In this document: positions 1-64,000 of the stretch, piece by piece
Position numbering within the stretch: position 1 is the first letter of the stretch
How the letters are laid out: every line of letters begins with the position of its first letter
DNA from: Micromonospora sp. HK10
GTDB taxonomy: Bacteria > Actinomycetota > Actinomycetes > Mycobacteriales > Micromonosporaceae
Direction: 5' to 3'
DNA length: 64,000 bases
Assembly (NCBI RefSeq): GCF_000982955.1
Contig: NZ_KQ058902.1
Location: 1 to 64,000 of the forward strand
Program-made: the position numbers and the translations under genes
The notes under the pieces: generated by a model
Databases searched by the model: none
Told to the model about the DNA's origin: nothing
The model's input: the letters and a program-made list of their open reading frames with translations, nothing else

Positions 1-75
1 CCCGCCCGACGCCACCCGCCCGGCGCCACCCGCCCGGCGCCATCCGCCCGGCGCCGCCATCCGCCCGGCGGCCGA
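1..75. repeat. GC-rich short tandem repeat at window edge
   Basis: Imperfect direct repeats of a roughly 14-base unit (GCCACCCGCCCGGC and variants) run from the window edge to about base 75. It may be the end of a gene that begins outside the window or a non-coding minisatellite; the sequence here cannot decide. No other feature is visible in the first 170 bases. Confidence 0.5.
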
Positions 76-170
76 GCCCGCGCGGCCGCCCGGCGCTCCC
101 GGCCCCACCGCCAGCACGACGCCATCGGTGACGTTGAGTAACATCGCCCGGCACCCGGACCTGCCCACCG

Positions 171-253
171 CGCTGCCTTTGCTCTGCAGCCATCCGCGCA
201 GCAGGTATACGGTGCGCAACCGCTGCGTCCGTGGCTGCAGAGCAAAGGCAGCG
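171..253. repeat. Long palindromic hairpin element upstream of serS
   Basis: Bases 171-192 are an exact inverted repeat of 232-253: 22 bp arms around a 39-base loop. The loop itself contains a smaller inverted repeat (CGCAGC / GCTGCG). The structure would form a long RNA hairpin or a cruciform about 280 bases before the serS start. It has no run of T residues, so it is not a classical terminator of one strand. It may be a dispersed palindromic repeat or a structured leader; it occurs only once in this window. Confidence 0.7.
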
Positions 254-532
254 AAGGGGCATCAAGGAGGTCGGGCGTATCCGATCGGATGACCAGGTCA
301 GAGGAGTGAGGTACGGGGGTTCCCCGGGGTGGACACGGCTTGCGACCGCCGTCCGTTACTCAGCGTGGTCACACCGGCGGGCAGCGGCGTCAATCACGTA
401 CCGTCACCCGGGTCGTGCGACGACGGCGGCCGCTCGGGGCTGTCCCGCCCGGGGCGGGCCGGGCCGGCCGGGCCGCGACGGTAGCATCTGGGGGTCCTAC
501 CTGACTGCCTGGACGGAGGCGTACGGAGCAGC

Positions 533-1819
533 ATGCTCGACATGGAGTTGATCCGGAAGGATCGCGAGGCGGTGGCAACCGCGCTCGCGAAGCGGCTGGA
601 TCCCGCCGAGGTCAATCGGGCGTTGGACGAGATCCAGCGGCTCGACCAGGAACGCCGCGCCCTCATCACGGAGATCGACGCCGAGCGGCAGCGCCGCAAG
701 GCCGAGGCGCGGGCGTACGCGCAGGCGAAGCGCGCCGGCAGTACGCCGGAGCCGGCCGCGCCCGAGGCGGAGCGCAAGCAGCTCGCCGAGCTGGAGTCCC
801 AGCTGGACGAGGTGCAGTCCCGGCTGCGCGGCACCATGAGCGAGCTGCCCAACCTGCCCGCCGACGACGTGGTCGCCGGGGGCAAGGAGGCCAACCGGGT
901 GGTACGGACCTTCGGCGAGCCGCCGGCCATCGAGCGGGTCCGTGACCACGTGGAGCTGAGCCGGGCGCTCGGGCTGGTCGACCACGAGCGCGGCGTCAAG
1001 CTCGGCGGCTCCGGCTTCTGGATGTACACCGGGATGGGCGCCCGCCTGGAGTGGGCGCTGGTCAACTGGCTGATCGAGCAGAACATCGAGGCCGGGTACG
1101 AGTTCCTGCTGCCGCCGCACCTGCTGCTGGATTCGGCCGGCTTCGCCGCCGGGCAGTTCCCCAAGTTCTACGACGACGTCTATCACCTGGACAAGCAGTC
1201 CGCGCCGCGCGGGCAGTTCCTGCTGCCCACCGCGGAGACGGCGATCCTCGGTGCGTTCCAGGACGAGATCCTGGAGACCGCGAAGCTGCCGCTGAAGGCA
1301 TTCGCCTACACCCCGTGCTACCGGCGGGAGGCGGCCGGCTCGCACTCCGACGAGCGCGGCACGGTGCGGGGCCACCAGTTCAACAAGGTGGAGATCTTCC
1401 AGTTCACCCTGCCGGAGCAGGCCGACGCCGCGCTGGCGGCGATGGTCGCCCACGTGGAGGGCCTGGTCGGCAAGCTCGGGCTGCACCACCAGACCAGCCT
1501 GCTCGCGGCCGGCGACGCCAGCGCGGCGATGAAGAAGACCCTCGACGTCGAGGTCTGGATGCCGAGCACCGGCAAGTACAAGGAGGTGTCGTCGGTCTCC
1601 TGGGGCGGCGACTACCAGGCCCGCCGGGCGGCCATCCGCTACCGGGAGCCGGGCGGCAAGCAGACCCGCTTCGTGCACACGTTGAACGGGTCGGCGCTGG
1701 CCACCAGCCGGCTCTTCCCGGCCATCCTGGAGCAGTTCCAGCAGCCCGACGGTTCGGTGCTGGTGCCGGAGGTGCTCCACGACAAGCTCGGCACCGACCG
1801 GCTCACCCCGGTCCGCTGA
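533..1819 (+). CDS. serS: Seryl-tRNA synthetase, divergent type
   Basis: Class II aminoacyl-tRNA synthetase, 428 residues, charging tRNA-Ser with serine in the cytoplasm. An N-terminal coiled-coil arm (about 1-110) precedes the catalytic core. Motif 2 reads CYRREAAGSHSDERGTVRG followed by HQFNKVE. Motif 3 reads HTLNGSALATSR. The serine-site TAE and NGS residues are kept, so it should be active. The arm and core are nearer to the E. coli-like type than to the usual actinobacterial SerRS, and the common SSCSN-x-x-DFQARR segment is SSVSWGGDYQARR. The start has GGAG eight bases upstream. A hairpin follows the stop. It may be the only SerRS or a second, specialised copy. Confidence 0.9.
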   Translation: MLDMELIRKDREAVATALAKRLDPAEVNRALDEIQRLDQERRALITEIDAERQRRKAEARAYAQAKRAGSTPEPAAPEAERKQLAELESQLDEVQSRLRGTMSELPNLPADDVVAGGKEANRVVRTFGEPPAIERVRDHVELSRALGLVDHERGVKLGGSGFWMYTGMGARLEWALVNWLIEQNIEAGYEFLLPPHLLLDSAGFAAGQFPKFYDDVYHLDKQSAPRGQFLLPTAETAILGAFQDEILETAKLPLKAFAYTPCYRREAAGSHSDERGTVRGHQFNKVEIFQFTLPEQADAALAAMVAHVEGLVGKLGLHHQTSLLAAGDASAAMKKTLDVEVWMPSTGKYKEVSSVSWGGDYQARRAAIRYREPGGKQTRFVHTLNGSALATSRLFPAILEQFQQPDGSVLVPEVLHDKLGTDRLTPVR

Positions 1820-1829
1820 CCGGCGCGGT

Positions 1830-1846
1830 CCCGCCGTGACGGCGGG
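1830..1846. terminator. Hairpin between convergent serS and thioredoxin genes
   Basis: CCCGCCG-TGA-CGGCGGG forms a perfect 7 bp stem with a 3-base loop, ten bases after the serS stop and just beyond the 3-prime end of the convergent minus-strand gene. There is no U tract, as is usual for GC-rich actinobacterial terminators. Confidence 0.55.
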
Positions 1847-1874
1847 GTTGGGCGTCGCCCGGCCCCGCTGTCCG

Positions 1875-2477
1875 TCATCCCCGGGCCAGCGCCGCGACCT
1901 GACGGGTCAGCGCCTCGCCGTCGAGGAAGCCCCGGTGCACGATCCGGCCGTCCCGGTCGAGGATCAGGAAGGTGCTCTGCTCGACCACCTCGAAGCGCCG
2001 CCACAGCGCGCCGGCCCGGTCGTCGAGCTGCGTCGTGCCGGCCAGGTCGAACTCGGCGACGAACCCCTTCATCGCCCGCTGATCACCCAGCCCGGCGACC
2101 CCGACGATGGGCACCGTGTCCCGGTACGCCGGGGCGAGCTCGGCGACCGTCCACGCCTGGCTGGCGCAGGTGGCGCACCAGGGCGCCCAGAACCACAACA
2201 CCACCGGCCGGCCGGCCAGGTCGGCGGCGGAGAACGCCGTACCGTCGAGGGTCTTCGCGGTGAACGACAGCGTCTCGGGCACCCGGGCCGGGACCGACGG
2301 GGCGGCCGGCCGCGTGGAGCCGGTCGGGGCCGGCGAGGCGGGGGCCACGGCGCCGACCGGCGCGGCCCGCTCCGGGGTGACCGCGCAGGAGACCGGCGCG
2401 GCCAGCGCCACGGCGAGCGCGACGGCCCGGACGAGGCGGCGGGCCGGCCGATCAGCCGCTGGTGAACTGCGGGACAT
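1875..2477 (-). CDS. TlpA/ResA-like thioredoxin lipoprotein
   Basis: 200-residue exported thiol-disulfide protein. An N-terminal hydrophobic signal (about 14-30) ends at a Cys in APVSC, a near-lipobox, so it is probably a lipoprotein. A Ser/Pro/Ala-rich linker (about 32-66) leads to a thioredoxin fold with the active site WCATC and the conserved preceding WFWAPW. The cis-Pro region of typical TlpA is replaced by STFLILDRDG. The start is set by GAGGAGG five bases before the ATG. It is the third gene of the redox operon, 21 bases after the NuoF-like gene. It probably oxidises or reduces cysteines of exported proteins or heme handling factors. Confidence 0.85.
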   Translation of the reverse strand: MSRSSPAADRPARRLVRAVALAVALAAPVSCAVTPERAAPVGAVAPASPAPTGSTRPAAPSVPARVPETLSFTAKTLDGTAFSAADLAGRPVVLWFWAPWCATCASQAWTVAELAPAYRDTVPIVGVAGLGDQRAMKGFVAEFDLAGTTQLDDRAGALWRRFEVVEQSTFLILDRDGRIVHRGFLDGEALTRQVAALARG

Positions 2478-2498
2478 CCGCGCCTCCTCTGGCGTCGG

Positions 2499-3962
2499 CT
2501 ACTCGGACCGGACCAGCCGGAGCGCGAGTTCGGGGCAGACCTTCACGGCCTTGAGCGCGCCCTCCCGCAGCCAGGTGGGCACCGGGGTGGTGGGGAAGGC
2601 GGGGTAACCGTTGCCGTCGAGCCGGATGAAGTCCGGCACCACGTGGGCGCAGAGCCCGTGCCCGTCGCAGCGGGACCAGTCCAGGGTGAGCTTCTGCGGG
2701 TTGCCGTCGGGCGCCCCGGGTAGGCCCATCACGCCCTTCACCCGCTTGCCGCACCCCTCGCCGGTGGCGTGCAGCCGCAGGTCCTCGGCGAACACCTCCA
2801 TCGCGGAGAGCGCGAAGCGCGCGGTGCCGTCGGGGTGGCTGCACGCGCCCCGGCCCTTCACGTCGCCGGCCGCGGCGCGGACCACCTCGACCGGCGCGCT
2901 GCCGGAGACCGCGAGGTCGACCGCGCGGGCCAGGTCGGGCAGGCCCATCTTGCAGGGACCGCACTGCCCGGCGGACTCGCCGGCCAGGTAGCGGACCACC
3001 TGGGCGGCCTCACCGAGCGGGCAGGTGTCCCGGCCGAGCGGGACGATGATGCCCGCGCCGAGGGTGCCGCCGACGGCGGCGAGACCCTTGCGGGAGACCT
3101 CCGCCCGGTCCGCCGCCTCCGGCGTGATCCACTTGCCGTGGTAGCCGCCCATCAGGATGCCGGGCCCGTCGGGCACCTCGCAGAGTTCGAGGATGTCCCG
3201 CAGCGGGGTGCCGGCGGCGCACTCCACCACGGCCGGCCGCTTCGCCACTCCGGTGACGGTGAGCAGCACGGTCCCCGGCTCGTCGTCGGTGCCCAACGCC
3301 GCGTACTCGTACGGGCCGATCCGGGCCGCCACGGCGACCTGGGCGTACGTTTCGGCGTTGGAGAGCAGGGTGGGCAGCCCGCCCACCCCCGAGTCGCTGG
3401 AACGCTTCTTGGTGCCCGGCGGGATGTGCGGTAGCCCGTTGATGCCGTTGACCAGCGCGCCGCCCTCCCCCGAGATGAACCGGTGCGGCACGGTGACGAC
3501 GGTGGTCGGCACCGGCATCCGCCGCTCCCGCAACGCCTCGGTCAGCGACGGGCGGCCGATGTCGTCGTCGGCCACGCCGATGACGATCTCCTCGGCGTCC
3601 AGCGCGTACGCGGCCAGCGCCGCGCCGTCCAGGATCAGGTGCGGGGCCCGGGTGAGCAGGACCTTGTCCTTCCAGCTCGCCGGCTCGCCCTCGGTGGCGT
3701 TGACCACCACCACGGCGGACAGATCCTGCCGCTCGCAGGACTCCAGCACGGCACGCAGCTTGCGGGCGAACGGGAAGCCGGCGCCGCCCTTGCCCTTGAG
3801 GTCGATGGCCTCGGCGAGCCGCAGCAGGGCGGCCGGTTCCATCGGCCCGATCGGGCCGTGCACGTCCTCGTGGGCGAGCAGGTCGAGCCGGCCGAACTCG
3901 GCGAAGCCGGCGGTGAGGCGGGGCTCGCCGACGCAGGCGACCGGCGGCACGGTCGTCCGCAT
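2499..3962 (-). CDS. NuoF-like NADH dehydrogenase flavoprotein fused to ferredoxin
   Basis: About 487 residues. The order is a NuoF/Nqo1-type NADH-FMN domain (GKGGAGFPF near 60; NATEGEPASWKDK near 90), a SLBB region, a NuoF C-terminal iron-sulfur segment and a C-terminal [3Fe-4S]-type ferredoxin (CDGHGLC then KVCP). In complex I the cluster motif is ESCGxCxPC; here it is ESAGQCGPC, so the first ligand is Ala. The start is ATG 3962 (TGATG overlap with the previous stop) or GTG 3965. Position between a heme membrane protein and an exported thioredoxin suggests it takes electrons from NADH for the membrane partner. It is not part of a complex I operon. Confidence 0.85.
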   Translation of the reverse strand: MRTTVPPVACVGEPRLTAGFAEFGRLDLLAHEDVHGPIGPMEPAALLRLAEAIDLKGKGGAGFPFARKLRAVLESCERQDLSAVVVVNATEGEPASWKDKVLLTRAPHLILDGAALAAYALDAEEIVIGVADDDIGRPSLTEALRERRMPVPTTVVTVPHRFISGEGGALVNGINGLPHIPPGTKKRSSDSGVGGLPTLLSNAETYAQVAVAARIGPYEYAALGTDDEPGTVLLTVTGVAKRPAVVECAAGTPLRDILELCEVPDGPGILMGGYHGKWITPEAADRAEVSRKGLAAVGGTLGAGIIVPLGRDTCPLGEAAQVVRYLAGESAGQCGPCKMGLPDLARAVDLAVSGSAPVEVVRAAAGDVKGRGACSHPDGTARFALSAMEVFAEDLRLHATGEGCGKRVKGVMGLPGAPDGNPQKLTLDWSRCDGHGLCAHVVPDFIRLDGNGYPAFPTTPVPTWLREGALKAVKVCPELALRLVRSE

Positions 3963-5689
3963 CACTTCGCCTCACCCCGCAGCCCGGCCCAGTACGCCCC
4001 GTCGACGGCGTCGGCGTCGGCCCGGCGGCGGCGCCGCCCGGAGCGCCCCTCCCCGGCGGCCCGCAACGCCCGACGGGAGGCGAGGTCGACCAGGGTGGGA
4101 GTGTCGTCGACGAAGACCTCCTCCGGGGCGTACCGGGCCGGCGGGCGCCAGTAGTCCGGCTCCTCCGGCACCTCCGTCTCGCCGCTGTGCCGGCCGGCGT
4201 CGCTGCGCGGCTCCGCCGAGATCGGGCTGCCGGAGATGGGGCCCGCCGAGACCGGGCCGGCCGAGATGGGCTCGCCGGAGACCGGCCGGGCCGACCAGCG
4301 GCGCGGGCTGTCCCACGGCTCCTCCGGCTCGTCCGTGCGGCGGGGCGGGGCCGAGTAGCGGGCGGCGGCGTCCGAGTAGCGGCCGGCGTCCGGCGGGGTG
4401 GAGTAGCGGGTGCCGGGGTCGGGCGGGGCGGAGTGGCGGCCACCGGCGTCCGGCGGGGCCGAGTGCCGGGCGGCGGTCTGCTCCGCGGACCGGGACCGGC
4501 GCCCGACCCGCTCCTCCTCGTCCCGGTAGCGGCGGGTCGACCGGTCCTCGTCGCGCCGCCCGACCCGCTCATCGGTGCGCCGGGCCGACCGGTCCTCGTC
4601 GCGCCGGGCCGGGCGTTCGTCGCCGCGGCGGGCGGGCCGGTCGGCGTCGCCGCGGCGGGCGGCCGGGGCCAGCTCCGCCGCGCCGCGCCGCGCGCCGGAG
4701 ACCGGCTCTTCCGTGCCCCGGCGGCGGGCCGCCGCCCGGACCGGCTCGCGCAGCGAGCCCGGCTCCGGCACCACCGGTACGGCGAACCGCTCCGGGTCGC
4801 GGCGGCGGGCGGTGCCGGCCGGCGCGGTCCAGGTGGCGGTCACCTCCGCCCAGCTCGATTCCCGCCGGCCGGACCGGCTCTCCTTCTCCTCCCGGCCGGC
4901 CGAGCGCTTGCGGGTGAGCCCGGCGAGCAGCCCCTTCCCGTCCTCGGCCCGGCCGGTCATCGCCTTGTTGAGCGCGGCGGCCTGGTGCTGCTCACGGCTG
5001 CGCCGGCCGAGGTACACGGAGAGGCGGACCAGCAGCGCCAGCACCACCAGCAGCACGCAGGCCAGGTAGCTCAGCAGCACCCAGGCCTTCGCCGCCCGGC
5101 CCGCGTTGAGCCCGTGCACCAGCGCGAACGGCCAGGAGAGGTACGCCATCGAGTGCAGCGCGCGCCAGAACCACCGCGGCCCCACCCCGGCGAACCGGAC
5201 CCGGACCAGGCCGGTCCAGAGCACGCTCACCATGAGGAAGGAGGCCACGGTGCCCAGCCCGACGTAGAGGCCACGGCCGCCGATGAACGGCACGAGCGCG
5301 TCGGTGGGCGCGGCCCGACCGGTGGCCACCTTGGTGATGACGTGGCAGGCCAGCCCGGCCACGCCGAGGATGCCGGTGGCCCGGTGGGCGGACTGCAGCA
5401 GCACCCGGTGCGGGATCCGCAGCACCAGCCGGTCGGTGGCGAGCAGCCCCATCATCACGGTGAGGCTGAGCGAGACCAGGGCGACGACCCCGGCGAAGAA
5501 CTCGGTGAAGAAGAATCCGTACGCGTACAGGGCCCCGCCCGCGCCGGCCAGCTCGACGCCGGCCCACGCAGCGGCGAGCGCGGACCCGCCGAGCGCCACC
5601 ATCGCGGGCTTCGACATGGTCCGGACGCCACGGCTGGTGCTGGCGGTGCGGACGGTCGTCGGCTTCTCGTTCTGCTGTGCCCGGGCCAT
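3962..5689 (-). CDS. Ferric reductase-like heme membrane protein with long charged tail
   Basis: 575 residues. About six membrane helices span residues 28-230. Two pairs of histidines spaced 13-14 residues apart (SAHRATGILGVAGLACH and LHSMAYLSWPFALVH) match bis-His heme b ligation of the ferric reductase/NOX transmembrane family. The C-terminal 340 residues are disordered and repetitive: RRDEDRSARRTDERVGRRDEDRSTRR blocks, then SAPPDAG repeats and ISAGPVSAGPISGSP repeats. No FAD/NAD reductase domain is attached; the next gene probably supplies it. GAGGAG precedes the ATG. First gene of the three-gene operon, divergent from alpha-amylase. Confidence 0.85.
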   Translation of the reverse strand: MARAQQNEKPTTVRTASTSRGVRTMSKPAMVALGGSALAAAWAGVELAGAGGALYAYGFFFTEFFAGVVALVSLSLTVMMGLLATDRLVLRIPHRVLLQSAHRATGILGVAGLACHVITKVATGRAAPTDALVPFIGGRGLYVGLGTVASFLMVSVLWTGLVRVRFAGVGPRWFWRALHSMAYLSWPFALVHGLNAGRAAKAWVLLSYLACVLLVVLALLVRLSVYLGRRSREQHQAAALNKAMTGRAEDGKGLLAGLTRKRSAGREEKESRSGRRESSWAEVTATWTAPAGTARRRDPERFAVPVVPEPGSLREPVRAAARRRGTEEPVSGARRGAAELAPAARRGDADRPARRGDERPARRDEDRSARRTDERVGRRDEDRSTRRYRDEEERVGRRSRSAEQTAARHSAPPDAGGRHSAPPDPGTRYSTPPDAGRYSDAAARYSAPPRRTDEPEEPWDSPRRWSARPVSGEPISAGPVSAGPISGSPISAEPRSDAGRHSGETEVPEEPDYWRPPARYAPEEVFVDDTPTLVDLASRRALRAAGEGRSGRRRRRADADAVDGAYWAGLRGEAK

Positions 5690-5873
5690 CTGCTCCTCGA
5701 TCGTCTCGCGGCGGCGCCCCCACCGACCGGTGCCTGCTCCCTCCTCCTGTACGGACGGACGGCGTGGACGGATCAGCCCGGTGGCGAATTTCTCGGCCGG
5801 ATCGTCGAACCGGCCCGAGCCGGCGTGCGTGTAGCCGCATCCGGCGCGATACGCAACGACGGGTATCCATGCG

Positions 5874-5903
5874 TTGACAGGTTTTGCAACACGCTTGTAA
5901 CCT
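5874..5903 (+). promoter_or_regulatory. Alpha-amylase promoter with direct-repeat operator
   Basis: A perfect -35 TTGACA (5874-5879) is followed after 16 bases by TGTAAC (5896-5901) or after 18 by TAACCT. Direct repeats TTGCAAC (5884-5890) and TTGTAAC (5895-5901), one helical turn apart, fill the spacer. Streptomyces amylase promoters carry similar TTGCA-type repeats bound by LacI-family MalR; assignment here is by analogy. Confidence 0.6.
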
Positions 5904-6018
5904 TGCCGAAAATTTCAGGATCCGCTGCAAGAAACGTGCAGCGAGCCTCGTGCCACCGCACCCCAGCCCTGTCCCCCGCACCCCCACCCCGTTCCCCCGC
6001 ATCCCCTCGGGAGTCCCG

Positions 6019-7512
6019 ATGCATCGACCCGGATGCCGGCCGTCACGACGCCAGCCCGGCGTGCCCGCGCCCGCCCCGCGCCGCCGCGCCGCGGTGGCGG
6101 CCCTCGCCCTCGTCGCCGGCCTGCTCGCCCCGACCGCGCTGGCCGCGCCCCCGGCCGCCGCCGCCACCCCCGGCGGCAAGAAGGTCATCGTCCAGCTCTT
6201 CGAATGGAACTGGCCCTCGGTGGCCAACGAGTGCACCACCGTGCTCGGCCCCAAGGGCTACGGCTACGTCCAGGTCTCGCCACCCCAGGAGCACGTCACC
6301 GGCAGCCCCTGGTGGGTCGCCTACCAGCCGGTCAGCTACCGGGTGGAGTCCCGCAAGGGCACCCGGGCGCAGTTCCAGTCCATGGTGAACACCTGCCACG
6401 CCGCCGGCGTGAAGGTCATCGTGGACGCCGTCATCAACCACATGTCGGGCCAGGACAACGGGGGCACCGGCTGGGCCGGCTCGTCATACGGCCACTACAA
6501 CTACCCGGGCGTCTACAGCTCGGCCGACTTCCACTACTGCGGCCGCAACGGCGGCAACGACATCGCCAACTACGGCGACCGGTACGAGGTGCAGAACTGC
6601 GAGCTGGTCAACCTCGCCGACCTCAAAACCGAGTCCGACTATGTCCGGTCCCGGATCGCCGGATACCTCAACGACCTGCTGTCGCTCGGTGTGGACGGGT
6701 TCCGGCTGGACGCCAGCAAGCACATGCCGGCCGCCGACATCGCCGCCATCAAGGGCAAGCTCTCCCGCTCGGCGTACCTGGTGCAGGAGGTCATCTACGG
6801 CGCCGGCGAGCCGATCCAGCCGACCGAGTACACCGGCAACGGCGACGTGCACGAGTTCCGCTACGGCAAGGACCTGGCCCGGATGTTCACCAGCGAGCGG
6901 CTGGCGTACCTGAGGAACTTCGGCGAGTCCTGGGGGTACCTGCCGGGCGGCCAGGCGGTGGTGTTCACCGACAACCACGACACCCAACGCGACGGCGGGG
7001 TGCTGACCTACCGGGACCGCGGCGAGTACGCGCTGGCGAACGCCTTCATGCTGGCCTGGCCGTACGGCACGCCCGCGGTGATGTCGAGCTTCACGTTCAG
7101 CGACAAGGACCAGGGACCGCCCTCGGACGCCGGCAACAAGACCCGCGCCACCACCTGCTACTCCGGCTGGGAGTGCGAGCACCGCTGGCGGGTCATCGCC
7201 AACATGGTCGGCTTCGCCAACGCCACCCAGGGCGCGGCGGTCGCCAACTGGTACGACAACGGCTGGCAGCACATCGCGTTCAGCCGGGCCGGCAAGGGTT
7301 ACCTGACGCTCAACGACGAGGACTTCGCGATCACCGGCCGCTCGTACTACACCGGGCTGCCGGCCGGCCGGTACTGCGACGTCATCCACGGCGACTTCAG
7401 CAACGGCTCGTGCAGCGGGCCGGTGGTCACCGTCGACGCCGGCGGCTGGTTCGCCGCGACCGTCAACGCGCACGACGCGGTCGCCATCCACATCGGAGCG
7501 AAGCTGTCCTGA
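6019..7512 (+). CDS. amyA: Secreted alpha-amylase (GH13)
   Basis: 497 residues from ATG 6019, which has GGGAG five bases upstream; the reading frame is open further upstream but the signal peptide begins here. Arg-rich N-region, hydrophobic stretch (about 23-40) and an AxA site near 47 give a Sec signal. GH13 motifs: DAVINHMSG (region I), GVDGFRLDASKHM (region II with the Asp nucleophile), QEVIYGAG (region III with the Glu acid) and FTDNHDTQR (region IV). The C-terminal third resembles the all-beta domain of Streptomyces-type amylases and has no starch-binding module. It hydrolyses starch outside the cell. Upstream repeats suggest maltose/glucose control. Confidence 0.95.
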   Translation: MHRPGCRPSRRQPGVPAPAPRRRAAVAALALVAGLLAPTALAAPPAAAATPGGKKVIVQLFEWNWPSVANECTTVLGPKGYGYVQVSPPQEHVTGSPWWVAYQPVSYRVESRKGTRAQFQSMVNTCHAAGVKVIVDAVINHMSGQDNGGTGWAGSSYGHYNYPGVYSSADFHYCGRNGGNDIANYGDRYEVQNCELVNLADLKTESDYVRSRIAGYLNDLLSLGVDGFRLDASKHMPAADIAAIKGKLSRSAYLVQEVIYGAGEPIQPTEYTGNGDVHEFRYGKDLARMFTSERLAYLRNFGESWGYLPGGQAVVFTDNHDTQRDGGVLTYRDRGEYALANAFMLAWPYGTPAVMSSFTFSDKDQGPPSDAGNKTRATTCYSGWECEHRWRVIANMVGFANATQGAAVANWYDNGWQHIAFSRAGKGYLTLNDEDFAITGRSYYTGLPAGRYCDVIHGDFSNGSCSGPVVTVDAGGWFAATVNAHDAVAIHIGAKLS

Positions 7513-7522
7513 CCGCGGTCAG

Positions 7523-7562
7523 CGTGGCGCGGCGTCCGCCAACTGCCGGCCTCCGCGCCACG
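7523..7562 (+). terminator. Terminator hairpin after alpha-amylase
   Basis: CGTGGCGCGG (7523-7532) pairs perfectly with CCGCGCCACG (7553-7562), a 10 bp stem starting ten bases after the amylase stop, with a 20-base loop and no U tract. A shorter palindrome, CTGACCGCGGTCAG, overlaps the stop codon itself. Confidence 0.5.
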
Positions 7563-7575
7563 TGATCGACCCCAG

Positions 7576-7752
7576 CTGCCGCATCCCGGCCCCACCGCCG
7601 CCCGGGACGGCACAGGATGCCGCAATCCGGCCCCACCGCCGCCCGGGACGGCACGGATGCCGCATCCCGGCCCCGCCGCCCGGGACGGCACGGGATGCCG
7701 CAATCCGGCCCCACCGCCTCCCGGGACGGCACGGGATGCCGCAATCCGGCCC
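7576..7752. repeat. Minisatellite, 37-41 bp unit, about 4.4 copies
   Basis: Units begin near 7576, 7617, 7657, 7694 and 7735. Each carries GATGCCGCAATCCGG (or GCATCCCGG) followed by CCCCACCGCC and CCCGGGACGGCACGG. Copy length varies, and not by multiples of three, so coding is unlikely. The ATGCCGCAA core reappears in the larger array at 25440-25990. The array fills the space between amylase and the L,D-transpeptidase. Confidence 0.8.
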
Positions 7753-7806
7753 TTCCAGCCCGCCTGGGCGGCGCGCGATCTGACCGAATGGGGCGTTTCG
7801 GTCGAC

Positions 7807-7812
7807 TACAGT
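7807..7812 (+). promoter_or_regulatory. -10 element placing the transcript start on a GTG codon
   Basis: TACAGT (7807-7812) lies six bases before GTG 7819, and no Shine-Dalgarno sequence precedes that codon. This is the layout of a leaderless mRNA. No convincing -35 is seen. Confidence 0.45.
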
Positions 7813-7818
7813 TTGTAT

Positions 7819-8724
7819 GTGCTATTTGATCGGTTGTTCTCGCGGTGGACCCTCGGCTGGCTGCTCGCCGCCGTCGGCGTACCGCTGCTGATGGTGGCCG
7901 CGTTGCTGGTCGGTCGGGCGCTCACCGCCGACCCGGTGCCTGCGCGTACCCCGCTGGTCTCCGCCCCCCAGCCGCCACCGGCGGAGGAGCCGAGCCCGAC
8001 ACCGAGCGTGCCGCCGGCCGCGCCGGCCCCGGACGACCTGCCGGTGGTCAGCTACGACCCGGCGCCCGGCGGTTTCCCCGCCGATCCCGGCGCGGGCGAC
8101 ACCCGCCCGCTCACCGAAGGGCTGTCGCCGACCCGCACCATCGCCGCGTACGACGCGCCGGGCGGTCGGCCCCGGGCGTTCCTCGCCCCGACCATCAGCG
8201 GGGTCGACGTGACCATGCCGATCGTCGACCGGCAGGTCGGCTGGACGGCGGTGCTGCTGCCCTCGGCCACCCGGCGGATCGCCTGGCTGCCGGCCGGCGG
8301 TTGGCAGACCATCGCGCTGCCCGACCAGCTCGTGGTGGAACGCCGGACGCACCGGCTCACCTGGTTCCGCGACGGTCGCCCCGTCGGGTCCTGGCGGGTC
8401 AGTCTCGGCATGCCCGGTCAGGCCACCCCGCTCGGCCGCACCTTCGTGCTGGGCCGTACGCCCCCGCCGCAGGACGTCTACGGCGGCGTGGACATCTTCG
8501 CGCTGGGCGCGATCCCGGACGAGCCGGACGCGGTGCCGACCGGGCTGCGCGGCGCCCACATCGGACTGCACAGCTGGCACAACGACGACACGCTCGGCCA
8601 GAACGTCACCAACGGCTGCATCCGGCTGACCCGCAGCGGGCAGCGGCAGCTCCTCGCCGCGCTGCGGCCGGGCACCGAAGTGGTGGTGGTCGACCGTCTC
8701 GCCACCCCGCCCCCGACCGCCTGA
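7819..8724 (+). CDS. L,D-transpeptidase (YkuD domain)
   Basis: 301 residues from GTG 7819. The frame stays open upstream but runs into the minisatellite, and the -10 element at 7807 supports a leaderless start here. One membrane helix (about 9-33) anchors it, followed by a Pro-rich linker (about 45-75) and an Ldt domain. The catalytic region reads HIGLHSWHNDDTLG then NVTNGCIRL, the HxxGC-type YkuD signature with the nucleophilic Cys. It would make 3-3 cross-links in peptidoglycan or attach envelope proteins. TPLGRTFVLGRT is the usual substrate-loop segment of the family. Confidence 0.88.
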   Translation: MLFDRLFSRWTLGWLLAAVGVPLLMVAALLVGRALTADPVPARTPLVSAPQPPPAEEPSPTPSVPPAAPAPDDLPVVSYDPAPGGFPADPGAGDTRPLTEGLSPTRTIAAYDAPGGRPRAFLAPTISGVDVTMPIVDRQVGWTAVLLPSATRRIAWLPAGGWQTIALPDQLVVERRTHRLTWFRDGRPVGSWRVSLGMPGQATPLGRTFVLGRTPPPQDVYGGVDIFALGAIPDEPDAVPTGLRGAHIGLHSWHNDDTLGQNVTNGCIRLTRSGQRQLLAALRPGTEVVVVDRLATPPPTA

Positions 8725-8734
8725 GCCGCCCCCC

Positions 8735-8880
8735 AGCACCGCCTGCCCGCACCGCCCACCGGCACTGCCCGCCGGCACCACCCACCGACACCGCCCCGCC
8801 CGCCGGCACAGCCCACCGACACCGCCCCGGCCGCCGGCACCGCCCCGCCCGCCGGCACAGCCCATCGGCACAGCCCTGGC
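8735..8880. repeat. GC-rich degenerate tandem repeats
   Basis: Irregular copies of CACCGCCCACCGGCAC and CCGCCGGCACAGCC fill the space between the transpeptidase stop and the convergent response regulator. No gene or clear hairpin is seen in it. Confidence 0.6.
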
Positions 8881-8896
8881 CGCCGGCCCGGGTCGC

Positions 8897-9520
8897 TCAG
8901 TCGCCGAGCAGCCAGCCGTTCTCCTCGGCGACCCGAACCGCGTCGGCCCGGTTGCGGGCGCCGGTCTTGCCGATCGCGGCGGAGAGGTGGTTGCGCACCG
9001 TGCCCTCGGACAGGTGCAGCGTGGCGGCCAGGTCGGCGACCGTCCCGCCGCCCCGGGCGGTACGCAGCACCTCGGTCTCCCGGTCGGTGAGCGGGCTCGG
9101 CCCGGTGGCCAGGGTCTCCGCCGCCAGGGTGGGGTCCACCACGCGCAGCCCGGCGTGCACCCGGCGGACCGCGTCGGCGAGCTGCCGGGCCGGGGTGTCC
9201 TTGACCACGAAGCCGTTGGCGCCGGCCTCCATCGCCCGGCGCAGGTAGCCGGGGCGCCCGAAGGTGGTCACCACCAGCACGCGGCACGCGGGCAGCGCGG
9301 CCCGCAGCCGCGCGGTCGCGGCGATGCCGTCCAGGCCGGGCATCTCCACGTCGAGCAGTGCCACGTCGGGCCGGGTCCGGCGGGCCTCGGGGACCACCTC
9401 GTCACCGCGGCCCACCTCGGCCACCACGGTCAGGTCCGGCTCCAGCGACAGCAGCGCGGCCAGGGCGCCCCGGACCAGCGCCTGGTCGTCGGCGAGCAAC
9501 AGCTTGATCGGCTCGGTCAC
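8897..9520 (-). CDS. NarL/DesR-family response regulator
   Basis: 207 residues. The receiver domain (about 5-120) has the acidic pair DD near 11, phospho-acceptor D in ALLDVEMPG and K in FVVKDT. The C-terminal LuxR HTH reads LTDRETEVLRTA then LHLSEGTVRNHLSAAIGKTGARNRADAV. GTG start, four bases after the stop of the histidine kinase gene, so the two are probably translationally coupled. It is the last gene of the operon 12434 to 8897 and presumably activates its own exporter operon on a membrane-stress or drug signal. Confidence 0.93.
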   Translation of the reverse strand: MTEPIKLLLADDQALVRGALAALLSLEPDLTVVAEVGRGDEVVPEARRTRPDVALLDVEMPGLDGIAATARLRAALPACRVLVVTTFGRPGYLRRAMEAGANGFVVKDTPARQLADAVRRVHAGLRVVDPTLAAETLATGPSPLTDRETEVLRTARGGGTVADLAATLHLSEGTVRNHLSAAIGKTGARNRADAVRVAEENGWLLGD

Positions 9521-9524
9521 CCGG

Positions 9525-10685
9525 TCATCCTCCGGGCCGCTCGTCGGCGCCCGCTGGCAGGGCCACCCGGAGCCGGAAGCCCGGCCCGTCGGGGCGGCGG
9601 CCGACGGTGACGGTGGCGTCCAGCCGCCGGGCCCGCTCCCGCAGCCCGGTGAGGCCGTGCCCGCTCGCGCCCGGCTCGCCGACCGGCCCCCGGCCGTCGT
9701 CGCGGATCTCCACCGCCGACGGGTCCACCCGGATCTCGCAGCGGCGCGCGCCGCTGTGCCGGACCACGTTCGTCACCGCCTCGCGGACCGTCCACCCGAA
9801 CAGCTCGTCCTGCTCGGTCGGCAGCGACGGCACCGTCTCCGGCAGCTCGGCGGCGATGCCCGCGGCGGCCAGCGCCGAGCGGGCGCCGGCCAGCTCCGTC
9901 GCGAGGCTCACGCCGCGGTACGCCCCGACGGTGCCGCGCACGTCCGCGAGGGCCTGCCGGGCCAACCGTTCCAGGTCGGCGATCTCGCTGGCCGCCCGGG
10001 CCGGGTCCAGGGTGAGCAGCCGCCCGGCCAGCTCGGCCTTGACCGCCACCACGGTGAGCGAGTGCCCGAGTATGTCGTGCAGGTCGCGGGCGGCACGGGC
10101 GCGCTCCTCGGCCACCGCGAGCCGGCGGATCTCCTCCTGCGCGCGCTGGAGTTCGGCGTTGCGCTGGGTCAGCCGGGTGACGCCGAACATCGCGAAGGAG
10201 GCGAGCAGCACCGCGAAGACGACGGTGCCCTCCGACTCCCAGCCGGGCACCAGCGCGGCCGCCGCCGGAGGCGCGAGCGCGGCCAGCGTCACCACCACGA
10301 ACGCCGGCTTGCCCGGCAGCAGGAACACCGCCGCCGCGGCGACGAAGACCAGGGTGGTCAGCCAGTCGCCGTCGGTGCCCGGGATCCCGGCGAGTCCGAG
10401 CCCCACCAGGACCGCCAGGGCCGCCCAGGCCAGGGCGGGCGGGACGTCCCCGCCGTGCAACCGCCGGGCCCGGGACCACTGGAAGATCCACACGTAGCAG
10501 AAGCCGAAGGCGACCAGGGTGCTGGCCCCCACCACCCGGCGCCAGACCTCGGGCTGGTGCAGGGCGGTGAGCAACGGGATGTTGAGGAAGAAGAGCCAGA
10601 CCGCGGCCAGCAGCCAGCCGGTGAACCGCCAGTGGCTGCGGTTCACCGGCTGGCCCGGGTCCGGCGGCAGATGCACCCTGAACAC
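9525..10685 (-). CDS. DesK-type sensor histidine kinase
   Basis: 386 residues. The N-terminal half has four to six membrane helices (about 20-165). A short coiled coil (about 170-190) leads to a HisKA_3 domain with the phospho-accepting His in RAARDLHDILGHSL. The HATPase domain has EAVTNVVRHSGA (N box), DDGRGP and GHGLTGLRERA. GTG start. It lies between the ABC permease (21 bases upstream) and its response regulator, the arrangement of self-contained drug-sensing exporter operons such as B. subtilis LnrJKLMN. The sensed ligand is unknown. Confidence 0.92.
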   Translation of the reverse strand: MFRVHLPPDPGQPVNRSHWRFTGWLLAAVWLFFLNIPLLTALHQPEVWRRVVGASTLVAFGFCYVWIFQWSRARRLHGGDVPPALAWAALAVLVGLGLAGIPGTDGDWLTTLVFVAAAAVFLLPGKPAFVVVTLAALAPPAAAALVPGWESEGTVVFAVLLASFAMFGVTRLTQRNAELQRAQEEIRRLAVAEERARAARDLHDILGHSLTVVAVKAELAGRLLTLDPARAASEIADLERLARQALADVRGTVGAYRGVSLATELAGARSALAAAGIAAELPETVPSLPTEQDELFGWTVREAVTNVVRHSGARRCEIRVDPSAVEIRDDGRGPVGEPGASGHGLTGLRERARRLDATVTVGRRPDGPGFRLRVALPAGADERPGG

Positions 10686-10706
10686 GGTAGTCCCGCCGCC
10701 CTCCGT

Positions 10707-11510
10707 TCAGACCCGGGTCGTGTCGCGGCGGAACAGGCGCGCCGCCGCGAGTCCGAAGAACGCCGTCCAGCCGACCAGGTTGGCCAGCGCCGCCCAGTCC
10801 ATCCCGGTGCCGGCCAACGGGGCCCGGGCGAGCTGGCCGACGCCGTACACCGGGGTGAACTTGGCGATCTGCTGCATGGCGTGCGGCAGCACGTCCAGCG
10901 GGACGAAGAGGCCGCCCAGCATGGCCAGGATGGCCAGCAGCGGACCCATGAACTGCATGACGTTCTCGGCCGGGGCGAGGTAGCCGACGAAGAGGCCGAG
11001 GGCGGCGAAGACCAGCGAACCGAGCCAGGCGGTCAACCCCGACTCCAGCCAGACCTGGGCCGGCAGGCGGACCCCCGAGACGGCGCCGACGGCGAACTCG
11101 ACCAGCACGCCGAGCAGGCCGAGGACCATGGCGGTGGCCACCTTGGTGGCCACGTACGCGGCCGGGCGCAGCGGGGTGAGCCGCAGCTGCCGGCTCCAGC
11201 CCAGCGCCCGTTCGGTGGCGACCGCCGCGCCGGCGCTGGTGGTGGCCACCATGGCGGCGTAGACGGCCAGGCTGATCATGATGTAGCCGGTGACCGGGTT
11301 GCCGTTGTCCAGATACTGATTGCGCTGCGGCAGTCCGAAGAGGAGGAAGAACACCGCCGGCATGATCAGGATGAAGACCAGCGTCCGGCGGTTGCGCAGC
11401 ACGCGCCGGATCTCGATGCCGAGTACGGCGGCCGAGAAGCCGCCCAGGGCGGGGGGACGGCGGTCGGCAGCGCTCCGGGGCGCGGCGGCGGTGGAGGAGG
11501 TGAGGGTCAT
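10707..11510 (-). CDS. ABC-2 type exporter permease
   Basis: 267 residues with six predicted membrane helices. The N-terminal segment RRVLRNRRTLVFILIMPAVF is typical of ABC-2 (DrrB/LnrM-like) permeases. A single permease gene is present, so it may act as a homodimer with the ATPase encoded 15 bases upstream. Likely substrates are hydrophobic antibiotics or lipids, by analogy only. Confidence 0.9.
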   Translation of the reverse strand: MTLTSSTAAAPRSAADRRPPALGGFSAAVLGIEIRRVLRNRRTLVFILIMPAVFFLLFGLPQRNQYLDNGNPVTGYIMISLAVYAAMVATTSAGAAVATERALGWSRQLRLTPLRPAAYVATKVATAMVLGLLGVLVEFAVGAVSGVRLPAQVWLESGLTAWLGSLVFAALGLFVGYLAPAENVMQFMGPLLAILAMLGGLFVPLDVLPHAMQQIAKFTPVYGVGQLARAPLAGTGMDWAALANLVGWTAFFGLAAARLFRRDTTRV

Positions 11511-11525
11511 CGCGGGCTCCCGTGG

Positions 11526-12434
<909 letters not shown>

Positions 12435-12494
12435 GGCAACGATGTTCCGGCGTCGGGCGTCCGGTTTCCCGGAGAGCGCGTCACCTTCCGACCG

Positions 12495-12506
12495 TGACAT
12501 TTGTCA
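12495..12506. promoter_or_regulatory. TGACA-N2-TGTCA palindrome upstream of exporter operon
   Basis: TGACATTTGTCA lies about 60 bases before the exporter ATPase start. It is a candidate response-regulator site, but only the symmetry and position support it. Confidence 0.35.
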
Positions 12507-12507
12507 G

Positions 12508-12545
12508 GCCGGCCCGGGCGGCCGCGACGGGCCGCCCGGGCCGGC
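12508..12545 (-). terminator. Terminator hairpin after the MFS gene
   Basis: GCCGGCCCGGGCGGC (12508-12522) pairs perfectly with 12531-12545, a 15 bp stem with an 8-base loop, directly after the MFS stop at 12551. Confidence 0.65.
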
Positions 12546-12550
12546 GGGGT

Positions 12551-14005
12551 TCAGTGTCCGGTCGCGACGCCCTCCCGGGCCCGCCGGGGCAGCAGGAACG
12601 CACCGAGGACGGTGACCGCCACCAGCCCCAGCTCCGCGACCAGGGTGACCTTCACGGCGTGCCCGACGCCCTGGGCCGTCGCGTCGAAGAAGATCGTGCC
12701 GAGCAGGGCGACGCCCAGCGCCCCGCCGAGCTGCTGGACCGCGGTGAGGGTGCCGGAGGCCGAGCCGGTCTCCTCCTCCGCCACGCCGGAGAGCACGATG
12801 TCGAAGAAGGGCGCCATCACCAGGCCCATCCCGAAGCCGACCGCGAGCAGCGCGGGCGCCATCCGCCACGGGGTGACGCCGTCGCCGGCCAGGTCGAGGG
12901 TGACCAGCATCCCGGCGACTCCGGCGAGTACCACCACGAGTCCGAGGTGGATCAGCCGGCGGCCGAACCGCTGGGCCAGCCCGGCCCCGGCGAGCACGAA
13001 GGCGACCACCATGCCGAGCGCCTGCGGCACGCCGGCCAGGCCGGTACGCAGCGGCGACCAGCCCAGCCCGAGCTGGAGATAGAGGCTGAACACCAGCGAG
13101 AAGCCGGTGAGCGCGGTGAAGAAGGCGAGGCCCGCGACGAGCCCGCCGGTGAAGGCCCGGCGGCGGAACAGCGCCGGCACCACCAGCGGGTCCCGGCCGG
13201 CGCGCTGCCGGCCCACCTCGTAGCGGGCGAAGATGGCGAACACCACGGCCGCGCCGGCCAGCATCGCGAAGGCCCAGCCGGGCCAGTCGTGCTCGCGGCC
13301 CTGCACCAGCGGGTAGACCAGCAGCACCGCGCCGAGCGAGACGAGCGCCACGCCGGGCAGGTCGAGACGGCTGGCGTGGTTGGGGCGGGACTCGGGCAGG
13401 AAGCGTGCCGCGCCGAGGGCGGCGAGCAGGCCGAGCGGCACGTTGATCAGGAAGATGGCCCGCCAGCCGGTGCCGGCCAGGTCGGCGTCGACCAGCCAGC
13501 CGGCCAGGATCGGGCCGCCGACGGCGGAGATCCCCATCACCGGGCCGAACGCGCCGAAGGCGGCGGCGAGCTGCTCGGGCGGGAACATCTCCTTGATCAG
13601 GCCGAGCCCCTGGGGCAGGAGCAGCGCCCCGAACAGGCCCTGCGCCACCCGAGCGGAGATCAGCGTCGCCGGGCTGCCGGCGAGCGCGCAGAGCGCCGAG
13701 GCGGCGGTGAAGCCGAGCACCCCGACCAGGAACATCCGGCGCCGGCCGTAGAGGTCGCCGAGGCGGCCACCGGTGACCAGGCCGACGGCCATGGCCAGGG
13801 TGTAGCCGGCGCCGATCCACTGGATCAGGGCGGTGGAGCCGCCCAGGTCGGCCCGGATCGCCGGGCCGGCGAGGTTGGTGACCAGCACGTCCAGCAGGTC
13901 CATCACCTCGGCGGCGAGGATCACCGCGAGGGCGACCCACCGCCAGCGGTGGCCGTGCTGTCCGCCGGGTGCCGCCCGGTGCGCTGCGCTGAGGTCGGTC
14001 GTCAT
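12551..14005 (-). CDS. MFS drug exporter (DHA2/EmrB-QacA type)
   Basis: 484 residues with about 14 membrane helices, the DHA2 size. Motif A appears as GGRLGDLYGRRR. The motif C region is GISAVGGPILAGWLV, and LDVLVTNLAGPAI in helix 1 is the D1-like motif. The start ATG 14005 has GGGGAGAA at the right distance; the frame is open upstream but without initiation signals. It is divergent from a TetR gene and shares three tandem operators with it, so it is probably induced by its export substrate. Confidence 0.93.
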   Translation of the reverse strand: MTTDLSAAHRAAPGGQHGHRWRWVALAVILAAEVMDLLDVLVTNLAGPAIRADLGGSTALIQWIGAGYTLAMAVGLVTGGRLGDLYGRRRMFLVGVLGFTAASALCALAGSPATLISARVAQGLFGALLLPQGLGLIKEMFPPEQLAAAFGAFGPVMGISAVGGPILAGWLVDADLAGTGWRAIFLINVPLGLLAALGAARFLPESRPNHASRLDLPGVALVSLGAVLLVYPLVQGREHDWPGWAFAMLAGAAVVFAIFARYEVGRQRAGRDPLVVPALFRRRAFTGGLVAGLAFFTALTGFSLVFSLYLQLGLGWSPLRTGLAGVPQALGMVVAFVLAGAGLAQRFGRRLIHLGLVVVLAGVAGMLVTLDLAGDGVTPWRMAPALLAVGFGMGLVMAPFFDIVLSGVAEEETGSASGTLTAVQQLGGALGVALLGTIFFDATAQGVGHAVKVTLVAELGLVAVTVLGAFLLPRRAREGVATGH

Positions 14006-14024
14006 CAGTTCTCCCCGATACCTT

Positions 14025-14072
14025 CGAACAGTGTTCGTCAACGAACACTGTTCTATCAGCGAACGCCGTTCG
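14025..14072. promoter_or_regulatory. Three tandem TetR-type operators
   Basis: Palindromes CGAACAGTGTTCG (14025-14037), CGAACACTGTTCT (14042-14054) and CGAACGCCGTTCG (14060-14072) share CGAAC-N3-GTTCG and are spaced 17-18 bp apart. The first two also form a 13 bp perfect inverted repeat. They cover the divergent promoter region of the MFS and TetR genes. A further half site GTTCG follows near 14086. Confidence 0.75.
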
Positions 14073-14116
14073 TAGCAAGTACGATGTTCGGGTCCCCCCG
14101 ATCCCGGAGGTCGCCC

Positions 14117-14887
14117 GTGAGCGAACAGCCCGCCCCGCCGTGGCGTACCCGGCCCCGTGGCCGGCCGGCCCGCCAACCGCTGAGCCAACCGGCGGTGGTC
14201 GACGCGGCCCTCGCCGTGCTCAGCCGGGAAGGGCTGGGCGGGCTGAGCATGCGGCGGGTGGCCCAGGAGCTGGGCACCGGTCCGGCCTCCCTCTACGCCC
14301 ACGTCTCCGGCCGGGAGGAGCTGCTGGAGCTGCTCGTGGACCGGGCCAGCGCGGAGATCACCGTCCCGGCGCCCGACCCGGAACGCTGGGCCGAACAGGT
14401 CCGGGACGTGGCCCGGCAGGCCTACCGGGTGTACGCCGCGCACACCGAGCTGGCGCTCGCCTCGCTGGCCACCATCCCCACCGGGCCCAACGCGCTGCGG
14501 GTCACCGACGGGCTGCTCGCCATCCTGCGGGCCGGCGGCGTGCCGCCGCAGCCGGCGGCCTGGTTCCTGGACCGGCTCTTCCTCTACATCGCCGGCGACG
14601 CCTACGAGGGCGCCCTGTACGCGGCGAAGGTGCGGGCCACCGGCCAGGACCAGCGGACCTGGTGGACCCGGCTGCGCGCACAGCTCACCGAGTACTACCG
14701 GAGCCTGCCGCCGGGCCGCTACCCGCAGGTGCAGGAGTACATGAACGAGCTGATGAACGGCGACGGTGACGTCCGCTTCGACTTCGGACTCGACCTGCTG
14801 ATCCAGGGCGTCGCCGCACACATCCCCGGCGGGAACGGGCACAGCGCGCGTGGCGACGAAGGGAGTGGCCGCGGCGGGGCCGGGTAA
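14117..14887 (+). CDS. TetR family repressor of the MFS exporter
   Basis: 256 residues from GTG 14117, which has GGAGG six bases upstream. The HTH reads GLSMRRVAQELGTGPASLYAHVSGREELLELL (about residues 45-75). The C-terminal ligand domain is of the TetR_C_2/TetR class, with an HHH-like pattern absent. The tail after about 235 is Gly/Ser-rich. Divergent orientation and the operator cluster make autoregulation and control of the exporter likely. Confidence 0.92.
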   Translation: MSEQPAPPWRTRPRGRPARQPLSQPAVVDAALAVLSREGLGGLSMRRVAQELGTGPASLYAHVSGREELLELLVDRASAEITVPAPDPERWAEQVRDVARQAYRVYAAHTELALASLATIPTGPNALRVTDGLLAILRAGGVPPQPAAWFLDRLFLYIAGDAYEGALYAAKVRATGQDQRTWWTRLRAQLTEYYRSLPPGRYPQVQEYMNELMNGDGDVRFDFGLDLLIQGVAAHIPGGNGHSARGDEGSGRGGAG

Positions 14888-14934
14888 CCAGCGCACTCGT
14901 CCGAACGCCGACGTCACGGAACGGGGGCCACGTC

Positions 14935-15789
14935 ATGGGGGTGCCGACGGGACGGGTCGACACGATCGTGCTGATCCACGGGCTCTGGATGACTCCGCGC
15001 AGCTGGGAGAAGTGGGTCGACCGGTACGCGGGGCGCGGTTTCCGGGTGCTCACCCCGGCCTGGCCCGGGATGGACCGGGAGGTCGAGGAGCTGCGCGCCG
15101 ATCCCACCCCGATCGCCGGCCAGCGGATCCGGACCATCGTCGACCACTACGCGGCGATCATCCGGGAGCTGCCCCGACCGCCGATCATCATGGGGCACTC
15201 GTTCGGCGGCCTGATCACCCAGCTCCTGGTCGACCGGGGGCTGGGCGCCGTCGGCGTCGCCATCCACCCCGCCCAGATCAAGGGCGTGGTGAAGCTGCCG
15301 GTCGCGACCCTGCGCTCCTCGTACTCGATCCTGCACAACCCGGCCAACCGGCACCGCGCGGTGCCGTTCACCCGCGAGGACTTCCGGTACTCCTTCGGCA
15401 ACACGATCAGCCAGCAGGAGTCGGACGCCGCCTGGGAGCGGTACGCCGTGCCGGGCGCCGGCCACGTGCTGTTCGAGGCGGCGTTCGCCAACCTGAACCC
15501 GGACGCGGCCACCAAGGTCGACACCAGGCGCGCGGACCGGGCCCCGCTGCTGCTCACCGCCGGCGGCGAGGACCACGTGGTGCCGCCGTCGGTGGTCTCG
15601 GCCAACGCCAACCTCTACCGCGGCTCGAACGCCATCACCAGCTACCGGGAGTACCCCGGCCGGTCGCACTTCGTCGGCGGCGAGCCGGGCTGGGAGGAGG
15701 AGGCCGACTTCGCCCTGGAGTGGGCGGTGGAGGCCGCCAACGAGTACTCCCCGACCGTGGTCAGCACCGCGCCCGGCCGCCGTCCCTGA
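14935..15789 (+). CDS. Alpha/beta hydrolase
   Basis: 284 residues. The oxyanion segment HGLWMTPRSW and the nucleophile elbow GHSFGG (Ser near 88) are clear. The acid is probably Asp in GGEDHVVPP, and the His is in GRSHFVGG. No signal peptide, so cytoplasmic. It lies 47 bases after tetR on the same strand and may be co-transcribed. The substrate is not evident. Confidence 0.88.
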   Translation: MGVPTGRVDTIVLIHGLWMTPRSWEKWVDRYAGRGFRVLTPAWPGMDREVEELRADPTPIAGQRIRTIVDHYAAIIRELPRPPIIMGHSFGGLITQLLVDRGLGAVGVAIHPAQIKGVVKLPVATLRSSYSILHNPANRHRAVPFTREDFRYSFGNTISQQESDAAWERYAVPGAGHVLFEAAFANLNPDAATKVDTRRADRAPLLLTAGGEDHVVPPSVVSANANLYRGSNAITSYREYPGRSHFVGGEPGWEEEADFALEWAVEAANEYSPTVVSTAPGRRP

Positions 15790-15793
15790 GCCC

Positions 15794-15814
15794 CGTTGTG
15801 CTCAGCGCACAACG
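15794..15814. terminator. Bidirectional hairpin after hydrolase
   Basis: CGTTGTGC-TCAGC-GCACAACG, an 8 bp perfect stem with a 5-base loop, sits between the hydrolase stop and the end of the convergent small gene. Confidence 0.55.
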
Positions 15815-15828
15815 AATCGCGCCGGCGC

Positions 15829-16083
15829 TCACCGCCGCCTCGGCCGGCGGGCGCAGTCGCCGTCGTGGTCAGGCCAGAGCAGGCAGCGCTGGCCGCCAGG
15901 CAGGAGGCGGTCGCAGAAGACCCAGTGGCGTACGTTCTGGTCGTCCTCGGCCGAGACGGTGGTGCCGCCGGGGTCGAGTTGCGGCAGGACGTGCGCCCAG
16001 TGCGCCACCACCCGGGCGAGGCGCTGGGCGGAGCGCAGGTCGTCGGCGGCTGCCGGCAGGTGAATAACCCAACGCTCGCTCAC
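15829..16083 (-). CDS. Small hypothetical protein
   Basis: 84 residues, no recognised domain. It has HWVFCDRLLPGGQRC, a Cys/Trp-rich centre, and an Arg-rich C-terminus. Its ATG overlaps the stop of the DivIVA-like gene by four bases (ATGA), so the two are coupled. GC at third positions is high, which supports coding. The neighbouring XRE/DUF397 genes suggest a small actinobacterial regulatory locus. Function unknown. Confidence 0.6.
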   Translation of the reverse strand: MSERWVIHLPAAADDLRSAQRLARVVAHWAHVLPQLDPGGTTVSAEDDQNVRHWVFCDRLLPGGQRCLLWPDHDGDCARRPRRR

Positions 16084-16295
16084 CGGCCCTGCCCCCGCTC
16101 GGCGCGGGCGCGGACCTGCTCGGACTGCCAGCGGCGCAGCGCGTCCTTGACCCGGTCGGTCTCCCGGCGGCTCTGCGCCAGCGCGTCGTAGACAGCGGCC
16201 AGGTCACCCGCGACCTGGTCGAGGAACTCCCGCACCTCCTGCGGGTCGAGCCCACGCCGCCCGAGCGGGGTCCGCCGGAACCGCCGCTCCCGCAC
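16080..16295 (-). CDS. Short DivIVA-domain protein
   Basis: 71 residues. FRRTPLGRRGLDPQEVREFL followed by DQVAGDLAAVYDAL matches the N-terminal DivIVA lipid-binding and coiled-coil start, but the long C-terminal coiled coil of true DivIVA is missing. The rest is a charged helix ending RARAERGQGR. The likely start is GTG 16295; no good Shine-Dalgarno is seen. It is divergent from the XRE gene at 16671. Confidence 0.65.
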   Translation of the reverse strand: MRERRFRRTPLGRRGLDPQEVREFLDQVAGDLAAVYDALAQSRRETDRVKDALRRWQSEQVRARAERGQGR

Positions 16296-16670
16296 CTGTC
16301 AGGGGCGCAGCGGATGGTAGGCGGCCGATCGGTAACAGGTCGGCGGGTGAACCCGCCGCAACCGACGCCGGGCACGCCGGAAGAAGACACCCATACCAGG
16401 ACCTGCCTCTCACCGTCGAGGTCGAACCGTGGAAGGGCGAGCCCGTCGGCCCGCCACGCACCGGCGGACCCACCCCGGCACCTGCCACCGCAGCCTGAAG
16501 GTCAGCGGTACGACGGCAGGGCACTTTTATCGGCTCCGCGCCGGCAATCATCTGATCACTTAGGCGAATCGCAGCCTCACTCATCGTGCAACGGTTCCGT
16601 CCCTTTGCGCAACTCCCGATTAGGGCACGGGTCGTTGCGTGTCGCGCCCCTACCGTCCACACTGGGCGGC
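16296..16670. other. Intergenic region between divergent genes
   Basis: 375 bases without a supportable gene. The right half (16500-16640) is less GC-rich and contains TTGCG repeats near 16605 and 16635, and probably the divergent promoters. No clear hairpin or operator palindrome was found. Confidence 0.4.
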
Positions 16671-17507
16671 ATGACTGGAAGCCCGACCGTGCGCCGACGG
16701 CGACTGGCTGCCGCGCTGCGTCGCCTGCGGGAGCAGACAGGGATGACCGCCGACCAGGCGGCGAAGGAGATCGGCATCTCGAAATCGGCACTGAGCCGGA
16801 TTGAGAACGCCCAGGTCTCGGTGATGCCACCGGTTGCTCGCGGCCTCCTTGAGCTGTACGGAGTGGAGGGCGAGGAGGTCGACGCGCTCGTCCAGGTCGC
16901 GCGGGACGCGCGGAAGCGCGGCTGGTGGCAGGCGTACGACGACGTGCTGCCGGAGTGGTTCGAGGTCTACGTCGGACTGGAAGCCGAAGCCTCGGAGATT
17001 CGCGCCTTCCAGCCGCAACTGATCCCCGGCCTGTTTCAGACCGCCGATTACGCCCGCGCGGTCATCCGCGCCGAGCACCCGGATGCTCCCAGCGAGGAGG
17101 TGGATCGTCGGGTCGAGCTGCGGATGCGCCGTCAGACGAGCGACAGCCCGCCGAAGCTGTGGGTGGTGCTGGACGAGGCAGTCCTACGGCGGCCGGTCGG
17201 CGGAGCGGAGGCGTTCGAGGCGCAGTTGCGACGGCTGGTCGAGGAGGCGGAAAGGCCCGGCAACACCATCCAGATCCTGACCTTCGGCGCAGGCGAGTAC
17301 GGTTCGATGGGCAGCGCCTTCAGCGTGCTTGCCTTCCCGGAGCCCGCCGACCCGGGGGTTGTCTACGTCGAAACCCGCGCGGGTAGCCTCTATCTCGAAG
17401 GCCAACAGGTGAGGGAGTACAGCCGGGTCTTCGAGCACCTGGTGGCCACGGCGGCCAGCGCTCGGGAGTCGCGCGTCCTGATCCAGGGGGCGATCAGCGA
17501 GCTATGA
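16671..17507 (+). CDS. XRE-family regulator with DUF5753
   Basis: 278 residues from ATG 16671. The N-terminal HTH reads TADQAAKEIGISKSALSRIENAQ (about 24-46). The rest is DUF5753, with its usual QLIPGLFQTADYARAVI, RRQTSDSPPKLWVVLDEAVLRRPVG and YVET segments. Proteins of this type are paired with DUF397 proteins across Streptomyces and Micromonospora (BldB/WhiJ-like pairs), where they affect development or antibiotic production. The DUF397 gene follows after 13 bases. A second such pair lies at 62.5-63.6 kb. Confidence 0.93.
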   Translation: MTGSPTVRRRRLAAALRRLREQTGMTADQAAKEIGISKSALSRIENAQVSVMPPVARGLLELYGVEGEEVDALVQVARDARKRGWWQAYDDVLPEWFEVYVGLEAEASEIRAFQPQLIPGLFQTADYARAVIRAEHPDAPSEEVDRRVELRMRRQTSDSPPKLWVVLDEAVLRRPVGGAEAFEAQLRRLVEEAERPGNTIQILTFGAGEYGSMGSAFSVLAFPEPADPGVVYVETRAGSLYLEGQQVREYSRVFEHLVATAASARESRVLIQGAISEL

Positions 17508-17520
17508 GAGGACGGCGCGG

Positions 17521-17727
17521 GTGGACGAGGTCGACAAGGCCCGCGTGACCTGGCGGAAGAGCACCCGCAGCAACGGCTCTGGCGACTGCGTTGAGGTCGC
17601 GGACGACCTGGCGGGCAAAATCGGTGTGCGGGACAGCAAGGACCCCGAAGGTACGGTCCTCGCCTTCGAACCAGAAGCGTGGTCACGCTTTGTCCGGGGC
17701 GTCAAGCGACGGATGCTCGATCGCTAG
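17521..17727 (+). CDS. DUF397 protein
   Basis: 68 residues from a GTG start. WRKSTRSNGSGDCVEVAD, VRDSKDPEGTVLAF and AWSRFV are the DUF397 signature. It is likely the partner of the XRE/DUF5753 protein encoded just upstream. The final 26 bases overlap the end of the broken minus-strand gene. Confidence 0.92.
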   Translation: MDEVDKARVTWRKSTRSNGSGDCVEVADDLAGKIGVRDSKDPEGTVLAFEPEAWSRFVRGVKRRMLDR

Positions 17728-18083
17728 GTTCGGCCAGGGGTGCGTTGCCCGGCCCGTCGGCCAGCGCGTTGTCTTCGCAGAACCGGACAACACGCAGCCG
17801 GCTGTGGCGGCCACCCGGTGCCCGGTCGAGCACGTCATCGAGCCAGGGCTCGAAGCGCGCCCGCCCTCGCAGCGCCTTCGCGCCGACCATCGGAGGACGA
17901 AACGGCGGCCCGCTCGTCCGCGTCGTGCGGCGTCACCTGGCGCGGTGGGACGGCGTGTGGCGGCTCGATCAGCTGCCGCCAGAGGAACTCCAGCGTCAGC
18001 GCCGAGAGGAACGCGCGCTGCTCGTTGTTGGCCGCGCCGCCGTTAGGGTGCCCCTGACTGATCAAACTACGCCGGAATGCCAA
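17702..18083 (-). pseudogene. Frameshifted hypothetical gene
   Basis: Two overlapping minus-strand frames each show strong third-position GC, but in different parts: one from about 18050 to 17895 (FLSALTLEFLWRQLIEPP), the other from about 17895 to the TGA at 17702 (MVGAKALRGRARFEPWLDDV, then RVVRFCEDNALADGPGN). The coding bias switches frame near 17890, consistent with an old gene of about 127 codons carrying a single frameshift. The start is uncertain (TTG or GTG). The protein family is not recognised. Confidence 0.45.
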
Positions 18084-18138
18084 TCACCCAGGCACAAGGG
18101 TGACGTTCTGCTCTGGCATGGGAGGCGGATACCGGGGT

Positions 18139-18153
18139 ATGACCGACTCATGA
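18139..18153 (+). CDS. Four-codon leader ORF overlapping the protease start
   Basis: ATG ACC GAC TCA TGA encodes MTDS; its stop overlaps the ATG of the site-2 protease (TCATGA). GGAGG lies 12-16 bases upstream. It could couple translation of the protease gene, or be chance. Confidence 0.25.
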   Translation: MTDS

Positions 18154-19292
18154 GGGCGAGCTTCCGGCTTGGCCGGGTCGCGGGCGTACCCGTCGGGGTC
18201 AACTGGAGCGTCCTGGTCATCTTCCTGCTCATCGCGTGGGGCCTGGCCGCGAACCAGTTCCCCCGCGCCTACCCGGACCGGCCGACCATCGCGTACGTCG
18301 CGGCGGGCCTGGCCGCCGCGGTGGTCTTCTTCCTCGGCCTGCTGGCCCACGAGGTGGCGCACGCCGTGGTGGCCAAGCGCAACGGCATCGAGGTCGAGGG
18401 GATCACGCTCTGGCTCTTCGGCGGGGTCTCCGAGCTGAAGGGCGAGGCCCGGGATCCGGGCGCGGAGCTGCGCATCGCCGGCGTCGGGCCGCTGGTCAGC
18501 CTGATCATCGGCCTGTTCTTCGGGGCGATCGCCGTGCTGCTGGCCGTGGCCGGCGTGCACGGCCTGTTGCTCGGCTCGGTGTCCTGGCTGGCCGGCATCA
18601 ACGTGCTGCTGGCGGTCTTCAACGTGCTGCCCGCCGCCCCGCTGGACGGGGGGCGGGTGCTGCGCGCCGCGGTGTGGAAGGCCACCGGCGACAGGACCAG
18701 GGCGGCCGTCGTGGCGGCCCGCGCCGGTTGGATCCTCGGCGTGCTGCTGATCGGGCTGGGGCTGTGGCAGTTCCTGGTCGGCGCCGGGGTGGGCGGGCTC
18801 TGGCTGGCCCTGATCGGCTGGTTCCTGATCGGCGCGGCCGGGGTGGAGGAGCGCCAGGCCCGGATGGGCAGCGCGCTGCGCGGGGTACGGGTGGCCGACG
18901 TGATGACCCCGCAGCCGCAGACCGCGTCCGGGGAGATGACCGTGGCCGACTTCGTCGACCACTACCTTTTCGCGTACCGGCACTCGGCGCTGCCGCTGAC
19001 CGAGGACGGTCGGCCGGTCGGCCTGGTCACCCTCGACCGGGTACGCGGCATCCCGGCCGACCGCCGGGCCGGCACCACGCTGGCCGAGGTCTCCTGCCGG
19101 GCCGACGAGCTGGTGCTCGCCTCCCCGGACGAGCAGCTCTCCGACCTGCTCCCCCGGCTCACTGAGTGTGCCGACGGCCGGGCGCTGGTGGTCACCGACC
19201 AGCGGCTGGTGGGCATCGTCTCGCCGAGCGACATCAGCCGGGCGGTGCAGCGCGGCAGCCTGCGCGAGCAGATGGCCGGTACCCGCCGCTAG
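18150..19292 (+). CDS. Site-2 protease family protein with CBS domains (M50B)
   Basis: 380 residues. Six membrane helices lie in residues 10-225. The zinc site HEVAH (about 66-70) and the distal NVLPAAPLDGG (LDG motif, about 160) define the SpoIVFB/Rv1130-like M50B metalloprotease class. Two CBS motifs follow (about 250-375), with VMTPQPQTASGEMTVADF and VGIVSPSDISRAV. It would cleave membrane proteins or anti-sigma factors inside the bilayer, gated by adenine nucleotides through CBS. The target is unknown; no anti-sigma factor is nearby. Confidence 0.92.
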   Translation: MRASFRLGRVAGVPVGVNWSVLVIFLLIAWGLAANQFPRAYPDRPTIAYVAAGLAAAVVFFLGLLAHEVAHAVVAKRNGIEVEGITLWLFGGVSELKGEARDPGAELRIAGVGPLVSLIIGLFFGAIAVLLAVAGVHGLLLGSVSWLAGINVLLAVFNVLPAAPLDGGRVLRAAVWKATGDRTRAAVVAARAGWILGVLLIGLGLWQFLVGAGVGGLWLALIGWFLIGAAGVEERQARMGSALRGVRVADVMTPQPQTASGEMTVADFVDHYLFAYRHSALPLTEDGRPVGLVTLDRVRGIPADRRAGTTLAEVSCRADELVLASPDEQLSDLLPRLTECADGRALVVTDQRLVGIVSPSDISRAVQRGSLREQMAGTRR

Positions 19293-19351
19293 TCGCGGCG
19301 GGCGGCGGAGCCGGACCGGGAACCGGCGACGACCGGTCGGCGACGTGCGGC

Positions 19352-19383
19352 GGGTCGGCGGGTCGGCGGGTCGGCGGGTCGGC
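19352..19383. repeat. 8 bp tandem repeat, four copies
   Basis: GGGTCGGC is repeated four times without interruption between convergent genes. Simple sequence; no function seen. Confidence 0.8.
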
Positions 19384-19409
19384 GGCAGAGTGCGGCCTCC
19401 GGCAGGCGG

Positions 19410-20186
19410 TCAGGCGCGGGTCGGCAGGGTGAGGATCTCGGCTCCGTCCTCGGTGATCGCGATCGTGTGCTCGCTGTGCGCCGTGCGGCAGCCGGTCGCG
19501 CTGCGCAACGTCCAGCCGTCGGCGTCGGTGACCAGCTCGGCGGTGTCCGCCATGACCCAGGGTTCCAGGGCCAGCAGGAGGCCGGGGCGCAGCCGGTAGC
19601 CGCGACCGGGCCGCCCGGTGTTCGGCACGTGCGGGTCCTGGTGCATCGTCGAGCCGACGCCGTGCCCGCCGAACTCGGTGTTGATCGAGTAGCCGGCCTC
19701 GTTGAGCACCGAGCCGATGGCGTACGAGACGTCGCCGACGTGGACGCCCGGTCCGGCCGCGGCGATTCCGGCGCGCAGCGCGCGCTCGGTCGCGTCGATC
19801 AGCGCGACGCTCCCCGCCGGCGTCGACCCGCCGACCAGGAAGCTGATCGCGGAGTCGGCGACGACTCCGCCGCGGGCGACCGCGAGGTCGAGGGTCAGCA
19901 GATCACCGTCGGCGAGCCGGTAGTCGTGGGGCCGCCCGTGGAGCACGGCGTCGTTGACCGAGGTGCAGATGTAGTGGCCGAACGGGCCGCGCCCGAAGGG
20001 CGGCTCGTAGTCGACGTAGCACGACTGGCCGCCGGCCTCCATGATCATGGACTGGGTCCAGCGGTCGATGTCCAGCAGGTTGGTGCCCACCGCGCAGCGG
20101 TTCCGCAGCTCCCGCAGGATGTCGGCGACCAGGGCGCCGGCCTGCCGGGCCCGGGGCAGCTCGGCGGGGTTCAGGATCTCGATCAT
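19410..20186 (-). CDS. map: Type I methionine aminopeptidase
   Basis: 258 residues from ATG 20186 (MIEILNPAEL); an upstream in-frame start would add 13 unsupported residues. Metal ligands can be placed: Asp in LTLDLAV and VVADSAISF, His in GGHGVGSTMHQDPHVPN, Glu in LALEPWV and SEHTIAI. It removes the initiator Met. This divergent MetAP/XRE arrangement, away from ribosomal genes, suggests an accessory rather than the housekeeping copy. Confidence 0.9.
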   Translation of the reverse strand: MIEILNPAELPRARQAGALVADILRELRNRCAVGTNLLDIDRWTQSMIMEAGGQSCYVDYEPPFGRGPFGHYICTSVNDAVLHGRPHDYRLADGDLLTLDLAVARGGVVADSAISFLVGGSTPAGSVALIDATERALRAGIAAAGPGVHVGDVSYAIGSVLNEAGYSINTEFGGHGVGSTMHQDPHVPNTGRPGRGYRLRPGLLLALEPWVMADTAELVTDADGWTLRSATGCRTAHSEHTIAITEDGAEILTLPTRA

Positions 20187-20207
20187 GCGACGCCTACTCG
20201 TTCGGCA

Positions 20208-20244
20208 GATAATTATCCCGGCCATATTATCCCGGTACTAGAAT
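20208..20244. promoter_or_regulatory. Shared operator and promoter of the XRE/MetAP pair
   Basis: GATAATTATC (20208-20217) is a perfect palindrome. TTATCCCGG is directly repeated at 20213-20221 and 20227-20235 (14 bp period). A near-consensus -10, TAGAAT (20239-20244), lies seven bases before ATG 20252, which predicts a leaderless xre transcript with the repeats at its -35 region. The same sites cover the upstream side of map. Confidence 0.6.
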
Positions 20245-20251
20245 CGCAGCC

Positions 20252-20554
20252 ATGGTCAGGTTGCCGCTCACTCCCGCGGAGGTCGAACGCGGACAGCGCC
20301 TCGGCGCTCTCCTGCGCCGCGCCCGGGGCGAGCGTTCGATGCTCGGCACCGCGCTGGACGCGGGCGTGTCACCGGAGACCCTCCGCAAGATCGAGTCCGG
20401 CCGGGTGGCCACCCCCGCCTTCCCGACCATCGCCGCGATCGCCGACGTCCTCGGCCTCTCCCTCGACGCGGTCTGGGCAGAGATCAACCAGCCGGTCGCC
20501 GGGGTCGACCTCGCCCGACCGGCCCGCCACCCGGGCCAGCGGCTCGCCTCCTGA
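20252..20554 (+). CDS. XRE-family helix-turn-helix protein
   Basis: 100 residues. The HTH is LGTALDAGVSPETLRKIESGRVATPAFPTIAAIADVLGLSL, split here for length (about residues 32-73). No ligand or protease domain is attached. It probably represses itself and the divergent aminopeptidase through the repeats between them. ATG start with no Shine-Dalgarno but a -10 box seven bases upstream. Confidence 0.88.
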   Translation: MVRLPLTPAEVERGQRLGALLRRARGERSMLGTALDAGVSPETLRKIESGRVATPAFPTIAAIADVLGLSLDAVWAEINQPVAGVDLARPARHPGQRLAS

Positions 20555-20603
20555 GCGGCCTGGGTGCCTTGCGCCCGTCGAGGCGGACTGCCAAGATCCG
20601 CCA

Positions 20604-20942
20604 ATGGATGGCGTAGAGGTGGCAGAGATCGCGCCCGGTGAGTACTCCTTGTCCCTGGCGGCGGGAACCACCGACGTGGATGACGTGATCTCCGAGCTGG
20701 GCCACGAGCCCAACGGTTACTTCTGGGAAGGCATCGTTGAGCTGCTCGTCAGGTCCGAGGCCCCCACCCTCGAAGGTCGCTTCTCGTCCGATCCAGAGGC
20801 CGGAGCCTTCTACGCCACCAGCACGGATCGAAACGCGCTCGATGACCTGGCTGTCCTGCTCCACGCCGTCGCGGCTGACGGGCACCGCCTGCGGCGGCTC
20901 GTGAAGTTCGCCGAGGCCAACGGTTTCGAATTTGACGACTGA
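20604..20942 (+). CDS. Imm51-like immunity protein
   Basis: 112 residues. The acidic protein has GYFWEGIVELLV, RFSSDPEAGAFYATS and a closing FAEANGFEFDD, matching the Imm51 family of polymorphic-toxin immunity proteins. No toxin gene or secretion component is adjacent, so it is an orphan immunity gene or serves a toxin encoded elsewhere. It starts 49 bases after the XRE gene with no clear Shine-Dalgarno. Confidence 0.7.
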   Translation: MDGVEVAEIAPGEYSLSLAAGTTDVDDVISELGHEPNGYFWEGIVELLVRSEAPTLEGRFSSDPEAGAFYATSTDRNALDDLAVLLHAVAADGHRLRRLVKFAEANGFEFDD

Positions 20943-20950
20943 GCGCGGCG

Positions 20951-22231
20951 CTAGTCGCGCGGGAAGTAACGGTCCAGCTCGTCGGTGCGGAACGTGCCGG
21001 CCGGGTCGACCTCGCGGAGCAGGGCGCGGAAGTCGTCGTACCGGGGATAGCTGGCGGCCGGGTCGCGGGCGAAGAGCTTGCCCCAGTGCGGGCGCGGCGC
21101 GAACGGAGCCAGCCGCTCCTCCACCTCGGCCAGCACCGGCGCCACCGCCACCGGGTCACCGATCCAGGTGAAGTGGAAGGCGACGCTGTCCCGCTCGTAG
21201 TTGGGGCTCAGCCAGAGCCGGTCGGCGGCGATCGTCCGTAGCTCGCAGATCTGCAGCACGGCGGCGATCCGCGCGGCGGCCGGCTCCAGGGCGGCCAGCG
21301 CCGCGCCGGCGTCCGCGCGGCCGACGTGCCACTCGGACTGCAGCTCGTCGCCGCTGCTCGGGGTGAACCCGAGCCGGAAGTGCGGCAGCCGCTCATGCCA
21401 CGGCCCGGCCTCGCCGAGCTGGACGGTGCAGTTCTGCGCCGGCATGCCGGGCACCGGGTGCACCGGCGCGTCGGCGGCGACCGTGTCCAGCCAGTCCGCC
21501 GGGGGTGGCGGCTGGTCGGCGCGCTGCTTGAGCCACACCTGGTCGAGCCGGTCCGAACGCCAGTCGGTGAAGACGCTCGCGCTGTACGCCCCGTCCAGCG
21601 CGGCGTCCAGCGCCGCCCGGGGCAGGCCGAGCCGGACGTACTGCCGGAGGTCGAAGGTGGGCAGCACGTCCAGGGTGACCCGGCTGACCACGCCCAGCGC
21701 GCCCAGGTTGACCACCATGCCGGCGAACCGGGGGTCGGCGCGGTCCACGGTGAGCAGGTCACCGTCGGCGGTGACCAGCTCCAGGGCGGCCACGGCGGTG
21801 GCCAGGTTGCCGTTGGCCCGGCCGGAGCCGTGGGTGGCGGTGGCGACCGCGCCGGCCACCGAGATGTGCGGCAGCGAGGCGAGGTTCGCCAGCGCGTACC
21901 CGTCGGCGTGCAGCCGGGTCGCGACGTCGCCGTAGCGCAGGCCGGCGGTGACCGTGACGGTGCTCCGGTCGCGGTCGAGCGCCACGGCGGGCGGCAGGCC
22001 GGCCACGGAGATCAGGTCGCCGGTGGTGTCGCCGATCCGGTTGAAGGCATGGCCGGTGCCGACCGCGCGGACCCGCTCGGCACCGGCCACCAGCCGGCGC
22101 AGCTCGTCCACGCTGGCCGGTCGGTGCCGGCGGGCGGCCCGGTAGTGGACGTTGCCGGCCCAGTTGCGGCCCACGGCGGGCTCCGGCGTCTCGGCGGTGG
22201 TCGGCGGGCGGGATGCGGCGGCGTCGGTCAC
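20951..22231 (-). CDS. aldO: Alditol (xylitol/sorbitol) oxidase
   Basis: 426 residues, closely following Streptomyces AldO/XyoA along its length. The covalent FAD His is in GTGHAFN. The FAD-binding PCMH segment continues with LASLPHISVAGAVATATHGSG. The C-terminal alditol-binding residues correspond to CELRTIAADRLWLSPNY and HWGKLFARD. It oxidises C1 of sugar alcohols to aldoses with O2, giving H2O2. The N-terminus is about 20 residues longer than AldO. Its start overlaps the stop of the preceding membrane protein gene (ATGA), so the two are coupled. Confidence 0.9.
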   Translation of the reverse strand: MTDAAASRPPTTAETPEPAVGRNWAGNVHYRAARRHRPASVDELRRLVAGAERVRAVGTGHAFNRIGDTTGDLISVAGLPPAVALDRDRSTVTVTAGLRYGDVATRLHADGYALANLASLPHISVAGAVATATHGSGRANGNLATAVAALELVTADGDLLTVDRADPRFAGMVVNLGALGVVSRVTLDVLPTFDLRQYVRLGLPRAALDAALDGAYSASVFTDWRSDRLDQVWLKQRADQPPPPADWLDTVAADAPVHPVPGMPAQNCTVQLGEAGPWHERLPHFRLGFTPSSGDELQSEWHVGRADAGAALAALEPAAARIAAVLQICELRTIAADRLWLSPNYERDSVAFHFTWIGDPVAVAPVLAEVEERLAPFAPRPHWGKLFARDPAASYPRYDDFRALLREVDPAGTFRTDELDRYFPRD

Positions 22232-22962
22232 GCGGAGGTCGTCCGATCGGTCGGCGTGTCAGTGTCGGTCAGGGCGGCGCAGAGCGCGTCGAGCGCCTGC
22301 TCCACCTGGTCAATCTGGTAGCCCCGGAGCGCCACCAGCAGGCCGGCGGCGCGCGCCTGCTCGATCTCGGCCCGGGCGGCCAGCCGCCGGGCCGGATCCG
22401 CCGAGGCGAGCGCCGCCCGGCCGAGGGCGACCAACCGGTCCACCGCGCGGGCATCGTACCCGCGCAGCCCGACGGTGAAGTCGATCCCGGCACCGCTGCG
22501 CAGCGCCGCCACGGGACCCCGGGCGTCGGTGAAGCGCCCGCCGGACCAGCGGGTCAGCGCCGCCGCCACCTCGTCCGGGCTCTCCCGTACCTGGGTCAGG
22601 TCGAGCAGTTCGACGGCGGCGCGCCCGTCGCCCGGGTAGCGGGCGGTGGCAGGGGCCGCCGGCGGGCCGGCTGCCGCGGGCAGCCCGAGCAGGCGGCCCG
22701 CGTCGTCGAGGGCGAGCGCCTCGAACTGCTCCCACCGGTACGTCCCGCGCAGCCCTGGTCGCCGCACCACCAGCCCGTCCGGCCCGATCCCGAAGCGGAA
22801 CGGCCGCAGCGCGTTCACCAGCACCGCGCCGCCGACCAGGATCGCGCCCACGGCCACCAGCAGGCGCAGCAGTCCGCTGTCGGCCAGGACGAGGACCATC
22901 AATCCGCCCACCACGCAGGCGTTCGCCAGCGGCAGGGCCCCTCGGCTCCGGTGCAGCTCCAC
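22228..22962 (-). CDS. Membrane protein with two DivIVA-like repeats
   Basis: 244 residues. Two membrane helices (about 12-50) precede a PH-like segment (FGIGPDGLVVRRPGLRGTYRWEQF, split by family convention at about 55-80). The C-terminal half holds two copies of a GYDxxxVDxxL-type motif: VGLRGYDARAVDRLVALG and VALRGYQIDQVEQALDAL. These resemble short DivIVA-type helices. It precedes and overlaps the alditol oxidase gene. Specific function unknown. Confidence 0.75.
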   Translation of the reverse strand: MELHRSRGALPLANACVVGGLMVLVLADSGLLRLLVAVGAILVGGAVLVNALRPFRFGIGPDGLVVRRPGLRGTYRWEQFEALALDDAGRLLGLPAAAGPPAAPATARYPGDGRAAVELLDLTQVRESPDEVAAALTRWSGGRFTDARGPVAALRSGAGIDFTVGLRGYDARAVDRLVALGRAALASADPARRLAARAEIEQARAAGLLVALRGYQIDQVEQALDALCAALTDTDTPTDRTTSA

Positions 22963-23058
22963 GTCTCATCCCGTCGTCGGCGCCGGTCGTCCGGGTGCAT
23001 CATCCGTCAAGCTGTCAAACCGCGTGTGCCCCGGCCCCGCCCGGGGCAGGCTGGGCGG

Positions 23059-23460
23059 ATGAGCAGCTACCGTCACCCGGCCCCGCACCGCGAGGCGCGC
23101 CCGTCCGGCGAGGACCCGAAGCCGACCGCACCGGGCCCGGGAAGGACCCGGGCCACGGCTCCGGCCCCGGCACGGACGCCGGAGCCGACCGGGACAGGCT
23201 CCGTCCGGGCCACGACTCCGGCCCCGCCGCCGACGCCGGAGCCCACCGGGACGGGCCCCGCCCGGGCCACGACTCCGGCCCCGGCACGGACGCCCGAGTC
23301 CACCGGGACAGGCCCCGCCCGCGCCGCGACTCCAGCCCCGGCACGGACGCCCGAGTCCACCGGGACAGGCCCAGCCCGGGCCACGACTCCGGCCCCGCCG
23401 CCGACGCCGGAGCCCGCGCCGGCGCCGAAGCCCGGCCCCGGCCCCACGCCCCGGACCTAG
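23059..23460 (+). CDS. Possible Pro/Thr-rich repeat protein
   Basis: 133 codons from ATG 23059, built mostly of a 19-residue repeat (RATTPAPARTPESTGTGPA and variants, about five copies). The 57 bp period keeps the frame, which favours coding, but there is no signal peptide, no Shine-Dalgarno and the opposite strand is open as well. It ends with a four-base overlap with the convergent LLM gene. It may be a minisatellite rather than a gene. Confidence 0.35.
   Translation: MSSYRHPAPHREARPSGEDPKPTAPGPGRTRATAPAPARTPEPTGTGSVRATTPAPPPTPEPTGTGPARATTPAPARTPESTGTGPARAATPAPARTPESTGTGPARATTPAPPPTPEPAPAPKPGPGPTPRT
23152..23440. repeat. 57 bp tandem repeat, about five copies
   Basis: Period is exactly 57 bp (for example GCCACGGCTCCGG at 23152 and GCCACGACTCCGG at 23209). 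Copies differ by a few substitutions, many silent in the plus-strand frame. Confidence 0.85.
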
Positions 23461-24386
23461 AGCTGGCGCAGCACCTCGGCGGCGATCAGCTCCAGGTGGT
23501 CCAGGTCGGCCAGGTCGAGCACCTGGAGATAGACCCGCTGGCTGCCGACCTCGGCGTACCGGCCGAGCTTGTCGACGATCTCGGCGGGCGTACCGGCGAG
23601 ACCGTTCTCCCGCAGCTCGGCCGGCTCGCGGCCGATCGCGGCGGCCCGGCGGGCCACCTCGGCCTCGTCGCGCCCGCAGCAGACCACCGCTGCGTGCGAC
23701 CAGATCATCGTGCCCGGGTCGCGGCCGATCTCGACGCAGGCGGCCCGGACCCGGTCGAAGACGGCGGTCGAGTCCGCCGGCGGCACGAACGGCAGGTTGA
23801 ACTCGTCGGCGTACCGGGCGGCGAGGCGGGGGGTCCGCTTCGGACCGGTGCCGCCGAGCAGGATCGGCGGGCGCGGCTGCTGCACCGGCTTGGGTAGCGC
23901 CGGCGAGTCGCTGACCGGGTAGTGCTTGCCGGGGAAGTCGAAGGTGCTGCCGGCCGGCGTCTCCCAGAGCCCGGTGATGACCGCGAGCTGCTCCTCCAGC
24001 CGGTCGAAGCGCTCACCCACCGAGGGGAACGGGATGCCGTACGCGGTGTGCTCCTCGGCGAACCAGCCGGCCCCGAGGCCCAGCTCGACGCGGCCGCCGC
24101 TCATCTGGTCGACCTGGGCCACGGTGATCGCGAGCGGGCCGGGCAGCCGGAAGGTGGCGGCGGTCATCAGGGTGCCCAGCCGGATCCGGCTGGTGTCGCG
24201 GGCCAGGCCGGCGAGGGTGGTCCAGGCGTCGGTCGGGCCCGGCTCGCCGCCCACCGCGCCCATCTTCAGGTAGTGGTCGGAGCGGAAGAAGGCCCCGAAG
24301 CCGGTCTCCTCGGCCTGCCGGGCCACGGCGAGCAACTGGTCGTAGCTGGCGCCCTGCTGAGGTTCGGTGAAGATCCGCAGTTCCAT
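23457..24386 (-). CDS. LLM-class F420-dependent oxidoreductase
   Basis: 309 residues of the luciferase-like monooxygenase fold. GRVELGLGAGWFAEEHTAYG is the hallmark segment of the actinobacterial F420-dependent group (TIGR03560-like). RSDHYLK and ILLGGTGPKRTPRLAARYAD are also typical. It probably uses F420H2 or F420 for a redox step on an unknown substrate. Start ATG 24386, no strong Shine-Dalgarno. Confidence 0.9.
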   Translation of the reverse strand: MELRIFTEPQQGASYDQLLAVARQAEETGFGAFFRSDHYLKMGAVGGEPGPTDAWTTLAGLARDTSRIRLGTLMTAATFRLPGPLAITVAQVDQMSGGRVELGLGAGWFAEEHTAYGIPFPSVGERFDRLEEQLAVITGLWETPAGSTFDFPGKHYPVSDSPALPKPVQQPRPPILLGGTGPKRTPRLAARYADEFNLPFVPPADSTAVFDRVRAACVEIGRDPGTMIWSHAAVVCCGRDEAEVARRAAAIGREPAELRENGLAGTPAEIVDKLGRYAEVGSQRVYLQVLDLADLDHLELIAAEVLRQL

Positions 24387-24511
24387 GCCCCGAGCATAGG
24401 CAGCGCCCCGTTCCGGCTACCGGCAAGGAACGGGACCCGCTCGACACCTCCGGCGGGTGAGGGTGGCCAGCACGATTCGCACCTCATTGCGCAGCTCGCT
24501 CGCTACATTCC

Positions 24512-24541
24512 TTGACAGGCATATGACTAACAAGGCATATT
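24512..24541 (+). promoter_or_regulatory. Promoter and direct-repeat operator of the ArsR gene
   Basis: TTGACA (24512-24517) is followed by an 18-base spacer and CATATT (24536-24541), six bases before GTG 24548. AGGCATAT is repeated directly at 24517-24524 and 24533-24540 and brackets the spacer, so a bound repressor would block polymerase. Confidence 0.6.
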
Positions 24542-24547
24542 GTGCGG

Positions 24548-24856
24548 GTGCCTGTTGACGCCTTCGCCGTGCTGGCCGAGCCCACCCGGCGCCGCATCCT
24601 CGACCGGCTGCGCCGCGCCGAGAGCAGCGTCGGCGACCTCGTCGACGCGCTGGGGATGAGCCAACCGGCCGTCTCCAAACACCTGCGGGTGCTCCGCGAG
24701 GCCGGCCTGGTCACCTGCCGCACCGCCGCCCAGCAGCGGATCTACCGGGTCGACGTCCGGCCGCTGCGGGCCGTGGACGACTGGCTCGGGCCGTACCGGC
24801 GGATGTGGGCGGCGCACCTCGACGCCCTGGAGCACCATCTCGACAGTCAGGAGTGA
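24548..24856 (+). CDS. ArsR-family winged-helix regulator
   Basis: 102 residues from GTG 24548 (GTG 24542 is an alternative two codons earlier). AVLAEPTRRRILDRLRRAE, VGDLVDALGMSQPAVSKHLRVL and the wing RIYRVDVRPL give a complete ArsR domain. No metal-binding Cys motif is present, so it is of the non-metal class often paired with AHSA1/SRPBCC proteins. It is two bases upstream of such a gene. Confidence 0.92.
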   Translation: MPVDAFAVLAEPTRRRILDRLRRAESSVGDLVDALGMSQPAVSKHLRVLREAGLVTCRTAAQQRIYRVDVRPLRAVDDWLGPYRRMWAAHLDALEHHLDSQE

Positions 24857-24858
24857 CG

Positions 24859-25395
24859 ATGGACCGCGACAGCTTCCGACCGGGTCCGCTCGCCCACGTC
24901 GGCTGGGAACCCGCCGGCGACCGGTGGGACCTGGTCCTCGTCCGGGACCTGCGGCACCCGCCGCAGCGGGTGTGGGCCGCGCTGACCGAGCCGGACCGCC
25001 TCGCCCAGTGGGCGCCCTTCCTGGCCGACCGCGACCTGAGCACGCCGGGAGGCGTCACGTTGCGCACCGTCGACGGGGACCAGAGCTGGCCCGACGCGGC
25101 GACCGTCCGCCGCGCCGAGCGCCCCACCCTGCTCGAATACACCTGGGGCGACGGGCTGCTGCGCTGGGAGTTGGACGAGACCCCGACCGGCACCCGGCTG
25201 ACCCTGCGGCACCGCATCGCCGACCCCACCCTGGGCGCGAGCATGGCCGCCGGCTGGCACCTCTGCCTGGACGTCGCCGGCCACCTGCTCGACGGCGACC
25301 CGGTCGGCCCGATCCGCGGCGCCGAGGCGAAGGAGTTCGGCTGGGCCGAGCTGCACACCGCGTACGCCGAGCGCCTGGACCAGCCGGAGCCCTGA
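24859..25395 (+). CDS. SRPBCC (AHSA1-like) protein
   Basis: 178 residues. VLVRDLRHPPQRVWAALTEP, LAQWAPFLADRDL and TRLTLRHRI are the START/AHSA1 pattern. The fold binds hydrophobic ligands. It is co-transcribed with the ArsR regulator (two-base gap), a common actinobacterial pairing in which the SRPBCC protein may bind or modify the inducer. The downstream flank is the large minisatellite. Confidence 0.88.
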   Translation: MDRDSFRPGPLAHVGWEPAGDRWDLVLVRDLRHPPQRVWAALTEPDRLAQWAPFLADRDLSTPGGVTLRTVDGDQSWPDAATVRRAERPTLLEYTWGDGLLRWELDETPTGTRLTLRHRIADPTLGASMAAGWHLCLDVAGHLLDGDPVGPIRGAEAKEFGWAELHTAYAERLDQPEP

Positions 25396-25439
25396 CCCGG
25401 ACGGCCCGCGACGCCCGACCACCCCTCCCCCCGCAGGGC

Positions 25440-25990
25440 GGGTCGGCGACTCCGGCGAACACCATGCCGCAATCGGGGGCACCCGGCGTCAGGGAAGGGC
25501 CGACATGCCGCAACCCGGGATGGATCATCCCCCGGCCCGGCCCGGCCCAGCGCGCGCCGCCCGAGGCAGGCGGCGACGACCCGCCGGCCAACGCCGCCGA
25601 CCCGGCCCGACATGCCGCAAACGGGGGCATCCAACGCCGAGGAAGGGCCGACTTGCCGCAACCCGGGGTGGATCATCCCCCGGCCGGGCCCGGCCCGGCC
25701 CGCGCCGCCCGAGGCAGGCGGCGACGACCCGCCGGCCAACGCCGCTGGCCCGGCCCGACATGCCGCAAACGGGGGCATCCAACGCCGAGGAAGGGCCGAC
25801 ATGCCGCAACCCGGGGTGGATCATCCCCCGGCCGGGCCCGGCCCGGCCCAGCCCAGCCCGGCCCGGCGCGCGCCGCCCGAGACAGGCGGCGACGACCCAC
25901 CGGCCAACGCCGCTGGCCCGGCCCGACATGCCGCAAACGGGGGCATCCAACGCCGAGGAAGGGCCGACATGCCGCAACCGGGGTAGATCA
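25440..25990. repeat. 148 bp tandem repeat, about 3.4 copies
   Basis: Unit starts lie near 25501, 25649, 25797 and 25965: periods 148, 148 and 168, the last lengthened by a 20-base GGCCCAGCCC-type insertion. Each unit has two ATGCCGCAA cores. One begins ATGCCGCAAACGGGGGCATC, which can fold as TGCC..GGCA; the other continues as ATGCCGCAACCCGGGGTGGA then TCATCC. Copies are over 95 percent alike by eye. Frames are open on both strands, a GC effect, and no gene is proposed. Confidence 0.88.
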
Positions 25991-26100
25991 TCGCCCCGGT
26001 CCGACGTGGTGCCTGGCCGCCGACAGCCGGCAGGCAAGCGTGGAGCTCCGCCGCCGCCCGCAACCCGCAGCCCGGGCGATGGCCACCGGCGCGGCCAGGC

Positions 26101-26205
26101 CGGCCGGGTGGCAGGACGGCCGGATGGCGGGACGGCCGGATGGCGGGACGGCCGGATGGCGGGACGGCCGGATGGCGGGACGGCCGGGTGACGGACGGCC
26201 GGTTC
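26101..26205. repeat. 16 bp tandem repeat, about five copies
   Basis: GACGGCCGGATGGCGG starts at 26115, 26131, 26147, 26163 and 26179 with an exact 16 bp period; degenerate copies flank it. It ends about 12 bases before the monooxygenase stop. Confidence 0.9.
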
Positions 26206-26216
26206 CCGGTGACGGG

Positions 26217-27416
26217 TCAGGCCGCTGGCAGCTCGGGCAGGGTGATGGCGCCGGCCGCTGCCCGGATCGGCTCGGTGATACGGCGGATCATCCGCTCCCG
26301 GCCCGGCAGGTGCGGCATCATCCGCAGCATCAGCGTCTGGAACCGGATGGCGGCGGCCGAGCCGAGCACCATGCCCTTGAGGTTCCGCTCCGCGAGCTGC
26401 TGGTTCGCCGCCACGAACGGCCGCATCCGGCGCTCGTACCCGGCGAACCCGGCCGCCGGGTCGCCACCGGCCTCGACCAGCGACGACGCCAGCGCGTACG
26501 CCCCGACCAGGCCGAGGCTGGTGCCCTGGCCGGAGGCGGGTGAGGCGGCGTACGCGGCGTCCCCGACCAGCCCGATCCGCCCGGTCGACCAGCCCTCCAT
26601 CCGCACCTGGCTCATCGAGTCGAAGTAGAGGTCCGGGGCGTCCGCCGCCGCGGCCAGCAGCTCCGGCACCTGCCAGCCGGCCCCGGCGAACGCCCGGGTC
26701 AGCGCGGCCCGCTGCGCGTGGACGTCCCGGCGGTCGGGCTCCTCGGCGGGTGACGGGAAGAGGAAGATCGCCCGCGCGTCCGGGGCCCCGGCGGTGCGGT
26801 AGACGCCGACCGTGCGTCCGGGGGCAGGGTGCATCAGCTCGACGCGCTCCTCGGCGTACCGGGCCGGGACGGTGCAGATGGCGATGTGGTGCCCGAGCGG
26901 GCGCAGGTAGGCCGATTCCGGCCCGAATGCCAGCCGGCGGACCGCCGAGTGCAGCCCGTCGGCACCGATCACCAGGTCGAAGCGGCGGCTGCGGCCACGG
27001 GCGAAGGCGACCTCCACCCCGTCGGCGGCGGGGGTCAGCACGGTGATCGAGTCGTCGAGAAGGTATTCGACGTCGGGGGTGGCGTCGACGAGGATCCGGG
27101 CCAGGTCGCCGCGGAGGATCTCCAGGTCGTCGCCCTCCCGTCCGCCGAAGAGCGCGGCGTCCATGGTGGCCAGTTGCCGGCCGCCGGCGTCGACGAAGCG
27201 GGCCAGTCGCATTCCGGTGTCGTGCCGGGCGACCCGCTCGCGCAGCCCCATCCGGTCCAGCACGGTGAGCGCCGCGCCCCGGACATCGACCTTGTAGCCG
27301 CCGTGCCGCAGCGCCGGGGCGCGCTCGACGACGGTGGGACGGAAGCCGTGGCGGCGCAGCCACCAGGCGAGCGCGGGGCCGGCGACACCGGCGCCGGAGA
27401 TCAGGACATCGGTCAT
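26217..27416 (-). CDS. FAD-dependent aromatic monooxygenase
   Basis: 399 residues of the PHBH/UbiH-TetX fold. The Rossmann motif ISGAGVAGPALAWWL, the GADGLHSAVR (DG) motif and the second FAD motif GLVGDAAYAASPASGQGTS are intact. No membrane segment. It probably hydroxylates a phenolic or drug-like compound, possibly as a resistance enzyme. It is divergent from a TetR gene, with paired operators between them. ATG 27416 lies seven bases after a TACCGT -10 box and lacks a Shine-Dalgarno, so the mRNA may be leaderless. Confidence 0.92.
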   Translation of the reverse strand: MTDVLISGAGVAGPALAWWLRRHGFRPTVVERAPALRHGGYKVDVRGAALTVLDRMGLRERVARHDTGMRLARFVDAGGRQLATMDAALFGGREGDDLEILRGDLARILVDATPDVEYLLDDSITVLTPAADGVEVAFARGRSRRFDLVIGADGLHSAVRRLAFGPESAYLRPLGHHIAICTVPARYAEERVELMHPAPGRTVGVYRTAGAPDARAIFLFPSPAEEPDRRDVHAQRAALTRAFAGAGWQVPELLAAAADAPDLYFDSMSQVRMEGWSTGRIGLVGDAAYAASPASGQGTSLGLVGAYALASSLVEAGGDPAAGFAGYERRMRPFVAANQQLAERNLKGMVLGSAAAIRFQTLMLRMMPHLPGRERMIRRITEPIRAAAGAITLPELPAA

Positions 27417-27423
27417 GCCAGCG

Positions 27424-27481
27424 ACGGTACAGACGTGTTAGACGCTTGTGCAAGACGCTTGTTCAAGGATTCCGGTACCCT
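27424..27481. promoter_or_regulatory. Divergent promoters with two CTTG-N2-CAAG operators
   Basis: CTTGTGCAAG (27445-27454) and CTTGTTCAAG (27458-27467) are palindromes 13 bp apart, each preceded by AGACG. The minus-strand -10 TACCGT (27424-27429) serves the monooxygenase; its -35 region (TTGCAC) lies within the first palindrome. The plus-strand -10 TACCCT (27476-27481) serves tetR. Confidence 0.65.
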
Positions 27482-27488
27482 GATCCGC

Positions 27489-28079
27489 ATGGGAAACCGG
27501 GAGGACCTGCTGGCCGGCGCGAAGCGCTGCCTGATGGAGAAGGGGTACGCGGCCACCACGGCGCGCGACGTCGCCACCGCCGCCGGCACCAGCCTGGCCG
27601 CCATCGGCTACCACTTCCGCACCACGAAGGCGCTGCTCAACGAGGCCCTCTTCGAGGCCGTGGCGGAATGGGGCGAGGAGTTGAGCCGGGCGCTCACCGA
27701 CGACGCCGCCGGGGCCGACGCGACGCCGGAGCAGCGGTTCGAGGCGGCCTGGGAGCGGATCATCGAGTCCTTCGCCCGGCTCCGCCCGCTCTGGACCATC
27801 CAGTTCGAGCTGATCGGGCAGCGGGAGCAGGCACCGGAACTGCGGGCGGCATTCGCCGCGGTGAACCGGCAGGCCCGGCTCGGCCTCGCCGAGATCTTCC
27901 ACCGGCTCGACCCGGCCGCCGACGAACCCACCGCGCTGACGCTGGGCGCCTTCCACCAGGCGTTGATCGGCGGGGTGGCCGCCCAGTGGCTGCTCGATCC
28001 GGAGGCCGCCCCGACAGCGGCCGAGCTGACCCGGGCGCTCCGCGCGGTGGCGGCCGGCTTTTCCACCCCGCCGGCCTGA
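27489..28079 (+). CDS. TetR family regulator of the monooxygenase
   Basis: 196 residues from ATG 27489. The HTH is TTARDVATAAGTSLAAIGYH (about 24-43) with the typical following FRTTKALLNEAL. The C-terminal domain resembles TetR_C regulators of drug or aromatic oxidation. The -10 box eight bases upstream suggests a leaderless transcript. It probably represses itself and the divergent FAD monooxygenase. Its stop codon lies at the edge of the first copy of the next repeat array. Confidence 0.92.
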   Translation: MGNREDLLAGAKRCLMEKGYAATTARDVATAAGTSLAAIGYHFRTTKALLNEALFEAVAEWGEELSRALTDDAAGADATPEQRFEAAWERIIESFARLRPLWTIQFELIGQREQAPELRAAFAAVNRQARLGLAEIFHRLDPAADEPTALTLGAFHQALIGGVAAQWLLDPEAAPTAAELTRALRAVAAGFSTPPA

Positions 28080-28296
28080 CCCGGTCCGCGCGGCCGGGCT
28101 TCCACCCACCTGACTGACCAGTCCGCGCGCCGGGCTTCCACCCACCAGACTGACCAGTCCGCGCGCCGGGCTTCCACCCACCAGACTGACCAGTCCGCGC
28201 GGCCGGGCTTCCACCCACCAGACTGACCAGTCCGCGCGCCGGGCTTCCACCCACCAGACTGACCCGGTCCGCGCGGCCGGGTTCCCACCCCACCGG
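28078..28296. repeat. 36-38 bp tandem repeat, six copies
   Basis: Units begin at 28078, 28116, 28152, 28188, 28225 and 28261 with GACCAGTCCGCGCG (or GACCCGGTCCGCGCG) and contain GGGCTTCCACCCACCAGACT. Lengths vary between 36 and 38. The first copy starts inside the tetR stop codon region. Bases 28297-28392 hold no recognisable feature. Confidence 0.9.
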
Positions 28297-28392
28297 CCGA
28301 CCGGTCCGCGACCGCGTTCGACCCTCCGCGAACCGGCACTTCCGCCGTCCGCCGGGACCGGCCGCCGGGGGCCTGCCGGCCGGCCCCGCGCG

Positions 28393-29430
28393 TCAGACGT
28401 ACGGCTTGGTGGCGTACGCGGCCCGCAGCGCGGCCAGCCCGCGGGCCTTCGGGTTGAGGGTGCCCCAGCTCGAGTTGAAGTAGTTGGTCCGGACGATCCG
28501 GGGGCCCCGCTCGCCGTTGAGCCGGGCGATCGCCGCCGGCACGGTGGCGATCCAGGCGGCCTGGTCGGGGAACTCGGCTACCCGCACCCCCCACTCGGCG
28601 ATGAGCACCGGGCGGGAGAGCGCCACCGGCCCGAGGTCGGCCACCGCCCAGTCCCTGGTGCGGCGGAACCGGGCCAGCGCCGTGTGGCTCGGGTCGGTGG
28701 CGTAGACGTTCCACTGGAGGAAGTCGAGCCTGGCCATCAGCGCCTCGGGGTGGGTGCGCTGCCAGGCGGCCCGGTCGAAGCCGCCCGAGCCGATCGAGAA
28801 GGTGGTGCCGGCGGGCAGCGGGCGCGCCTTGAACCAGTTCACGATGTAGGTCATCGCCTGCACCGCCCGCGCGTCCGACTGCGCCCAGTCGTACGCCACG
28901 CCGGCCTCGGTGGTGCCGAACTCGTGGTCGGTGTCCAGTTCGGAGGCGAGCTGGATGTTGACCGGGAAGCCGAGGCCGCGGTACTGGGCCAGGGTCCGGG
29001 CGAAGAGCCCGTCGCAGAGCCCGGCGAGGACCTGCCCGTACCCGTACGCCCGGGGCCAGGTCGTCCCGGGCCGCTGCTGGATGGTCATTGCCGGGGCCGG
29101 GACGGTGTAGCCCGTGCCGTCCACCGTGAAGCTCTGCGGCCCGATGCCGGCCGCCCCGTAGTGCTTCAGCTCCAGCACCAGGTTGACCGCCACGCCGTCG
29201 CGGCCCAGGACGGTCAGCCAGGTGTTGTTGTAGCCGGGGAGGACGTAGCCGTCGGCGAAGCTGCGGTACTGGGTGAGGGAGCGGAAGTTGCCGCCGGCGA
29301 GGTCGGCCGTCGGGTCGGCGTTGCCGGCGAGGTAGTAGCCGCCCAGCACCGGCGGGGCGATGCGGTAGTCGGCGGTCGCGGTGGCGGCGTGCCCGGCCCG
29401 GTCCCGCACGGTGACGGTGACCTGGGGCAT
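28393..29430 (-). CDS. Glycoside hydrolase-like TIM-barrel protein, not secreted
   Basis: 345 residues from ATG 29430. After a short Ig-like start (PQVTVTVRDRAGHA) comes a barrel-like domain. VNIQLASELDTDHEFGT and PVLIAEWGVRV look like the acid and nucleophile strands of clan GH-A enzymes such as GH26. QWNVYATDPS and RTNYFNSSWG are other aromatic active-site-like segments. There is no signal peptide. The TGATG overlap with the Ig-like gene shows coupling. Phage tail or contractile-tail particles often carry such pairs, but no structural phage gene is adjacent. The sugar substrate is unknown. Confidence 0.6.
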   Translation of the reverse strand: MPQVTVTVRDRAGHAATATADYRIAPPVLGGYYLAGNADPTADLAGGNFRSLTQYRSFADGYVLPGYNNTWLTVLGRDGVAVNLVLELKHYGAAGIGPQSFTVDGTGYTVPAPAMTIQQRPGTTWPRAYGYGQVLAGLCDGLFARTLAQYRGLGFPVNIQLASELDTDHEFGTTEAGVAYDWAQSDARAVQAMTYIVNWFKARPLPAGTTFSIGSGGFDRAAWQRTHPEALMARLDFLQWNVYATDPSHTALARFRRTRDWAVADLGPVALSRPVLIAEWGVRVAEFPDQAAWIATVPAAIARLNGERGPRIVRTNYFNSSWGTLNPKARGLAALRAAYATKPYV

Positions 29431-29699
29431 CAGGCCACCGCCCGGTAGACCGCCACCGAGCCGGTGTCGGAGAGCTTGGTCCAGGTGCGGCCGGCGTCGT
29501 CGCTGACGGTGATCGCCAGGGGGTCGATCACGGCGGTCGCCCGGACCGGGGCACTGCTGTTGCCCTGCGCGTCGGTCACCACGACGGTGACGGTGAGGGC
29601 CCTGGTGTCCGGGTCGGCGTAGCTGACCGTCAGGGTCATCTGGTCGCCCGGGGCGTAGGTCGCGGCGTTGAGGCTGGCGGTCACGGTGGGAGCGGCCAT
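29430..29699 (-). CDS. Small Ig-like beta-sandwich protein
   Basis: 89 residues. The start is firm, with AAGGAGGGGG just before the ATG. TVTASLNAATYAPGDQMTLT and VSYADPDTRALTVTVVVTDA look like a bacterial Ig/cadherin-type beta domain; the end has a second short segment ITVSDDAGRTWTKLSD. No signal peptide. It is coupled to the glycosidase-like gene and may be its N-terminal module encoded separately. Confidence 0.65.
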   Translation of the reverse strand: MAAPTVTASLNAATYAPGDQMTLTVSYADPDTRALTVTVVVTDAQGNSSAPVRATAVIDPLAITVSDDAGRTWTKLSDTGSVAVYRAVA

Positions 29700-30145
29700 C
29701 TCCGCCCCCTCCTTCCTTGCGCTTGCGCCCGGCGCGCACGCCGGAGCGCCGGCCGGCCCGTCCGGGCTGGCGCCCGGCCGCGGCTCGGTCCGGAGGTGGT
29801 GACGTCCTTGTCCTGGCGTTGGCTGGCACCGCCGGCCCGGGCGGTGTCGCCGGGCGCGAACGCCGGTCGCGCGGCGGGCCGGGCGAGGACCAGGCCCGCC
29901 GGCGGCGGCGCGGCCGCGCTCGGCTGGGGCGGCGTCCGGTGCCGGCAGGCAGTGCCGCCGGGCCGGAGGGATGGGATGTGGCCCGCCATCCGCAGCCTCT
30001 TCACCTGCATAAACAATGCGCCGGGAGCGGGCCGGGCGTCCTGTCGGCCATCCGTCCGGCGGGTTGTCCTCGATCCGGTTGCGCAGCGCCGGCGAGTCGC
30101 CCCTCGCGCGACGGTGCGGGCGCACCGGGAGGCGGTGACCCCGCC
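29700..30145. other. Intergenic region without a gene
   Basis: 446 bases. Apart from the strong ribosome binding site at its left end and a brief AT-rich spot near 30005-30020 (CATAAACAATG), which may hold the promoter of the Ig-like/glycosidase pair, nothing specific is seen. Open frames here lack codon bias. Confidence 0.4.
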
Positions 30146-30553
30146 TCAGCGGGTGCGGCCGCCGTCCGCGCGCCAGCGCAAGAGCCGGGCGGCGAGGCTG
30201 ACCACGAGGCTGCCGGCCGCCGTCCCGATCAGCACCAGCGCGGCGCCCACCACCCACAGCCCGCTGTCGTCGGTTGCCGCGGCGTGCACGCCCCAGGCGG
30301 CGGTGAAGGCCACCGTCATCACCGGCACCACCAGCCACGGGCCGAGCCACCACCCGCCGAGCGCGGCGACCAGCACGAGGGTGAGCACGCAGCCCGCCAC
30401 CTGCCAGACCGCGTACGGGCCGCTGGTCGCGCCGGTCTCCGGGTCGACCCGGTAGCCGGTCTCCCAACTCAGCCAGGCGAGCCAGCTGCCCACGGTCGCC
30501 GCCGCCAGGAGCAGGCCGCCGAGCACCGAACGGGTACCCCTCGTCATGGTCAC
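30146..30553 (-). CDS. Small four-helix membrane protein
   Basis: 135 residues, four predicted membrane helices (about 9-30, 45-68, 72-92, 98-122) and a charged C-terminus WRADGGRTR. GTG 30553 has AAGGA seven bases upstream; ATG 30547 is an alternative. Family not recognised. No obvious operon partner. Confidence 0.7.
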   Translation of the reverse strand: MTMTRGTRSVLGGLLLAAATVGSWLAWLSWETGYRVDPETGATSGPYAVWQVAGCVLTLVLVAALGGWWLGPWLVVPVMTVAFTAAWGVHAAATDDSGLWVVGAALVLIGTAAGSLVVSLAARLLRWRADGGRTR

Positions 30554-30711
30554 GGCCCGATCCTTCCCTCCCCGCCGGGCGGGCGGATGAGCCGGGGTAC
30601 TCAGGAGGCGGTCAGCGCCCGCCGTGGATCGACCAGGCGCGGGCGGTCGGCCGGATCGTCCCGGGGCACCGCGGCCGACGTTCCGCCAGCGGCCGGCTGC
30701 GCCGCGGCGGA

Positions 30712-31599
30712 TCAGCCGAGCCGGTCCAGCCAGCGGCGGGCGTCCGCCAGTCCCTTCTCGTTCTGCGCGTGGCTGGCGATGCCGGTCAGGTCACCGGTGG
30801 CCAGCCGCCGCGCGAAGTAGTCCGCCTGCACCGCCCAGCGGAACCGGAGCAGGGTCGCCAGGGCGTGCTCCACTTCGGCTCGTCCCACCGTCCGGCTCGA
30901 CAGGTACGCCTCGACCAGCCAGTCGGCGCGGCGCGGGCCGCCGACGTACATCACCGCGGAGGCGAGGTCGTAGAGCAGCGGGCCCCGCGTCGCGGTACTC
31001 CAGTCGATCAGGCCGCAGCTGCCGGTGCCCCGGTCCAGCCGGAAGGCCTCCGGAGCCGGGTCGGTGTGCAACAGGCCCCAGGAGAGGGCCGCGGGATCAA
31101 GCGCGTCGTAGTCCTGTACGGCCGCGGCCACGGCCGCCCGGATCCAGGGGCGGATGGCCAGGTGCGGGGCCTGGACGTCGATCCAGTGGAAACCCTCGAC
31201 GTCCTCGACCGAGCTGTCCCGGAGCACCTGGTGCACCCGGCCGAGAGTCCGGCCGATCACCCGCTGGTCCTCGGGAGTGCTGCTGGACAGTTCCTCCCCC
31301 TCGACCCAGCGCAGCAGGGCGAGCGGAAACCCGTCCAGTTCCGTGACGACGTCGCCGTGCCGGGTGGCCACCGGCGCGCCCGCTGGCACACCCGCCCGCT
31401 CCACCTGAGCCGCCACCGTGAGCCCGCCCACCAGGGATCGCCGGGAGTCGTGCCTGACCGCCTTGGCGACCCATCGCCCTCCGCGAGCGGTGACCAGCCA
31501 GGTCGCCGAGTTCATGCCGCCGTTGTGCGTCGTCACGGTCGCGCCGGTGAGGTACCACTCGGCCGCCAGACAGGAACGGACCCGCTCCTCATCGATCAC
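30712..31599 (-). CDS. Aminoglycoside phosphotransferase-like kinase
   Basis: 295 residues of the APH/choline kinase fold. The catalytic loop is WGLLHTDPAPEAF (the family usually has HGD-x4-N; here HTDPAPEAF) and the metal segment is GLIDWSTATRGPLLYDLA. The Lys of the ATP site is in RWVAKAVR. The His-Thr-Asp form with no Asn suggests an unusual or non-antibiotic substrate. The start is GTG 31599. It is divergent from the NTF2 gene. Confidence 0.82.
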   Translation of the reverse strand: MIDEERVRSCLAAEWYLTGATVTTHNGGMNSATWLVTARGGRWVAKAVRHDSRRSLVGGLTVAAQVERAGVPAGAPVATRHGDVVTELDGFPLALLRWVEGEELSSSTPEDQRVIGRTLGRVHQVLRDSSVEDVEGFHWIDVQAPHLAIRPWIRAAVAAAVQDYDALDPAALSWGLLHTDPAPEAFRLDRGTGSCGLIDWSTATRGPLLYDLASAVMYVGGPRRADWLVEAYLSSRTVGRAEVEHALATLLRFRWAVQADYFARRLATGDLTGIASHAQNEKGLADARRWLDRLG

Positions 31600-31750
31600 G
31601 CGGCGAAGTACAGCAGCGGCAGGGGTGGCCGACTACCGGTTTTCGGGTTGCGCCGCCGGTTCTGCGCAACCGGAGGTGGACGGCACCGCCGCCTGCCCTG
31701 GGCCCGGACCCGGTTCGAGGAGTGACCCACCCGACAGAACGTCGGACGGA

Positions 31751-31773
31751 CCAACGATCCGAGTTATCGTTGG
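31751..31773. promoter_or_regulatory. Inverted-repeat operator upstream of NTF2 gene
   Basis: CCAACGAT (31751-31758) and ATCGTTGG (31766-31773) are perfect arms around seven bases. A third copy, CCAACGAA, follows near 31778. The right arm overlaps a possible -10, TATCGT (31765-31770). No regulator gene is adjacent except the kinase, so the binding protein is unknown. Confidence 0.55.
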
Positions 31774-31798
31774 CCCCACCAACGAATGGAGGACCGAG

Positions 31799-32200
31799 AT
31801 GTCACCCGTGACCGACCGCGCCGAGATCGCCGAGCTGGTCGCCCGGCTCGCCTGGGCCCTGGATGAGCGACGCTTCGACGACCTGCGGACCGTCTACGCC
31901 CCCGACGCCCGGACCAGCAGCCCGCGCGGCACCCTGGCCGGACTCGACGAGATCGTCGAGGTGCTGCGGCGGACCAGCCCGGAGGAGGAGCTGACCCAGC
32001 ACCTCAACAGCGACGTCGTGATCGACCTCGACGGCGACCGCGCCGAGATCGGCGCCCACCAGCTCGTGTACTTCTACCGTGCGGGCGCGGCGCCGCACCG
32101 CAGGGCCGGCGTCCGGACCCGGTACACGGCCGTCCGCACGCCGGCCGGCTGGCGCCTCGCGCAGGCGGACATTTCCCCGCTCTGGCAGCACACCGCCTGA
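31799..32200 (+). CDS. NTF2-like (SnoaL) protein
   Basis: 133 residues from ATG 31799, with GGAGGA upstream. The cone-shaped NTF2-like fold is indicated by REIAELVARLAWALDERRFDDL, written here as EIAELVARLAWALDE followed by RRFDDLRTVYAPDA, and by a polar end GWRLAQADISPLWQ. Proteins of this group act as ketosteroid-isomerase-like or cyclase-like enzymes or ligand binders. No biosynthetic neighbours are seen. Confidence 0.88.
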   Translation: MSPVTDRAEIAELVARLAWALDERRFDDLRTVYAPDARTSSPRGTLAGLDEIVEVLRRTSPEEELTQHLNSDVVIDLDGDRAEIGAHQLVYFYRAGAAPHRRAGVRTRYTAVRTPAGWRLAQADISPLWQHTA

Positions 32201-32614
32201 CAGCCCCGACCTCCGCGGGGTGCCCTCCACCGGACGAGGCCGGGCCGGACCGCCCCGCCGGAGGAGGTCCGGGGCGCCCCGCCGGGGCCGGGAACCGGGG
32301 CGCCCCGACAGACGAGGGCCGGGCAAGGAGGCGGCGCGGCTGGCCGCGGAGGTGGCCGAGCTGGGGCCGGATCGGGGCGCCCCGCCGGACGAGGGCCGGG
32401 CCGGGGTCCGCGACGGCCGCCACGCGGGCGGCGTACCCGGACACCGGCCCGGGCCACGACGGACACCCCGCGGCCGGTCACGACCCTGGCGCGGGGCCCG
32501 GCGGGCGGTGTCCCGGCGGGCCGCTCCCGCCGCAGGCCCGGAAAAGCCGGTTGCGCCGGTGATCGCGGCCCTGATGGGGTGTTGGCTCGCCGCCACCACC
32601 GGATGGAGCACCAC
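32201..32614. other. GC-rich intergenic region with imperfect repeats
   Basis: About 410 bases without a supportable gene. GGGGCGCCCCGCCGG and GGGGCGCCCCGACAG recur at about 32270, 32297 and 32371, with GACGAGGGCCGGGC after two of them. It looks like a decayed repeat array. Confidence 0.5.
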
Positions 32615-33145
32615 ATGCTCGCTGGAGACCTCGTTCGGTTACGACCCATGGAGCCGCACGACGCGGAAGCCCTGTGGCGCTGGAACAACGACCCCGAGGT
32701 GATGCGCTGGCTCGACGACGGATACCCGGAATCCCTGGCGCAGGTGACCGCACGATACGAGCAGCGCGAGCGCAACTCGTACGAGCAGGTGCTGCTCGGG
32801 GTCGAGACGCTGGCGGAGCAGCGGCTGATCGGCCTGGTGAAGCTCGGCGACGCTCGGCCGGAGACCGGCGAGGCCGAACTGGACATCTATCTCGGCGAGA
32901 AGGACTGCTGGGGACGCGGTTACGGCACCGAGGCGACCCGGCTGATCTGCCGGTACGGTTTCGACAAGATGCGCCTGCACCGGATCACGCTGTGGGTCGC
33001 GGATCAGAACGCCCGGGCCATCCAGGTCTATGAGAAGGTCGGCTTCGTCGTGGAGGGTCGGGCCCGCGAGTCGTTCCGGCGCGACGGCAGGTGGCACGAC
33101 ATGATCATGATGGGACTGCTGGAAGGCGAACTTCGCGCCGAGTGA
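32615..33145 (+). CDS. GNAT acetyltransferase (RimJ/RimL type)
   Basis: 176 residues from ATG 32615, chosen because GGAG lies six bases upstream; two earlier in-frame starts lack a site. LVRLRPMEPHDAEALWRWNN is the RimJ-like start, and LGEKDCWGRGYGTEATRLI is the acetyl-CoA loop. ARAIQVYEKVGFVVEGRARESF closes the fold. It acetylates an amine on a protein, drug or small molecule. It precedes the TPR gene by 32 bases. Confidence 0.92.
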   Translation: MLAGDLVRLRPMEPHDAEALWRWNNDPEVMRWLDDGYPESLAQVTARYEQRERNSYEQVLLGVETLAEQRLIGLVKLGDARPETGEAELDIYLGEKDCWGRGYGTEATRLICRYGFDKMRLHRITLWVADQNARAIQVYEKVGFVVEGRARESFRRDGRWHDMIMMGLLEGELRAE

Positions 33146-33177
33146 CGGCGGACGGCCGAGCGGCATGGGAGCAGCTG

Positions 33178-33639
33178 ATGACCATCGATGAGACGCTGGC
33201 ACGGATCAACGAGGGGGTGCAGCTTCATCATCAGCAGGGCCAGCGCGAAGCCGCGCGCGTACTGTTCGCGCGGATCTGGGCCGAGATCGGCGGCGAGCAG
33301 GGTGATCCGCTGCATGTCTGCGTCCTCGCGCACTCGATGGCGGATGTGCAGGACGACGTCCGCCAGGAGTTGATCTGGGATCAGCGCGCGCTGGCGGCGG
33401 CCGACCTGCTCACCGACGAGCGGGTCGCGCGGGCCGGGGTGCCGATGACGGTGGCCGCCCTGTATCCGTCGCTGCATCTCAACCTGGGCGAGTGCTACCG
33501 CCGGTTGGGCGATCTCGACCGCGCCCGCGAGTGCCTGCGACGGGCACAGGCGGGCATGGGCGCACTCGGTGAGGACGACTACGGGCGGCTGATCAAGCGC
33601 GGCCTGGATCTGCTGGCGCAGCAGTTGACCCCCAGGTAG
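33178..33639 (+). CDS. TPR-like helical repeat protein
   Basis: 153 residues. HLNLGECYRRLGDLDRARECLRRAQ is a clear tetratricopeptide motif, and the N-terminal half (EGVQLHHQQGQREAARVLFA) looks like a second. GGGAG precedes the ATG. It probably binds protein partners. It follows the GNAT gene in the same transcript and ends at a strong hairpin. Confidence 0.82.
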   Translation: MTIDETLARINEGVQLHHQQGQREAARVLFARIWAEIGGEQGDPLHVCVLAHSMADVQDDVRQELIWDQRALAAADLLTDERVARAGVPMTVAALYPSLHLNLGECYRRLGDLDRARECLRRAQAGMGALGEDDYGRLIKRGLDLLAQQLTPR

Positions 33640-33649
33640 GAGCCCGCCT

Positions 33650-33689
33650 CGTAGAGGGCCAGCCGGCAGGTGACGGTTGGCCCTCTACG
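33650..33689 (+). terminator. Terminator hairpin after TPR gene
   Basis: CGTAGAGGGCCA (33650-33661) pairs perfectly with TGGCCCTCTACG (33678-33689); a 12 bp stem with a 16-base loop, ten bases after the stop. Confidence 0.75.
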
Positions 33690-33862
33690 CGCGTGTCCGG
33701 CTCGCTCCACCATCCGACGCGGGCGGCCGAGGTCCGGCTCCGGTTTCGCACCCGTCGACCGAGCGCCGTGGCACCGCCACTGACGCCGGTGCAGAGGTCA
33801 CGGGCGTCCCCGCCCCGGTCGCGGCCAGCCGTACCCCCGGAATTTTTCCGACGGCCCGCCGG

Positions 33863-33868
33863 TATAGT
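33863..33868 (+). promoter_or_regulatory. -10 element of the FtsX-type ABC operon
   Basis: TATAGT (33863-33868) matches the consensus at five of six positions, about 39 bases before the permease ATG. No clear -35; the region before it (AATTTTTCC) is AT-rich for this genome. Confidence 0.5.
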
Positions 33869-33906
33869 TGCCGACGCACCGTCGAATAAATCCGGCTGGA
33901 GGATGC

Positions 33907-35031
33907 ATGTTCTTGGCTCTGCGCGAGCTCCGCTTCGCGCGCTGGCGGTTCACCCTCATGGGTAGCGTCGTCGCCCTCATCGCGGTACTGGTGGTGTTGC
34001 TGTCCGGGCTCTCCTCGGGCCTGGTCAACGACGGTGTCTCCGGCCTCCAGCGGCTGCCGGTGACCGCCTTCGCCTTCGCCCACGACACCAAGCTGGACTC
34101 GGCGTTCTCCCGCAGCGTGGTGGACCGGAAGCAGCTCGATCAGTGGCGTCAACAGCCGGGCGTACGGGACGCCACCCTCTTCGGCAACCTGCTGGTCAAC
34201 GCCCGCAGCAACCGGGACGTACCCATCGACCTGGCCATGTTCGGGGTGGAACCGGACTCGTTCCTGGCGCCGCCGGTCGCCGAGGGCGCCGGACTGGGCG
34301 ACCCGAACGGCATCGTGGTGTCCCGGACCGCGCTCGACGCCGGCCTGCGGGTCGGCGACACCGTGGTCATCGACCGGATCGGCACCCGGTTCACCGTGGT
34401 CGGCGCCACGTCGGACCAGCGCACCTACGGCCACGTCGACGTCGCCTACGTGCCGCTGGCCGCCTGGCAGCGCCTGCACCAGGGCGTCGGCCCCGGCGAG
34501 GAACTGCGCGCCTCGGCGGCCAACGAGGCCACCGCGATCGCCATCCGGTCCGACGGGGACCTCGACCTCGCCGCCGGCGACGCCGCGGCCGGCACGACCA
34601 GCTTCGACAAGGTCGACGCGTACGGGGGCTCGCCCGGCTACACCGCCGAAACCTCGACCCTGCAACTCATCCAGGTGTTCCTCTACGCCATCTCGGCCCT
34701 GGTCGTCGGCGCGTTCTTCACCGTCTGGACCATCAACCGCCGGCACGAGCTGGCGGTGCTGCGGGCGATCGGCGCGGCCCGGCGGTACCTGCTGCGCGAC
34801 GGGCTGGTGCAGGCGCTGGTGGTGCTCGGCGTCTCGATCGGCGCGGGGATCGCCGTCGGCGTCGGGCTCGGCGGGCTGATCAGTGGCAGCGCGGTGCCGT
34901 TCGCCATCGAGGCGCCCGCGGTGCTGGTCGCCGGCGTCCTGCTGGTCCTGCTCGGCCTGGTCGGTGCGGCCGCCGCCATCGTCCGGATCGCGGCCGTCGA
35001 CCCCCTCACCGCACTGGGAGCACAGCGATGA
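33907..35031 (+). CDS. FtsX/MacB-type ABC transporter permease
   Basis: 374 residues. One N-terminal membrane helix (about 17-40), a large extracytoplasmic domain (about 45-255), then three C-terminal helices, the MacB/DevC topology. NRRHELAVLRAIGAARRYLL is the typical coupling segment. GGAGG precedes the ATG. Such transporters move lipids, peptides or drugs through mechanotransmission. The following ATPase gene overlaps it. Confidence 0.9.
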   Translation: MFLALRELRFARWRFTLMGSVVALIAVLVVLLSGLSSGLVNDGVSGLQRLPVTAFAFAHDTKLDSAFSRSVVDRKQLDQWRQQPGVRDATLFGNLLVNARSNRDVPIDLAMFGVEPDSFLAPPVAEGAGLGDPNGIVVSRTALDAGLRVGDTVVIDRIGTRFTVVGATSDQRTYGHVDVAYVPLAAWQRLHQGVGPGEELRASAANEATAIAIRSDGDLDLAAGDAAAGTTSFDKVDAYGGSPGYTAETSTLQLIQVFLYAISALVVGAFFTVWTINRRHELAVLRAIGAARRYLLRDGLVQALVVLGVSIGAGIAVGVGLGGLISGSAVPFAIEAPAVLVAGVLLVLLGLVGAAAAIVRIAAVDPLTALGAQR

Positions 35032-35705
35032 ACAACCGTACCGGTCTGGACCTGTCCGGCGTGGTCGTCCGCCTCGGCGACGGTGACGCCATGGTCACCG
35101 CGCTGGACGAGGTGAGCCTGACCGTCGCCCCGGGCGAACTGGTGGCCGTCGTCGGGCCCTCCGGCGCGGGCAAGTCGAGCCTGCTCGCGGTGGCCGGCGC
35201 GTTGACCGTCCCGGAACGGGGAACGGTCACCGTCGACGGCCACGACATCGTCGGCATGACCGCCCGGCAACGGGCCGCGTACCGGCGCGACCACATCGGT
35301 TTCGTGTTCCAGAGCGGCAACCTGATCCCGGCGCTCACCTCGCTGGAGCAGCTGCAGCTGATCGCCAAGCTCAGCCCGCGCCGGGCCGACGGCCGTGGCG
35401 CCGCCGCGCTGCTCGCGGACGTGGGGATGGCGCACAAGGCCGACCGCCGGCCGCATCAGCTCTCCGGCGGCGAACGCCAACGGGTCGGCATCGCCCGCGC
35501 GCTGATGGGACGGCCCTCGTTGCTGCTGGTCGACGAACCGACCGCGGCGCTGGACCGGGCCCGCAGCCACGAGGTCGTGCAGCTGATCGCCCAGGAGACG
35601 AAGGAGGCCGGCGTCGCTACCGTTATGGTGACCCACGACCACGACGTGCTGGAACACTGCGACCGGGTGGCCGAGATGATCGACGGGCGGCTCTCGGCCG
35701 GCTGA
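35028..35705 (+). CDS. ABC transporter ATPase (MacB/LolD type)
   Basis: 225 residues. Walker A GPSGAGKSSLL, Q-loop FVFQSGNLIPALT, signature LSGGERQRVGIARAL, Walker B LLLVDEPTAALD and the H-loop THDHDVL are intact. ATG 35028 overlaps the permease stop (ATGA). It energises the FtsX-type permease encoded upstream. Confidence 0.94.
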   Translation: MNNRTGLDLSGVVVRLGDGDAMVTALDEVSLTVAPGELVAVVGPSGAGKSSLLAVAGALTVPERGTVTVDGHDIVGMTARQRAAYRRDHIGFVFQSGNLIPALTSLEQLQLIAKLSPRRADGRGAAALLADVGMAHKADRRPHQLSGGERQRVGIARALMGRPSLLLVDEPTAALDRARSHEVVQLIAQETKEAGVATVMVTHDHDVLEHCDRVAEMIDGRLSAG

Positions 35706-35727
35706 GCGACGCGAGAGAGGAGGACCC

Positions 35728-36309
35728 GTGCCGCGCATCGACGCGCCGACGATCGCGGAGCACCGCGCGCATCGCCGCCGGGTCCTCCTCGACGCCGCCC
35801 GCGCCCTGCTGGTGGAGAACCCGCACGAGGCGCCGAGCCTCACGGCCGTGGCGGCCCGGGCGGGGTTGCCCCGTTCCTCGGTCTACGAGTACTTTCCGTC
35901 CGCCAAGGACATGCTGCTCGAACTGGTGCAGGAGGTCCTGCCGAACTGGTCACGCCGGGTCAACGCCGCGATGGACGCAGCCGGCACCCCGGGCGAGAAG
36001 GTGCTGGCGTACGCCACCGCGAACCTGCGCCTGGTCGCCGAGGGCGAGCACGCGCTCGCCACCGCGCTGATCCAGTCGGTGCCGGGCGATCAGGTCGACG
36101 CCAGCACCCAGCTCATGCACGACCAGATGAGCCAGCCCCTCTGCGCCGCCGTCGAGCAACTGGGCGTGCCCGACCCCGCCACCACGGCGCGCCTGATCAG
36201 CTCGGTCGTCTACACGGCCAGCCGCATGATCGAGGACGGCGCGGAGACGAGCGCCGTCGACGCGCGGGTCCGTGAACTCCTGGCCCCGTTCCTCCTCGGT
36301 CACGTCTAG
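35728..36309 (+). CDS. TetR regulator of the ABC operon
   Basis: 193 residues from GTG 35728, preceded by GAGGAGG. The HTH is PSLTAVAARAGLPRSSVYEY (about 38-57) with FPSAKDMLLELV next. It is third in the ABC operon, 22 bases after the ATPase, and probably controls it in response to the exported compound. Confidence 0.92.
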   Translation: MPRIDAPTIAEHRAHRRRVLLDAARALLVENPHEAPSLTAVAARAGLPRSSVYEYFPSAKDMLLELVQEVLPNWSRRVNAAMDAAGTPGEKVLAYATANLRLVAEGEHALATALIQSVPGDQVDASTQLMHDQMSQPLCAAVEQLGVPDPATTARLISSVVYTASRMIEDGAETSAVDARVRELLAPFLLGHV

Positions 36310-36453
36310 CCAGCGGGACACCGCCGGAGGACACCGTCAGGAGGTGGCCGTCGGGATCAATCGCCATGCACCGACCTCCGCTCCGCTCTCGCACAGCAGG
36401 TATCGCCGACACGGCGTCGGAGCGTTCAGTGGGATTTTGCACTCTCAGTGCAC

Positions 36454-36482
36454 TTGTCTGGGATGACCACGGAATCTAGCGT
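36454..36482 (+). promoter_or_regulatory. Promoter of the DUF2855 gene
   Basis: TTGTCT (36454-36459), a 17-base spacer and TAGCGT (36477-36482), which places the transcript start on ATG 36489. A leaderless mRNA is expected. Confidence 0.55.
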
Positions 36483-36488
36483 CACGCC

Positions 36489-37556
36489 ATGGCTGATTCA
36501 TGGACGTTCGCCGTCGCCCGCGATGACCTCGGTCGGACCACCGTCGTCGCCGGGGCGACCCCGCAGATCCGACCCGGTGAGGCGCTGCTGCGGGTGGAAC
36601 GGGTCGGGCTGACCGCCAACAACGTGACCTACGCGGTCCTCGGTGAATCGATGCGGTACTGGCAGTTCTTTCCGGCCGAGCCGCGTGGGCTGAGCCCGGA
36701 GTGGGGCCTCGCGCCCCTCTGGGGCTTCGCCGAGGTGGTCGAATCAGCCGCCCCCGGCGTCGAGGTGGGGATGCGGGTCTACGGCTACCTTCCGCCGGCC
36801 GGCCATCTGGTGGTGCGGCCGGAGCGGGTTGACCCGACCGGGTTCCGTGACGGCAGCGCTCACCGTGCCGACCTGCCGTCGCCGTACAACGTCTACCGGT
36901 CGACCGCGAACGATGCCGCGTACCGCGCCGACCAGGAGGACCTGCTGGTGCTGTACCGGCCGTTGTTCTTCACCTCCTTCATGTTGGCTGACCAGGTCAT
37001 CGACAACGACTTCTACGGGGCGCGGCAGCTGGTCCTCTCGTCGGCCTCCAGCAAGACCGCGTACGCCGCCGCCTTCGAGTTGCGGGGTCGCGGACCACGG
37101 CTGATCGGCCTCACCTCGCCCGGCAACGTGGCCTTCACACGGTCCCTCGGCAGCTACGACGACGTCCTGCCGTACGACGAGGCCGCCGACCTGGAGGCGG
37201 TGCCGACGGTCTATCTCGACCTGTCCGGAGCCCCGGCGACGCGGGTGGCCCTGCGCGAACACCTCGGAGAATTGCTCGTGCGTGACATTGCCGTCGGCCT
37301 GACCAACCAGATCCCGAACGCGGACGCGGCGGGCGAGGTGTTCTTCGCGCCCGTGCAGATGCGCAAACGGCGCCAGGACTGGGGTCGCGACGGCCTGGAC
37401 CAGCGCTTCGCCGACGCCTGGCGGCGATTCGCCGACGCGGCGGGAGCTTGGCTCGAGGTACGAGCCGGTGCAGGTCCGGAAGATCTCCGGCGCTTCTGGC
37501 TGGACGTCTACCACGGCCGCAGCGAACCGCGCACCGGCCACATCGTCCGGTTCTAG
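36489..37556 (+). CDS. DUF2855 protein (MDR-like)
   Basis: 355 residues. An N-terminal GroES-like segment (EALLRVERVGLTANNVTYAV) and a reduced Rossmann half (LVLSSASSKTAYAAAFELRG then LIGLTSPGNVAFTRSLGSYD) match DUF2855, a divergent branch of the medium-chain dehydrogenase superfamily. It lacks the catalytic zinc ligands, so it is probably a zinc-independent reductase. The biological substrate is unknown. Single-gene transcript. Confidence 0.88.
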   Translation: MADSWTFAVARDDLGRTTVVAGATPQIRPGEALLRVERVGLTANNVTYAVLGESMRYWQFFPAEPRGLSPEWGLAPLWGFAEVVESAAPGVEVGMRVYGYLPPAGHLVVRPERVDPTGFRDGSAHRADLPSPYNVYRSTANDAAYRADQEDLLVLYRPLFFTSFMLADQVIDNDFYGARQLVLSSASSKTAYAAAFELRGRGPRLIGLTSPGNVAFTRSLGSYDDVLPYDEAADLEAVPTVYLDLSGAPATRVALREHLGELLVRDIAVGLTNQIPNADAAGEVFFAPVQMRKRRQDWGRDGLDQRFADAWRRFADAAGAWLEVRAGAGPEDLRRFWLDVYHGRSEPRTGHIVRF

Positions 37557-37639
37557 TGGCGCTCTTGTGAGGTCGAGTCGATGCAGTCTTGGCGGTACTG
37601 ATGGCTGTACGAGGAGGCGAGGGCGTCGGAACGAAGCTT

Positions 37640-37793
37640 GACGCCGTTCGCCCGGGCCGTCGTCAGCAGGGCTGAGCAGGGCGTTTCCGTGGTGGGCCGG
37701 AGGTACCACCATGCGAACCACACCGTCACGATCGCCGGTGAGCCGTTGCCGCTGCGTCTGCACATTTACCAGAGCCTTATGAAGGCTCGATGA
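37640..37793 (+). pseudogene. Gene remnant, copy A of a repeated protein tail
   Basis: An open stretch ends VGRRYHHANHTVTIAGEPLP then LRLHIYQSLMKAR and stop at 37793. The core is homologous, with mainly third-base differences, to the fragment at 38834. It faintly resembles the C-terminal part of integrase-type transposases, but this is not secure. The rest of bases 37557-37640 shows nothing recognisable. Confidence 0.35.
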
Positions 37794-37798
37794 CGGGC

Positions 37799-38329
37799 CT
37801 ACGAGTCGTCGAAGACGTCGTCGAGCACGAGTCTTGCCCGGCCGGGAACCTCCTCCTCCGGGAAGATTTCCGCGCACAGGGCGAGGACCTGCTCCGCGCT
37901 GGTCAACCTGAGGTGGTCGACCAGGAAGCGGATGTCCTCGGCGTCCCGCCGTCGTGCGGCAAGCACCTTCATGGCCAGCAGATGCTCCGGAGACGCCGCC
38001 GCCACCCGCAGGCCGGGGTGATCGAAGACGCGCGGAGCCGTCGCGTCGCCTCCCGGGGCGACATAAGCACTCGCCTGCTCGTTGAGCCACCAGTGCGGCA
38101 GGCCGAGTTCATCCGCTACCGCGCGAGCCTCGTCGAGCACAATGCCATGGGGTTGGAACACCGCGTCGATGTCCCGAGTAGCCCGTCGGGCGTCGTAGGC
38201 CAGAGCCATCGCCGCCCCGCCGAAGATGTAGAGGTCCGCGACCACACCTCGCCTCGCCAGCCGGTCCCCGAGCCGGCGGAAGGCATCCTCGATCGCCGTG
38301 CGGTCCAGCAGTGGATCGTTGATGCTCAC
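37799..38329 (-). CDS. Nucleotidyltransferase-fold protein (DUF6036/AbiEii-like)
   Basis: 176 residues from GTG 38329. The polymerase-beta signature is LYIFGGAAMALAYDARRATR followed by DIDAVF: GG then DxD. SPEHLLAMKVLAARRRDAED and I(R)FLVDHL are the usual C-terminal part. The start overlaps the previous stop (GTGA). Related proteins act as toxins that modify tRNA or as phage-defence AbiE components; the upstream partner would be the antitoxin. Confidence 0.82.
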   Translation of the reverse strand: MSINDPLLDRTAIEDAFRRLGDRLARRGVVADLYIFGGAAMALAYDARRATRDIDAVFQPHGIVLDEARAVADELGLPHWWLNEQASAYVAPGGDATAPRVFDHPGLRVAAASPEHLLAMKVLAARRRDAEDIRFLVDHLRLTSAEQVLALCAEIFPEEEVPGRARLVLDDVFDDS

Positions 38330-38718
38330 GCGACGTTCAACTCCTGCGCCGACACGTACACGCCCCGACGACGGAATGCTGCTGGCGCGTGTACCACCGC
38401 GTCGACCCGGGCGGCACGGGTGTTGAACGGAAACCAGAACCGCCGCAGCGACCGCGTCTCGACCCACGGTGGCGCACCCCGCCCGTCCTTGGCGGCCAGG
38501 TGCTCCGTCAACGCCGCGAGGAATACGTCCCAGCGCTCGTCGCCGGTGGACGTTGGTTCCTGGCCCAGTAGACCGGCGCGTATCTCGGCCGGCTCCCAGC
38601 GGTACTCCTCAAGGAACTCCGCCACCAACCGCCACCGTCGCGTCTCGTCGGACCCGACGAGCAGATCCCCTAGGCGTGCCACGGTCATCGGTTCATACCT
38701 CGCGGCGCGATTCCTCAT
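38326..38718 (-). CDS. Partner of the nucleotidyltransferase, probable antitoxin
   Basis: 130 residues. The start ATG 38718 has GAGGGA directly upstream. RLGDLLVGSDETRRWRLVAE and FLEEYRWEPAEIRAGLL suggest a helical N-terminal region. The C-terminus RRRGVYVSAQELNVA leads into the next gene. No family is recognised with confidence; the coupled order suggests the antitoxin or targeting subunit of a two-gene module. Confidence 0.7.
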   Translation of the reverse strand: MRNRAARYEPMTVARLGDLLVGSDETRRWRLVAEFLEEYRWEPAEIRAGLLGQEPTSTGDERWDVFLAALTEHLAAKDGRGAPPWVETRSLRRFWFPFNTRAARVDAVVHAPAAFRRRGVYVSAQELNVA

Positions 38719-38833
38719 TCCCTCGACGCTAGTACATTCGGCGGCGCATCCGTAGCCAGCCACAGCCCGATTCGGGCAGCCAACCAGAGCATCACGACGC
38801 GCTGCGGCCGACTGGTTCGCACGCAAGATCAAC

Positions 38834-38925
38834 AAGGTGGGCCGGAGGTACCACTATGCGAACCAAACGGCGACCATTGCCGGTGCCCCGTTACCCCTGC
38901 CGCGAACGAGAACGCTGGCAGGTAG
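38834..38925 (+). pseudogene. Gene remnant, copy B of the repeated protein tail
   Basis: GGTGGGCCGGAGGTACCAC begins a segment coding VGRRYHYANQTATIAGAPLP, homologous to copy A at 37.7 kb. No start codon or complete domain is present. With copy A it brackets the nucleotidyltransferase pair as roughly 75 percent identical direct repeats. Confidence 0.35.
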
Positions 38926-38973
38926 GGCTGCGTCGTGACGAACTATCGCATGCGGCGCGTCGGAGGACGCCGC

Positions 38974-39893
38974 TCAGACCGCTCGGCCGCAACACTTCTT
39001 GTACTTGGCTGTCGATCCGCACCAGCATGGGGAGTTCCGCGGTGGCGGCCACGCGATGGTGTGCTCCTCGGGAAGGGTCTCGCTGTAGCGGACCTTGAGC
39101 GCTGGATCGAGAGGCGACTCGCCGGTCCGGTCCGCGAACTCACAGAGATCGGCGACAGTTGCCGGCGCCACCCGAATGGCTGGCACACCGCCGTTCGCCA
39201 ACTCACGCCACCGGCGCTCCGCAGCCTGATAGTGCTCGTCGTCCGTCGTGTCATGTTCCTGGGGCCACCGCCGTCGCGCCTCGGCCCGCTCCGGGCGCTG
39301 GAAGATCAGCATCCGCATCTGCCGTGGCACCCGTCCAGAGACCACGGCGTCCCGCACACCATCCACGTCGACAAGCCGCTGCCGCTGTGGCGGCACCGCC
39401 GGAGCCAGCTCATCGGTAGTGTCCGGCACCAGCCCCAGCTGCCGACGTACCTCACGACGACCGCGAATCATCACCGAAGACATCTGCATCCAGCCATCCG
39501 GGCCCTTCAGCGCCCGCGACTCCTCGGCGGACAGGCGGGCCACCGCCCGGTCGTACCAGCGCAACGCACCATGCAGGTCGCCTCGCTCGGCGAGCAGCTC
39601 GGCGACCAGCGTGCAGTGACCGTCATCCATCGCTGTGTGTGAGCCAGGCGATCCAGCACGACATACGCCTCATCGACGTCACCCTGCTCGAATCGCACCT
39701 CAGCGAGCTGCGCCATCCCGTAGCAGCCGTCCCCACCGCCGTCAGTGATCAGCCTGGTCAGCAGGTCGGCTGCTCGGTCGAACCGCCCAGCCCGACGCCA
39801 TGCGTCGGCAGCCTCGAGCAGGATCTCACCTCGCTCGTCCGGATACCGCTCCACCTCAGCCTCAAGGGCTGCAGCCTCGTCAGCCACACTCAT
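38974..39893 (-). pseudogene. TPR/SEC-C protein broken at a TG repeat
   Basis: The N-terminal part runs from ATG 39893 (MSVADEAAALEAEVE, then TPR-like helices LLEAADAWRRAGRFDRAADL) to about 39636. The C-terminal part continues in another frame (MDDGHCTLVAELLAERGDL) to a zinc-binding SEC-C motif CWCGSTAKYKKCC. Removing one dinucleotide from (TG)4 at 39634-39641 joins them as LAHTAMDDGHC. Either a recent mutation, a phase-variable switch or a base-call error. An ATG at 39630 exists but has no Shine-Dalgarno. SEC-C tails often mediate ribosome or SecB-like contacts. Confidence 0.7.
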
Positions 39894-39953
39894 CGACGCG
39901 GCACCTACCGTACTGATTGCCTTGACACCATCGGGCACGCAGAGCCAGGGGCG

Positions 39954-40241
39954 TCAGGAGCGGTACACATCCCTTCGATGATCAATGTCCACAACGGTCA
40001 CGATGCGGTTGTCGTCGTCGATGCGGTAGATGATCCGGTAAGTGCCTCGCCGGGCGCTGAACCGATCCGACAACGGCGGCAACAAACGCTTCCCGACCCG
40101 GTAGGGCTCTCGCACCAACGGCCCGGTCATGAACTCGTACGCGGCAATCACAACGGCCTCAGGCAACAGTTCGGCGAGCGCTCGACGGACGGTCGGCGTG
40201 GTGCGAAGCCCGTACGGATCTTCCAACGGCCGAGGGCTCAC
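39954..40241 (-). CDS. relE: RelE/ParE-family toxin
   Basis: 95 residues. YRVGKRLLPPLSDRFSARRG and YRIIYRIDDDNRIVTVVDID give the RelE core with the basic residues that contact mRNA in the ribosome; the C-terminal HRRDVYRS is typical. The GTG start overlaps the antitoxin stop (GTGA). The toxin would cleave mRNA when the antitoxin is lost. Confidence 0.9.
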   Translation of the reverse strand: MSPRPLEDPYGLRTTPTVRRALAELLPEAVVIAAYEFMTGPLVREPYRVGKRLLPPLSDRFSARRGTYRIIYRIDDDNRIVTVVDIDHRRDVYRS

Positions 40242-40522
40242 GCGGCCGAGGCGCGACGGGCGCGAATGGTCTCCGCAAGCTGGTCGGCGGACACCTCTTC
40301 ACCTCGGGCCAGTTCCGCGTCGGAATCGGCCAGCCGCCGCAGGGTGTCCGCATCCCCGAGAACCGCGACGGTTTCCTCCAGACGCTCCAGGTCCTCCACC
40401 GACACCAGCACGGCGGACGGCCGGCCGTGCACCGTCACCGTCACCCGCTCGTGGTGGTCGTGCACCCGCCCCACCAGCTCAGAAAGCCGAGTCTTCACTT
40501 CCCCCAACGGCAGCGTCGTCAT
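40238..40522 (-). CDS. Phd/YefM-family antitoxin
   Basis: 94 residues. TTLPLGEVKTRLSELVGRVH and ERVTVTVHGRPSAVLVSVED are the Phd/YefM DNA-binding domain; the acidic C-terminal half would wrap the toxin. ATG 40522 lies seven bases after a -10 box with no Shine-Dalgarno. It probably represses its own promoter through the inverted repeat at 40522-40539. Confidence 0.9.
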   Translation of the reverse strand: MTTLPLGEVKTRLSELVGRVHDHHERVTVTVHGRPSAVLVSVEDLERLEETVAVLGDADTLRRLADSDAELARGEEVSADQLAETIRARRASAA

Positions 40523-40558
40523 GGTCACAAGTATGACCAAAATCCGCTGGGGCGTCCA
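40522..40558 (-). promoter_or_regulatory. Toxin-antitoxin promoter and operator
   Basis: On the minus strand, TGGACG (-35, 40553-40558), a 17-base spacer and CATACT (-10, 40530-40535) place the transcript start at ATG 40522. The palindrome TGGTCA-N6-TGACCA (40522-40539) covers the -10 and start, so the antitoxin can repress. Confidence 0.6.
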
Positions 40559-40635
40559 CCGTTCCTCCAGACAACACGCCGATGGTTCGCATGGTGAACG
40601 CACGTCGCTAGGAAACGGCAGGTCAGAGAAATGTG

Positions 40636-40709
40636 TGGGGCGGACGGGACTCGAACCCGTGACCGATGGATTATGAGTCCACTGCTCTAACCCGCTGAGC
40701 TACCGCCCC
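40636..40709 (-). tRNA. tRNA with CAU anticodon (Met, or Ile2)
   Basis: Reads on the minus strand as GGGGCGG acceptor, D-arm GCTC-AGCGGGTTA-GAGC, anticodon stem GTGGA-CTCATAA-TCCAT, T-arm ACGGG-TTCGAGT-CCCGT, and CCGCCCC-A. 74 bases; CCA is not encoded. The CAU anticodon fits elongator tRNA-Met or lysidine-modified tRNA-Ile2; the stem sequences alone do not separate them here. Confidence 0.92.
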
Positions 40710-40862
40710 GCTACCGCGCCGGATCGTAACCCGCTCAATGGATCACCGACCACCACCGAACGGGCCGCATCATGATTCGTTCGCCACGATGAGCAACGCG
40801 AGGATAACAGCGCGCCGCCCCGCAGCCGTCCCTTCAGGTGCGCAGCACCCGAGCCGTCCGGG

Positions 40863-42104
40863 TCAGCCCTCGCCGCGCAGCTCCGCGAGGACCGCGCCGA
40901 CCGCCCGCCAGCCGCTGGCCAGCGCCCCCTGGATGGATGGGGTGTCGCGGTGGTCCCCGGCCACGAAGAGCCCGTCGCCGAGCGAGACCGGTTTGCGCAG
41001 CCGGCCCTGCGGCGGCGGCGCGGCGGGCAGGGCGTTCGGGACCGTGACGGTGGTCAGGTGGGTCCAGTCGGCGGTGGAACGGCCGTAGAGGCGGTCCAGT
41101 TCGCGGCGGATCACCGGCTCGGGCGGGGCCTGCGTCCCGACCACCGAGGTGGCCACCAGGTGCCGCCCGGCCGGGGCGTACGTGGGTGCGGCATTGCTGG
41201 CCACCACCGTGTTGGCGACCAGTTCCCGGCGGTCCCCGTCGAGCAGCAGGATCGGCTCGGTCAACGGCGGGGTGTCGGTGCTGTGGTAGTAGGTCGTGTA
41301 GCCGTGCATCCGTACCCGGGCCAGTCGGGGCAGCAGCGTGGCCGCCGCCGGCGGGTCCACGGCGACCACGACGGCGCGGCAGGCGATCTCCCCGGTCCGG
41401 GTACGCACCCGGCCGGGCGTGACCTCGACGACCGGGGTGCGCAGCTCGATCAGTTCGGCGGGCAGCGGGCCGGCGATGGCGCGGGGCAGCGCGGCCATCC
41501 CCTGGGCGGGCAGGCCGATCCGGCCCCGGGCGAAGGCGCGCAGGATCATCGCCAGGACGTGGCTGGAGGTGGCGAGTTCCCGGTCGAGGAGCACGCCGGA
41601 GAGAAACGGCCGGAGCAGTTCCTCGACGATGGCGCCGGAGAGGCCGGCCTGGCGCAGCGCGGCCTCGCTGGTCGTCTCGGGCGCGTTGAGCAGCTGGCCG
41701 ATCGGCAGCACGGCGCAGCTGGTGGCGAAGCTGGCGAGCCGCAGCCGGTCGGTGAGCGAACCGACCCCGGCGGTGAGGGTCCCGGGTGCGCCGGCGAGGT
41801 CGCGCAGCGGGTTGACCAGCCGTTCGAGGCGGTCGGCGCGGCGGACCAGCACGCCGGAGGTGAACCAGCCGAGGTCCAGGGCGGCCAGGTCGAGCAGGCC
41901 GGTGAGGCGCGGGTAGGCGGTGTTGAGCACCTGGAAACCGCGGTCCAGCAGGTAGCCGTCGACCGCGTCGGTGGCGACCCGACCGCCGAGCCGGTCGCCG
42001 GCCTCGAGCAGCCGCCAGGGCACGCCGGCGCGGTGCAGGCGGCGCGCGGCGGCGAGGCCGGCCAGCCCGCCACCGACGATGACGACGTCGGTCTCACCGG
42101 CCAC
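40863..42104 (-). CDS. FAD-dependent oxidoreductase (amine oxidase-like)
   Basis: 413 residues. The dinucleotide motif VIVGGGLAGLAAARRL and the GG motif GDRLGGRVATD start the protein; the C-terminal FAD segment is FVAGDHRDTPSIQGALASG. The fold is that of phytoene desaturase/protoporphyrinogen oxidase-like flavin amine oxidases. GGAGGTGA precedes the GTG start, which overlaps the end of the MMPL gene by 11 bases. The pairing suggests it modifies a lipid-like compound handled by the transporter. Confidence 0.88.
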   Translation of the reverse strand: MAGETDVVIVGGGLAGLAAARRLHRAGVPWRLLEAGDRLGGRVATDAVDGYLLDRGFQVLNTAYPRLTGLLDLAALDLGWFTSGVLVRRADRLERLVNPLRDLAGAPGTLTAGVGSLTDRLRLASFATSCAVLPIGQLLNAPETTSEAALRQAGLSGAIVEELLRPFLSGVLLDRELATSSHVLAMILRAFARGRIGLPAQGMAALPRAIAGPLPAELIELRTPVVEVTPGRVRTRTGEIACRAVVVAVDPPAAATLLPRLARVRMHGYTTYYHSTDTPPLTEPILLLDGDRRELVANTVVASNAAPTYAPAGRHLVATSVVGTQAPPEPVIRRELDRLYGRSTADWTHLTTVTVPNALPAAPPPQGRLRKPVSLGDGLFVAGDHRDTPSIQGALASGWRAVGAVLAELRGEG

Positions 42105-44214
42105 GGGTCACCTCCGCACCGGCCCGGTGGGTCCGCGACAGCCGGCTCGGCCACCAGATCCGCGCCCCGATGTCGTACGACAGGGCCGGGACCAGCAGCG
42201 AGCGGACGACGATGGTGTCGAGCAGCACCCCGACGGCGACCGCCACCCCCAGCTCGACGAGCACCACCAGCGGCAGCACGGCGAGCGCGGAGAAGGTGGC
42301 GGCGAGGACGATGCCGGCCGAGGTGATCACGCCGCCGGTGACGGCGAGTCCGGCGAGCACGCCGGCCCGGGTGCCGCGGCGGACCGATTCCTCGCGTACC
42401 CGGCTCATTAGGAAGATGTTGTAGTCAATGCCGAGGGCGACCAGGAAGACGAACGCGAACAGCGGGAACGACTGGTCGACGCCGGGGAAGTCGAGCACGT
42501 ACCGGAAGACGAGCGCGCAGAGCCCGAGCGTGGCCAGGAACGACAGCACCACGGTGGCGATCAGCAGGAGCGGGGCGACCAGGGCGCGCAGCAGCACGGC
42601 CAGGATGACCGCGATGACCAGCAGCACCACCGGGATGATGACGTTGCGGTCCCGGGTGGAGGCGTCGGCGGTGTCCACGTTGATGGCGGTGAACCCGCCC
42701 ACCACGGCGTCGGCGCCCGGCACCCGGTGCAACGTCTCGCGCAGCGCGCGGAGGGTCCGCTCGGCGCGGTCGCTGTCCGGCGGGTCGGCCAGGGTGGCCT
42801 CGAGCTGCACCCGCCCGTCGACCACGGTGGGTGGGGCGTCCGCCGCGGGCGGGCCGGCCTGCCGGGTGAAGGGGCGGACCGAGGCGACCCCGGGTACGCC
42901 CTGCGCGGCCCGGGCGACCTGCTCGGCGGTGGCCTGGTTGGCGAAGATGGTGGCCGGGCTGCCGGTGCCGGCCGGGTAGTGCCGGGCGATCACCTCCTGG
43001 CCGGCGACCGAGTCGGTGCGCTTGGTGAACAGGTCGGACTGGCCAAGGGCGGTGGCGTTGAGCTGGGTGACCCCGAGCGCGAGGGCGGCCAGGGCCACCG
43101 CGGTGACCAGCCAGATGACCCGGGCGCGCCGGGCGACGAAGCCGGCGACCCGGCCCCAGATGCCGTGCTCGGCCTGCGGGTCGGCGTCGTCGTGGCGGGG
43201 CCGTCGCGGCCAGAACGCCCACCGCCCGCCGAGCAGCAGCAGGGCGGGCAGGAAGGTGAGCATCACCAGCAGGGTGGCCGCGATGCCGACGGCGGCGACC
43301 GGGCCGAGCGCCCGGTTGGAGTTGAGGCTGGACAGCAGCAGGCAGAGCAGGCTCACGATGACGGTGGCGCCGGAGGCGACGATCGCCGGGGCGGCGCCCT
43401 TCCAGGCCGCCCACAGTGCGTCCCAGGGGCGTTCGTGGCGGTGCAGTTCCTCGCGGTAGCGGGCGATGAGCAGCAGCGCGTAGTCGGTGCCGGCGCCGAA
43501 GACCAGCACGGTGAGGATGCCCTGCGCCTGTCCGTTGAGCTTGATGACGTCGTCGCGGGCCAGGACGTAGACGAAGACCGCCGCAAGCGAGTACGACATG
43601 CCGGCGGCGAGCAGCGGGAAGACCCAGAGCACCGGGCTGCGGTAGACGATCAGCAGAATCACCAGCACGACGACCAGCGTGACCAGCAGCAGCGGCCCGT
43701 CGATGGCGGTGAACACCTCGATCAGGTCGGCGAGCAGCCCGGCGGGGCCGGCGACGTCGACGGTGAGCCCGTCCCGGTCCGGACCGGCGATCTCCCGCAG
43801 CCGGTCGACGACGGCGCCGATCTGTTCGCCCTCGGCCGCGTCGATCGGGACGACCACCTGGACGGCCTGCCGGTCCTGGCTGGGGATGGGCGGGGGCAAC
43901 GGGGCGACCACGCCGGGCAGTTGGCCGAAGCGGGCCGCGTCGGCCTGGATCCGCTGCTGGTCGGCGGGGGTGATGCCGGTGGGACGTTCGTAGACGACGA
44001 GGGCCGGGGTGGTCTCCTTCTCGACGAAGCCGGCGGCGAGGTCCTGGGCCCGGGTCGCCTCGGCGTCGGTCGGCAGGAAGGCGGCGTTGTCGTTGGTCGC
44101 AACGTCGCCGAGCTTGCCCGCGTACGGCCCGGCGATGCCGCCGACGACCAGCCAGGCCAGCACGAGCGCCACCGCGACCAGGGTCGCTGTCCAGCGGCTC
44201 CGTCCTCCGGCCAT
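42094..44214 (-). CDS. MMPL/RND-family lipid transporter
   Basis: 706 residues from ATG 44214 (MAGGRSRWTATLV); an in-frame ATG at 44277 adds 21 residues. Two halves each have a large extracytoplasmic loop and about six membrane helices. GAGTDYALLLIARYREELHR and DYNIFLMSRVREESVRRGT are the duplicated proton-relay segments with the conserved Asp-Tyr. Such proteins export lipids or polyketide-lipids to the actinobacterial envelope. Co-transcribed with the flavin oxidoreductase. Confidence 0.93.
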   Translation of the reverse strand: MAGGRSRWTATLVAVALVLAWLVVGGIAGPYAGKLGDVATNDNAAFLPTDAEATRAQDLAAGFVEKETTPALVVYERPTGITPADQQRIQADAARFGQLPGVVAPLPPPIPSQDRQAVQVVVPIDAAEGEQIGAVVDRLREIAGPDRDGLTVDVAGPAGLLADLIEVFTAIDGPLLLVTLVVVLVILLIVYRSPVLWVFPLLAAGMSYSLAAVFVYVLARDDVIKLNGQAQGILTVLVFGAGTDYALLLIARYREELHRHERPWDALWAAWKGAAPAIVASGATVIVSLLCLLLSSLNSNRALGPVAAVGIAATLLVMLTFLPALLLLGGRWAFWPRRPRHDDADPQAEHGIWGRVAGFVARRARVIWLVTAVALAALALGVTQLNATALGQSDLFTKRTDSVAGQEVIARHYPAGTGSPATIFANQATAEQVARAAQGVPGVASVRPFTRQAGPPAADAPPTVVDGRVQLEATLADPPDSDRAERTLRALRETLHRVPGADAVVGGFTAINVDTADASTRDRNVIIPVVLLVIAVILAVLLRALVAPLLLIATVVLSFLATLGLCALVFRYVLDFPGVDQSFPLFAFVFLVALGIDYNIFLMSRVREESVRRGTRAGVLAGLAVTGGVITSAGIVLAATFSALAVLPLVVLVELGVAVAVGVLLDTIVVRSLLVPALSYDIGARIWWPSRLSRTHRAGAEVTRGR

Positions 44215-44277
44215 CCCGTCCACCCTCGAATCGACGCAGATATCGACGCAGCGCGAGTCTAAGTCGACATCGACCAT

Positions 44278-44550
44278 CCTGCCGGGCGAACGGGTGCCGG
44301 GGGGCGGAAACGTGGGCGACAGCAGCGCACCGGCACCGATCGGGCGGCGCGGGCGCCGGCTGCGGGCGGACGGCTGGGCGCCGGACCGGGCCAGGCCGGA
44401 CCGGACCGGGCGCCGGACCGGGCGGCAGGGGCCGGGGGCCGGGGCCTGGGGGCCGGGCGGGTGCCGACCAGGGCGGCGGAAGGCGAGCGCCGGCCGGGCC
44501 ACGAGAAACGCCCGCCGGCGGGGCCGACGGGCGTGCTGTCCGAACTGAAG
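44278..44550. other. GC-rich low-complexity region
   Basis: About 270 bases of CCGGACCGGGC-type repeats between the MMPL start and tRNA-Asn. Around 44225-44275 GTCGA occurs several times and may be regulatory, with a possible minus-strand -10 TAGACT (44257-44262). No gene is seen. Confidence 0.4.
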
Positions 44551-44623
44551 CTCCCCCGTTTGGACTCGAACCAAAAACCTGCCGGTTAACAGCCGGCTGC
44601 TCTGCCAATTGAGCTACGGGGGA
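44551..44623 (-). tRNA. tRNA-Asn (GUU)
   Basis: On the minus strand: TCCCCCG acceptor, D-arm GCTC-AATTGGCA-GAGC, anticodon stem GCCGG-CTGTTAA-CCGGC, T-arm TTTGG-TTCGAGT-CCAAA, then CGGGGGA with discriminator G. 73 bases, no encoded CCA. Confidence 0.95.
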
Positions 44624-44904
44624 CCGTAGATCACCCGGCTTGCGGATCTCTCCGCGCCGGGCGACGGGGACAAGAGTACAGGACATCGGGGGGTGGTGCG
44701 CCAGGGGGTTACCGCACCGGACCCGACGACTTTCCCGGCATTCCACCTCCAACAATCTGGACAAATCGTCATCCTCGCCCAGGGAGGCATGACGAGAGAG
44801 CAGGATGGGTAGTTAGCCGCCGACAGAGGACGCAGGCGCGACAGGGTCGCTCCCGACGGGAATCCCGACGGGAACGGCGCGCGTCAGGTACGGAAGGAGC
44901 CGCC

Positions 44905-45306
44905 ATGCGCGGAAAGATCATGTTTCTTGGCGGGCTGGCTGCGGGATTCGTCCTGGGCGCCCGTGCCGGCCGGGAGAAGTACGAGGAGTTGGTGGTCCGG
45001 GGTCGCAAGGTGCTCGACCACCCGACCGTCCAGGAGGCGGCGGGGGTCGCGCAGGCTCAGGCGACCCGGCTCTACTCCGAGGGCAAGGACAAGCTGGGCC
45101 AGACCAAGCTCGGTGAGAAGCTGAGCACCGGCAACGGCAGCAAGCAGGAGCTGACCGGGGCCGACAAGCCGTTCGCCGGCACGCCGGCCACGGTCGGCGC
45201 CAAGGCCGGCTCGACCGGTACGGGTTCGACCAGCACGACCGGCTCGTCGACCACCAGCACGAGCAGCAAGTCGTCCGGCACGAGCAGCAACGGCAGCACC
45301 CTCTGA
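44905..45306 (+). CDS. YtxH-like small membrane protein
   Basis: 133 residues. MFLGGLAAGFVLGARAGREK is a glycine-zipper-like membrane helix followed by an amphipathic region (YEELVVRGRKVLDHPTVQEA), as in YtxH-type proteins. The C-terminal 45 residues are a Ser/Thr/Gly tail. GGAAGGAG precedes the ATG. It probably has an envelope or stress role; not established. Confidence 0.82.
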   Translation: MRGKIMFLGGLAAGFVLGARAGREKYEELVVRGRKVLDHPTVQEAAGVAQAQATRLYSEGKDKLGQTKLGEKLSTGNGSKQELTGADKPFAGTPATVGAKAGSTGTGSTSTTGSSTTSTSSKSSGTSSNGSTL

Positions 45307-45318
45307 TTCATCCGGACG

Positions 45319-45350
45319 GCGGGCCGGTCACCTCCGGGTGACCGGCCCGC
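45319..45350. terminator. Strong bidirectional terminator
   Basis: GCGGGCCGGTCAC (45319-45331) pairs perfectly with GTGACCGGCCCGC (45338-45350), 13 bp and a 6-base loop, between convergent genes. Confidence 0.85.
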
Positions 45351-45363
45351 TCCCGGTTGTCGG

Positions 45364-45403
45364 CTAGCCCATGCTGCTGAACGCTAGCCCTTGCTGCTGA
45401 ACG
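45364..45403. repeat. 20 bp tandem duplication across a stop codon
   Basis: CTAGCCCATGCTGCTGAACG and CTAGCCCTTGCTGCTGAACG lie head to tail. The second carries the true stop and last codons of the isomerase gene; the first is an extra copy just beyond it. One base differs. Confidence 0.85.
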
Positions 45404-46391
45404 CGGCGTCGAAGGCCGCGGCCGGCGCGTCGAAGGCGAGCCGGCGGACGAACTGGAGCGCCTCGGGGGCGCCGACCAGCCGGTCCATCCCGGCGTCCTC
45501 CCACTCGATCGAGATCGGACCGTCGTAGCCGATCGCGTTCAACGCGCGGAAGCAGTCCTCCCACGGCACATCGCCGTGGCCGGTGGAGACGAAGTCCCAG
45601 CCGCGGCGCAGGTCCGCCCAGGGCAGGTGGGAGGAGAGCCGGCCGCGCCGGCCGTCCCCGGTACGGACCTTCGCGTCCTTGCAGTCCACGTGGTAGATCC
45701 GGTCGGCGAAGTCGAAGATGAAGTTGACCGGGTCCAGCTCCTGCCAGACGAAGTGCGACGGGTCCCAGTTCAGCCCGAACGCCGGCCGGTGGCCGATCGC
45801 CTCCAACGCCCGCCGGGTGGTCCAGTAGTCGTACGCGATCTCGCTCGGGTGCACCTCGTGCGCGAACCGGACGCCCACCTCGTCGAAGACGTCGAGGATC
45901 GGGTTCCACCGGTCGGCGAAGTCCTGGTAGCCACGCTCGATCATCGCGGGCGGCACCGGCGGGAACATCGCCACGGTGTGCCAGATCGACGAGCCGGTGA
46001 AGCCGACGACCGTGCGTACCCCGAGCTTCGCCGCCGCCCGCGCGGTGTCCTTCATCTCCTCGGCGGCCCGGCGGCGGACCCCCTCCGGCTCGCCGTCGCC
46101 CCAGATCCGGGCGGGCAGGATGTCCTGGTGCCGCTCGTCGATGGGGTGGTCACAGACCGCCTGACCGACCAGGTGGTTGGAGATGGCGAAGACCTGGAGG
46201 TTGTGCTTGGCCAGGGTGGCCAGCTTGCGGTCGGTGTACGAGTCGTCGGCGAGGGCCTTGTCGACCTCGAAGTGGTCGCCCCAGCAGGCGATCTCCAGGC
46301 CGTCGTACCCCCACTCGGCGGCGAGCCGGCAGACCTCGTCGAACGGAAGGTCGGCCCACTGGCCGGTGAAGAGCGTGATCGGTCGCGCCAT
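45384..46391 (-). CDS. Sugar phosphate isomerase/epimerase (IolE/IolH-like)
   Basis: 335 residues, xylose isomerase-like TIM barrel (AP_endonuc_2). Metal ligands fit Glu/Asp/His positions in [35 protein letters not shown] and [20 protein letters not shown] precedes the ATG. It is downstream of the ROK-controlled sugar operon and the same strand, though separated by two other units. It probably epimerises a keto-inositol or keto-sugar made by the Gfo/Idh/MocA enzyme. Confidence 0.88.
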
Positions 46392-46660
46392 TGTCCTTCT
46401 CCCCTGTCGTGGATGGGGATTCCGTTGCGGACCGGGGCGAGGGTGACCGGATGCGGACGACCTCGACGGGAGCACCGGTGGGCGCGGTCGCGCCTGGGTC
46501 CGACGGGTTGCGCCTCCCGCCGGAGCACCGGCCACCTCGCGGTCGCCGCCCTCACTCTAGGGCGGGTACGGCCGCCAGGGAAGGCCCGCCGGAGCCGCCC
46601 GGCCCCGCCGGGGTAGGTCCGGTCCGCGACGCCGGCCCACCATGTGCAGCGCCAGGCCGG

Positions 46661-47728
46661 TCAGCGGCGCCGGTCCACCACCCGCAGCACCAGGCCGGTC
46701 AGGGCCGCCCGGGCCGGCTCCGCCAGGGGCAGCCGGTCCAGCGCGGCCCGGGCCAGCTCGGCGCGGACCCCGATCATCCGTTCCACCGCCGCCCGCGCCC
46801 CGCTCGCCTCGATGATCCGGCGCACCTCGGCGGCGCCGGCCCCGTCCAGCCCTGGATCACCGACCAGCCGGTGCAGCCGCTCCCGCCCGGCCGGCCCGGC
46901 CGCCTCCCGGGCCAGCGCCAGCAGCACGGTGGGCTTGCCCTCGCGCAGGTCGTCCAGGTTGGACTTGCCGGTCACGGCCGGATCGCCGAAGACGCCGAGC
47001 AGGTCGTCGCGGAGCTGGAAGGCGTCCCCGAGCGGGTCGCCGAAGTGGGCCAGCGCCGCCACGGTCGGATCGTCCGCGCCGGCCAGGACGGCCCCGAGCT
47101 GCACCGGGCGGGTCACCGTGTAGCGGGCGGTCTTCAGCCGGACCACCGCGAGAGCGGCGGCCGGCGAGCCGTTCCCGGCGGCGGCGGCCAGGTCCAGGTA
47201 CTCCCCCGCGATCACCTCGGTCCGCATCCGGGCCAGGACGGCGTGCCCGCTCCGGAGCCGCTCCGGGTCCAGGCCGCAGCCGTGGAACATCTGCCCCGAC
47301 CAGGCGGCGCAGAGGTCGCCGCAGAGCACCGCCGCCTGCCGGCCGTACCGCTGGGGGTCGCCGCGCCAGCCCGAGCGGGTGTGCAGCTCGGCGAAGACCC
47401 GGTGCAGGGTGGGGCGGCCGCGCCGGCGGTCACTGCGGTCGAGGATGTCGTCGTGGATCAGGGCGAAGGCGTGGAACAGCTCCAACGCGGCGGCGGCGAC
47501 CACGATCGGCGTGCCGTCGGGGCCGCCGAACCCGCGCCAGCCCCAGTAGCAGAAGAGCGGCCGCAGGCGCTTGCCGCCGGCCAGGACGAACCGGCGTAGC
47601 TCGGCGTGGACGGCCGCCGTACCGTCGTCCGGCCGGGCCGGGATCCGCCGCCGCAGGAACGCGGCGAGCGCGGCGTCGACACGCTCACGCAACAGAGCCG
47701 GATCGGTCGGTGCGACGGTGACAGTCAT
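46661..47728 (-). CDS. Polyprenyl (geranylgeranyl-type) diphosphate synthase
   Basis: 355 residues. The first Asp-rich motif is ALIHDDILDRSDRRRGRP (DDxxD), the second QLRDDLLGVFGD; GGKRLRPLF and TARYTVTRP are further family motifs. It condenses IPP with allylic diphosphates. Two residues before the first DDxxD are not bulky aromatic, consistent with a C20 or longer product, but this is uncertain. No terpene cyclase or other isoprenoid gene is adjacent; it lies inside an otherwise sugar-related region. Confidence 0.92.
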   Translation of the reverse strand: MTVTVAPTDPALLRERVDAALAAFLRRRIPARPDDGTAAVHAELRRFVLAGGKRLRPLFCYWGWRGFGGPDGTPIVVAAAALELFHAFALIHDDILDRSDRRRGRPTLHRVFAELHTRSGWRGDPQRYGRQAAVLCGDLCAAWSGQMFHGCGLDPERLRSGHAVLARMRTEVIAGEYLDLAAAAGNGSPAAALAVVRLKTARYTVTRPVQLGAVLAGADDPTVAALAHFGDPLGDAFQLRDDLLGVFGDPAVTGKSNLDDLREGKPTVLLALAREAAGPAGRERLHRLVGDPGLDGAGAAEVRRIIEASGARAAVERMIGVRAELARAALDRLPLAEPARAALTGLVLRVVDRRR

Positions 47729-48106
47729 GGCGCCTCGGTATCCATGGCTGACAATACCTCAGGTGGGGGTCCCACCGGCTCCACCGGACAGCCCGGATCC
47801 GGCTGGTACCCGGGCCGGCGACCCCCGATGCGCTGCCGCCGGTCCGGCCGCCGGCGCGGCGGGGCAACGACGCCCCCGCGCCGGCGGATGGTCGGGTCGG
47901 CCCGCCGGTGCGGCCGGGGAATCCCGGTCCGGCCGCACCGGACGGCCGAGCTGGTCGTGCCGGGCCGGACGTTCCGGTGGCACGCTCCCCGGCAACCGAC
48001 CTCGTTCCCCGCCGCGGGGCGCAACCGCGGCGGGCCCTCGCCGGTCGGGGCCGGGAAGCCCGGGGTGGCGGCGCCGGGACGCCGTGGGCGCCCCGGGCCG
48101 CGCCGG
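47729..48106. other. GC-rich spacer without a gene
   Basis: 378 bases between the polyprenyl synthase start and the Gfo/Idh/MocA stop. A less GC-rich spot near 47735-47760 may hold the synthase promoter. Many open frames exist but none shows coding bias or initiation signals. Confidence 0.4.
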
Positions 48107-49312
48107 TCAGGCGGGCAGTTCCGCCAGTACGGGCGCCACCTCCGTCCAGGCGGCCCGCTCCGCCGAGCGGCTCACCGCGTCGAGCACGAGCTGGACCTGC
48201 AACGCGTCGGTGAACGACGGCGCCGGGTCGGCGCCGGTGGCGACCGCCTCGACGAAGTCGCGCATCTGGTGCGTGAAGGAGTGCTCGTAGCCGATGATGT
48301 GGCCGGGCGGCCACCAGGCCGACAGGTACGGATGCTCCGGCTCGGTCACCAGGATCCGGCTGAAGCCCTGCTCCGGGCCGGGCCGGCTGGCGTCGTAGAA
48401 CTCCAGCTCGTTGAGGCGCTCCAGGTCGAACGCCACCGAGCCGAGCGACCCGTTGATCTCGACCCGCAGGGCGTTCTTGCGGCCGGTGGCGAACCGGGTC
48501 GCCTCGTACGTGGCCAGCGCTCCCCCGTCGAGCCGGGCCAGGAAGACCGCGGCGTCGTCCACGGTGACCGGCCCCGTCGCCCGGCCGTCGCCGTCGGCCT
48601 GGGCGGCCAGGCCGCTCGACCCGGCCGGCAGCGGCCGTTGCTTGACGAACGTCTCGGTCACCGCGCTCACCCCGGTGATGAGCTGGCCGGTGACGTACTG
48701 GGTGAGGTCGATGATGTGCGCGCCGATGTCGCCGAGCGCCCCGGAGCCCGCCCTGTCCTTCTGCATCCGCCAGACCAGCGGGAACTGCGGGTCGACGATC
48801 CAGTCCTGGAGGTAGACCGCCCGGACGTGCCGGATCTCGCCGAGCCGCCCGTCGGCCACCAGCCGGCGCATCAGGGCCACCGCGGGCACCCGGCGGTAGT
48901 TGAACCCGCACATCGCGCGTACCCCGGAGGCCCGGGCCGTGGCGGCCGCCGCGGCCATCCGACGAGCCTCCTCGACGGTGTTGGCCAGCGGCTTCTCGCA
49001 GAGCACGTGTTTGCCGGCGGCCAGCGCGGCGATGGCTATCTCGCAGTGGCTGTCCCCCGGCGTGCAGATGTCGACCACGTCGATGTCGTCGGACTCGACC
49101 AGCCGCCGCCAGTCCGTGGTGTGCCCGTCCCAGCCGAGCCGGTCGGCGGCGTCGGCCACCTTCGGTTCGTCCCGGCCGCAGATGAGCGCCATCCGCACCC
49201 GCGCCGGCAGGTCGTAGACCCGGTGCACGGTGCGCCACGCCTGGGAGTGCGCGGCGCCCATGAACGCGTAGCCGACCATGCCGACCCGCAGGAAGCTGTC
49301 GTGAGTGGACAA
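48107..49312 (-). CDS. Gfo/Idh/MocA sugar dehydrogenase
   Basis: 401 residues. The NAD-binding domain begins RVGMVGYAFMGAAHSQAWR; AALAAGKHVLCEKPLANT is the EKP motif with the catalytic Lys. GALGDIGAHIIDLTQYV is the substrate-side motif with Asp and His. TTG 49312 is the start, because GGGGGGAG lies seven bases upstream and no ATG/GTG fits. It would oxidise or reduce the sugar or inositol brought in by the ABC importer encoded just upstream. Confidence 0.92.
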   Translation of the reverse strand: MSTHDSFLRVGMVGYAFMGAAHSQAWRTVHRVYDLPARVRMALICGRDEPKVADAADRLGWDGHTTDWRRLVESDDIDVVDICTPGDSHCEIAIAALAAGKHVLCEKPLANTVEEARRMAAAAATARASGVRAMCGFNYRRVPAVALMRRLVADGRLGEIRHVRAVYLQDWIVDPQFPLVWRMQKDRAGSGALGDIGAHIIDLTQYVTGQLITGVSAVTETFVKQRPLPAGSSGLAAQADGDGRATGPVTVDDAAVFLARLDGGALATYEATRFATGRKNALRVEINGSLGSVAFDLERLNELEFYDASRPGPEQGFSRILVTEPEHPYLSAWWPPGHIIGYEHSFTHQMRDFVEAVATGADPAPSFTDALQVQLVLDAVSRSAERAAWTEVAPVLAELPA

Positions 49313-49334
49313 GGTGGGTCTCCCCCCGGTTGTT

Positions 49335-50378
49335 TCAGAACCCGAGCTTCAGGTAGCTGCCCGCGTTCTCCTTGGTGATCGTCTCGGAGGCGAGCACGAT
49401 CTCCTTCGGAACCTGGAGTTCCACCAGGTCGGACATGCCCTTGTTCTGGCCGATCAGGCGGGCCAGCGAGATGGCCGAGGAGGCCATCGACGGGCTGTAG
49501 GTGACGGTGGCCTTCAGCACCGTGTTGTCGGCCTGGATGTCCTCCATGGCCTTCTTCGAGCCGGCGCCGCCGATCATGAAGAATTCCTTGCGGTTGGCCT
49601 GGTTGACCGCGGCGAGGACCCCGATGCCCTGGTCGTCGTCGTGGTTCCAGATCGCGTCGATCTTCGGCAGGGCCTGGAAGAGGCCGGTCGCCTCCTGCTG
49701 ACCGGAGTCCGCCGTGAACCGCGCCGCCCGCCGGTTGGTGACCTTGAAGCCGGCCTGGGCCAGGGTGTCGGAGAAGCCCTTCGACCGCTCCTGGGTCAGC
49801 TCCAGCTCGTCCATGCCGGCGATCTCGCCGATGATCGGCTTGCTGACGCCCTTGGCCTTGAACTGCTCGATCATGTACGTGGCGGCGGCGACGCCCATGC
49901 CGTAGTTGTCGCCCTTGATCTGCAGCCGGTACGCCTTGGCGTCCGGGAAGGCCCGGTCCAGGTTGACCACCGGGATGCCGGCCTTCATGGCCTCCAGGCC
50001 GAACGCGTTGAGTTCCTTGCCGTCGTGCGGGAGCAGCACGATCACGTCCGGCCGCTGGGAGAGCAGGGTGGACAGCGTCGCCCGCTGCGCCGCCGCGTCG
50101 GCGCCGGCCTCCACCGCCTTGAGCTCCACGTCCGAGTACGCCGCGGCCTGCGCTTTGGCGTTGTTGGTGATGGCCGCGATCCAGCCGTGGTCGGCGGCCG
50201 GGGCGGAGAAGCCGATGGTCACCTTCTTGCCCGGCTCGCTGTTGGCCCCGGCCGCGGCGGCCTTGGTCTGGGCGGCGGTGGGCGCCTGCTCGTTGCTGGT
50301 GCAGCCGGCGAGCACGACGCCGGCGGAGAGCGCGGCGCCGCCGAAGAGCAGCCGGCGGCGCGACAGGTCACTACTCAT
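49335..50378 (-). CDS. Sugar ABC transporter substrate-binding lipoprotein
   Basis: 347 residues. A twin-arginine-like SRRRLLFGG is followed by a lipobox LAGC at residue 26. The mature part is a type 1 periplasmic binding fold of the RbsB/IbpA class: TIGFSAPAADHGWIAAI, PDVIVLLPHDGKELNAF, GIPVVNLDRAF and IWNHDDDQGIGVLAAV. It captures ribose-, xylose- or inositol-like sugars for the downstream-listed permease and ATPase. First gene after the permease in the operon. Confidence 0.93.
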   Translation of the reverse strand: MSSDLSRRRLLFGGAALSAGVVLAGCTSNEQAPTAAQTKAAAAGANSEPGKKVTIGFSAPAADHGWIAAITNNAKAQAAAYSDVELKAVEAGADAAAQRATLSTLLSQRPDVIVLLPHDGKELNAFGLEAMKAGIPVVNLDRAFPDAKAYRLQIKGDNYGMGVAAATYMIEQFKAKGVSKPIIGEIAGMDELELTQERSKGFSDTLAQAGFKVTNRRAARFTADSGQQEATGLFQALPKIDAIWNHDDDQGIGVLAAVNQANRKEFFMIGGAGSKKAMEDIQADNTVLKATVTYSPSMASSAISLARLIGQNKGMSDLVELQVPKEIVLASETITKENAGSYLKLGF

Positions 50379-50472
50379 GACGACCTCCTGGATGAGGTGG
50401 TGGGGGTGGTGTTTTCGGGTACGTCGGGCCGGACCGCCGTCGGACTGACGGCGGCCTGGCGGTCGCGGTGGA

Positions 50473-51582
50473 TCAGGCGGTGGTGGCCCGGTTGCGGGCC
50501 AGGAACTGGGTGAGACTGCGGAACTGCACCTGCTGGACCAGGACGGCGACCACGATGATGCCGCCCTTGACCATGTTCTGGGCCTCGGTGGAGAGGCCGT
50601 TGATGGCGAAGAGGTTGGTGATCGTGGAGAAGATGATCACCCCGAGCAGGGAGCCGACGATGGTGCCCCGCCCGCCGCTGAGCAGCGTGCCACCGATGAT
50701 CGCGGCGGCGATCGCGTCCAGCTCGTAGAGGTTGGCCATCGCCGCCTGCGCGGAGGTGGCCTGCGCGGTCAGCATGACCGCGGCGATGCCGCAGCACAGA
50801 CCGGAGAGCGCGTAGAGCAGCAGGGTGTGCCGGCGGACGTTGATGCCGGCGAGCCGGGCCGCCTCGGGGTTGCCGCCCACGGCCACCGTACGGCGGCCGA
50901 AGGTGGTCCGGTTGAGCAGCACCCAGCCGGCCAGCACCACCGCGGCCAGGATGTAGACCAGCAGCGGGATGCCGAGCACGTTCGTGCTGGCGATGCCGTT
51001 GATGAACTGGTTGTCCGAGACCTGGGTCTGCTTGTCGGAGATCTCGGCGGCCAGGCCGCGGGCGGCCACCATCATGGCCAGCGTGGCGATGAACGGCACC
51101 AGCCGCCCGTACGAGATGAGCAGCCCGTTGACCACGCCGACGGCCAGCCCCACGGTGAGCGCGCTGAAGATCATGCCGCCGGCGCCGTAGCTCTGCGTCG
51201 CGACGGTGGTGCACCAGACCCCGGCCAGGGCGACGATCGCGCCGACCGACAGGTCGATGCCGCCGCCGATGATCACGAAGGTCATCCCCACGGTGACCAC
51301 CCCGACCACCGAGGCGAGCTTCAGGATGGTGAGCGTGTTGCCCCACACCCAGCTCGCGTCGCCGTAGAGGTCGGGCCGGGTGAGGATGCCGATGACCACC
51401 AGCACCACCAGGGTGGCCAGCAGGCCGAGGTTGCGCCGGGCGCCCTCCCCGCCGTCGCCGCGCCACCAGGAGAGCCGCGCCCGGGCGTCGGCCTTGGCGG
51501 TCTCGGCCGGGTCGACCGGCGGCGACTGGGCCGGCAGCCCCGCCGACCGCTGCGGCGGGGCCGTGGGTGTCGTCTCGGTCAT
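50473..51582 (-). CDS. Sugar ABC transporter permease (RbsC type)
   Basis: 369 residues with about nine to ten membrane helices. MTFVIIGGGIDLSVGAIVAL is the hallmark of the RbsC/AraH class and LSGGRGTIVGSLLGV is the second. An N-terminal cytoplasmic extension of about 50 residues is unusual in length. ATG 51582 overlaps the ATPase stop (ATGA). Confidence 0.93.
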   Translation of the reverse strand: MTETTPTAPPQRSAGLPAQSPPVDPAETAKADARARLSWWRGDGGEGARRNLGLLATLVVLVVIGILTRPDLYGDASWVWGNTLTILKLASVVGVVTVGMTFVIIGGGIDLSVGAIVALAGVWCTTVATQSYGAGGMIFSALTVGLAVGVVNGLLISYGRLVPFIATLAMMVAARGLAAEISDKQTQVSDNQFINGIASTNVLGIPLLVYILAAVVLAGWVLLNRTTFGRRTVAVGGNPEAARLAGINVRRHTLLLYALSGLCCGIAAVMLTAQATSAQAAMANLYELDAIAAAIIGGTLLSGGRGTIVGSLLGVIIFSTITNLFAINGLSTEAQNMVKGGIIVVAVLVQQVQFRSLTQFLARNRATTA

Positions 51583-53141
51583 GCCGGTGCACCTTCCATG
51601 AGGGACCCCGCCATCACGAGGTCGAGCACGGTGTTCTCGTCGAGTTCGCCGGCCGGGGCCTCCCGGACCACCCGGCCCTCCCACATCACCAGCACCCGAT
51701 CGGCCAGGCCGAGCACCTCGGGCACCTCGCTGGAGACCAGCAGCACGCCGACGCCGCGCGCGGCGAGGGCCCGGATCACCTGGTACAGCTCGGCCCGGGC
51801 GCCCACGTCCACGCCCCGGGTCGGCTCGTCGAGCAGCAGCAGCCGGGTGCCGCCGAGCAGCCAGCGGCCGACCACCACCTTCTGCTGGTTGCCGCCGGAG
51901 AGGGTGCGTACCGGCCGGCGCACGTCGCGGGGGCGCAGCTCCAGCGAGTCGGCGATCCGGTCCGCCGCGTCCCGTTCCCGGCCGGCGTCGGTGAACCCGA
52001 GTCGGGCGTACCGGCCGAAGGTGGACAGGGTGACGTTGCGGTAGATCGGCTCGCCGAGCAGCAGCGCCTGGCTCTTGCGCTCCTCGGGGGCCATTCCCAT
52101 GCCGGCCCGCACGGCCGCGCCGACGCTGCCCGGGCGGAGCGGGCGCCCGTCCATCCGGACCGTGCCGGCGTGCGCCCGCCGGGCGCCGTAGATGGTCTCC
52201 AGCAGCTCCGAGCGGCCGGAGCCGACCAGACCGGCGATGCCCACCACCTCGCCGGCCCGCACGCTCAGCGAGACGTCGGCGAACTCGCCGGTCCGGGTGA
52301 GCCCGTCGACCCGCAGCAGCTCCGCGCCGTCGACCTCGCCGGCCGGGCGCGGCGGGAAGACGTACTCGATGGTCCGCCCGGTCATCCGGGCGACCAGGTC
52401 GCGGGTCGGCGTGTCGCGGGCCGGCAGGTTCGCCGCGGTGGTCCGGCCGTCCTTGAGTACGGTGACCCGGTCGCCGATCTCGCGGATCTCCTCCAGCCGG
52501 TGCGAGATGTAGATGACCGCGATGCCCTGGGCGGCGAGTTCCCGGATGATCCGGAACAGGTTGGCCACCTCGTCGTGGGCCAGCACCGCGCTCGGCTCGT
52601 CCATGATGATCAGTCGGGCCTCGTGCGACAGCGCCCGGGCCATGCTGACGATCTGCTTGCCGGCGGCGGGCAGGTGGCGGACCAGCCGGCCGGGCGGGAT
52701 CTCCGGGTGGCCGAGCCGGGTCAGGATCTGCCGGGTCCGGCGGGCCGTCTGCCCGCGCCGGACGAAGCCGATCCGGCGCGGCTCGTGGCCGAGGAAGGCG
52801 TTCTCCGCCACCGACAGGTCGTCGACCAGGTCGAGTTCCTGGTAGATGGTGGCGATCCCGGCGCGCATGGCGGTCTGCGGGTTGGCGAAGGCGGCCGGGC
52901 GGCCGCGCCACTCGACCTCCCCCGAGTCGGGCCGGTGCACCCCGGCGAGCACCTTGATCAGGGTGGACTTGCCGGCGCCGTTCTGCCCGAGCAGGCAGTG
53001 CACCTCGCCGGCCCGCACCTCGAGCTGCACCCCGTCCAGGGCGCGTACCCCCGGGAAGGTCTTGACCACGTCGGTGAGGCGCAGGACCACCTCGCCGGCG
53101 ACGGTGCCGGCGGGGGCCTCCACCAGGGGCGCGTTCGTCAC
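51579..53141 (-). CDS. Sugar ABC transporter ATPase, two-domain (RbsA type)
   Basis: 520 residues with two ATPase halves. The first has Walker A GQNGAGKSTLIKV, a degenerate signature HLPAAGKQIVSMARAL and IMDEPSAVL. The second has GLVGSGRSELLE in place of a full Walker A, the signature LSGGNQQKVVVGRWL and LLLDEPTRGVDVGA. This asymmetry is normal for RbsA/MglA. GTG 53141 is supported by GAGGAGG. It energises the sugar permease. Confidence 0.94.
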   Translation of the reverse strand: MTNAPLVEAPAGTVAGEVVLRLTDVVKTFPGVRALDGVQLEVRAGEVHCLLGQNGAGKSTLIKVLAGVHRPDSGEVEWRGRPAAFANPQTAMRAGIATIYQELDLVDDLSVAENAFLGHEPRRIGFVRRGQTARRTRQILTRLGHPEIPPGRLVRHLPAAGKQIVSMARALSHEARLIIMDEPSAVLAHDEVANLFRIIRELAAQGIAVIYISHRLEEIREIGDRVTVLKDGRTTAANLPARDTPTRDLVARMTGRTIEYVFPPRPAGEVDGAELLRVDGLTRTGEFADVSLSVRAGEVVGIAGLVGSGRSELLETIYGARRAHAGTVRMDGRPLRPGSVGAAVRAGMGMAPEERKSQALLLGEPIYRNVTLSTFGRYARLGFTDAGRERDAADRIADSLELRPRDVRRPVRTLSGGNQQKVVVGRWLLGGTRLLLLDEPTRGVDVGARAELYQVIRALAARGVGVLLVSSEVPEVLGLADRVLVMWEGRVVREAPAGELDENTVLDLVMAGSLMEGAPA

Positions 53142-53167
53142 GTCGGCCTCCTCACGCTGCTGCGGGG

Positions 53168-54373
53168 TCACGCCGCCTCCCCGAAGGCGAGGTCGCTGGC
53201 GAGCACGGCGGCGCCCGCGACGCCCGCGCGCGGGCCCAGTTCGGAGAGGACGACCGGCAGGTTGCCGGTGGCCAGCGGCAGCGACCGGCGGTAGACCACG
53301 CTGCGGATCTCGGCGAGCAGGATGTGGCCGAGCTGGGCCAGCCCGCCGCCGATCACGATCATCGACGGGTTGGTGAAGCTGACCAGGCCGGCCAGGATGC
53401 TGCCGACCCGGCGGCCGCCGACGCGGATGAGCTGGATGCAGGTGACGTCCCCCTCGACCGCCCCCTGCGCCACGTCCAGCGCGGTCACCGCGCCGCCGGC
53501 CGCGAGCCGCTCGGCGAGCGCCGGGGACGTCCCGGCGCGGACCGCGGCGGCGGCCTCCCGGGCCAGCGCCGCGCCGCTGAACACCGCCTCCAGGCAGCCC
53601 AGGTTCCCGCAGGAGCACATCGGACCGTTCGGGTCGACCTGGATGTGGCCGATGTCGCCGGCGCATCCGTCGGTGCCCCGGTAGACCTGGCCGTTGAGGT
53701 AGATGCCGCACCCGATGCCGGTGCCGATCTTGATGAAGAGGAAGTCGTCGACCGAGCGCGCGACGCCCCCGTGCCGCTCGCCGATCGCCATGATGTTGAC
53801 GTCGTTGTCGACCACCGCCGGGCAGCCGTGCTCCCGGGTCAGCAGCTCACGGACCGGGTAGCGGTCCCAGCCGGGCATGATCGGCGGGGAGACCGGCACC
53901 CCGTCGCGGAAGCTGACCGGCCCGGGCACGCCGATGCCGATCGCGTCGAGCCGCTCGTACGCGCCCTCCACCCGGGCCTTGTGCAGCAGCTCGTTGACCC
54001 GGTGCAGGATCACCTTGGGGCCGGAGCGGATGTCGGCCGGCTCGGCGTAGGCGGCCACCGGTTCGAGCCGGCCGTTGACCACTTCGACGTCGATCGAGCT
54101 GGCTCCGAGGTCGACGGCGGCGAACCGCAGGCGCGGGTTCAGCTCGACCAGGGTGGAGCGCCGGCCGCCCCGGGACGCGGCCAGCCCCGCCTCGGCCACG
54201 TAGCCGAGGCCGACCAGCCGTTCCAGCTCGGCCAGCAGGCGCGGGCGGGGCATCTGCAACCGGTCCGCGAGCTCGGCCCGGGACACCGCGCCCTCGTCGC
54301 GCAGCAGTCGCAGCAGCCGCACGTGCAGGGGATCCACCGTCCGCACCGGGGCGCACCTCCGCATCGGAGTCAT
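53168..54373 (-). CDS. ROK-family sugar-responsive repressor
   Basis: 401 residues. An N-terminal winged HTH (GAVSRAELADRLQMPRPRLL, about 28-47) precedes a ROK domain: AVDLGASSIDVEVVNG (phosphate loop), GIGVPGPVSF, the zinc site CAGDIGHIQVDPNGPMCSCG then NLGCLEAV. The catalytic Asp of ROK kinases corresponds to DND in AVVDNDVNIMA. It is the first gene of the sugar operon and probably represses it until the sugar binds. Confidence 0.93.
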   Translation of the reverse strand: MTPMRRCAPVRTVDPLHVRLLRLLRDEGAVSRAELADRLQMPRPRLLAELERLVGLGYVAEAGLAASRGGRRSTLVELNPRLRFAAVDLGASSIDVEVVNGRLEPVAAYAEPADIRSGPKVILHRVNELLHKARVEGAYERLDAIGIGVPGPVSFRDGVPVSPPIMPGWDRYPVRELLTREHGCPAVVDNDVNIMAIGERHGGVARSVDDFLFIKIGTGIGCGIYLNGQVYRGTDGCAGDIGHIQVDPNGPMCSCGNLGCLEAVFSGAALAREAAAAVRAGTSPALAERLAAGGAVTALDVAQGAVEGDVTCIQLIRVGGRRVGSILAGLVSFTNPSMIVIGGGLAQLGHILLAEIRSVVYRRSLPLATGNLPVVLSELGPRAGVAGAAVLASDLAFGEAA

Positions 54374-54435
54374 CGACAGCGACGCGACGGCGACGTGTCG
54401 TGTCCGTCACAGTAGGAGGCTTCCAAGTGGCATGT

Positions 54436-54484
54436 CCAGAGCTTCAGAACTTCTGGCCCAAACTTTTGTCCGTCTGAACAAAAG
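54436..54484. promoter_or_regulatory. Palindromic operators upstream of the ROK operon
   Basis: CCAGA-N11-TCTGG (54436-54456) and CTTTTGT-N8-ACAAAAG (54463-54484) are two inverted repeats in the AT-richer 110 bases before the ROK gene. They are the natural ROK sites; which is used is unknown. Confidence 0.55.
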
Positions 54485-54580
54485 CGCGAAATGGATCAAG
54501 AAAAGCCGCCCCGCCGCCGGTGGGCACCGGGGGCGGGGCGCGGGTGGTCGTGACAGGTGGCCGTGGCGGGACGGCCGCGG

Positions 54581-55669
54581 TCAGCGACGGTTGGCCGCGT
54601 TGCGCTTCTTGCGCAGCTTGCGGTCGTCACGCAGCTCGACGTAGGGCTCCTTGTCGGCCGGGTGCCCGGCCTCGATGGCGCGGCCGCGCTCCAACTCGGC
54701 GTCGAACTCGGCGCCGAGCAGGATGGCGATGTTGCTCAGCCAGAGCCAGACCAGGAAGATGATCACGCCGGCCACCGCCCCGTACGTCTTGTTGTACGAG
54801 CCGAAGTTGCTGACGTAGAGCGCGAAGAGGCCGGAGACGACCAGCCAGATGACCACCGCCAGCACGCCGCCGGGGCTGACCCAGCGGAACCCGCCGTGCC
54901 GGGCGTTCGGCGAGGCCCAGTAGAGGATCGCGAACATCAGGCTCACCAGGAGCAGCAGCACCGGCCACTTGGCGATGTTCCAGACCGTGAGGGCGGTCGA
55001 ACCCAGCCCGATCGCGTCGCCCACCTGCTCGGCGAGGCCGCCGGTGAACACCACGATGACGGCCGCGACCAGCAGCATCACCCCGATCACCGCGGTCACG
55101 CCGAGCCGGATCGGCAGGGTCTTCCAGATCGGCCGCCCCTCGGGCACGTCGTAGATGCTGTTGGAGGCACGCATGAAGGCGGCGGTGTAGCCGGAGGCCG
55201 ACCAGAACGCGGCCAGCAGACCGATCACCGCCGCGATGCTGGCCAGCCCGCCCGACCGGCCGGCCTGGTCGATCGCGGTCTCGATGATCTGCTGGATGTT
55301 CGGCTCCGGCACCGCCTGGCCGACGGCGTCCTTGACCCCCTCGGTGGCCCGGTCGCCGAGCAGCCCGAGCAGCGAGATGAGCACCAGCACGCCCGGGAAG
55401 ATGGACAGCACCCCGTAATAGGTCAGCGCCGCCGCCCAGTCGGTGAGGCTGTCCTCCTGGAACTCGCGCACGGTCCGCTTGAGCGTCGCCACCCAGCCGC
55501 TGCCCGGCAGGTCGGTGGGGCTGTCCGGCCCCTCGTCGGGACCGACCGGCCCGGTGCGGTCACGCCCGGCCTGGCCGGTGCGGTCAGCCCCGGTGTGGGC
55601 GGCGCGCTCAGCCCCGGTGTGGGCGGTGCGGTCGGCCGCGGTGCGGGCGGCGGACTCATCGGTGGCCAT
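54581..55669 (-). CDS. YihY/BrkB-family membrane protein
   Basis: 362 residues. The N-terminal 55 residues are a polar repeat (TADRTAHTGAERAAHTGADR and variants). A YihY domain with six membrane helices follows: DWAAALTYYGVLSIFPGVLV, GLLAAFWSASGYTAAFMRAS and AVAGVIIFLVWLWLSNIAIL. The end is strongly basic (RKLRKKRNAANRR). GAGGAGGG precedes the ATG. Role unknown; the family was once misnamed ribonuclease BN. Confidence 0.9.
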   Translation of the reverse strand: MATDESAARTAADRTAHTGAERAAHTGADRTGQAGRDRTGPVGPDEGPDSPTDLPGSGWVATLKRTVREFQEDSLTDWAAALTYYGVLSIFPGVLVLISLLGLLGDRATEGVKDAVGQAVPEPNIQQIIETAIDQAGRSGGLASIAAVIGLLAAFWSASGYTAAFMRASNSIYDVPEGRPIWKTLPIRLGVTAVIGVMLLVAAVIVVFTGGLAEQVGDAIGLGSTALTVWNIAKWPVLLLLVSLMFAILYWASPNARHGGFRWVSPGGVLAVVIWLVVSGLFALYVSNFGSYNKTYGAVAGVIIFLVWLWLSNIAILLGAEFDAELERGRAIEAGHPADKEPYVELRDDRKLRKKRNAANRR

Positions 55670-55728
55670 CGGCCCTCCTCGTCGTCGGCGTCGTCTCCGA
55701 CATGCCCGACGACCAGGGTGGTTAACCC

Positions 55729-56541
55729 CTACCGGTAGAGCATCCGGCTCATCCGCCGGGACGCCAACGCCAGCATGCCGGCGGTCAGCGCCACCAGGTA
55801 TGCCACGTCCAGCAGCCAGCCGCCGGAGCCGCCCACGCAGATCTCCCGGATCAGGTGCACCGACCGGTAGAGCGGCGTCACCTCGACCAGCCAGCGCAGC
55901 GCCACCGGGTATGCCTCGGCCGGCACGAACGTGCCGGAGAACAGGAAGAGGGTGAACTGCGCCGACCCCATCAGGTCGAAATCCTGCCAGCTGCGCATCA
56001 GGGTGGAGACGGTCATGCCGAGCGCCCCGAACGCGAAGCCGACCAGCACCGCGGCCGGGAACGCGGCGGCGGCCCGCGCGGCGGTGGTCAGGTCCGCCAC
56101 CACCATGATCACGAGGAACGCGGCCGAGTAGAGGCTGCCCCGGATCATCGCCCAGGCCAGCTCGCCGAGGGCGATCTCGAACGGCTGCACCGGGGTGGCG
56201 ATCACCCCGTCGTACAGCTTCATGAACTTCATCTTGCCGAAGAAGTTGAAGGTGGTCTCCGACAGTGCCCCGCTCATCGCCGACGAGGCGAGCATCGCCG
56301 GGGCCACGAAGGCGGCGTACGTGACCACCTGCCCGCCCGGCAGGGTGAGGTCGCCGACCAGCGCGCCCACTCCGACGCCGATGGAGAAGAGGTAGAGCAC
56401 CGGCTCCAGGAAACCGGAGACCAGCACCAGCCAGTACGCGCTGCGCAACGCCGTGAAGTTGCGCTCGGCCACCGAGGCGGAGCGGCGCGGCCCGCCCTCG
56501 AAGCTGACCAGCCGGGGCAGGACCAGAGTGACCACGGACAT
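55729..56541 (-). CDS. ABC-2 (NodJ/DrrB-like) permease
   Basis: 270 residues, six helices. RNFTALRSAYWLVLVSGFLEPVLYL, split as RNFTALRSAYWL and SGFLEPVLYL, and MSGALSETTFNFFGKMKFMK are NodJ/DrrB-type segments. ATG 56541 is directly after GGGGAGG; GTG 56535 has better spacing and may be the real start. It follows a second permease by six bases. No ATPase is nearby. Confidence 0.88.
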   Translation of the reverse strand: MSVVTLVLPRLVSFEGGPRRSASVAERNFTALRSAYWLVLVSGFLEPVLYLFSIGVGVGALVGDLTLPGGQVVTYAAFVAPAMLASSAMSGALSETTFNFFGKMKFMKLYDGVIATPVQPFEIALGELAWAMIRGSLYSAAFLVIMVVADLTTAARAAAAFPAAVLVGFAFGALGMTVSTLMRSWQDFDLMGSAQFTLFLFSGTFVPAEAYPVALRWLVEVTPLYRSVHLIREICVGGSGGWLLDVAYLVALTAGMLALASRRMSRMLYR

Positions 56542-56547
56542 CCTCCC

Positions 56548-57351
56548 CTAGACGACGAGCGCGCGGCGGAACACCCGCCGCGCCAGCAGCCAGCCGCCGA
56601 CGGACCAGGCGGCGAGGTAGAGCAGGTGGCCGGGCACCGACCACTGCGGGGCCACGCCCAACGTGGCCGCCCGGCACAGGTCCACGCCGTGCCAGAGGGG
56701 CGTCACGTACGCCACCTGGCGCAGCCCGCCGGGCAACTGCTCGACGGGGAAGAACACCCCGGCGAAGAGGGTCATCGGGATCACCGCGAACCGGAACAGC
56801 AGGGCAAGGTAGCTGTCGCTCGGCACCGCGGCGCTGAACGCGAAGACCGGCGCGGCCACCGCCAGGCCGAGCAGCAGCCCGACCAACGGCACGACCGCCG
56901 CCCACGGCGAGCGCAGCGCCCCGAACAGCGCGGTGACCAGCAGGAACGCCACCGTGCTGGTGAGCACCCGGAACAGCACGAAGGCCAGGTGGCCGCCCAT
57001 GATGTCACCGATCCGCAGCGGCGCGGCCGCCTGGGCGGAATAGGTGCCGATCCAGCGGAAGTTGCTCAGCACCGGCCAGGTGGACTCGGCGACCGCCACC
57101 TGGAACGCGGTCGAGGCGATCAGGCCGGGGACCAGCCAGTCCAGGTAGGGCACCCCGCCCACGCCCCGGTCCACGTACGCCCCGACGCCCACACCGAACC
57201 CGAGCACGGTGAGCACCGGCAGCAGGAACGAGGAGAAGACCCCGGCCCGCCAGGTGCGCCGGTAACCGACCAGGTAGTAAGCGAACACCGCCAGCGCCGG
57301 CACCCGGGCCACCCCCGGCCCGGCCCGCTCCGCCACGCTCACGTCGACCAC
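56548..57351 (-). CDS. ABC-2 (NodJ-like) permease, paired
   Basis: 267 residues, six helices, paralogous to the next gene. VFAYYLVGYRRTWRAGVFSS and YLDWLVPGLIASTAFQVAVA are typical. GTG 57351 or GTG 57342 is the start. The pair normally follows an ATPase gene; here the upstream flank is the 3-prime fragment of an unrelated NmrA gene, so the ATPase is lost or encoded elsewhere. Confidence 0.87.
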   Translation of the reverse strand: MVDVSVAERAGPGVARVPALAVFAYYLVGYRRTWRAGVFSSFLLPVLTVLGFGVGVGAYVDRGVGGVPYLDWLVPGLIASTAFQVAVAESTWPVLSNFRWIGTYSAQAAAPLRIGDIMGGHLAFVLFRVLTSTVAFLLVTALFGALRSPWAAVVPLVGLLLGLAVAAPVFAFSAAVPSDSYLALLFRFAVIPMTLFAGVFFPVEQLPGGLRQVAYVTPLWHGVDLCRAATLGVAPQWSVPGHLLYLAAWSVGGWLLARRVFRRALVV

Positions 57352-57485
57352 CCCTGCGCTCCGCCCACGTCGGCCTTCCTACCCCTGGGGTACGACAGTC
57401 GCCGGTCACCCTACGGCCGGGCATCCGGTGCCGTCGCGGGAGTTTCCGCCGTCACGAGCTCGACAAGAGGGAGCGCCTGCCGGGG

Positions 57486-57752
57486 TCAGGCGAAGTCGAC
57501 CGCGTGATCGGTGGCCCACTGGTCGAACGAACGCGCGGGCCGCCCGAGCACCGCCGCCACGTCGTCGGTGACCCGCTCGGGCGTCTCGACCATCGCGGCC
57601 CAACCGGCCAGTGCCGCATCCGCGAACGCCGGGCTGCCCATCGCCGCGGCCAGCATCGGGCGGATGGCCTGGGTCCGGCCGATGAGCGTACGGCCGCAGG
57701 CGATGCCACCGAATTGGACTCGGACGTAGCGGTAGCTGCGGGCGGTGTTCAC
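57486..57752 (-). pseudogene. 3-prime fragment of an NmrA/SDR NAD(P)-binding gene
   Basis: 88 codons. ERVTDDVAAVLGRPARSFDQ and WATDHAVDF match the C-terminal end of NmrA-like NAD(P)-binding proteins; the Rossmann half is missing and the first 40 codons match nothing. GTG 57752 overlaps the stop of the DUF4097 gene (GTGA), so it may still be translated. Confidence 0.65.
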
Positions 57753-58429
57753 TCGGATGCGGTGACGAGGATGTCGCCGCCGCCGGAGTGGACACCGATC
57801 CTGTGCGCGGAGGCAGCGTCGGTGGGGATCTCGACGGTGGTCGTGCCGCCGGAGCCCTGCGCGTCGATGCTGTAGCGGTCGCGGGGTAGCCGGAGCGTGA
57901 CGTCACCACCGCTACTGTCCACGCGGACGGACTCGGGCGGCTTGGTGAACGTGAGCTGGATGGCGCCGCCGCCGGTCCGGGCCGTGATGGTGGCCGGGGT
58001 GATCCCGCTCGCGTCGACCGCTCCGCCGCCGGACGTCAGGTTCAGCTCGCCGGACAGGCCGGTGACGGAGATGGTGCCGCCGGCACTGTCAAGCGTGGCC
58101 TTGAACCTGGCCGGCACCTCGAGGTGGTAGTCGACACCGCAGTTGCCTCGGTGGCCCTGGCAGCCCGACGTAAACGTGAGATCCGACCCAACGACGTTGT
58201 GCTGCGGTACCGGTTTCGCGCCGGTGTACCGGATGGTCTCGGTGACGTGCACGGTGTCGCCGGAGCCGGCCGTGACGGTGATCCGGCCGCCGAGGCTGCT
58301 GACGGCGAGGGCGTCAACCTTGTCGGTGAGGTCGTACGCGCGGGTCTCGGTCTGCTGCTGCTCGTCGCAGGCGGCCAGCGGTACGAGCGCCATGGCGAGA
58401 CAGGCGAGTGCGGTGATGCGGGTGCGCAC
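57749..58429 (-). CDS. DUF4097 beta-helix lipoprotein
   Basis: 226 residues from GTG 58429. The signal has a lipobox LAAC at residue 21. Tandem beta-repeat segments follow: VSSLGGRITVTAGSGD, LDSAGGTISVTGLSGELNLT, SGGGAVDASGI and DSSGGDVTLRLP, the DUF4097/YvlB pattern. DUF4097 proteins are envelope-stress associated. It is in the operon 61712 to 57749 after the alpha/beta hydrolase (20-base gap). Confidence 0.87.
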   Translation of the reverse strand: MRTRITALACLAMALVPLAACDEQQQTETRAYDLTDKVDALAVSSLGGRITVTAGSGDTVHVTETIRYTGAKPVPQHNVVGSDLTFTSGCQGHRGNCGVDYHLEVPARFKATLDSAGGTISVTGLSGELNLTSGGGAVDASGITPATITARTGGGAIQLTFTKPPESVRVDSSGGDVTLRLPRDRYSIDAQGSGGTTTVEIPTDAASAHRIGVHSGGGDILVTASE

Positions 58430-58449
58430 AAAGTGGCCTTTCCAGACGG

Positions 58450-59829
58450 TCAGGGGAGCAGGAGGCCCCAGTACAGGGCCCAGGGAAGGAAGAGGACGCC
58501 GGCCACGAGCAGGAAGCCTTGGCGCAGACGGTCGACGGTGGAAGTACGCCATGCGTGGATCGTCGCGGCGGTGGTGATGACGGTTATGAGCGCGACGGCC
58601 TGGAGCGCCAGCCAGAACACGGGCCGCCCACCTAGCATCGGGCCCGGTGAGATGCCCTTCCAGTTGGCGCTCTCGGCCACGGTGACGAAGTACGCGACGA
58701 AGCCGATGACCGCGGTGGCACCTGTCGCGGCGAGGAGCCGGGCGGGACGAGCGGCGGTTGCCGCACGGCGGGACACTCGCCGGACAAGAGCGACGATCGG
58801 GTAGGACAGGAAGCCGGTCAGGAGCACGGCGAGGGCGATGAGCTGTGCGGGCCAGGACTCCCACCATGCCGAGGGGGCCAGTGCGACGCTGTGCGCCTGC
58901 TGCGCCGGGGGTTGATCGACGTGCGGCGGCGGAATGGTGCCGGCGCCGACCGCGCGGACCCAGTCGCCGACGATCTCCGGGTACGACGGGAACAGTTCGT
59001 TGGTGAACATGCCGGTGTCGTCGAGGACTCGCAAGGTGTGTCCTGCGCTGGGGATGAACCGGACGGTCAGCGGCGAGCGGATCGTCTGGCGCAGGACAGC
59101 GACGCTCTCGGCGGGCGGCACTTGCGTGTCGGCCGTTCCGTACACGGCGAGGACCGGCTGCGTGACGGCGGACAGCGCCGGCCGTGGCTCGTAGTCGGCC
59201 TCGGCGAACAGTCCTGCGTCGTGCGCGAGCCGGTAGAACTTGTTGGACAGCGTGTCGGTGAGCGCGCCGGAGACTCCGGCGTCGGCCAGTTTGTTGCGCA
59301 TGTTCCAGTTCTGGACGCGCAGCGGTGGCAGGGCCGGGGCGGAGGCGAGGATGAGGAAGGCGATGTCCTTCGACCGGCTCGCGGCGATGGGCATGACCCA
59401 GCCGCCCTCGCTGATCCCCCAGAGCCCGACGACGTTCGGCTTCACTCCGGGTTGCTTTCGCAGGACGCCGACCGCAGCGACGACGTCGTCGGCGAGCAGC
59501 GAGTACACCGGGTTGTCGAGCGGGCGTTTGTCGTACGCGAGAACGGCGATCCCCTGTCGCGCGAAGGCGATCGCCTCCGGGGTGACGCTTGCCCGCTTGC
59601 CGTTGCCGGAGCCGTGCACCAGCACCAGTCCGGGCAGCGGGCCGGACGCGGCGCGAGGCGCGAAGACCGTACCGGCAAGGGTCTTTCCGCCGGCCGTAGG
59701 AATTCCGACGTCGGTCGTGGTCAGGTCGGCCGGGACCGGCGCCGGCGGAGGGGCGGCGGCTGACGGTAGGCCGGTCAGTGCGATGGCGACGAGCACCAGG
59801 CTCAGGATTCGGACAGTGCGTGCGGTCAC
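58450..59829 (-). CDS. Exported alpha/beta hydrolase with membrane tail
   Basis: 459 residues. A signal peptide (about 1-25) precedes a hydrolase domain: LVHGSGNGKR, the elbow GISEGGW (Ser near 145), the acid in YGTADTQVP and the His in AGHTLRV. Four C-terminal membrane helices (about 325-455) anchor it, so the hydrolase faces outside. It is downstream of a kinase/regulator pair (81-base gap) and coupled to DUF4097. Substrate probably an envelope or antibiotic ester; unknown. Confidence 0.88.
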   Translation of the reverse strand: MTARTVRILSLVLVAIALTGLPSAAAPPPAPVPADLTTTDVGIPTAGGKTLAGTVFAPRAASGPLPGLVLVHGSGNGKRASVTPEAIAFARQGIAVLAYDKRPLDNPVYSLLADDVVAAVGVLRKQPGVKPNVVGLWGISEGGWVMPIAASRSKDIAFLILASAPALPPLRVQNWNMRNKLADAGVSGALTDTLSNKFYRLAHDAGLFAEADYEPRPALSAVTQPVLAVYGTADTQVPPAESVAVLRQTIRSPLTVRFIPSAGHTLRVLDDTGMFTNELFPSYPEIVGDWVRAVGAGTIPPPHVDQPPAQQAHSVALAPSAWWESWPAQLIALAVLLTGFLSYPIVALVRRVSRRAATAARPARLLAATGATAVIGFVAYFVTVAESANWKGISPGPMLGGRPVFWLALQAVALITVITTAATIHAWRTSTVDRLRQGFLLVAGVLFLPWALYWGLLLP

Positions 59830-59910
59830 CGGACGATCATCGAAGAACCGGTGTGCGCAGCCATCGCCGCCGCGAACGGACCTACCTGGGTCGCGGGAGC
59901 GGTTCTGGTC

Positions 59911-60582
59911 TCACTCCACAGAGGGAGGCGGCTCGCCGACGACGACGAGACCGGACTCGTACGCGGCCACGACCGCCTGTGCCCGGTCCCGCAGGCCGAG
60001 CTTGGCGAGCACACTGCTGACATGCGTCTTGACGGTGTGCTCGCTGACCACCAGCCCGGCTGCGATCTCGGCATTGGTCAGCCCCCGGCCGAGGAGCTGC
60101 AGCGTCTCGCGCTCCCGCGGGGTGAGCCGGTCCAGGCCGGTCCAGGAGTTGGGCGGCGGCGCCTGCCTGCGGACCGCCGTCTCGATCAGCCGGGTGGTGA
60201 CCGCTGGGGCGAGCAGCGACTCACCAGCGGCGACGACCCGGACCGCGTGGACCAGTTCGGCGCGGCGGAGGTCCTTGAGCAGGAAGCCGCTCGCTCCGGC
60301 GCGCAGCGCGTCGTACACGTAGTCGTCCTGCCCGAATGTCGTCAGCATGAGCACCCGTACGGGTTCGCCGCTCAGCCGCTGGGTGGCCTCGATGCCGTCC
60401 ATCCCCGGCATTTGGATGTCGAGCACCAGGACGTCGGGGGTGTGCTCGTGAACGGCGGCCACCGCCTCGGCGCCGTCAGCGGCCTCGGCGACGACCTCCA
60501 TGTCGGGCTCGGCGTCGAGGATCGCCGCGAAGGCGCCTCGCACGAGCTCCTGGTCGTCGGCGACCACGATGCGGATGCTCAT
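59911..60582 (-). CDS. NarL-family response regulator
   Basis: 223 residues. Receiver with DD near 10, phospho-acceptor in LVLDIQMPGMDGIEAT and K in FLLKDLR. LuxR HTH: LTPRERETLQLLGRGLTNAE then IAAGLVVSEHTVKTHVSSVL. Its ATG overlaps the kinase stop (ATGA). It probably controls the downstream hydrolase and DUF4097 genes. Confidence 0.94.
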   Translation of the reverse strand: MSIRIVVADDQELVRGAFAAILDAEPDMEVVAEAADGAEAVAAVHEHTPDVLVLDIQMPGMDGIEATQRLSGEPVRVLMLTTFGQDDYVYDALRAGASGFLLKDLRRAELVHAVRVVAAGESLLAPAVTTRLIETAVRRQAPPPNSWTGLDRLTPRERETLQLLGRGLTNAEIAAGLVVSEHTVKTHVSSVLAKLGLRDRAQAVVAAYESGLVVVGEPPPSVE

Positions 60583-61712
60583 CGCGCGACCTCCGCCGCC
60601 GCGTCGGGCAACCTCGCCTGCACCTGGAAGCCCCTGCCGCCGGGCAGCGGCCCGACCGACGCGGACCCACCGCAGGACGCGGCGCGTTCCCGCATGCCGA
60701 CCAGCCCCTGTCCTCGGCCGTCGGTCTGGGGCCCTCGGCCGTCGTCGGCCACGGTGATGACGAGTTCGCCGTCACGCCAGTCGAGCGTCACCGTCACCGT
60801 CTCCGCCCCCGCGTGTTTGAGCACGTTGGTCAGCGCCTCCTGGACGATCCGATACGCCGCGACCTCGGCTTCGGGCGTTACGGTACCGGGCCGTCCGCAG
60901 ACGATCAGCGTGACCGACGTGGAGCCGACCCGGGAGACCGTGTCGACGAGGCCCGGGATCCCCGCGAGCGTCGGCTGCGGGGTGCGCGCGCTCTCGCCAC
61001 CGGCGTCAAGGACGCCGAGGATCCGGCGCACCTGGGCCATGGCGTCCCGGCCCGCCGTGGCGATCGCCTCGAACGCTGCCTCTGTACGAGCAGGGCCGTG
61101 CTTCATCGCCACCGGCCCTGCCTCCGCCTGCGCGATCGTGATGCTCACCGCGTGGGCCAGGATGTCGTGCATGTTCCGCGCGATCCGGGACCGTTCCCGC
61201 TCGGCCTCCAGCTCCCGCTCGCGTTCGAGGTGCCGGGCGCGCTCCTGAAGCATCCGTACGTACTCCTGTCGGTTGGCCCACGCACGGCCCATCGCATACG
61301 CGGTCGTCCACAGCAGCGCTCCCCGGGCAGCGGTCTCGAACGAGCCGGTGAGAATGAACGCACCCCACGCGATGACCACGACGGCGCTGACCCGCTGCCA
61401 GCGGGGCGCTTGCGCGGCGACAGTGAACATGGCGATCAGCGCTCCATACCAGAGGGGCTGGCGTGGCCCGTCCGGAACGAACGTGTACGCGGCGGCGGCA
61501 AGCTCGCTCACCATGAGGACGGCGAACGGTGCCCTCCGCCGCCAGATCACCGGCACCGACACGGCAACACAGATGACGTACGCGGCGATCGGCCAATCTC
61601 GGCCGCCGGACACGAACGGGGCAAGCTGGGCGACCAACGCGACAACCACCAGCCCGGCGTCCACCGCTATCGGCGGCAGCCCGCGCGCCCGCCGTACCAC
61701 TCGTTGGTACAT
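60579..61712 (-). CDS. DesK-type sensor histidine kinase
   Basis: 377 residues. About five membrane helices (18-140), a coiled coil (RHLERERELEAERERSR) and the HisKA_3 His in IARNMHDILAHAVSIT. The HATPase has EALTNVLKHAGA, ADDGRGPQ and GQGLVGMRERA. ATG 61712 lies six bases after CAGAAT, so the mRNA may be leaderless. First gene of the envelope-stress-like operon. Confidence 0.93.
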   Translation of the reverse strand: MYQRVVRRARGLPPIAVDAGLVVVALVAQLAPFVSGGRDWPIAAYVICVAVSVPVIWRRRAPFAVLMVSELAAAAYTFVPDGPRQPLWYGALIAMFTVAAQAPRWQRVSAVVVIAWGAFILTGSFETAARGALLWTTAYAMGRAWANRQEYVRMLQERARHLERERELEAERERSRIARNMHDILAHAVSITIAQAEAGPVAMKHGPARTEAAFEAIATAGRDAMAQVRRILGVLDAGGESARTPQPTLAGIPGLVDTVSRVGSTSVTLIVCGRPGTVTPEAEVAAYRIVQEALTNVLKHAGAETVTVTLDWRDGELVITVADDGRGPQTDGRGQGLVGMRERAASCGGSASVGPLPGGRGFQVQARLPDAAAEVAR

Positions 61713-61761
61713 GATCCGATTCTGACGTACGGGCAGCGTCGAGACACTCGCCGGTGGATCG

Positions 61762-61995
61762 ATGTGCCGCCTGGCGATGATCGAGGCGTGCCAGCGGGTC
61801 GGCCTCACCCTGGCCGAGGTGGGCCAGGCACTCGCGGCGCTGCCGCCGGGCCAGGCACCGACACGACAGGGCTGGGATGCGCTCGCCGAGCGGCTGCGCA
61901 CCGAAGCCGACTCCCGTATCGAGCAGCTCAGCCAGGTGCTACGCGACCTTGCCACCACCCGTGAGCCCGCCCCCACCCCGGTCGGGTGTCTGACG
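61762..61995 (+). pseudogene. Truncated MerR/SoxR-like regulator
   Basis: About 78 codons. CRLAMIEACQRVGLTLAEVG and LPPGQAPTRQGWDALAERLR match the C-terminal half of SoxR-like MerR proteins. The N-terminal wHTH is missing, only weak traces (RRWIDV) occur upstream in another frame, and the 3-prime end runs into the DUF397 locus. A remnant left by rearrangement. Confidence 0.6.
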
Positions 61996-62009
61996 ATCGT
62001 AGAGGGCCG

Positions 62010-62201
62010 CTACGCCCGCTCTGGGGCGTGCGCGACGAACGCGCGCCAGGCGTCGGGGGCGAAGGCCAGCACCGGCCCGCACCGGTCCTTGGAATCGCGT
62101 ACGACGACCACGCCGGGCAGGTTGCCGGCCACCTCCACGCAGGCGCCGCCCTGGCCGCTGCTACGGGTGCTCTTGCGCCACCGGGCGCCGCTCAGGTCCA
62201 T
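62010..62201 (-). CDS. DUF397 protein, copy 3
   Basis: 63 residues, MDLSGARWRKSTRSSGQGGA then VVVVRDSKDRCGP and AWRAFVA. Preceded by a remnant of an XRE-gene 3-prime end that still overlaps its ATG by 10-11 bases. About 85 percent identical to the two neighbouring copies. Confidence 0.9.
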   Translation of the reverse strand: MDLSGARWRKSTRSSGQGGACVEVAGNLPGVVVVRDSKDRCGPVLAFAPDAWRAFVAHAPERA

Positions 62202-62322
62202 GTCTCCGCCACTTCCGCTATCAGTTGGAGGGGCTGCCGCTGCGACAGTGCCTCACCCCGATGGGCTCCCACACCTCGACCATCCGCAGGTACTCGGTCC
62301 GGTCGATCACCTGCCGCCGCCG
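62192..62322 (-). pseudogene. Duplicated 3-prime fragment of the XRE gene
   Basis: GEALSQRQPLQLIAEVAETW and stop match the end of the XRE protein (GEALSQQQSLQLVAEVAETW). The preceding bases match its RQMVEVWESI segment but in a shifted frame. It shows that XRE tail plus DUF397 were duplicated together. Confidence 0.8.
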
Positions 62323-62324
62323 CG

Positions 62325-62516
62325 CTACGGCCGATCAGGGGTGCGCGCCAGGAACGCCCGCCAGGCAGCCGGGGCGAAGGCCAGCACCGGCCCGCACCGG
62401 TCCTTGGAATCGCGTACGACGACCACGCCGGGCAGGTTGTCGGCCACCTCCACGCAGGCGCCGCCGCCACCGTTGCTGCGGGTGCTCTTGCGCCACCGGG
62501 CGCCGCTCAGGTCCAT
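62325..62516 (-). CDS. DUF397 protein, copy 2
   Basis: 63 residues, MDLSGARWRKSTRSNGGGGA and AWRAFLARTPDRP. Follows copy 1 by 20 bases that keep only the last few bases of an XRE tail. Confidence 0.9.
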   Translation of the reverse strand: MDLSGARWRKSTRSNGGGGACVEVADNLPGVVVVRDSKDRCGPVLAFAPAAWRAFLARTPDRP

Positions 62517-62536
62517 GTCTCCGCCACTCCAGACGG

Positions 62537-62728
62537 CTATGAGCAGTTGCCAACCCGGGCGACGAACGCGCGCCAAGCGTCGGGGGTAAAGGCCAGCACC
62601 GGGCCGGCCGGATCCTTGGAATCGCGTACGACGACCACGCCGGGCAGGTTGTCGGCCACCTCCACACAGTTGCCGCCCTGGCCGTTGCTGCGGGTGCTCT
62701 TGCGCCACCGGGCGCCGCTCAGGTCCAT
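62537..62728 (-). CDS. DUF397 protein, copy 1
   Basis: 63 residues, MDLSGARWRKSTRSNGQGGN, VRDSKDPAGPVLAF, AWRAFVARVGNCS. Its ATG overlaps the end of the intact XRE gene by ten bases (ATGGACCTGA), so the pair is tightly coupled. Confidence 0.92.
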   Translation of the reverse strand: MDLSGARWRKSTRSNGQGGNCVEVADNLPGVVVVRDSKDPAGPVLAFTPDAWRAFVARVGNCS

Positions 62729-63567
62729 GTCTCCGCCACTTCCGCTACCAGTTGGAGGGACTGCTGCTGCGATAGTGCCTCACCGCGGATCGACTCCCAC
62801 ACCTCGACCATCTGCCGCACGAAGTCGGTTCGGTCGACCACCTGCCCGTGTAGCTGCCCTTCCACATAGACGACTTCCTCTCCGCCGGGCACGGTGGCGA
62901 TCACGAACGGGCCGCCGAGGCCAGCGTAAGCCCCGGCAGAGAGCGGCACGACCTGGATTCTGACCCGGGGCAGCGTGGAACCGAGATTCACCAGATGCCG
63001 CAACTGCTCGCGCATCACCTCCGGCCCACCGATTCGGCGGCGTAGCACGTACTCGTCGATGACCACGGCGAGCAGCGGCGGTCGGTCGCGGGCGAGCGCG
63101 GCTTGGCGGTCCAGCCGGGTCGCCACCTGTTGTTCGATCTCGTCCGGCGCGAACAACCCGCCGCCGGCATGGATGGCGCGGGCATATGCCTCGGTCTGCA
63201 ACAGCCCCGGAACGTAGAGCGGCTCGAACGAACGCAGCGCCGTCGCCTCGTCCTCGATGCCATGCCAGTCGCGGAACCAGGGCACCACGGTCTCCCGGCT
63301 GATCCGGCGTTGGATGCGTTCGAACCGGCCATCCGAGCCGAACACCGTGTCGCAGCGGCGGGCGAAGTCGAGGCTCGGCCGGCGCTCGCTGGTCTCCACC
63401 TTGGCGACCAGGGCACCGGAATAGCTCAGTGCCTCGGCCAGCGCCGCCTGGGACATCCCGCTGCTCGCCCGGGCGAGCCGTAGCTCCTCCGCGAAGTGGT
63501 CCAACATGGACGACAGTTCCACGGACAGCCTCCGTACATCTTCGTACCGCAGGGAGTGGGCCGCCAT
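62719..63567 (-). CDS. XRE-family regulator with DUF5753
   Basis: 282 residues. The HTH is MSQAALAEALSYSGALVAKV (about 38-57). DUF5753 follows: LYVPGLLQTEAYARAI, ATRLDRQAALARDRPPLLAV then VIDEYVLRRRIGG, and GGEEVVYVEGQLHG. A Met at position 21 is an alternative start. It is the probable partner of the three DUF397 proteins and a paralogue of the gene at 16.7 kb. Confidence 0.93.
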   Translation of the reverse strand: MAAHSLRYEDVRRLSVELSSMLDHFAEELRLARASSGMSQAALAEALSYSGALVAKVETSERRPSLDFARRCDTVFGSDGRFERIQRRISRETVVPWFRDWHGIEDEATALRSFEPLYVPGLLQTEAYARAIHAGGGLFAPDEIEQQVATRLDRQAALARDRPPLLAVVIDEYVLRRRIGGPEVMREQLRHLVNLGSTLPRVRIQVVPLSAGAYAGLGGPFVIATVPGGEEVVYVEGQLHGQVVDRTDFVRQMVEVWESIRGEALSQQQSLQLVAEVAETWT

Positions 63568-63735
63568 ACGCGCTGGTCGTCGGCGCGCGGGGCCTCCCAG
63601 CGTAGTCGGGTCCTCAGCAGACTGTCACGCAGCGGGACCGCTCCCGGGATCGGACGGCGGGCGGAACCAGGCCGGGGCGCCCACGCACAGCGCGGTGCGC
63701 GGGCGCCCCTTCCCACCCATGGCGGAGGTCCATCC

Positions 63736-63993
63736 ATGCGACTCACCTTCTGGCGCTGCCGGCGCCCCACCCCACCCGCCCCGCTCCCCCGGCGTACGCC
63801 CAATGGGCCGCCGGCCTGGGCGACCGCGCCGACGGAGGCCCTCCCGCTCGACGGCCCCGGACGGCCGGGGCGGCTGACCCGCGCGCAGGAGTGGCGGGCG
63901 AACGGCGGTCGCTGGGTGCCCGCGCCGCGCCGCGGCGAGGGCGACGGCCATTGGTCGCCCCCGCCCCGCGACAACCAGGACGGCGGGCGCTGA
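63736..63993 (+). CDS. Small Pro/Arg-rich hypothetical protein
   Basis: 85 residues. GGAGG lies seven bases before the ATG. RRPTPPAPLPRRTPNGPPAW then a conserved-looking QEWRANGGRWVPAPRR and GHWSPPPRD. No membrane segment or known domain. Small proteins of this kind sit divergent from XRE/DUF397 pairs in related genomes, from general recollection only. Confidence 0.6.
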   Translation: MRLTFWRCRRPTPPAPLPRRTPNGPPAWATAPTEALPLDGPGRPGRLTRAQEWRANGGRWVPAPRRGEGDGHWSPPPRDNQDGGR

Positions 63994-64000
63994 TGCCGCG
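63993..64000 (+). CDS. Possible start of the next gene, cut by the window end
   Basis: The stop of the small protein overlaps an ATG (TGATG), which would begin a coupled gene reading MP... beyond the window. Only eight bases are present. Confidence 0.2.

Follow-up and report, generated by a model that had tools for sequence, protein, structure and literature searches.

A heme, NuoF-like and thioredoxin locus

How does a membrane protein that resembles the ferric reductases obtain its electrons when it carries no reductase domain of its own, and which molecule receives them? This question is raised by three consecutive minus-strand genes within a 64,000-nt stretch of DNA (hereafter the window) from Micromonospora sp. 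HK10, a soil actinobacterium. HEM (positions 3962 to 5689, 575 aa) codes for a predicted six-helix, bis-heme b membrane protein of the ferric-reductase/MsrQ-like type. It is followed by NUO (2499 to 3965, 488 aa), coding for a NuoF-like FMN/Fe-S protein with an atypical (C-x5-C...CP) ferredoxin at its C-terminus, and by TRX (1875 to 2477, 200 aa), coding for an exported TlpA/DsbE-like thioredoxin that is probably a lipoprotein. The HEM and NUO reading frames share 4 bases, and 21 bases containing a AGAGGAGG stretch separate the NUO stop from the TRX start. All three are real in the ORF list of the window, and both their spacing and their identities as membrane heme protein, NuoF-ferredoxin fusion and WCATC thioredoxin agree with the original prediction made for this DNA.

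The contig ends after serS, such that the left flank of the locus is visible for one gene only. No NuoE or NuoG gene was recognized beside NUO in the window ORF list, and inspection by eye of window ORFs 1-9000 revealed neither an iron or copper transporter nor an MsrP molybdoenzyme gene beside HEM.

A predicted bis-heme membrane protein that lacks a flavin domain

The histidines H102/H116 and H179/H192 of HEM are kept in 99-100% of 108 homologues, and the same four residues are invariant in a set of 52 sequences. In the AF2 model, residues 1-250 form six long helices (pLDDT 88.5), with the two histidine pairs on the third and fifth. Foldseek aligns this model with the NOX5 transmembrane domain (5o0t) and STEAP4 (probability 1.00, E 0.02 and 0.1, respectively) and yields no match at E<=0.001. 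Structure comparison likewise places NOX5, SpNOX and STEAP metalloreductases among its fold neighbors, with Z scores of 10-12 that are not far over background for helical bundles.

Searched alone, the window HEM has no match at E 0.1 in either Pfam or NCBIfam. Among its distant homologues, PF01794 is found above cut-off in L057 (3.2e-8) and L062 (1.2e-9) and falls 0.1 bit short in L041; the closer relatives L036 and L040 reach just 17 bits against the 28-bit cut-off. The histidine conservation and the NOX/STEAP-like model favor a PF01794-type protein with two heme sites. No FAD/NAD reductase domain is present on the HEM chain at E 0.1 in either collection, and we therefore reject an ordinary NOX or ferric reductase with its own flavin domain. 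Thus, the earlier description of a bis-His heme protein without a reductase domain holds. The C-terminal tail of about 330 residues, which is Arg/Ser-rich and of low complexity with conserved motifs at 528 and 566, is probably cytosolic.

NUO is an altered NuoF-like protein

The NUO sequence matches Complex1_51K (1.5e-28), NADH_4Fe-4S (PF10589; 3e-13) and Fer4_15 (2.8e-12), as expected for a NuoF-like protein that ends in a ferredoxin. The last match covers residues 427-483, including the cysteines C433, C439 and C477 (2535 to 2669, minus strand). The ferredoxin is fused to NUO here and is encoded by a separate gene of 60-77 aa behind NUO in many distant relatives. The AF2 model (pLDDT 89.6) resembles HydB, NfnB and NuoF with Foldseek E values from 1e-29 to 1e-24 and a TM-score of about 0.7, with NuoF chains at E about 1e-24.

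The site that corresponds to the N3 cluster is altered (2841 to 2972, minus strand). Alanine (A332) replaces the first cysteine, followed by C335, C338 and C375, and a residue survey of 117 homologues demonstrates that this pattern is a property of the family (A332 in 114, C335 and C338 in 116 each, C375 in 115 and H377 in 110). In NUO relatives the first N3 cysteine is absent, as in most of them is the second glutamate of the GEETAL motif; in the window protein this motif reads GEGGAL, with G168. As a control, the NuoF of the same genome retains both ESCGKCTPC and GEETAL. Given the altered cluster and the nuoF gene elsewhere in the genome, we reject the possibility that NUO is a complex I duplicate.

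Because one N3 cysteine and the canonical glutamate are missing, the nucleotide used by NUO is uncertain, and the NADH label given to it originally is not established. The glutamate and phenylalanine positions that are changed to glycine and arginine in NUO are presumably nucleotide-site residues, and from these substitutions we would guess that the donor is NADPH rather than NADH. A literature search on NADPH versus NADH use returned nothing.

HEM and NUO form a two-gene module

In 150 genomes of the Micromonosporaceae, NUO occurs with at least 61% identity at 79 places, and all 79 have HEM upstream; one of these places (G112) is cut by a contig end. By gene calls, the two genes overlap by 4 bases in 40 of 76 cases and lie within 130 bases in the other 36; outside the window these calls come from a simple codon-usage script, such that starts and short genes are approximate. 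Similarly, HEM adjoins NUO in 79 of 80 named loci (76 by gene call, and L204, L206 and L216 by HMM), and the sequence of the one exception, L210, starts 171 bases before NUO. Seeds for FNR-type, ApbE and FMN_bind proteins match no called gene in the loci of this family. HEM and NUO are therefore a true two-gene module, and these data favor the proposal that the NuoF-like protein replaces the missing reductase domain. The adjacency originally expected for all three genes is found throughout for HEM and NUO, whereas TRX is present in only part of the family.

More distant loci offer a clue to the acceptor. HEM is called in 34 of 41 such loci, and an ApbE-like gene lies no more than two genes upstream in 30 of those 34, an arrangement suggestive of a flavoprotein acceptor at those loci. 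The ApbE identity is supported by Pfam for L041, the one distant locus run (PF02424, 2.1e-42), and L040 carries both FMN_bind and ApbE. In the window genome, a search for the ApbE family finds only contigs C34 and C61, and none on this contig; on C34, an FMN_bind protein (6.6e-6) is encoded beside ApbE (2.3e-45). In many loci, no acceptor gene is obvious beside HEM-NUO.

TRX is a frequent but inconstant neighbor

TRX matches the AhpC-TSA/Redoxin families of Pfam, and its best solved chains are DsbF (3ios) and MPT53 (1lu4). The WCATC motif occupies residues 100-104. A hydrophobic N-terminus and Cys31, which lies in a weak lipobox (Pro at -3), suggest an exported protein that is probably lipid-anchored, much as first described. 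Ser168 occupies the usual cis-Pro place, where serine is found in 30 of 30 HEM-NUO-linked copies and serine or glutamate in 21 copies of a stand-alone set. Loss of the cis-Pro cannot mark a special heme-linked thioredoxin, since stand-alone TRX-CcdA pairs share it.

NUO and TRX frequently overlap or lie close together in the family. Even so, of the 77 HEM-NUO places where its presence could be judged, 31 have TRX and 46 lack it, and the TRX subfamily is usually encoded with CcdA. For these reasons TRX is a frequent, inconstant neighbor of HEM-NUO and no obligate third part. The same two observations weaken the earlier assignment of TRX as the electron acceptor; Fe(III), the alternative named there, is not established either.

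TRX linked to HEM-NUO lacks a CcdA neighbor more often

TRX copies away from NUO have CcdA alongside in 66 of 69 cases; this count is the test, because the 20 stand-alone regions in which 21 of 21 copies are paired had been preselected for a TRX-CcdA look. When TRX is linked to HEM-NUO, ccdA directly follows it in 19 of 31 cases. Among same-genus genomes, including that of the window, ccdA lies directly behind TRX at this locus in 11 of 16, and it is absent from the window, where a gap of 55 bases (1820 to 1874) between the TRX and serS stops marks its position. The TRX stop nevertheless still overlaps an ATG (ATGA). A second, stand-alone TRX-CcdA pair is present elsewhere in the window genome (C166).

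At the main cut-off among several (at least 89 bits), adjacent CcdA is missing from 11 of 30 TRX places beside NUO versus 3 of 69 elsewhere (Fisher p 8e-5, uncorrected for kinship), and the 11 absences represent about 8 loss events. The input comprised all TRX places and 33 of the 79 NUO places, namely the TRX-bearing loci plus G133 and G112; the TRX copy of G112 is counted as unlinked only because its contig is broken. Some named loci duplicate genomes of the other set and add no losses. When all places down to 55 bits are included, the difference narrows to 12 of 31 versus 17 of 84 (p 0.054); the low-scoring copies that enter in this way may belong to other TlpA types.

A TRX tree has 11 CcdA losses. 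HEM-linked branches, with 31% of its total length, carry 8 of them (p 0.0055). Without the truncated TRX of L092 and the outlier L289, the numbers are 7 of 9 (p 0.0075). This tree has 119 rows, 61 of them unlinked and thus not all 84 places, and leaves out L193, whose TRX trace lies under the cut-off. A test on independent pairs was uninformative, because supported branches provided too few of them, namely 2.

In six genomes of the Actinoplanes group, TRX is present at the locus and no Micromonospora-like CcdA is found anywhere at E 1e-8. We reject the stronger claim that these six have no CcdA at all, because PF02683 proteins over cut-off occur in all 16 genomes tested, the six included. In three further loci (L094, L164 and L172), no trace of either TRX or CcdA is found. 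That TRX lacks its CcdA neighbor more often at HEM-NUO loci than elsewhere speaks for the part of the original prediction that places TRX in the chain.

Possible functions of the module

Our preferred explanation, which we consider probable, is that HEM-NUO uses NAD(P)H to send electrons across the membrane to outside acceptors that can change, and that TRX is a linked but separate thiol arm. On the cytosolic side, NUO would bind FMN and a nicotinamide nucleotide and split the two electrons, which would pass through its modified Fe-S site to the C-terminal ferredoxin and then, one at a time, to the inner heme of HEM. From there the outer heme would deliver them to an extracytoplasmic acceptor that could vary by lineage. 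In distant relatives this is probably a flavinylated protein made by the neighboring ApbE; elsewhere other redox proteins, or proteins without an assigned role, might serve. In the window genome, the acceptor is possibly the FMN_bind protein of C34. TRX would form the exported end of a thiol pathway that is normally reduced by CcdA and that shares an operon with HEM-NUO in Micromonospora, Actinoplanes and their kin, with the CcdA neighbor missing here. Counting against this explanation are the weak family and fold matches of HEM, the altered nucleotide site of NUO and the lack of an obvious acceptor gene at many loci. The data show the arrangement and adjacency of the genes, their conserved ligands, the class of fold, and where CcdA is paired with TRX or absent; the cofactors, donor, direction of flow and acceptor are inferred.

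If TRX is a separate arm, then why is its CcdA partner lost more often beside HEM? This pattern fits better with a serial chain, in which HEM-NUO reduces TRX directly or via a small carrier and so replaces CcdA, and it is joined by the shared operon, the close NUO-TRX spacing, the distribution of losses on the tree and the six Actinoplanes-group genomes. However, the contrast shrinks at 55 bits, the six genomes retain another PF02683 protein, the window genome holds a second TRX-CcdA pair, and TRX is absent from more than half of the judgeable places. The CcdA losses may also be the first step in losing the whole pair, as the traceless L094, L164 and L172 and the truncated TRX of L092 suggest. 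To our knowledge, one-electron transfer from a heme to a dithiol by a thioredoxin is without precedent, which further counts against a serial chain. On balance we regard this chain as doubtful, although TRX may be fed by HEM-NUO in some lineages. Rather unlikely, too, is its fuller form, in which a heme-driven thiol pathway running from NAD(P)H through the NuoF/ferredoxin protein and the bis-heme protein reduces TRX, takes the place of CcdA and hence accounts for its repeated loss.

Metals or oxygen could instead be the acceptors; HEM-NUO would then act as a ferric or cupric reductase or as a NOX of the superoxide type, and TRX would be unrelated. The NOX5, SpNOX and STEAP fold neighbors and a family without a fixed third gene agree with this idea, and a published survey places 153 MsrQ-like clusters with the VIT1 iron transporter (Meheust, 2021; PMC8238504). 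Yet no iron or copper transporter was recognized among window ORFs 1-9000, and the ApbE-like genes beside HEM-NUO at 30 of 34 distant loci favor a flavoprotein acceptor in those relatives, which makes this role unlikely. Least probable of all, and in our estimate very unlikely, is reverse flow or a cytosolic partner, whereby NUO mainly supplies cytosolic enzymes that depend on ferredoxin and HEM acts as a cytochrome of the quinone or sensor type. Some distant NuoF-like genes without a HEM call do lie near Rieske-type genes (L068, L070 and L073-L075; Pfam confirms the Rieske protein of L068), mostly with a separate ferredoxin. In the window family, by contrast, HEM is invariably upstream and NUO carries the ferredoxin on its own chain. 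We thus retain an electron exporter with a separate thiol arm as the best explanation.

Outward transfer of thiol-reducing electrons relies on the cysteines of CcdA/DsbD, and that of one-electron reducing power on hemes. TRX proteins that keep or lack CcdA depending on a heme neighbor therefore constitute a natural series for asking whether thiol and heme routes can substitute for each other.

Comparison with known systems

We found no published description that combines HEM, NUO and TRX. The closest is a minor class of flavinylation gene clusters in which MsrQ-like proteins are paired with NuoF-like proteins; in that report, 31 MsrQ-like clusters include a NuoF-like protein, and the idea of a separate partner as the reductase for MsrQ-like proteins is already made (Meheust, 2021; PMC8238504). 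Like that subclass, which is mainly actinobacterial, the window locus joins a predicted ferric-reductase-type bis-heme protein to a PF10589 protein, with NAD(P)H as the proposed electron donor (PMC8238504). Whereas the published systems have an ApbE, FMN-binding, DUF2271 or DUF3570 gene within five genes, the window locus has no ApbE or FMN-binding gene that we could find. Also unlike that subclass, it misses the flavinylated partner, its ferredoxin is fused to NUO, HEM has a long tail, and TRX (with CcdA in relatives) is part of the operon.

TRX itself is, by sequence, an exported TlpA-like thioredoxin like MPT53 and DsbF, from which it differs by the serine (or glutamate) of its subfamily at the cis-Pro place and, in the window, by the lack of ccdA. 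HEM shares with NOX5 (5o0t), SpNOX (8qt6) and STEAP4 (6hcy) a helical membrane core with two histidine pairs and a resemblance of models. Unlike in the NOX, ferric reductase and STEAP proteins, the FAD/NAD domain is off its chain, with the NuoF/ferredoxin protein in its stead. NUO in turn has the FMN domain and Fe-S helical bundle of NuoF and of HydB/NfnB from bifurcating enzymes, and departs from them by the alanine at the first N3 cysteine, GEGGAL for GEETAL, arginine at the phenylalanine of PPF, an added C-x-H motif, C405 and the fused ferredoxin. HEM-NUO would then be a case of complex I machinery put to new use: with its cluster altered and a ferredoxin attached, the NuoF-like part would serve a NOX-like membrane protein, whose acceptors can change, as a reductase domain on a separate chain.

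Conservation and arrangement of HEM and NUO

The original prediction rightly observed three genes side by side on the minus strand; they lie on contig 254 of the 6.9-Mb draft genome. The open reading frame for HEM, a membrane protein predicted to carry two b hemes (3962-5689), overlaps by four bases that for NUO, a NuoF-like/ferredoxin fusion (2499-3965), and TRX, an exported TlpA/DsbE-like thioredoxin (1875-2477), starts 21 bases past NUO. A serS gene identified by eye (533-1819) is convergent to this group, and an alpha-amylase reading frame (5884-7512; Pfam 1.7e-13) is divergent from it. The closest NUO from a named species is that of M. fulviviridis (96%), which makes Micromonospora the likely genus.

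A survey of 150 Micromonosporaceae genomes, this one included, yielded 79 NUO places, spread over 77 genomes and with an identity of at least 61%; every place was inspected, one of them being cut by a contig end. HEM is upstream of NUO at all 79. Downstream, TRX is found at 31 and its usual partner gene CcdA at 19, never without TRX; when two loci whose contigs end before the downstream side are excluded, TRX is absent from 46 of 77. The proposed three-part chain from NADH to the outside remains a hypothesis: the module is HEM-NUO, and TRX adjoins it optionally, showing a noteworthy pattern in where CcdA is missing. The same genome carries a second HEM-NUO pair without TRX (G000:C119:9842-12762, locus L036), whose NUO is 64% identical. 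Beyond the family, HEM-NUO occurs in Streptomyces, Nonomuraea, Actinomadura, Planotetraspora and others, and no TRX is present among the genes displayed at these loci.

HEM and NUO

The window HEM has no match in Pfam or NCBIfam at E 0.1, nor in a PDB sequence search at E 1. In a Pfam scan of five relatives, HEM scores above the Ferric_reduct cut-off in L057 and L062 and 0.1 bit below it in L041; in L036 and L040, which are nearer to the window protein, it scores 17 of the required 28 bits. Across 108 homologues, H102, H116, H179 and H192 are conserved in 99-100%. An AlphaFold2 model of residues 1-250, built from 52 sequences (pLDDT 88.5), has six long helices, of which the third and fifth carry the histidine pairs. 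In a Foldseek search the top ranks go to the NOX5 membrane domain and STEAP4 (probability 1.00; E 0.02 and 0.1), and further comparison places b6f, SpNOX, STEAP and b561 at Z 10-12, a level that among helical bundles counts as support and not as proof. Judging by the basic N-terminus and loops, both termini appear to be cytosolic, in which case H102/H179 would bind the inner heme and H116/H192 the outer. The tail is of low complexity and possibly docks NUO; a [YF]W..[LIM]R.E-type motif closes it in 56 of the 76 HEM proteins called in the family.

NUO combines a NuoF FMN domain with an N3-type Fe-S bundle, and its C-terminal part is a ferredoxin with the C-x5-C...CP arrangement; its model is good (pLDDT 89.6) and clearly akin to HydB, NfnB and NuoF. 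In an alignment of 117 relatives, Ala takes the place of the first N3 cysteine in 114; C335 and C338 are retained in 116 each, C375 and C405 in 115 each, and a His lies two residues past C375 in 110. At the second Glu position of GEETAL, 77 relatives have Gly, 21 Glu, 12 Ala and 5 Ser, and Arg takes the Phe position of PPF in 95. The genome's own NuoF retains the canonical residues in the same alignment. NUO is thus a changed NuoF, and either NADH or NADPH could be its electron donor. Many distant relatives encode the ferredoxin as a gene of its own behind NUO, which ties it to the same electron path.

In five distant loci (L068, L070, L073-L075) the NuoF-like gene has no HEM call, mostly has a separate ferredoxin, and lies near Rieske-type and hydrolase-like genes (L068 Rieske, Pfam 1.5e-12); there the pair appears to have been put to use again with other acceptors.

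TRX and its partner CcdA

The nearest solved relatives of TRX are mycobacterial DsbF and MPT53, and in the family its subfamily usually forms a two-gene unit with CcdA. At a cut-off of at least 89 bits, CcdA adjoins 66 of 69 TRX copies away from NUO and is missing beside 11 of 30 linked to it (Fisher p 8e-5, kinship ignored); at 55 bits it is missing in 12 of 31 linked versus 17 of 84 unlinked copies (p 0.054). A TRX tree of 119 rows, itself poorly resolved, places eight CcdA losses on linked branches, which make up 31% of the length, and three on unlinked ones (p 0.0055); without one truncated and one outlying row, seven of nine losses are on linked branches (p 0.0075). An independent-pairs test found just two supported pairs and is silent on the question. 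Because these absences are commoner beside NUO, TRX seems to manage more easily there without its CcdA neighbour. No close CcdA was found in six Actinoplanes-group genomes, each of which still encodes some PF02683 protein. The unlinked copies include a stand-alone TRX-CcdA pair in the window's own genome (G000:C166:46481-47843, L243), with Glu at the expected cis-Pro position.

One possible explanation is that HEM-NUO reduces TRX. Neither TRX nor CcdA is traceable in L094, L164 and L172, and decay of the TRX-CcdA pair is therefore an alternative account of CcdA absence beside HEM-NUO.

Flavinylation genes and other neighbours

HEM is called in 34 of 41 more distant loci, and 30 of those 34 have an ApbE-like gene at most two genes upstream (Pfam confirmation for one). 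L040 has FMN_bind and ApbE at the locus, and at L136, which belongs to the family, a Rieske protein is encoded downstream. In the window genome, an FMN_bind protein adjoins ApbE on contig C34 and is a possible acceptor in trans for HEM-NUO.

In several distant loci a gene upstream of HEM-NUO, coupled to ApbE, encodes a short protein that is rich in Ser/Thr and has a single hydrophobic stretch (L041:8059-8328, L044:8570-8959, L047, L060, L062:4165-4422, L064 and others). Nine of ten ApbE-coupled short frames end in S-N-G-S, S-H-G-S, T-G-G-S or S-G-G-S, a count not selected on the end and drawn from the 11 of 41 loci passing a crude ApbE pattern. One possibility is that this protein serves ApbE as a very small substrate that lacks an FMN_bind domain; it is absent from the substrates named in the accessible portion of PMC8238504.

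Some Streptosporangiales have an exported DUF4142 protein near HEM-NUO (L212:3150-5130, 2.1e-24; L205:7708-8289, 4.6e-21). L212 also has a secreted DUF1996 protein (5.8e-22), and L215 (3081-5131) is similar in appearance.

Comparison with known systems

The proposal that NUO replaces the reductase domain is probably correct and has in part been published before. Of the 1797 MsrQ-like flavinylation clusters reported by Meheust et al. (2021; PMC8238504), 31 include a NuoF-like PF10589 protein; the authors put forward NAD(P)H as the donor and also cover DsbD and thioredoxin-like flavinylation systems. The HEM-NUO-TRX combination was not found in the available portion of that paper, and the open-licence literature gave nothing else relevant to it. 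MsrQ-like models have been likened to a two-heme PepSY-like structure (mSystems 2024; PMC11334425). What is new is a flavinylation-free, ferredoxin-fused HEM-NUO variant with an altered Fe-S site, together with the thiol link.
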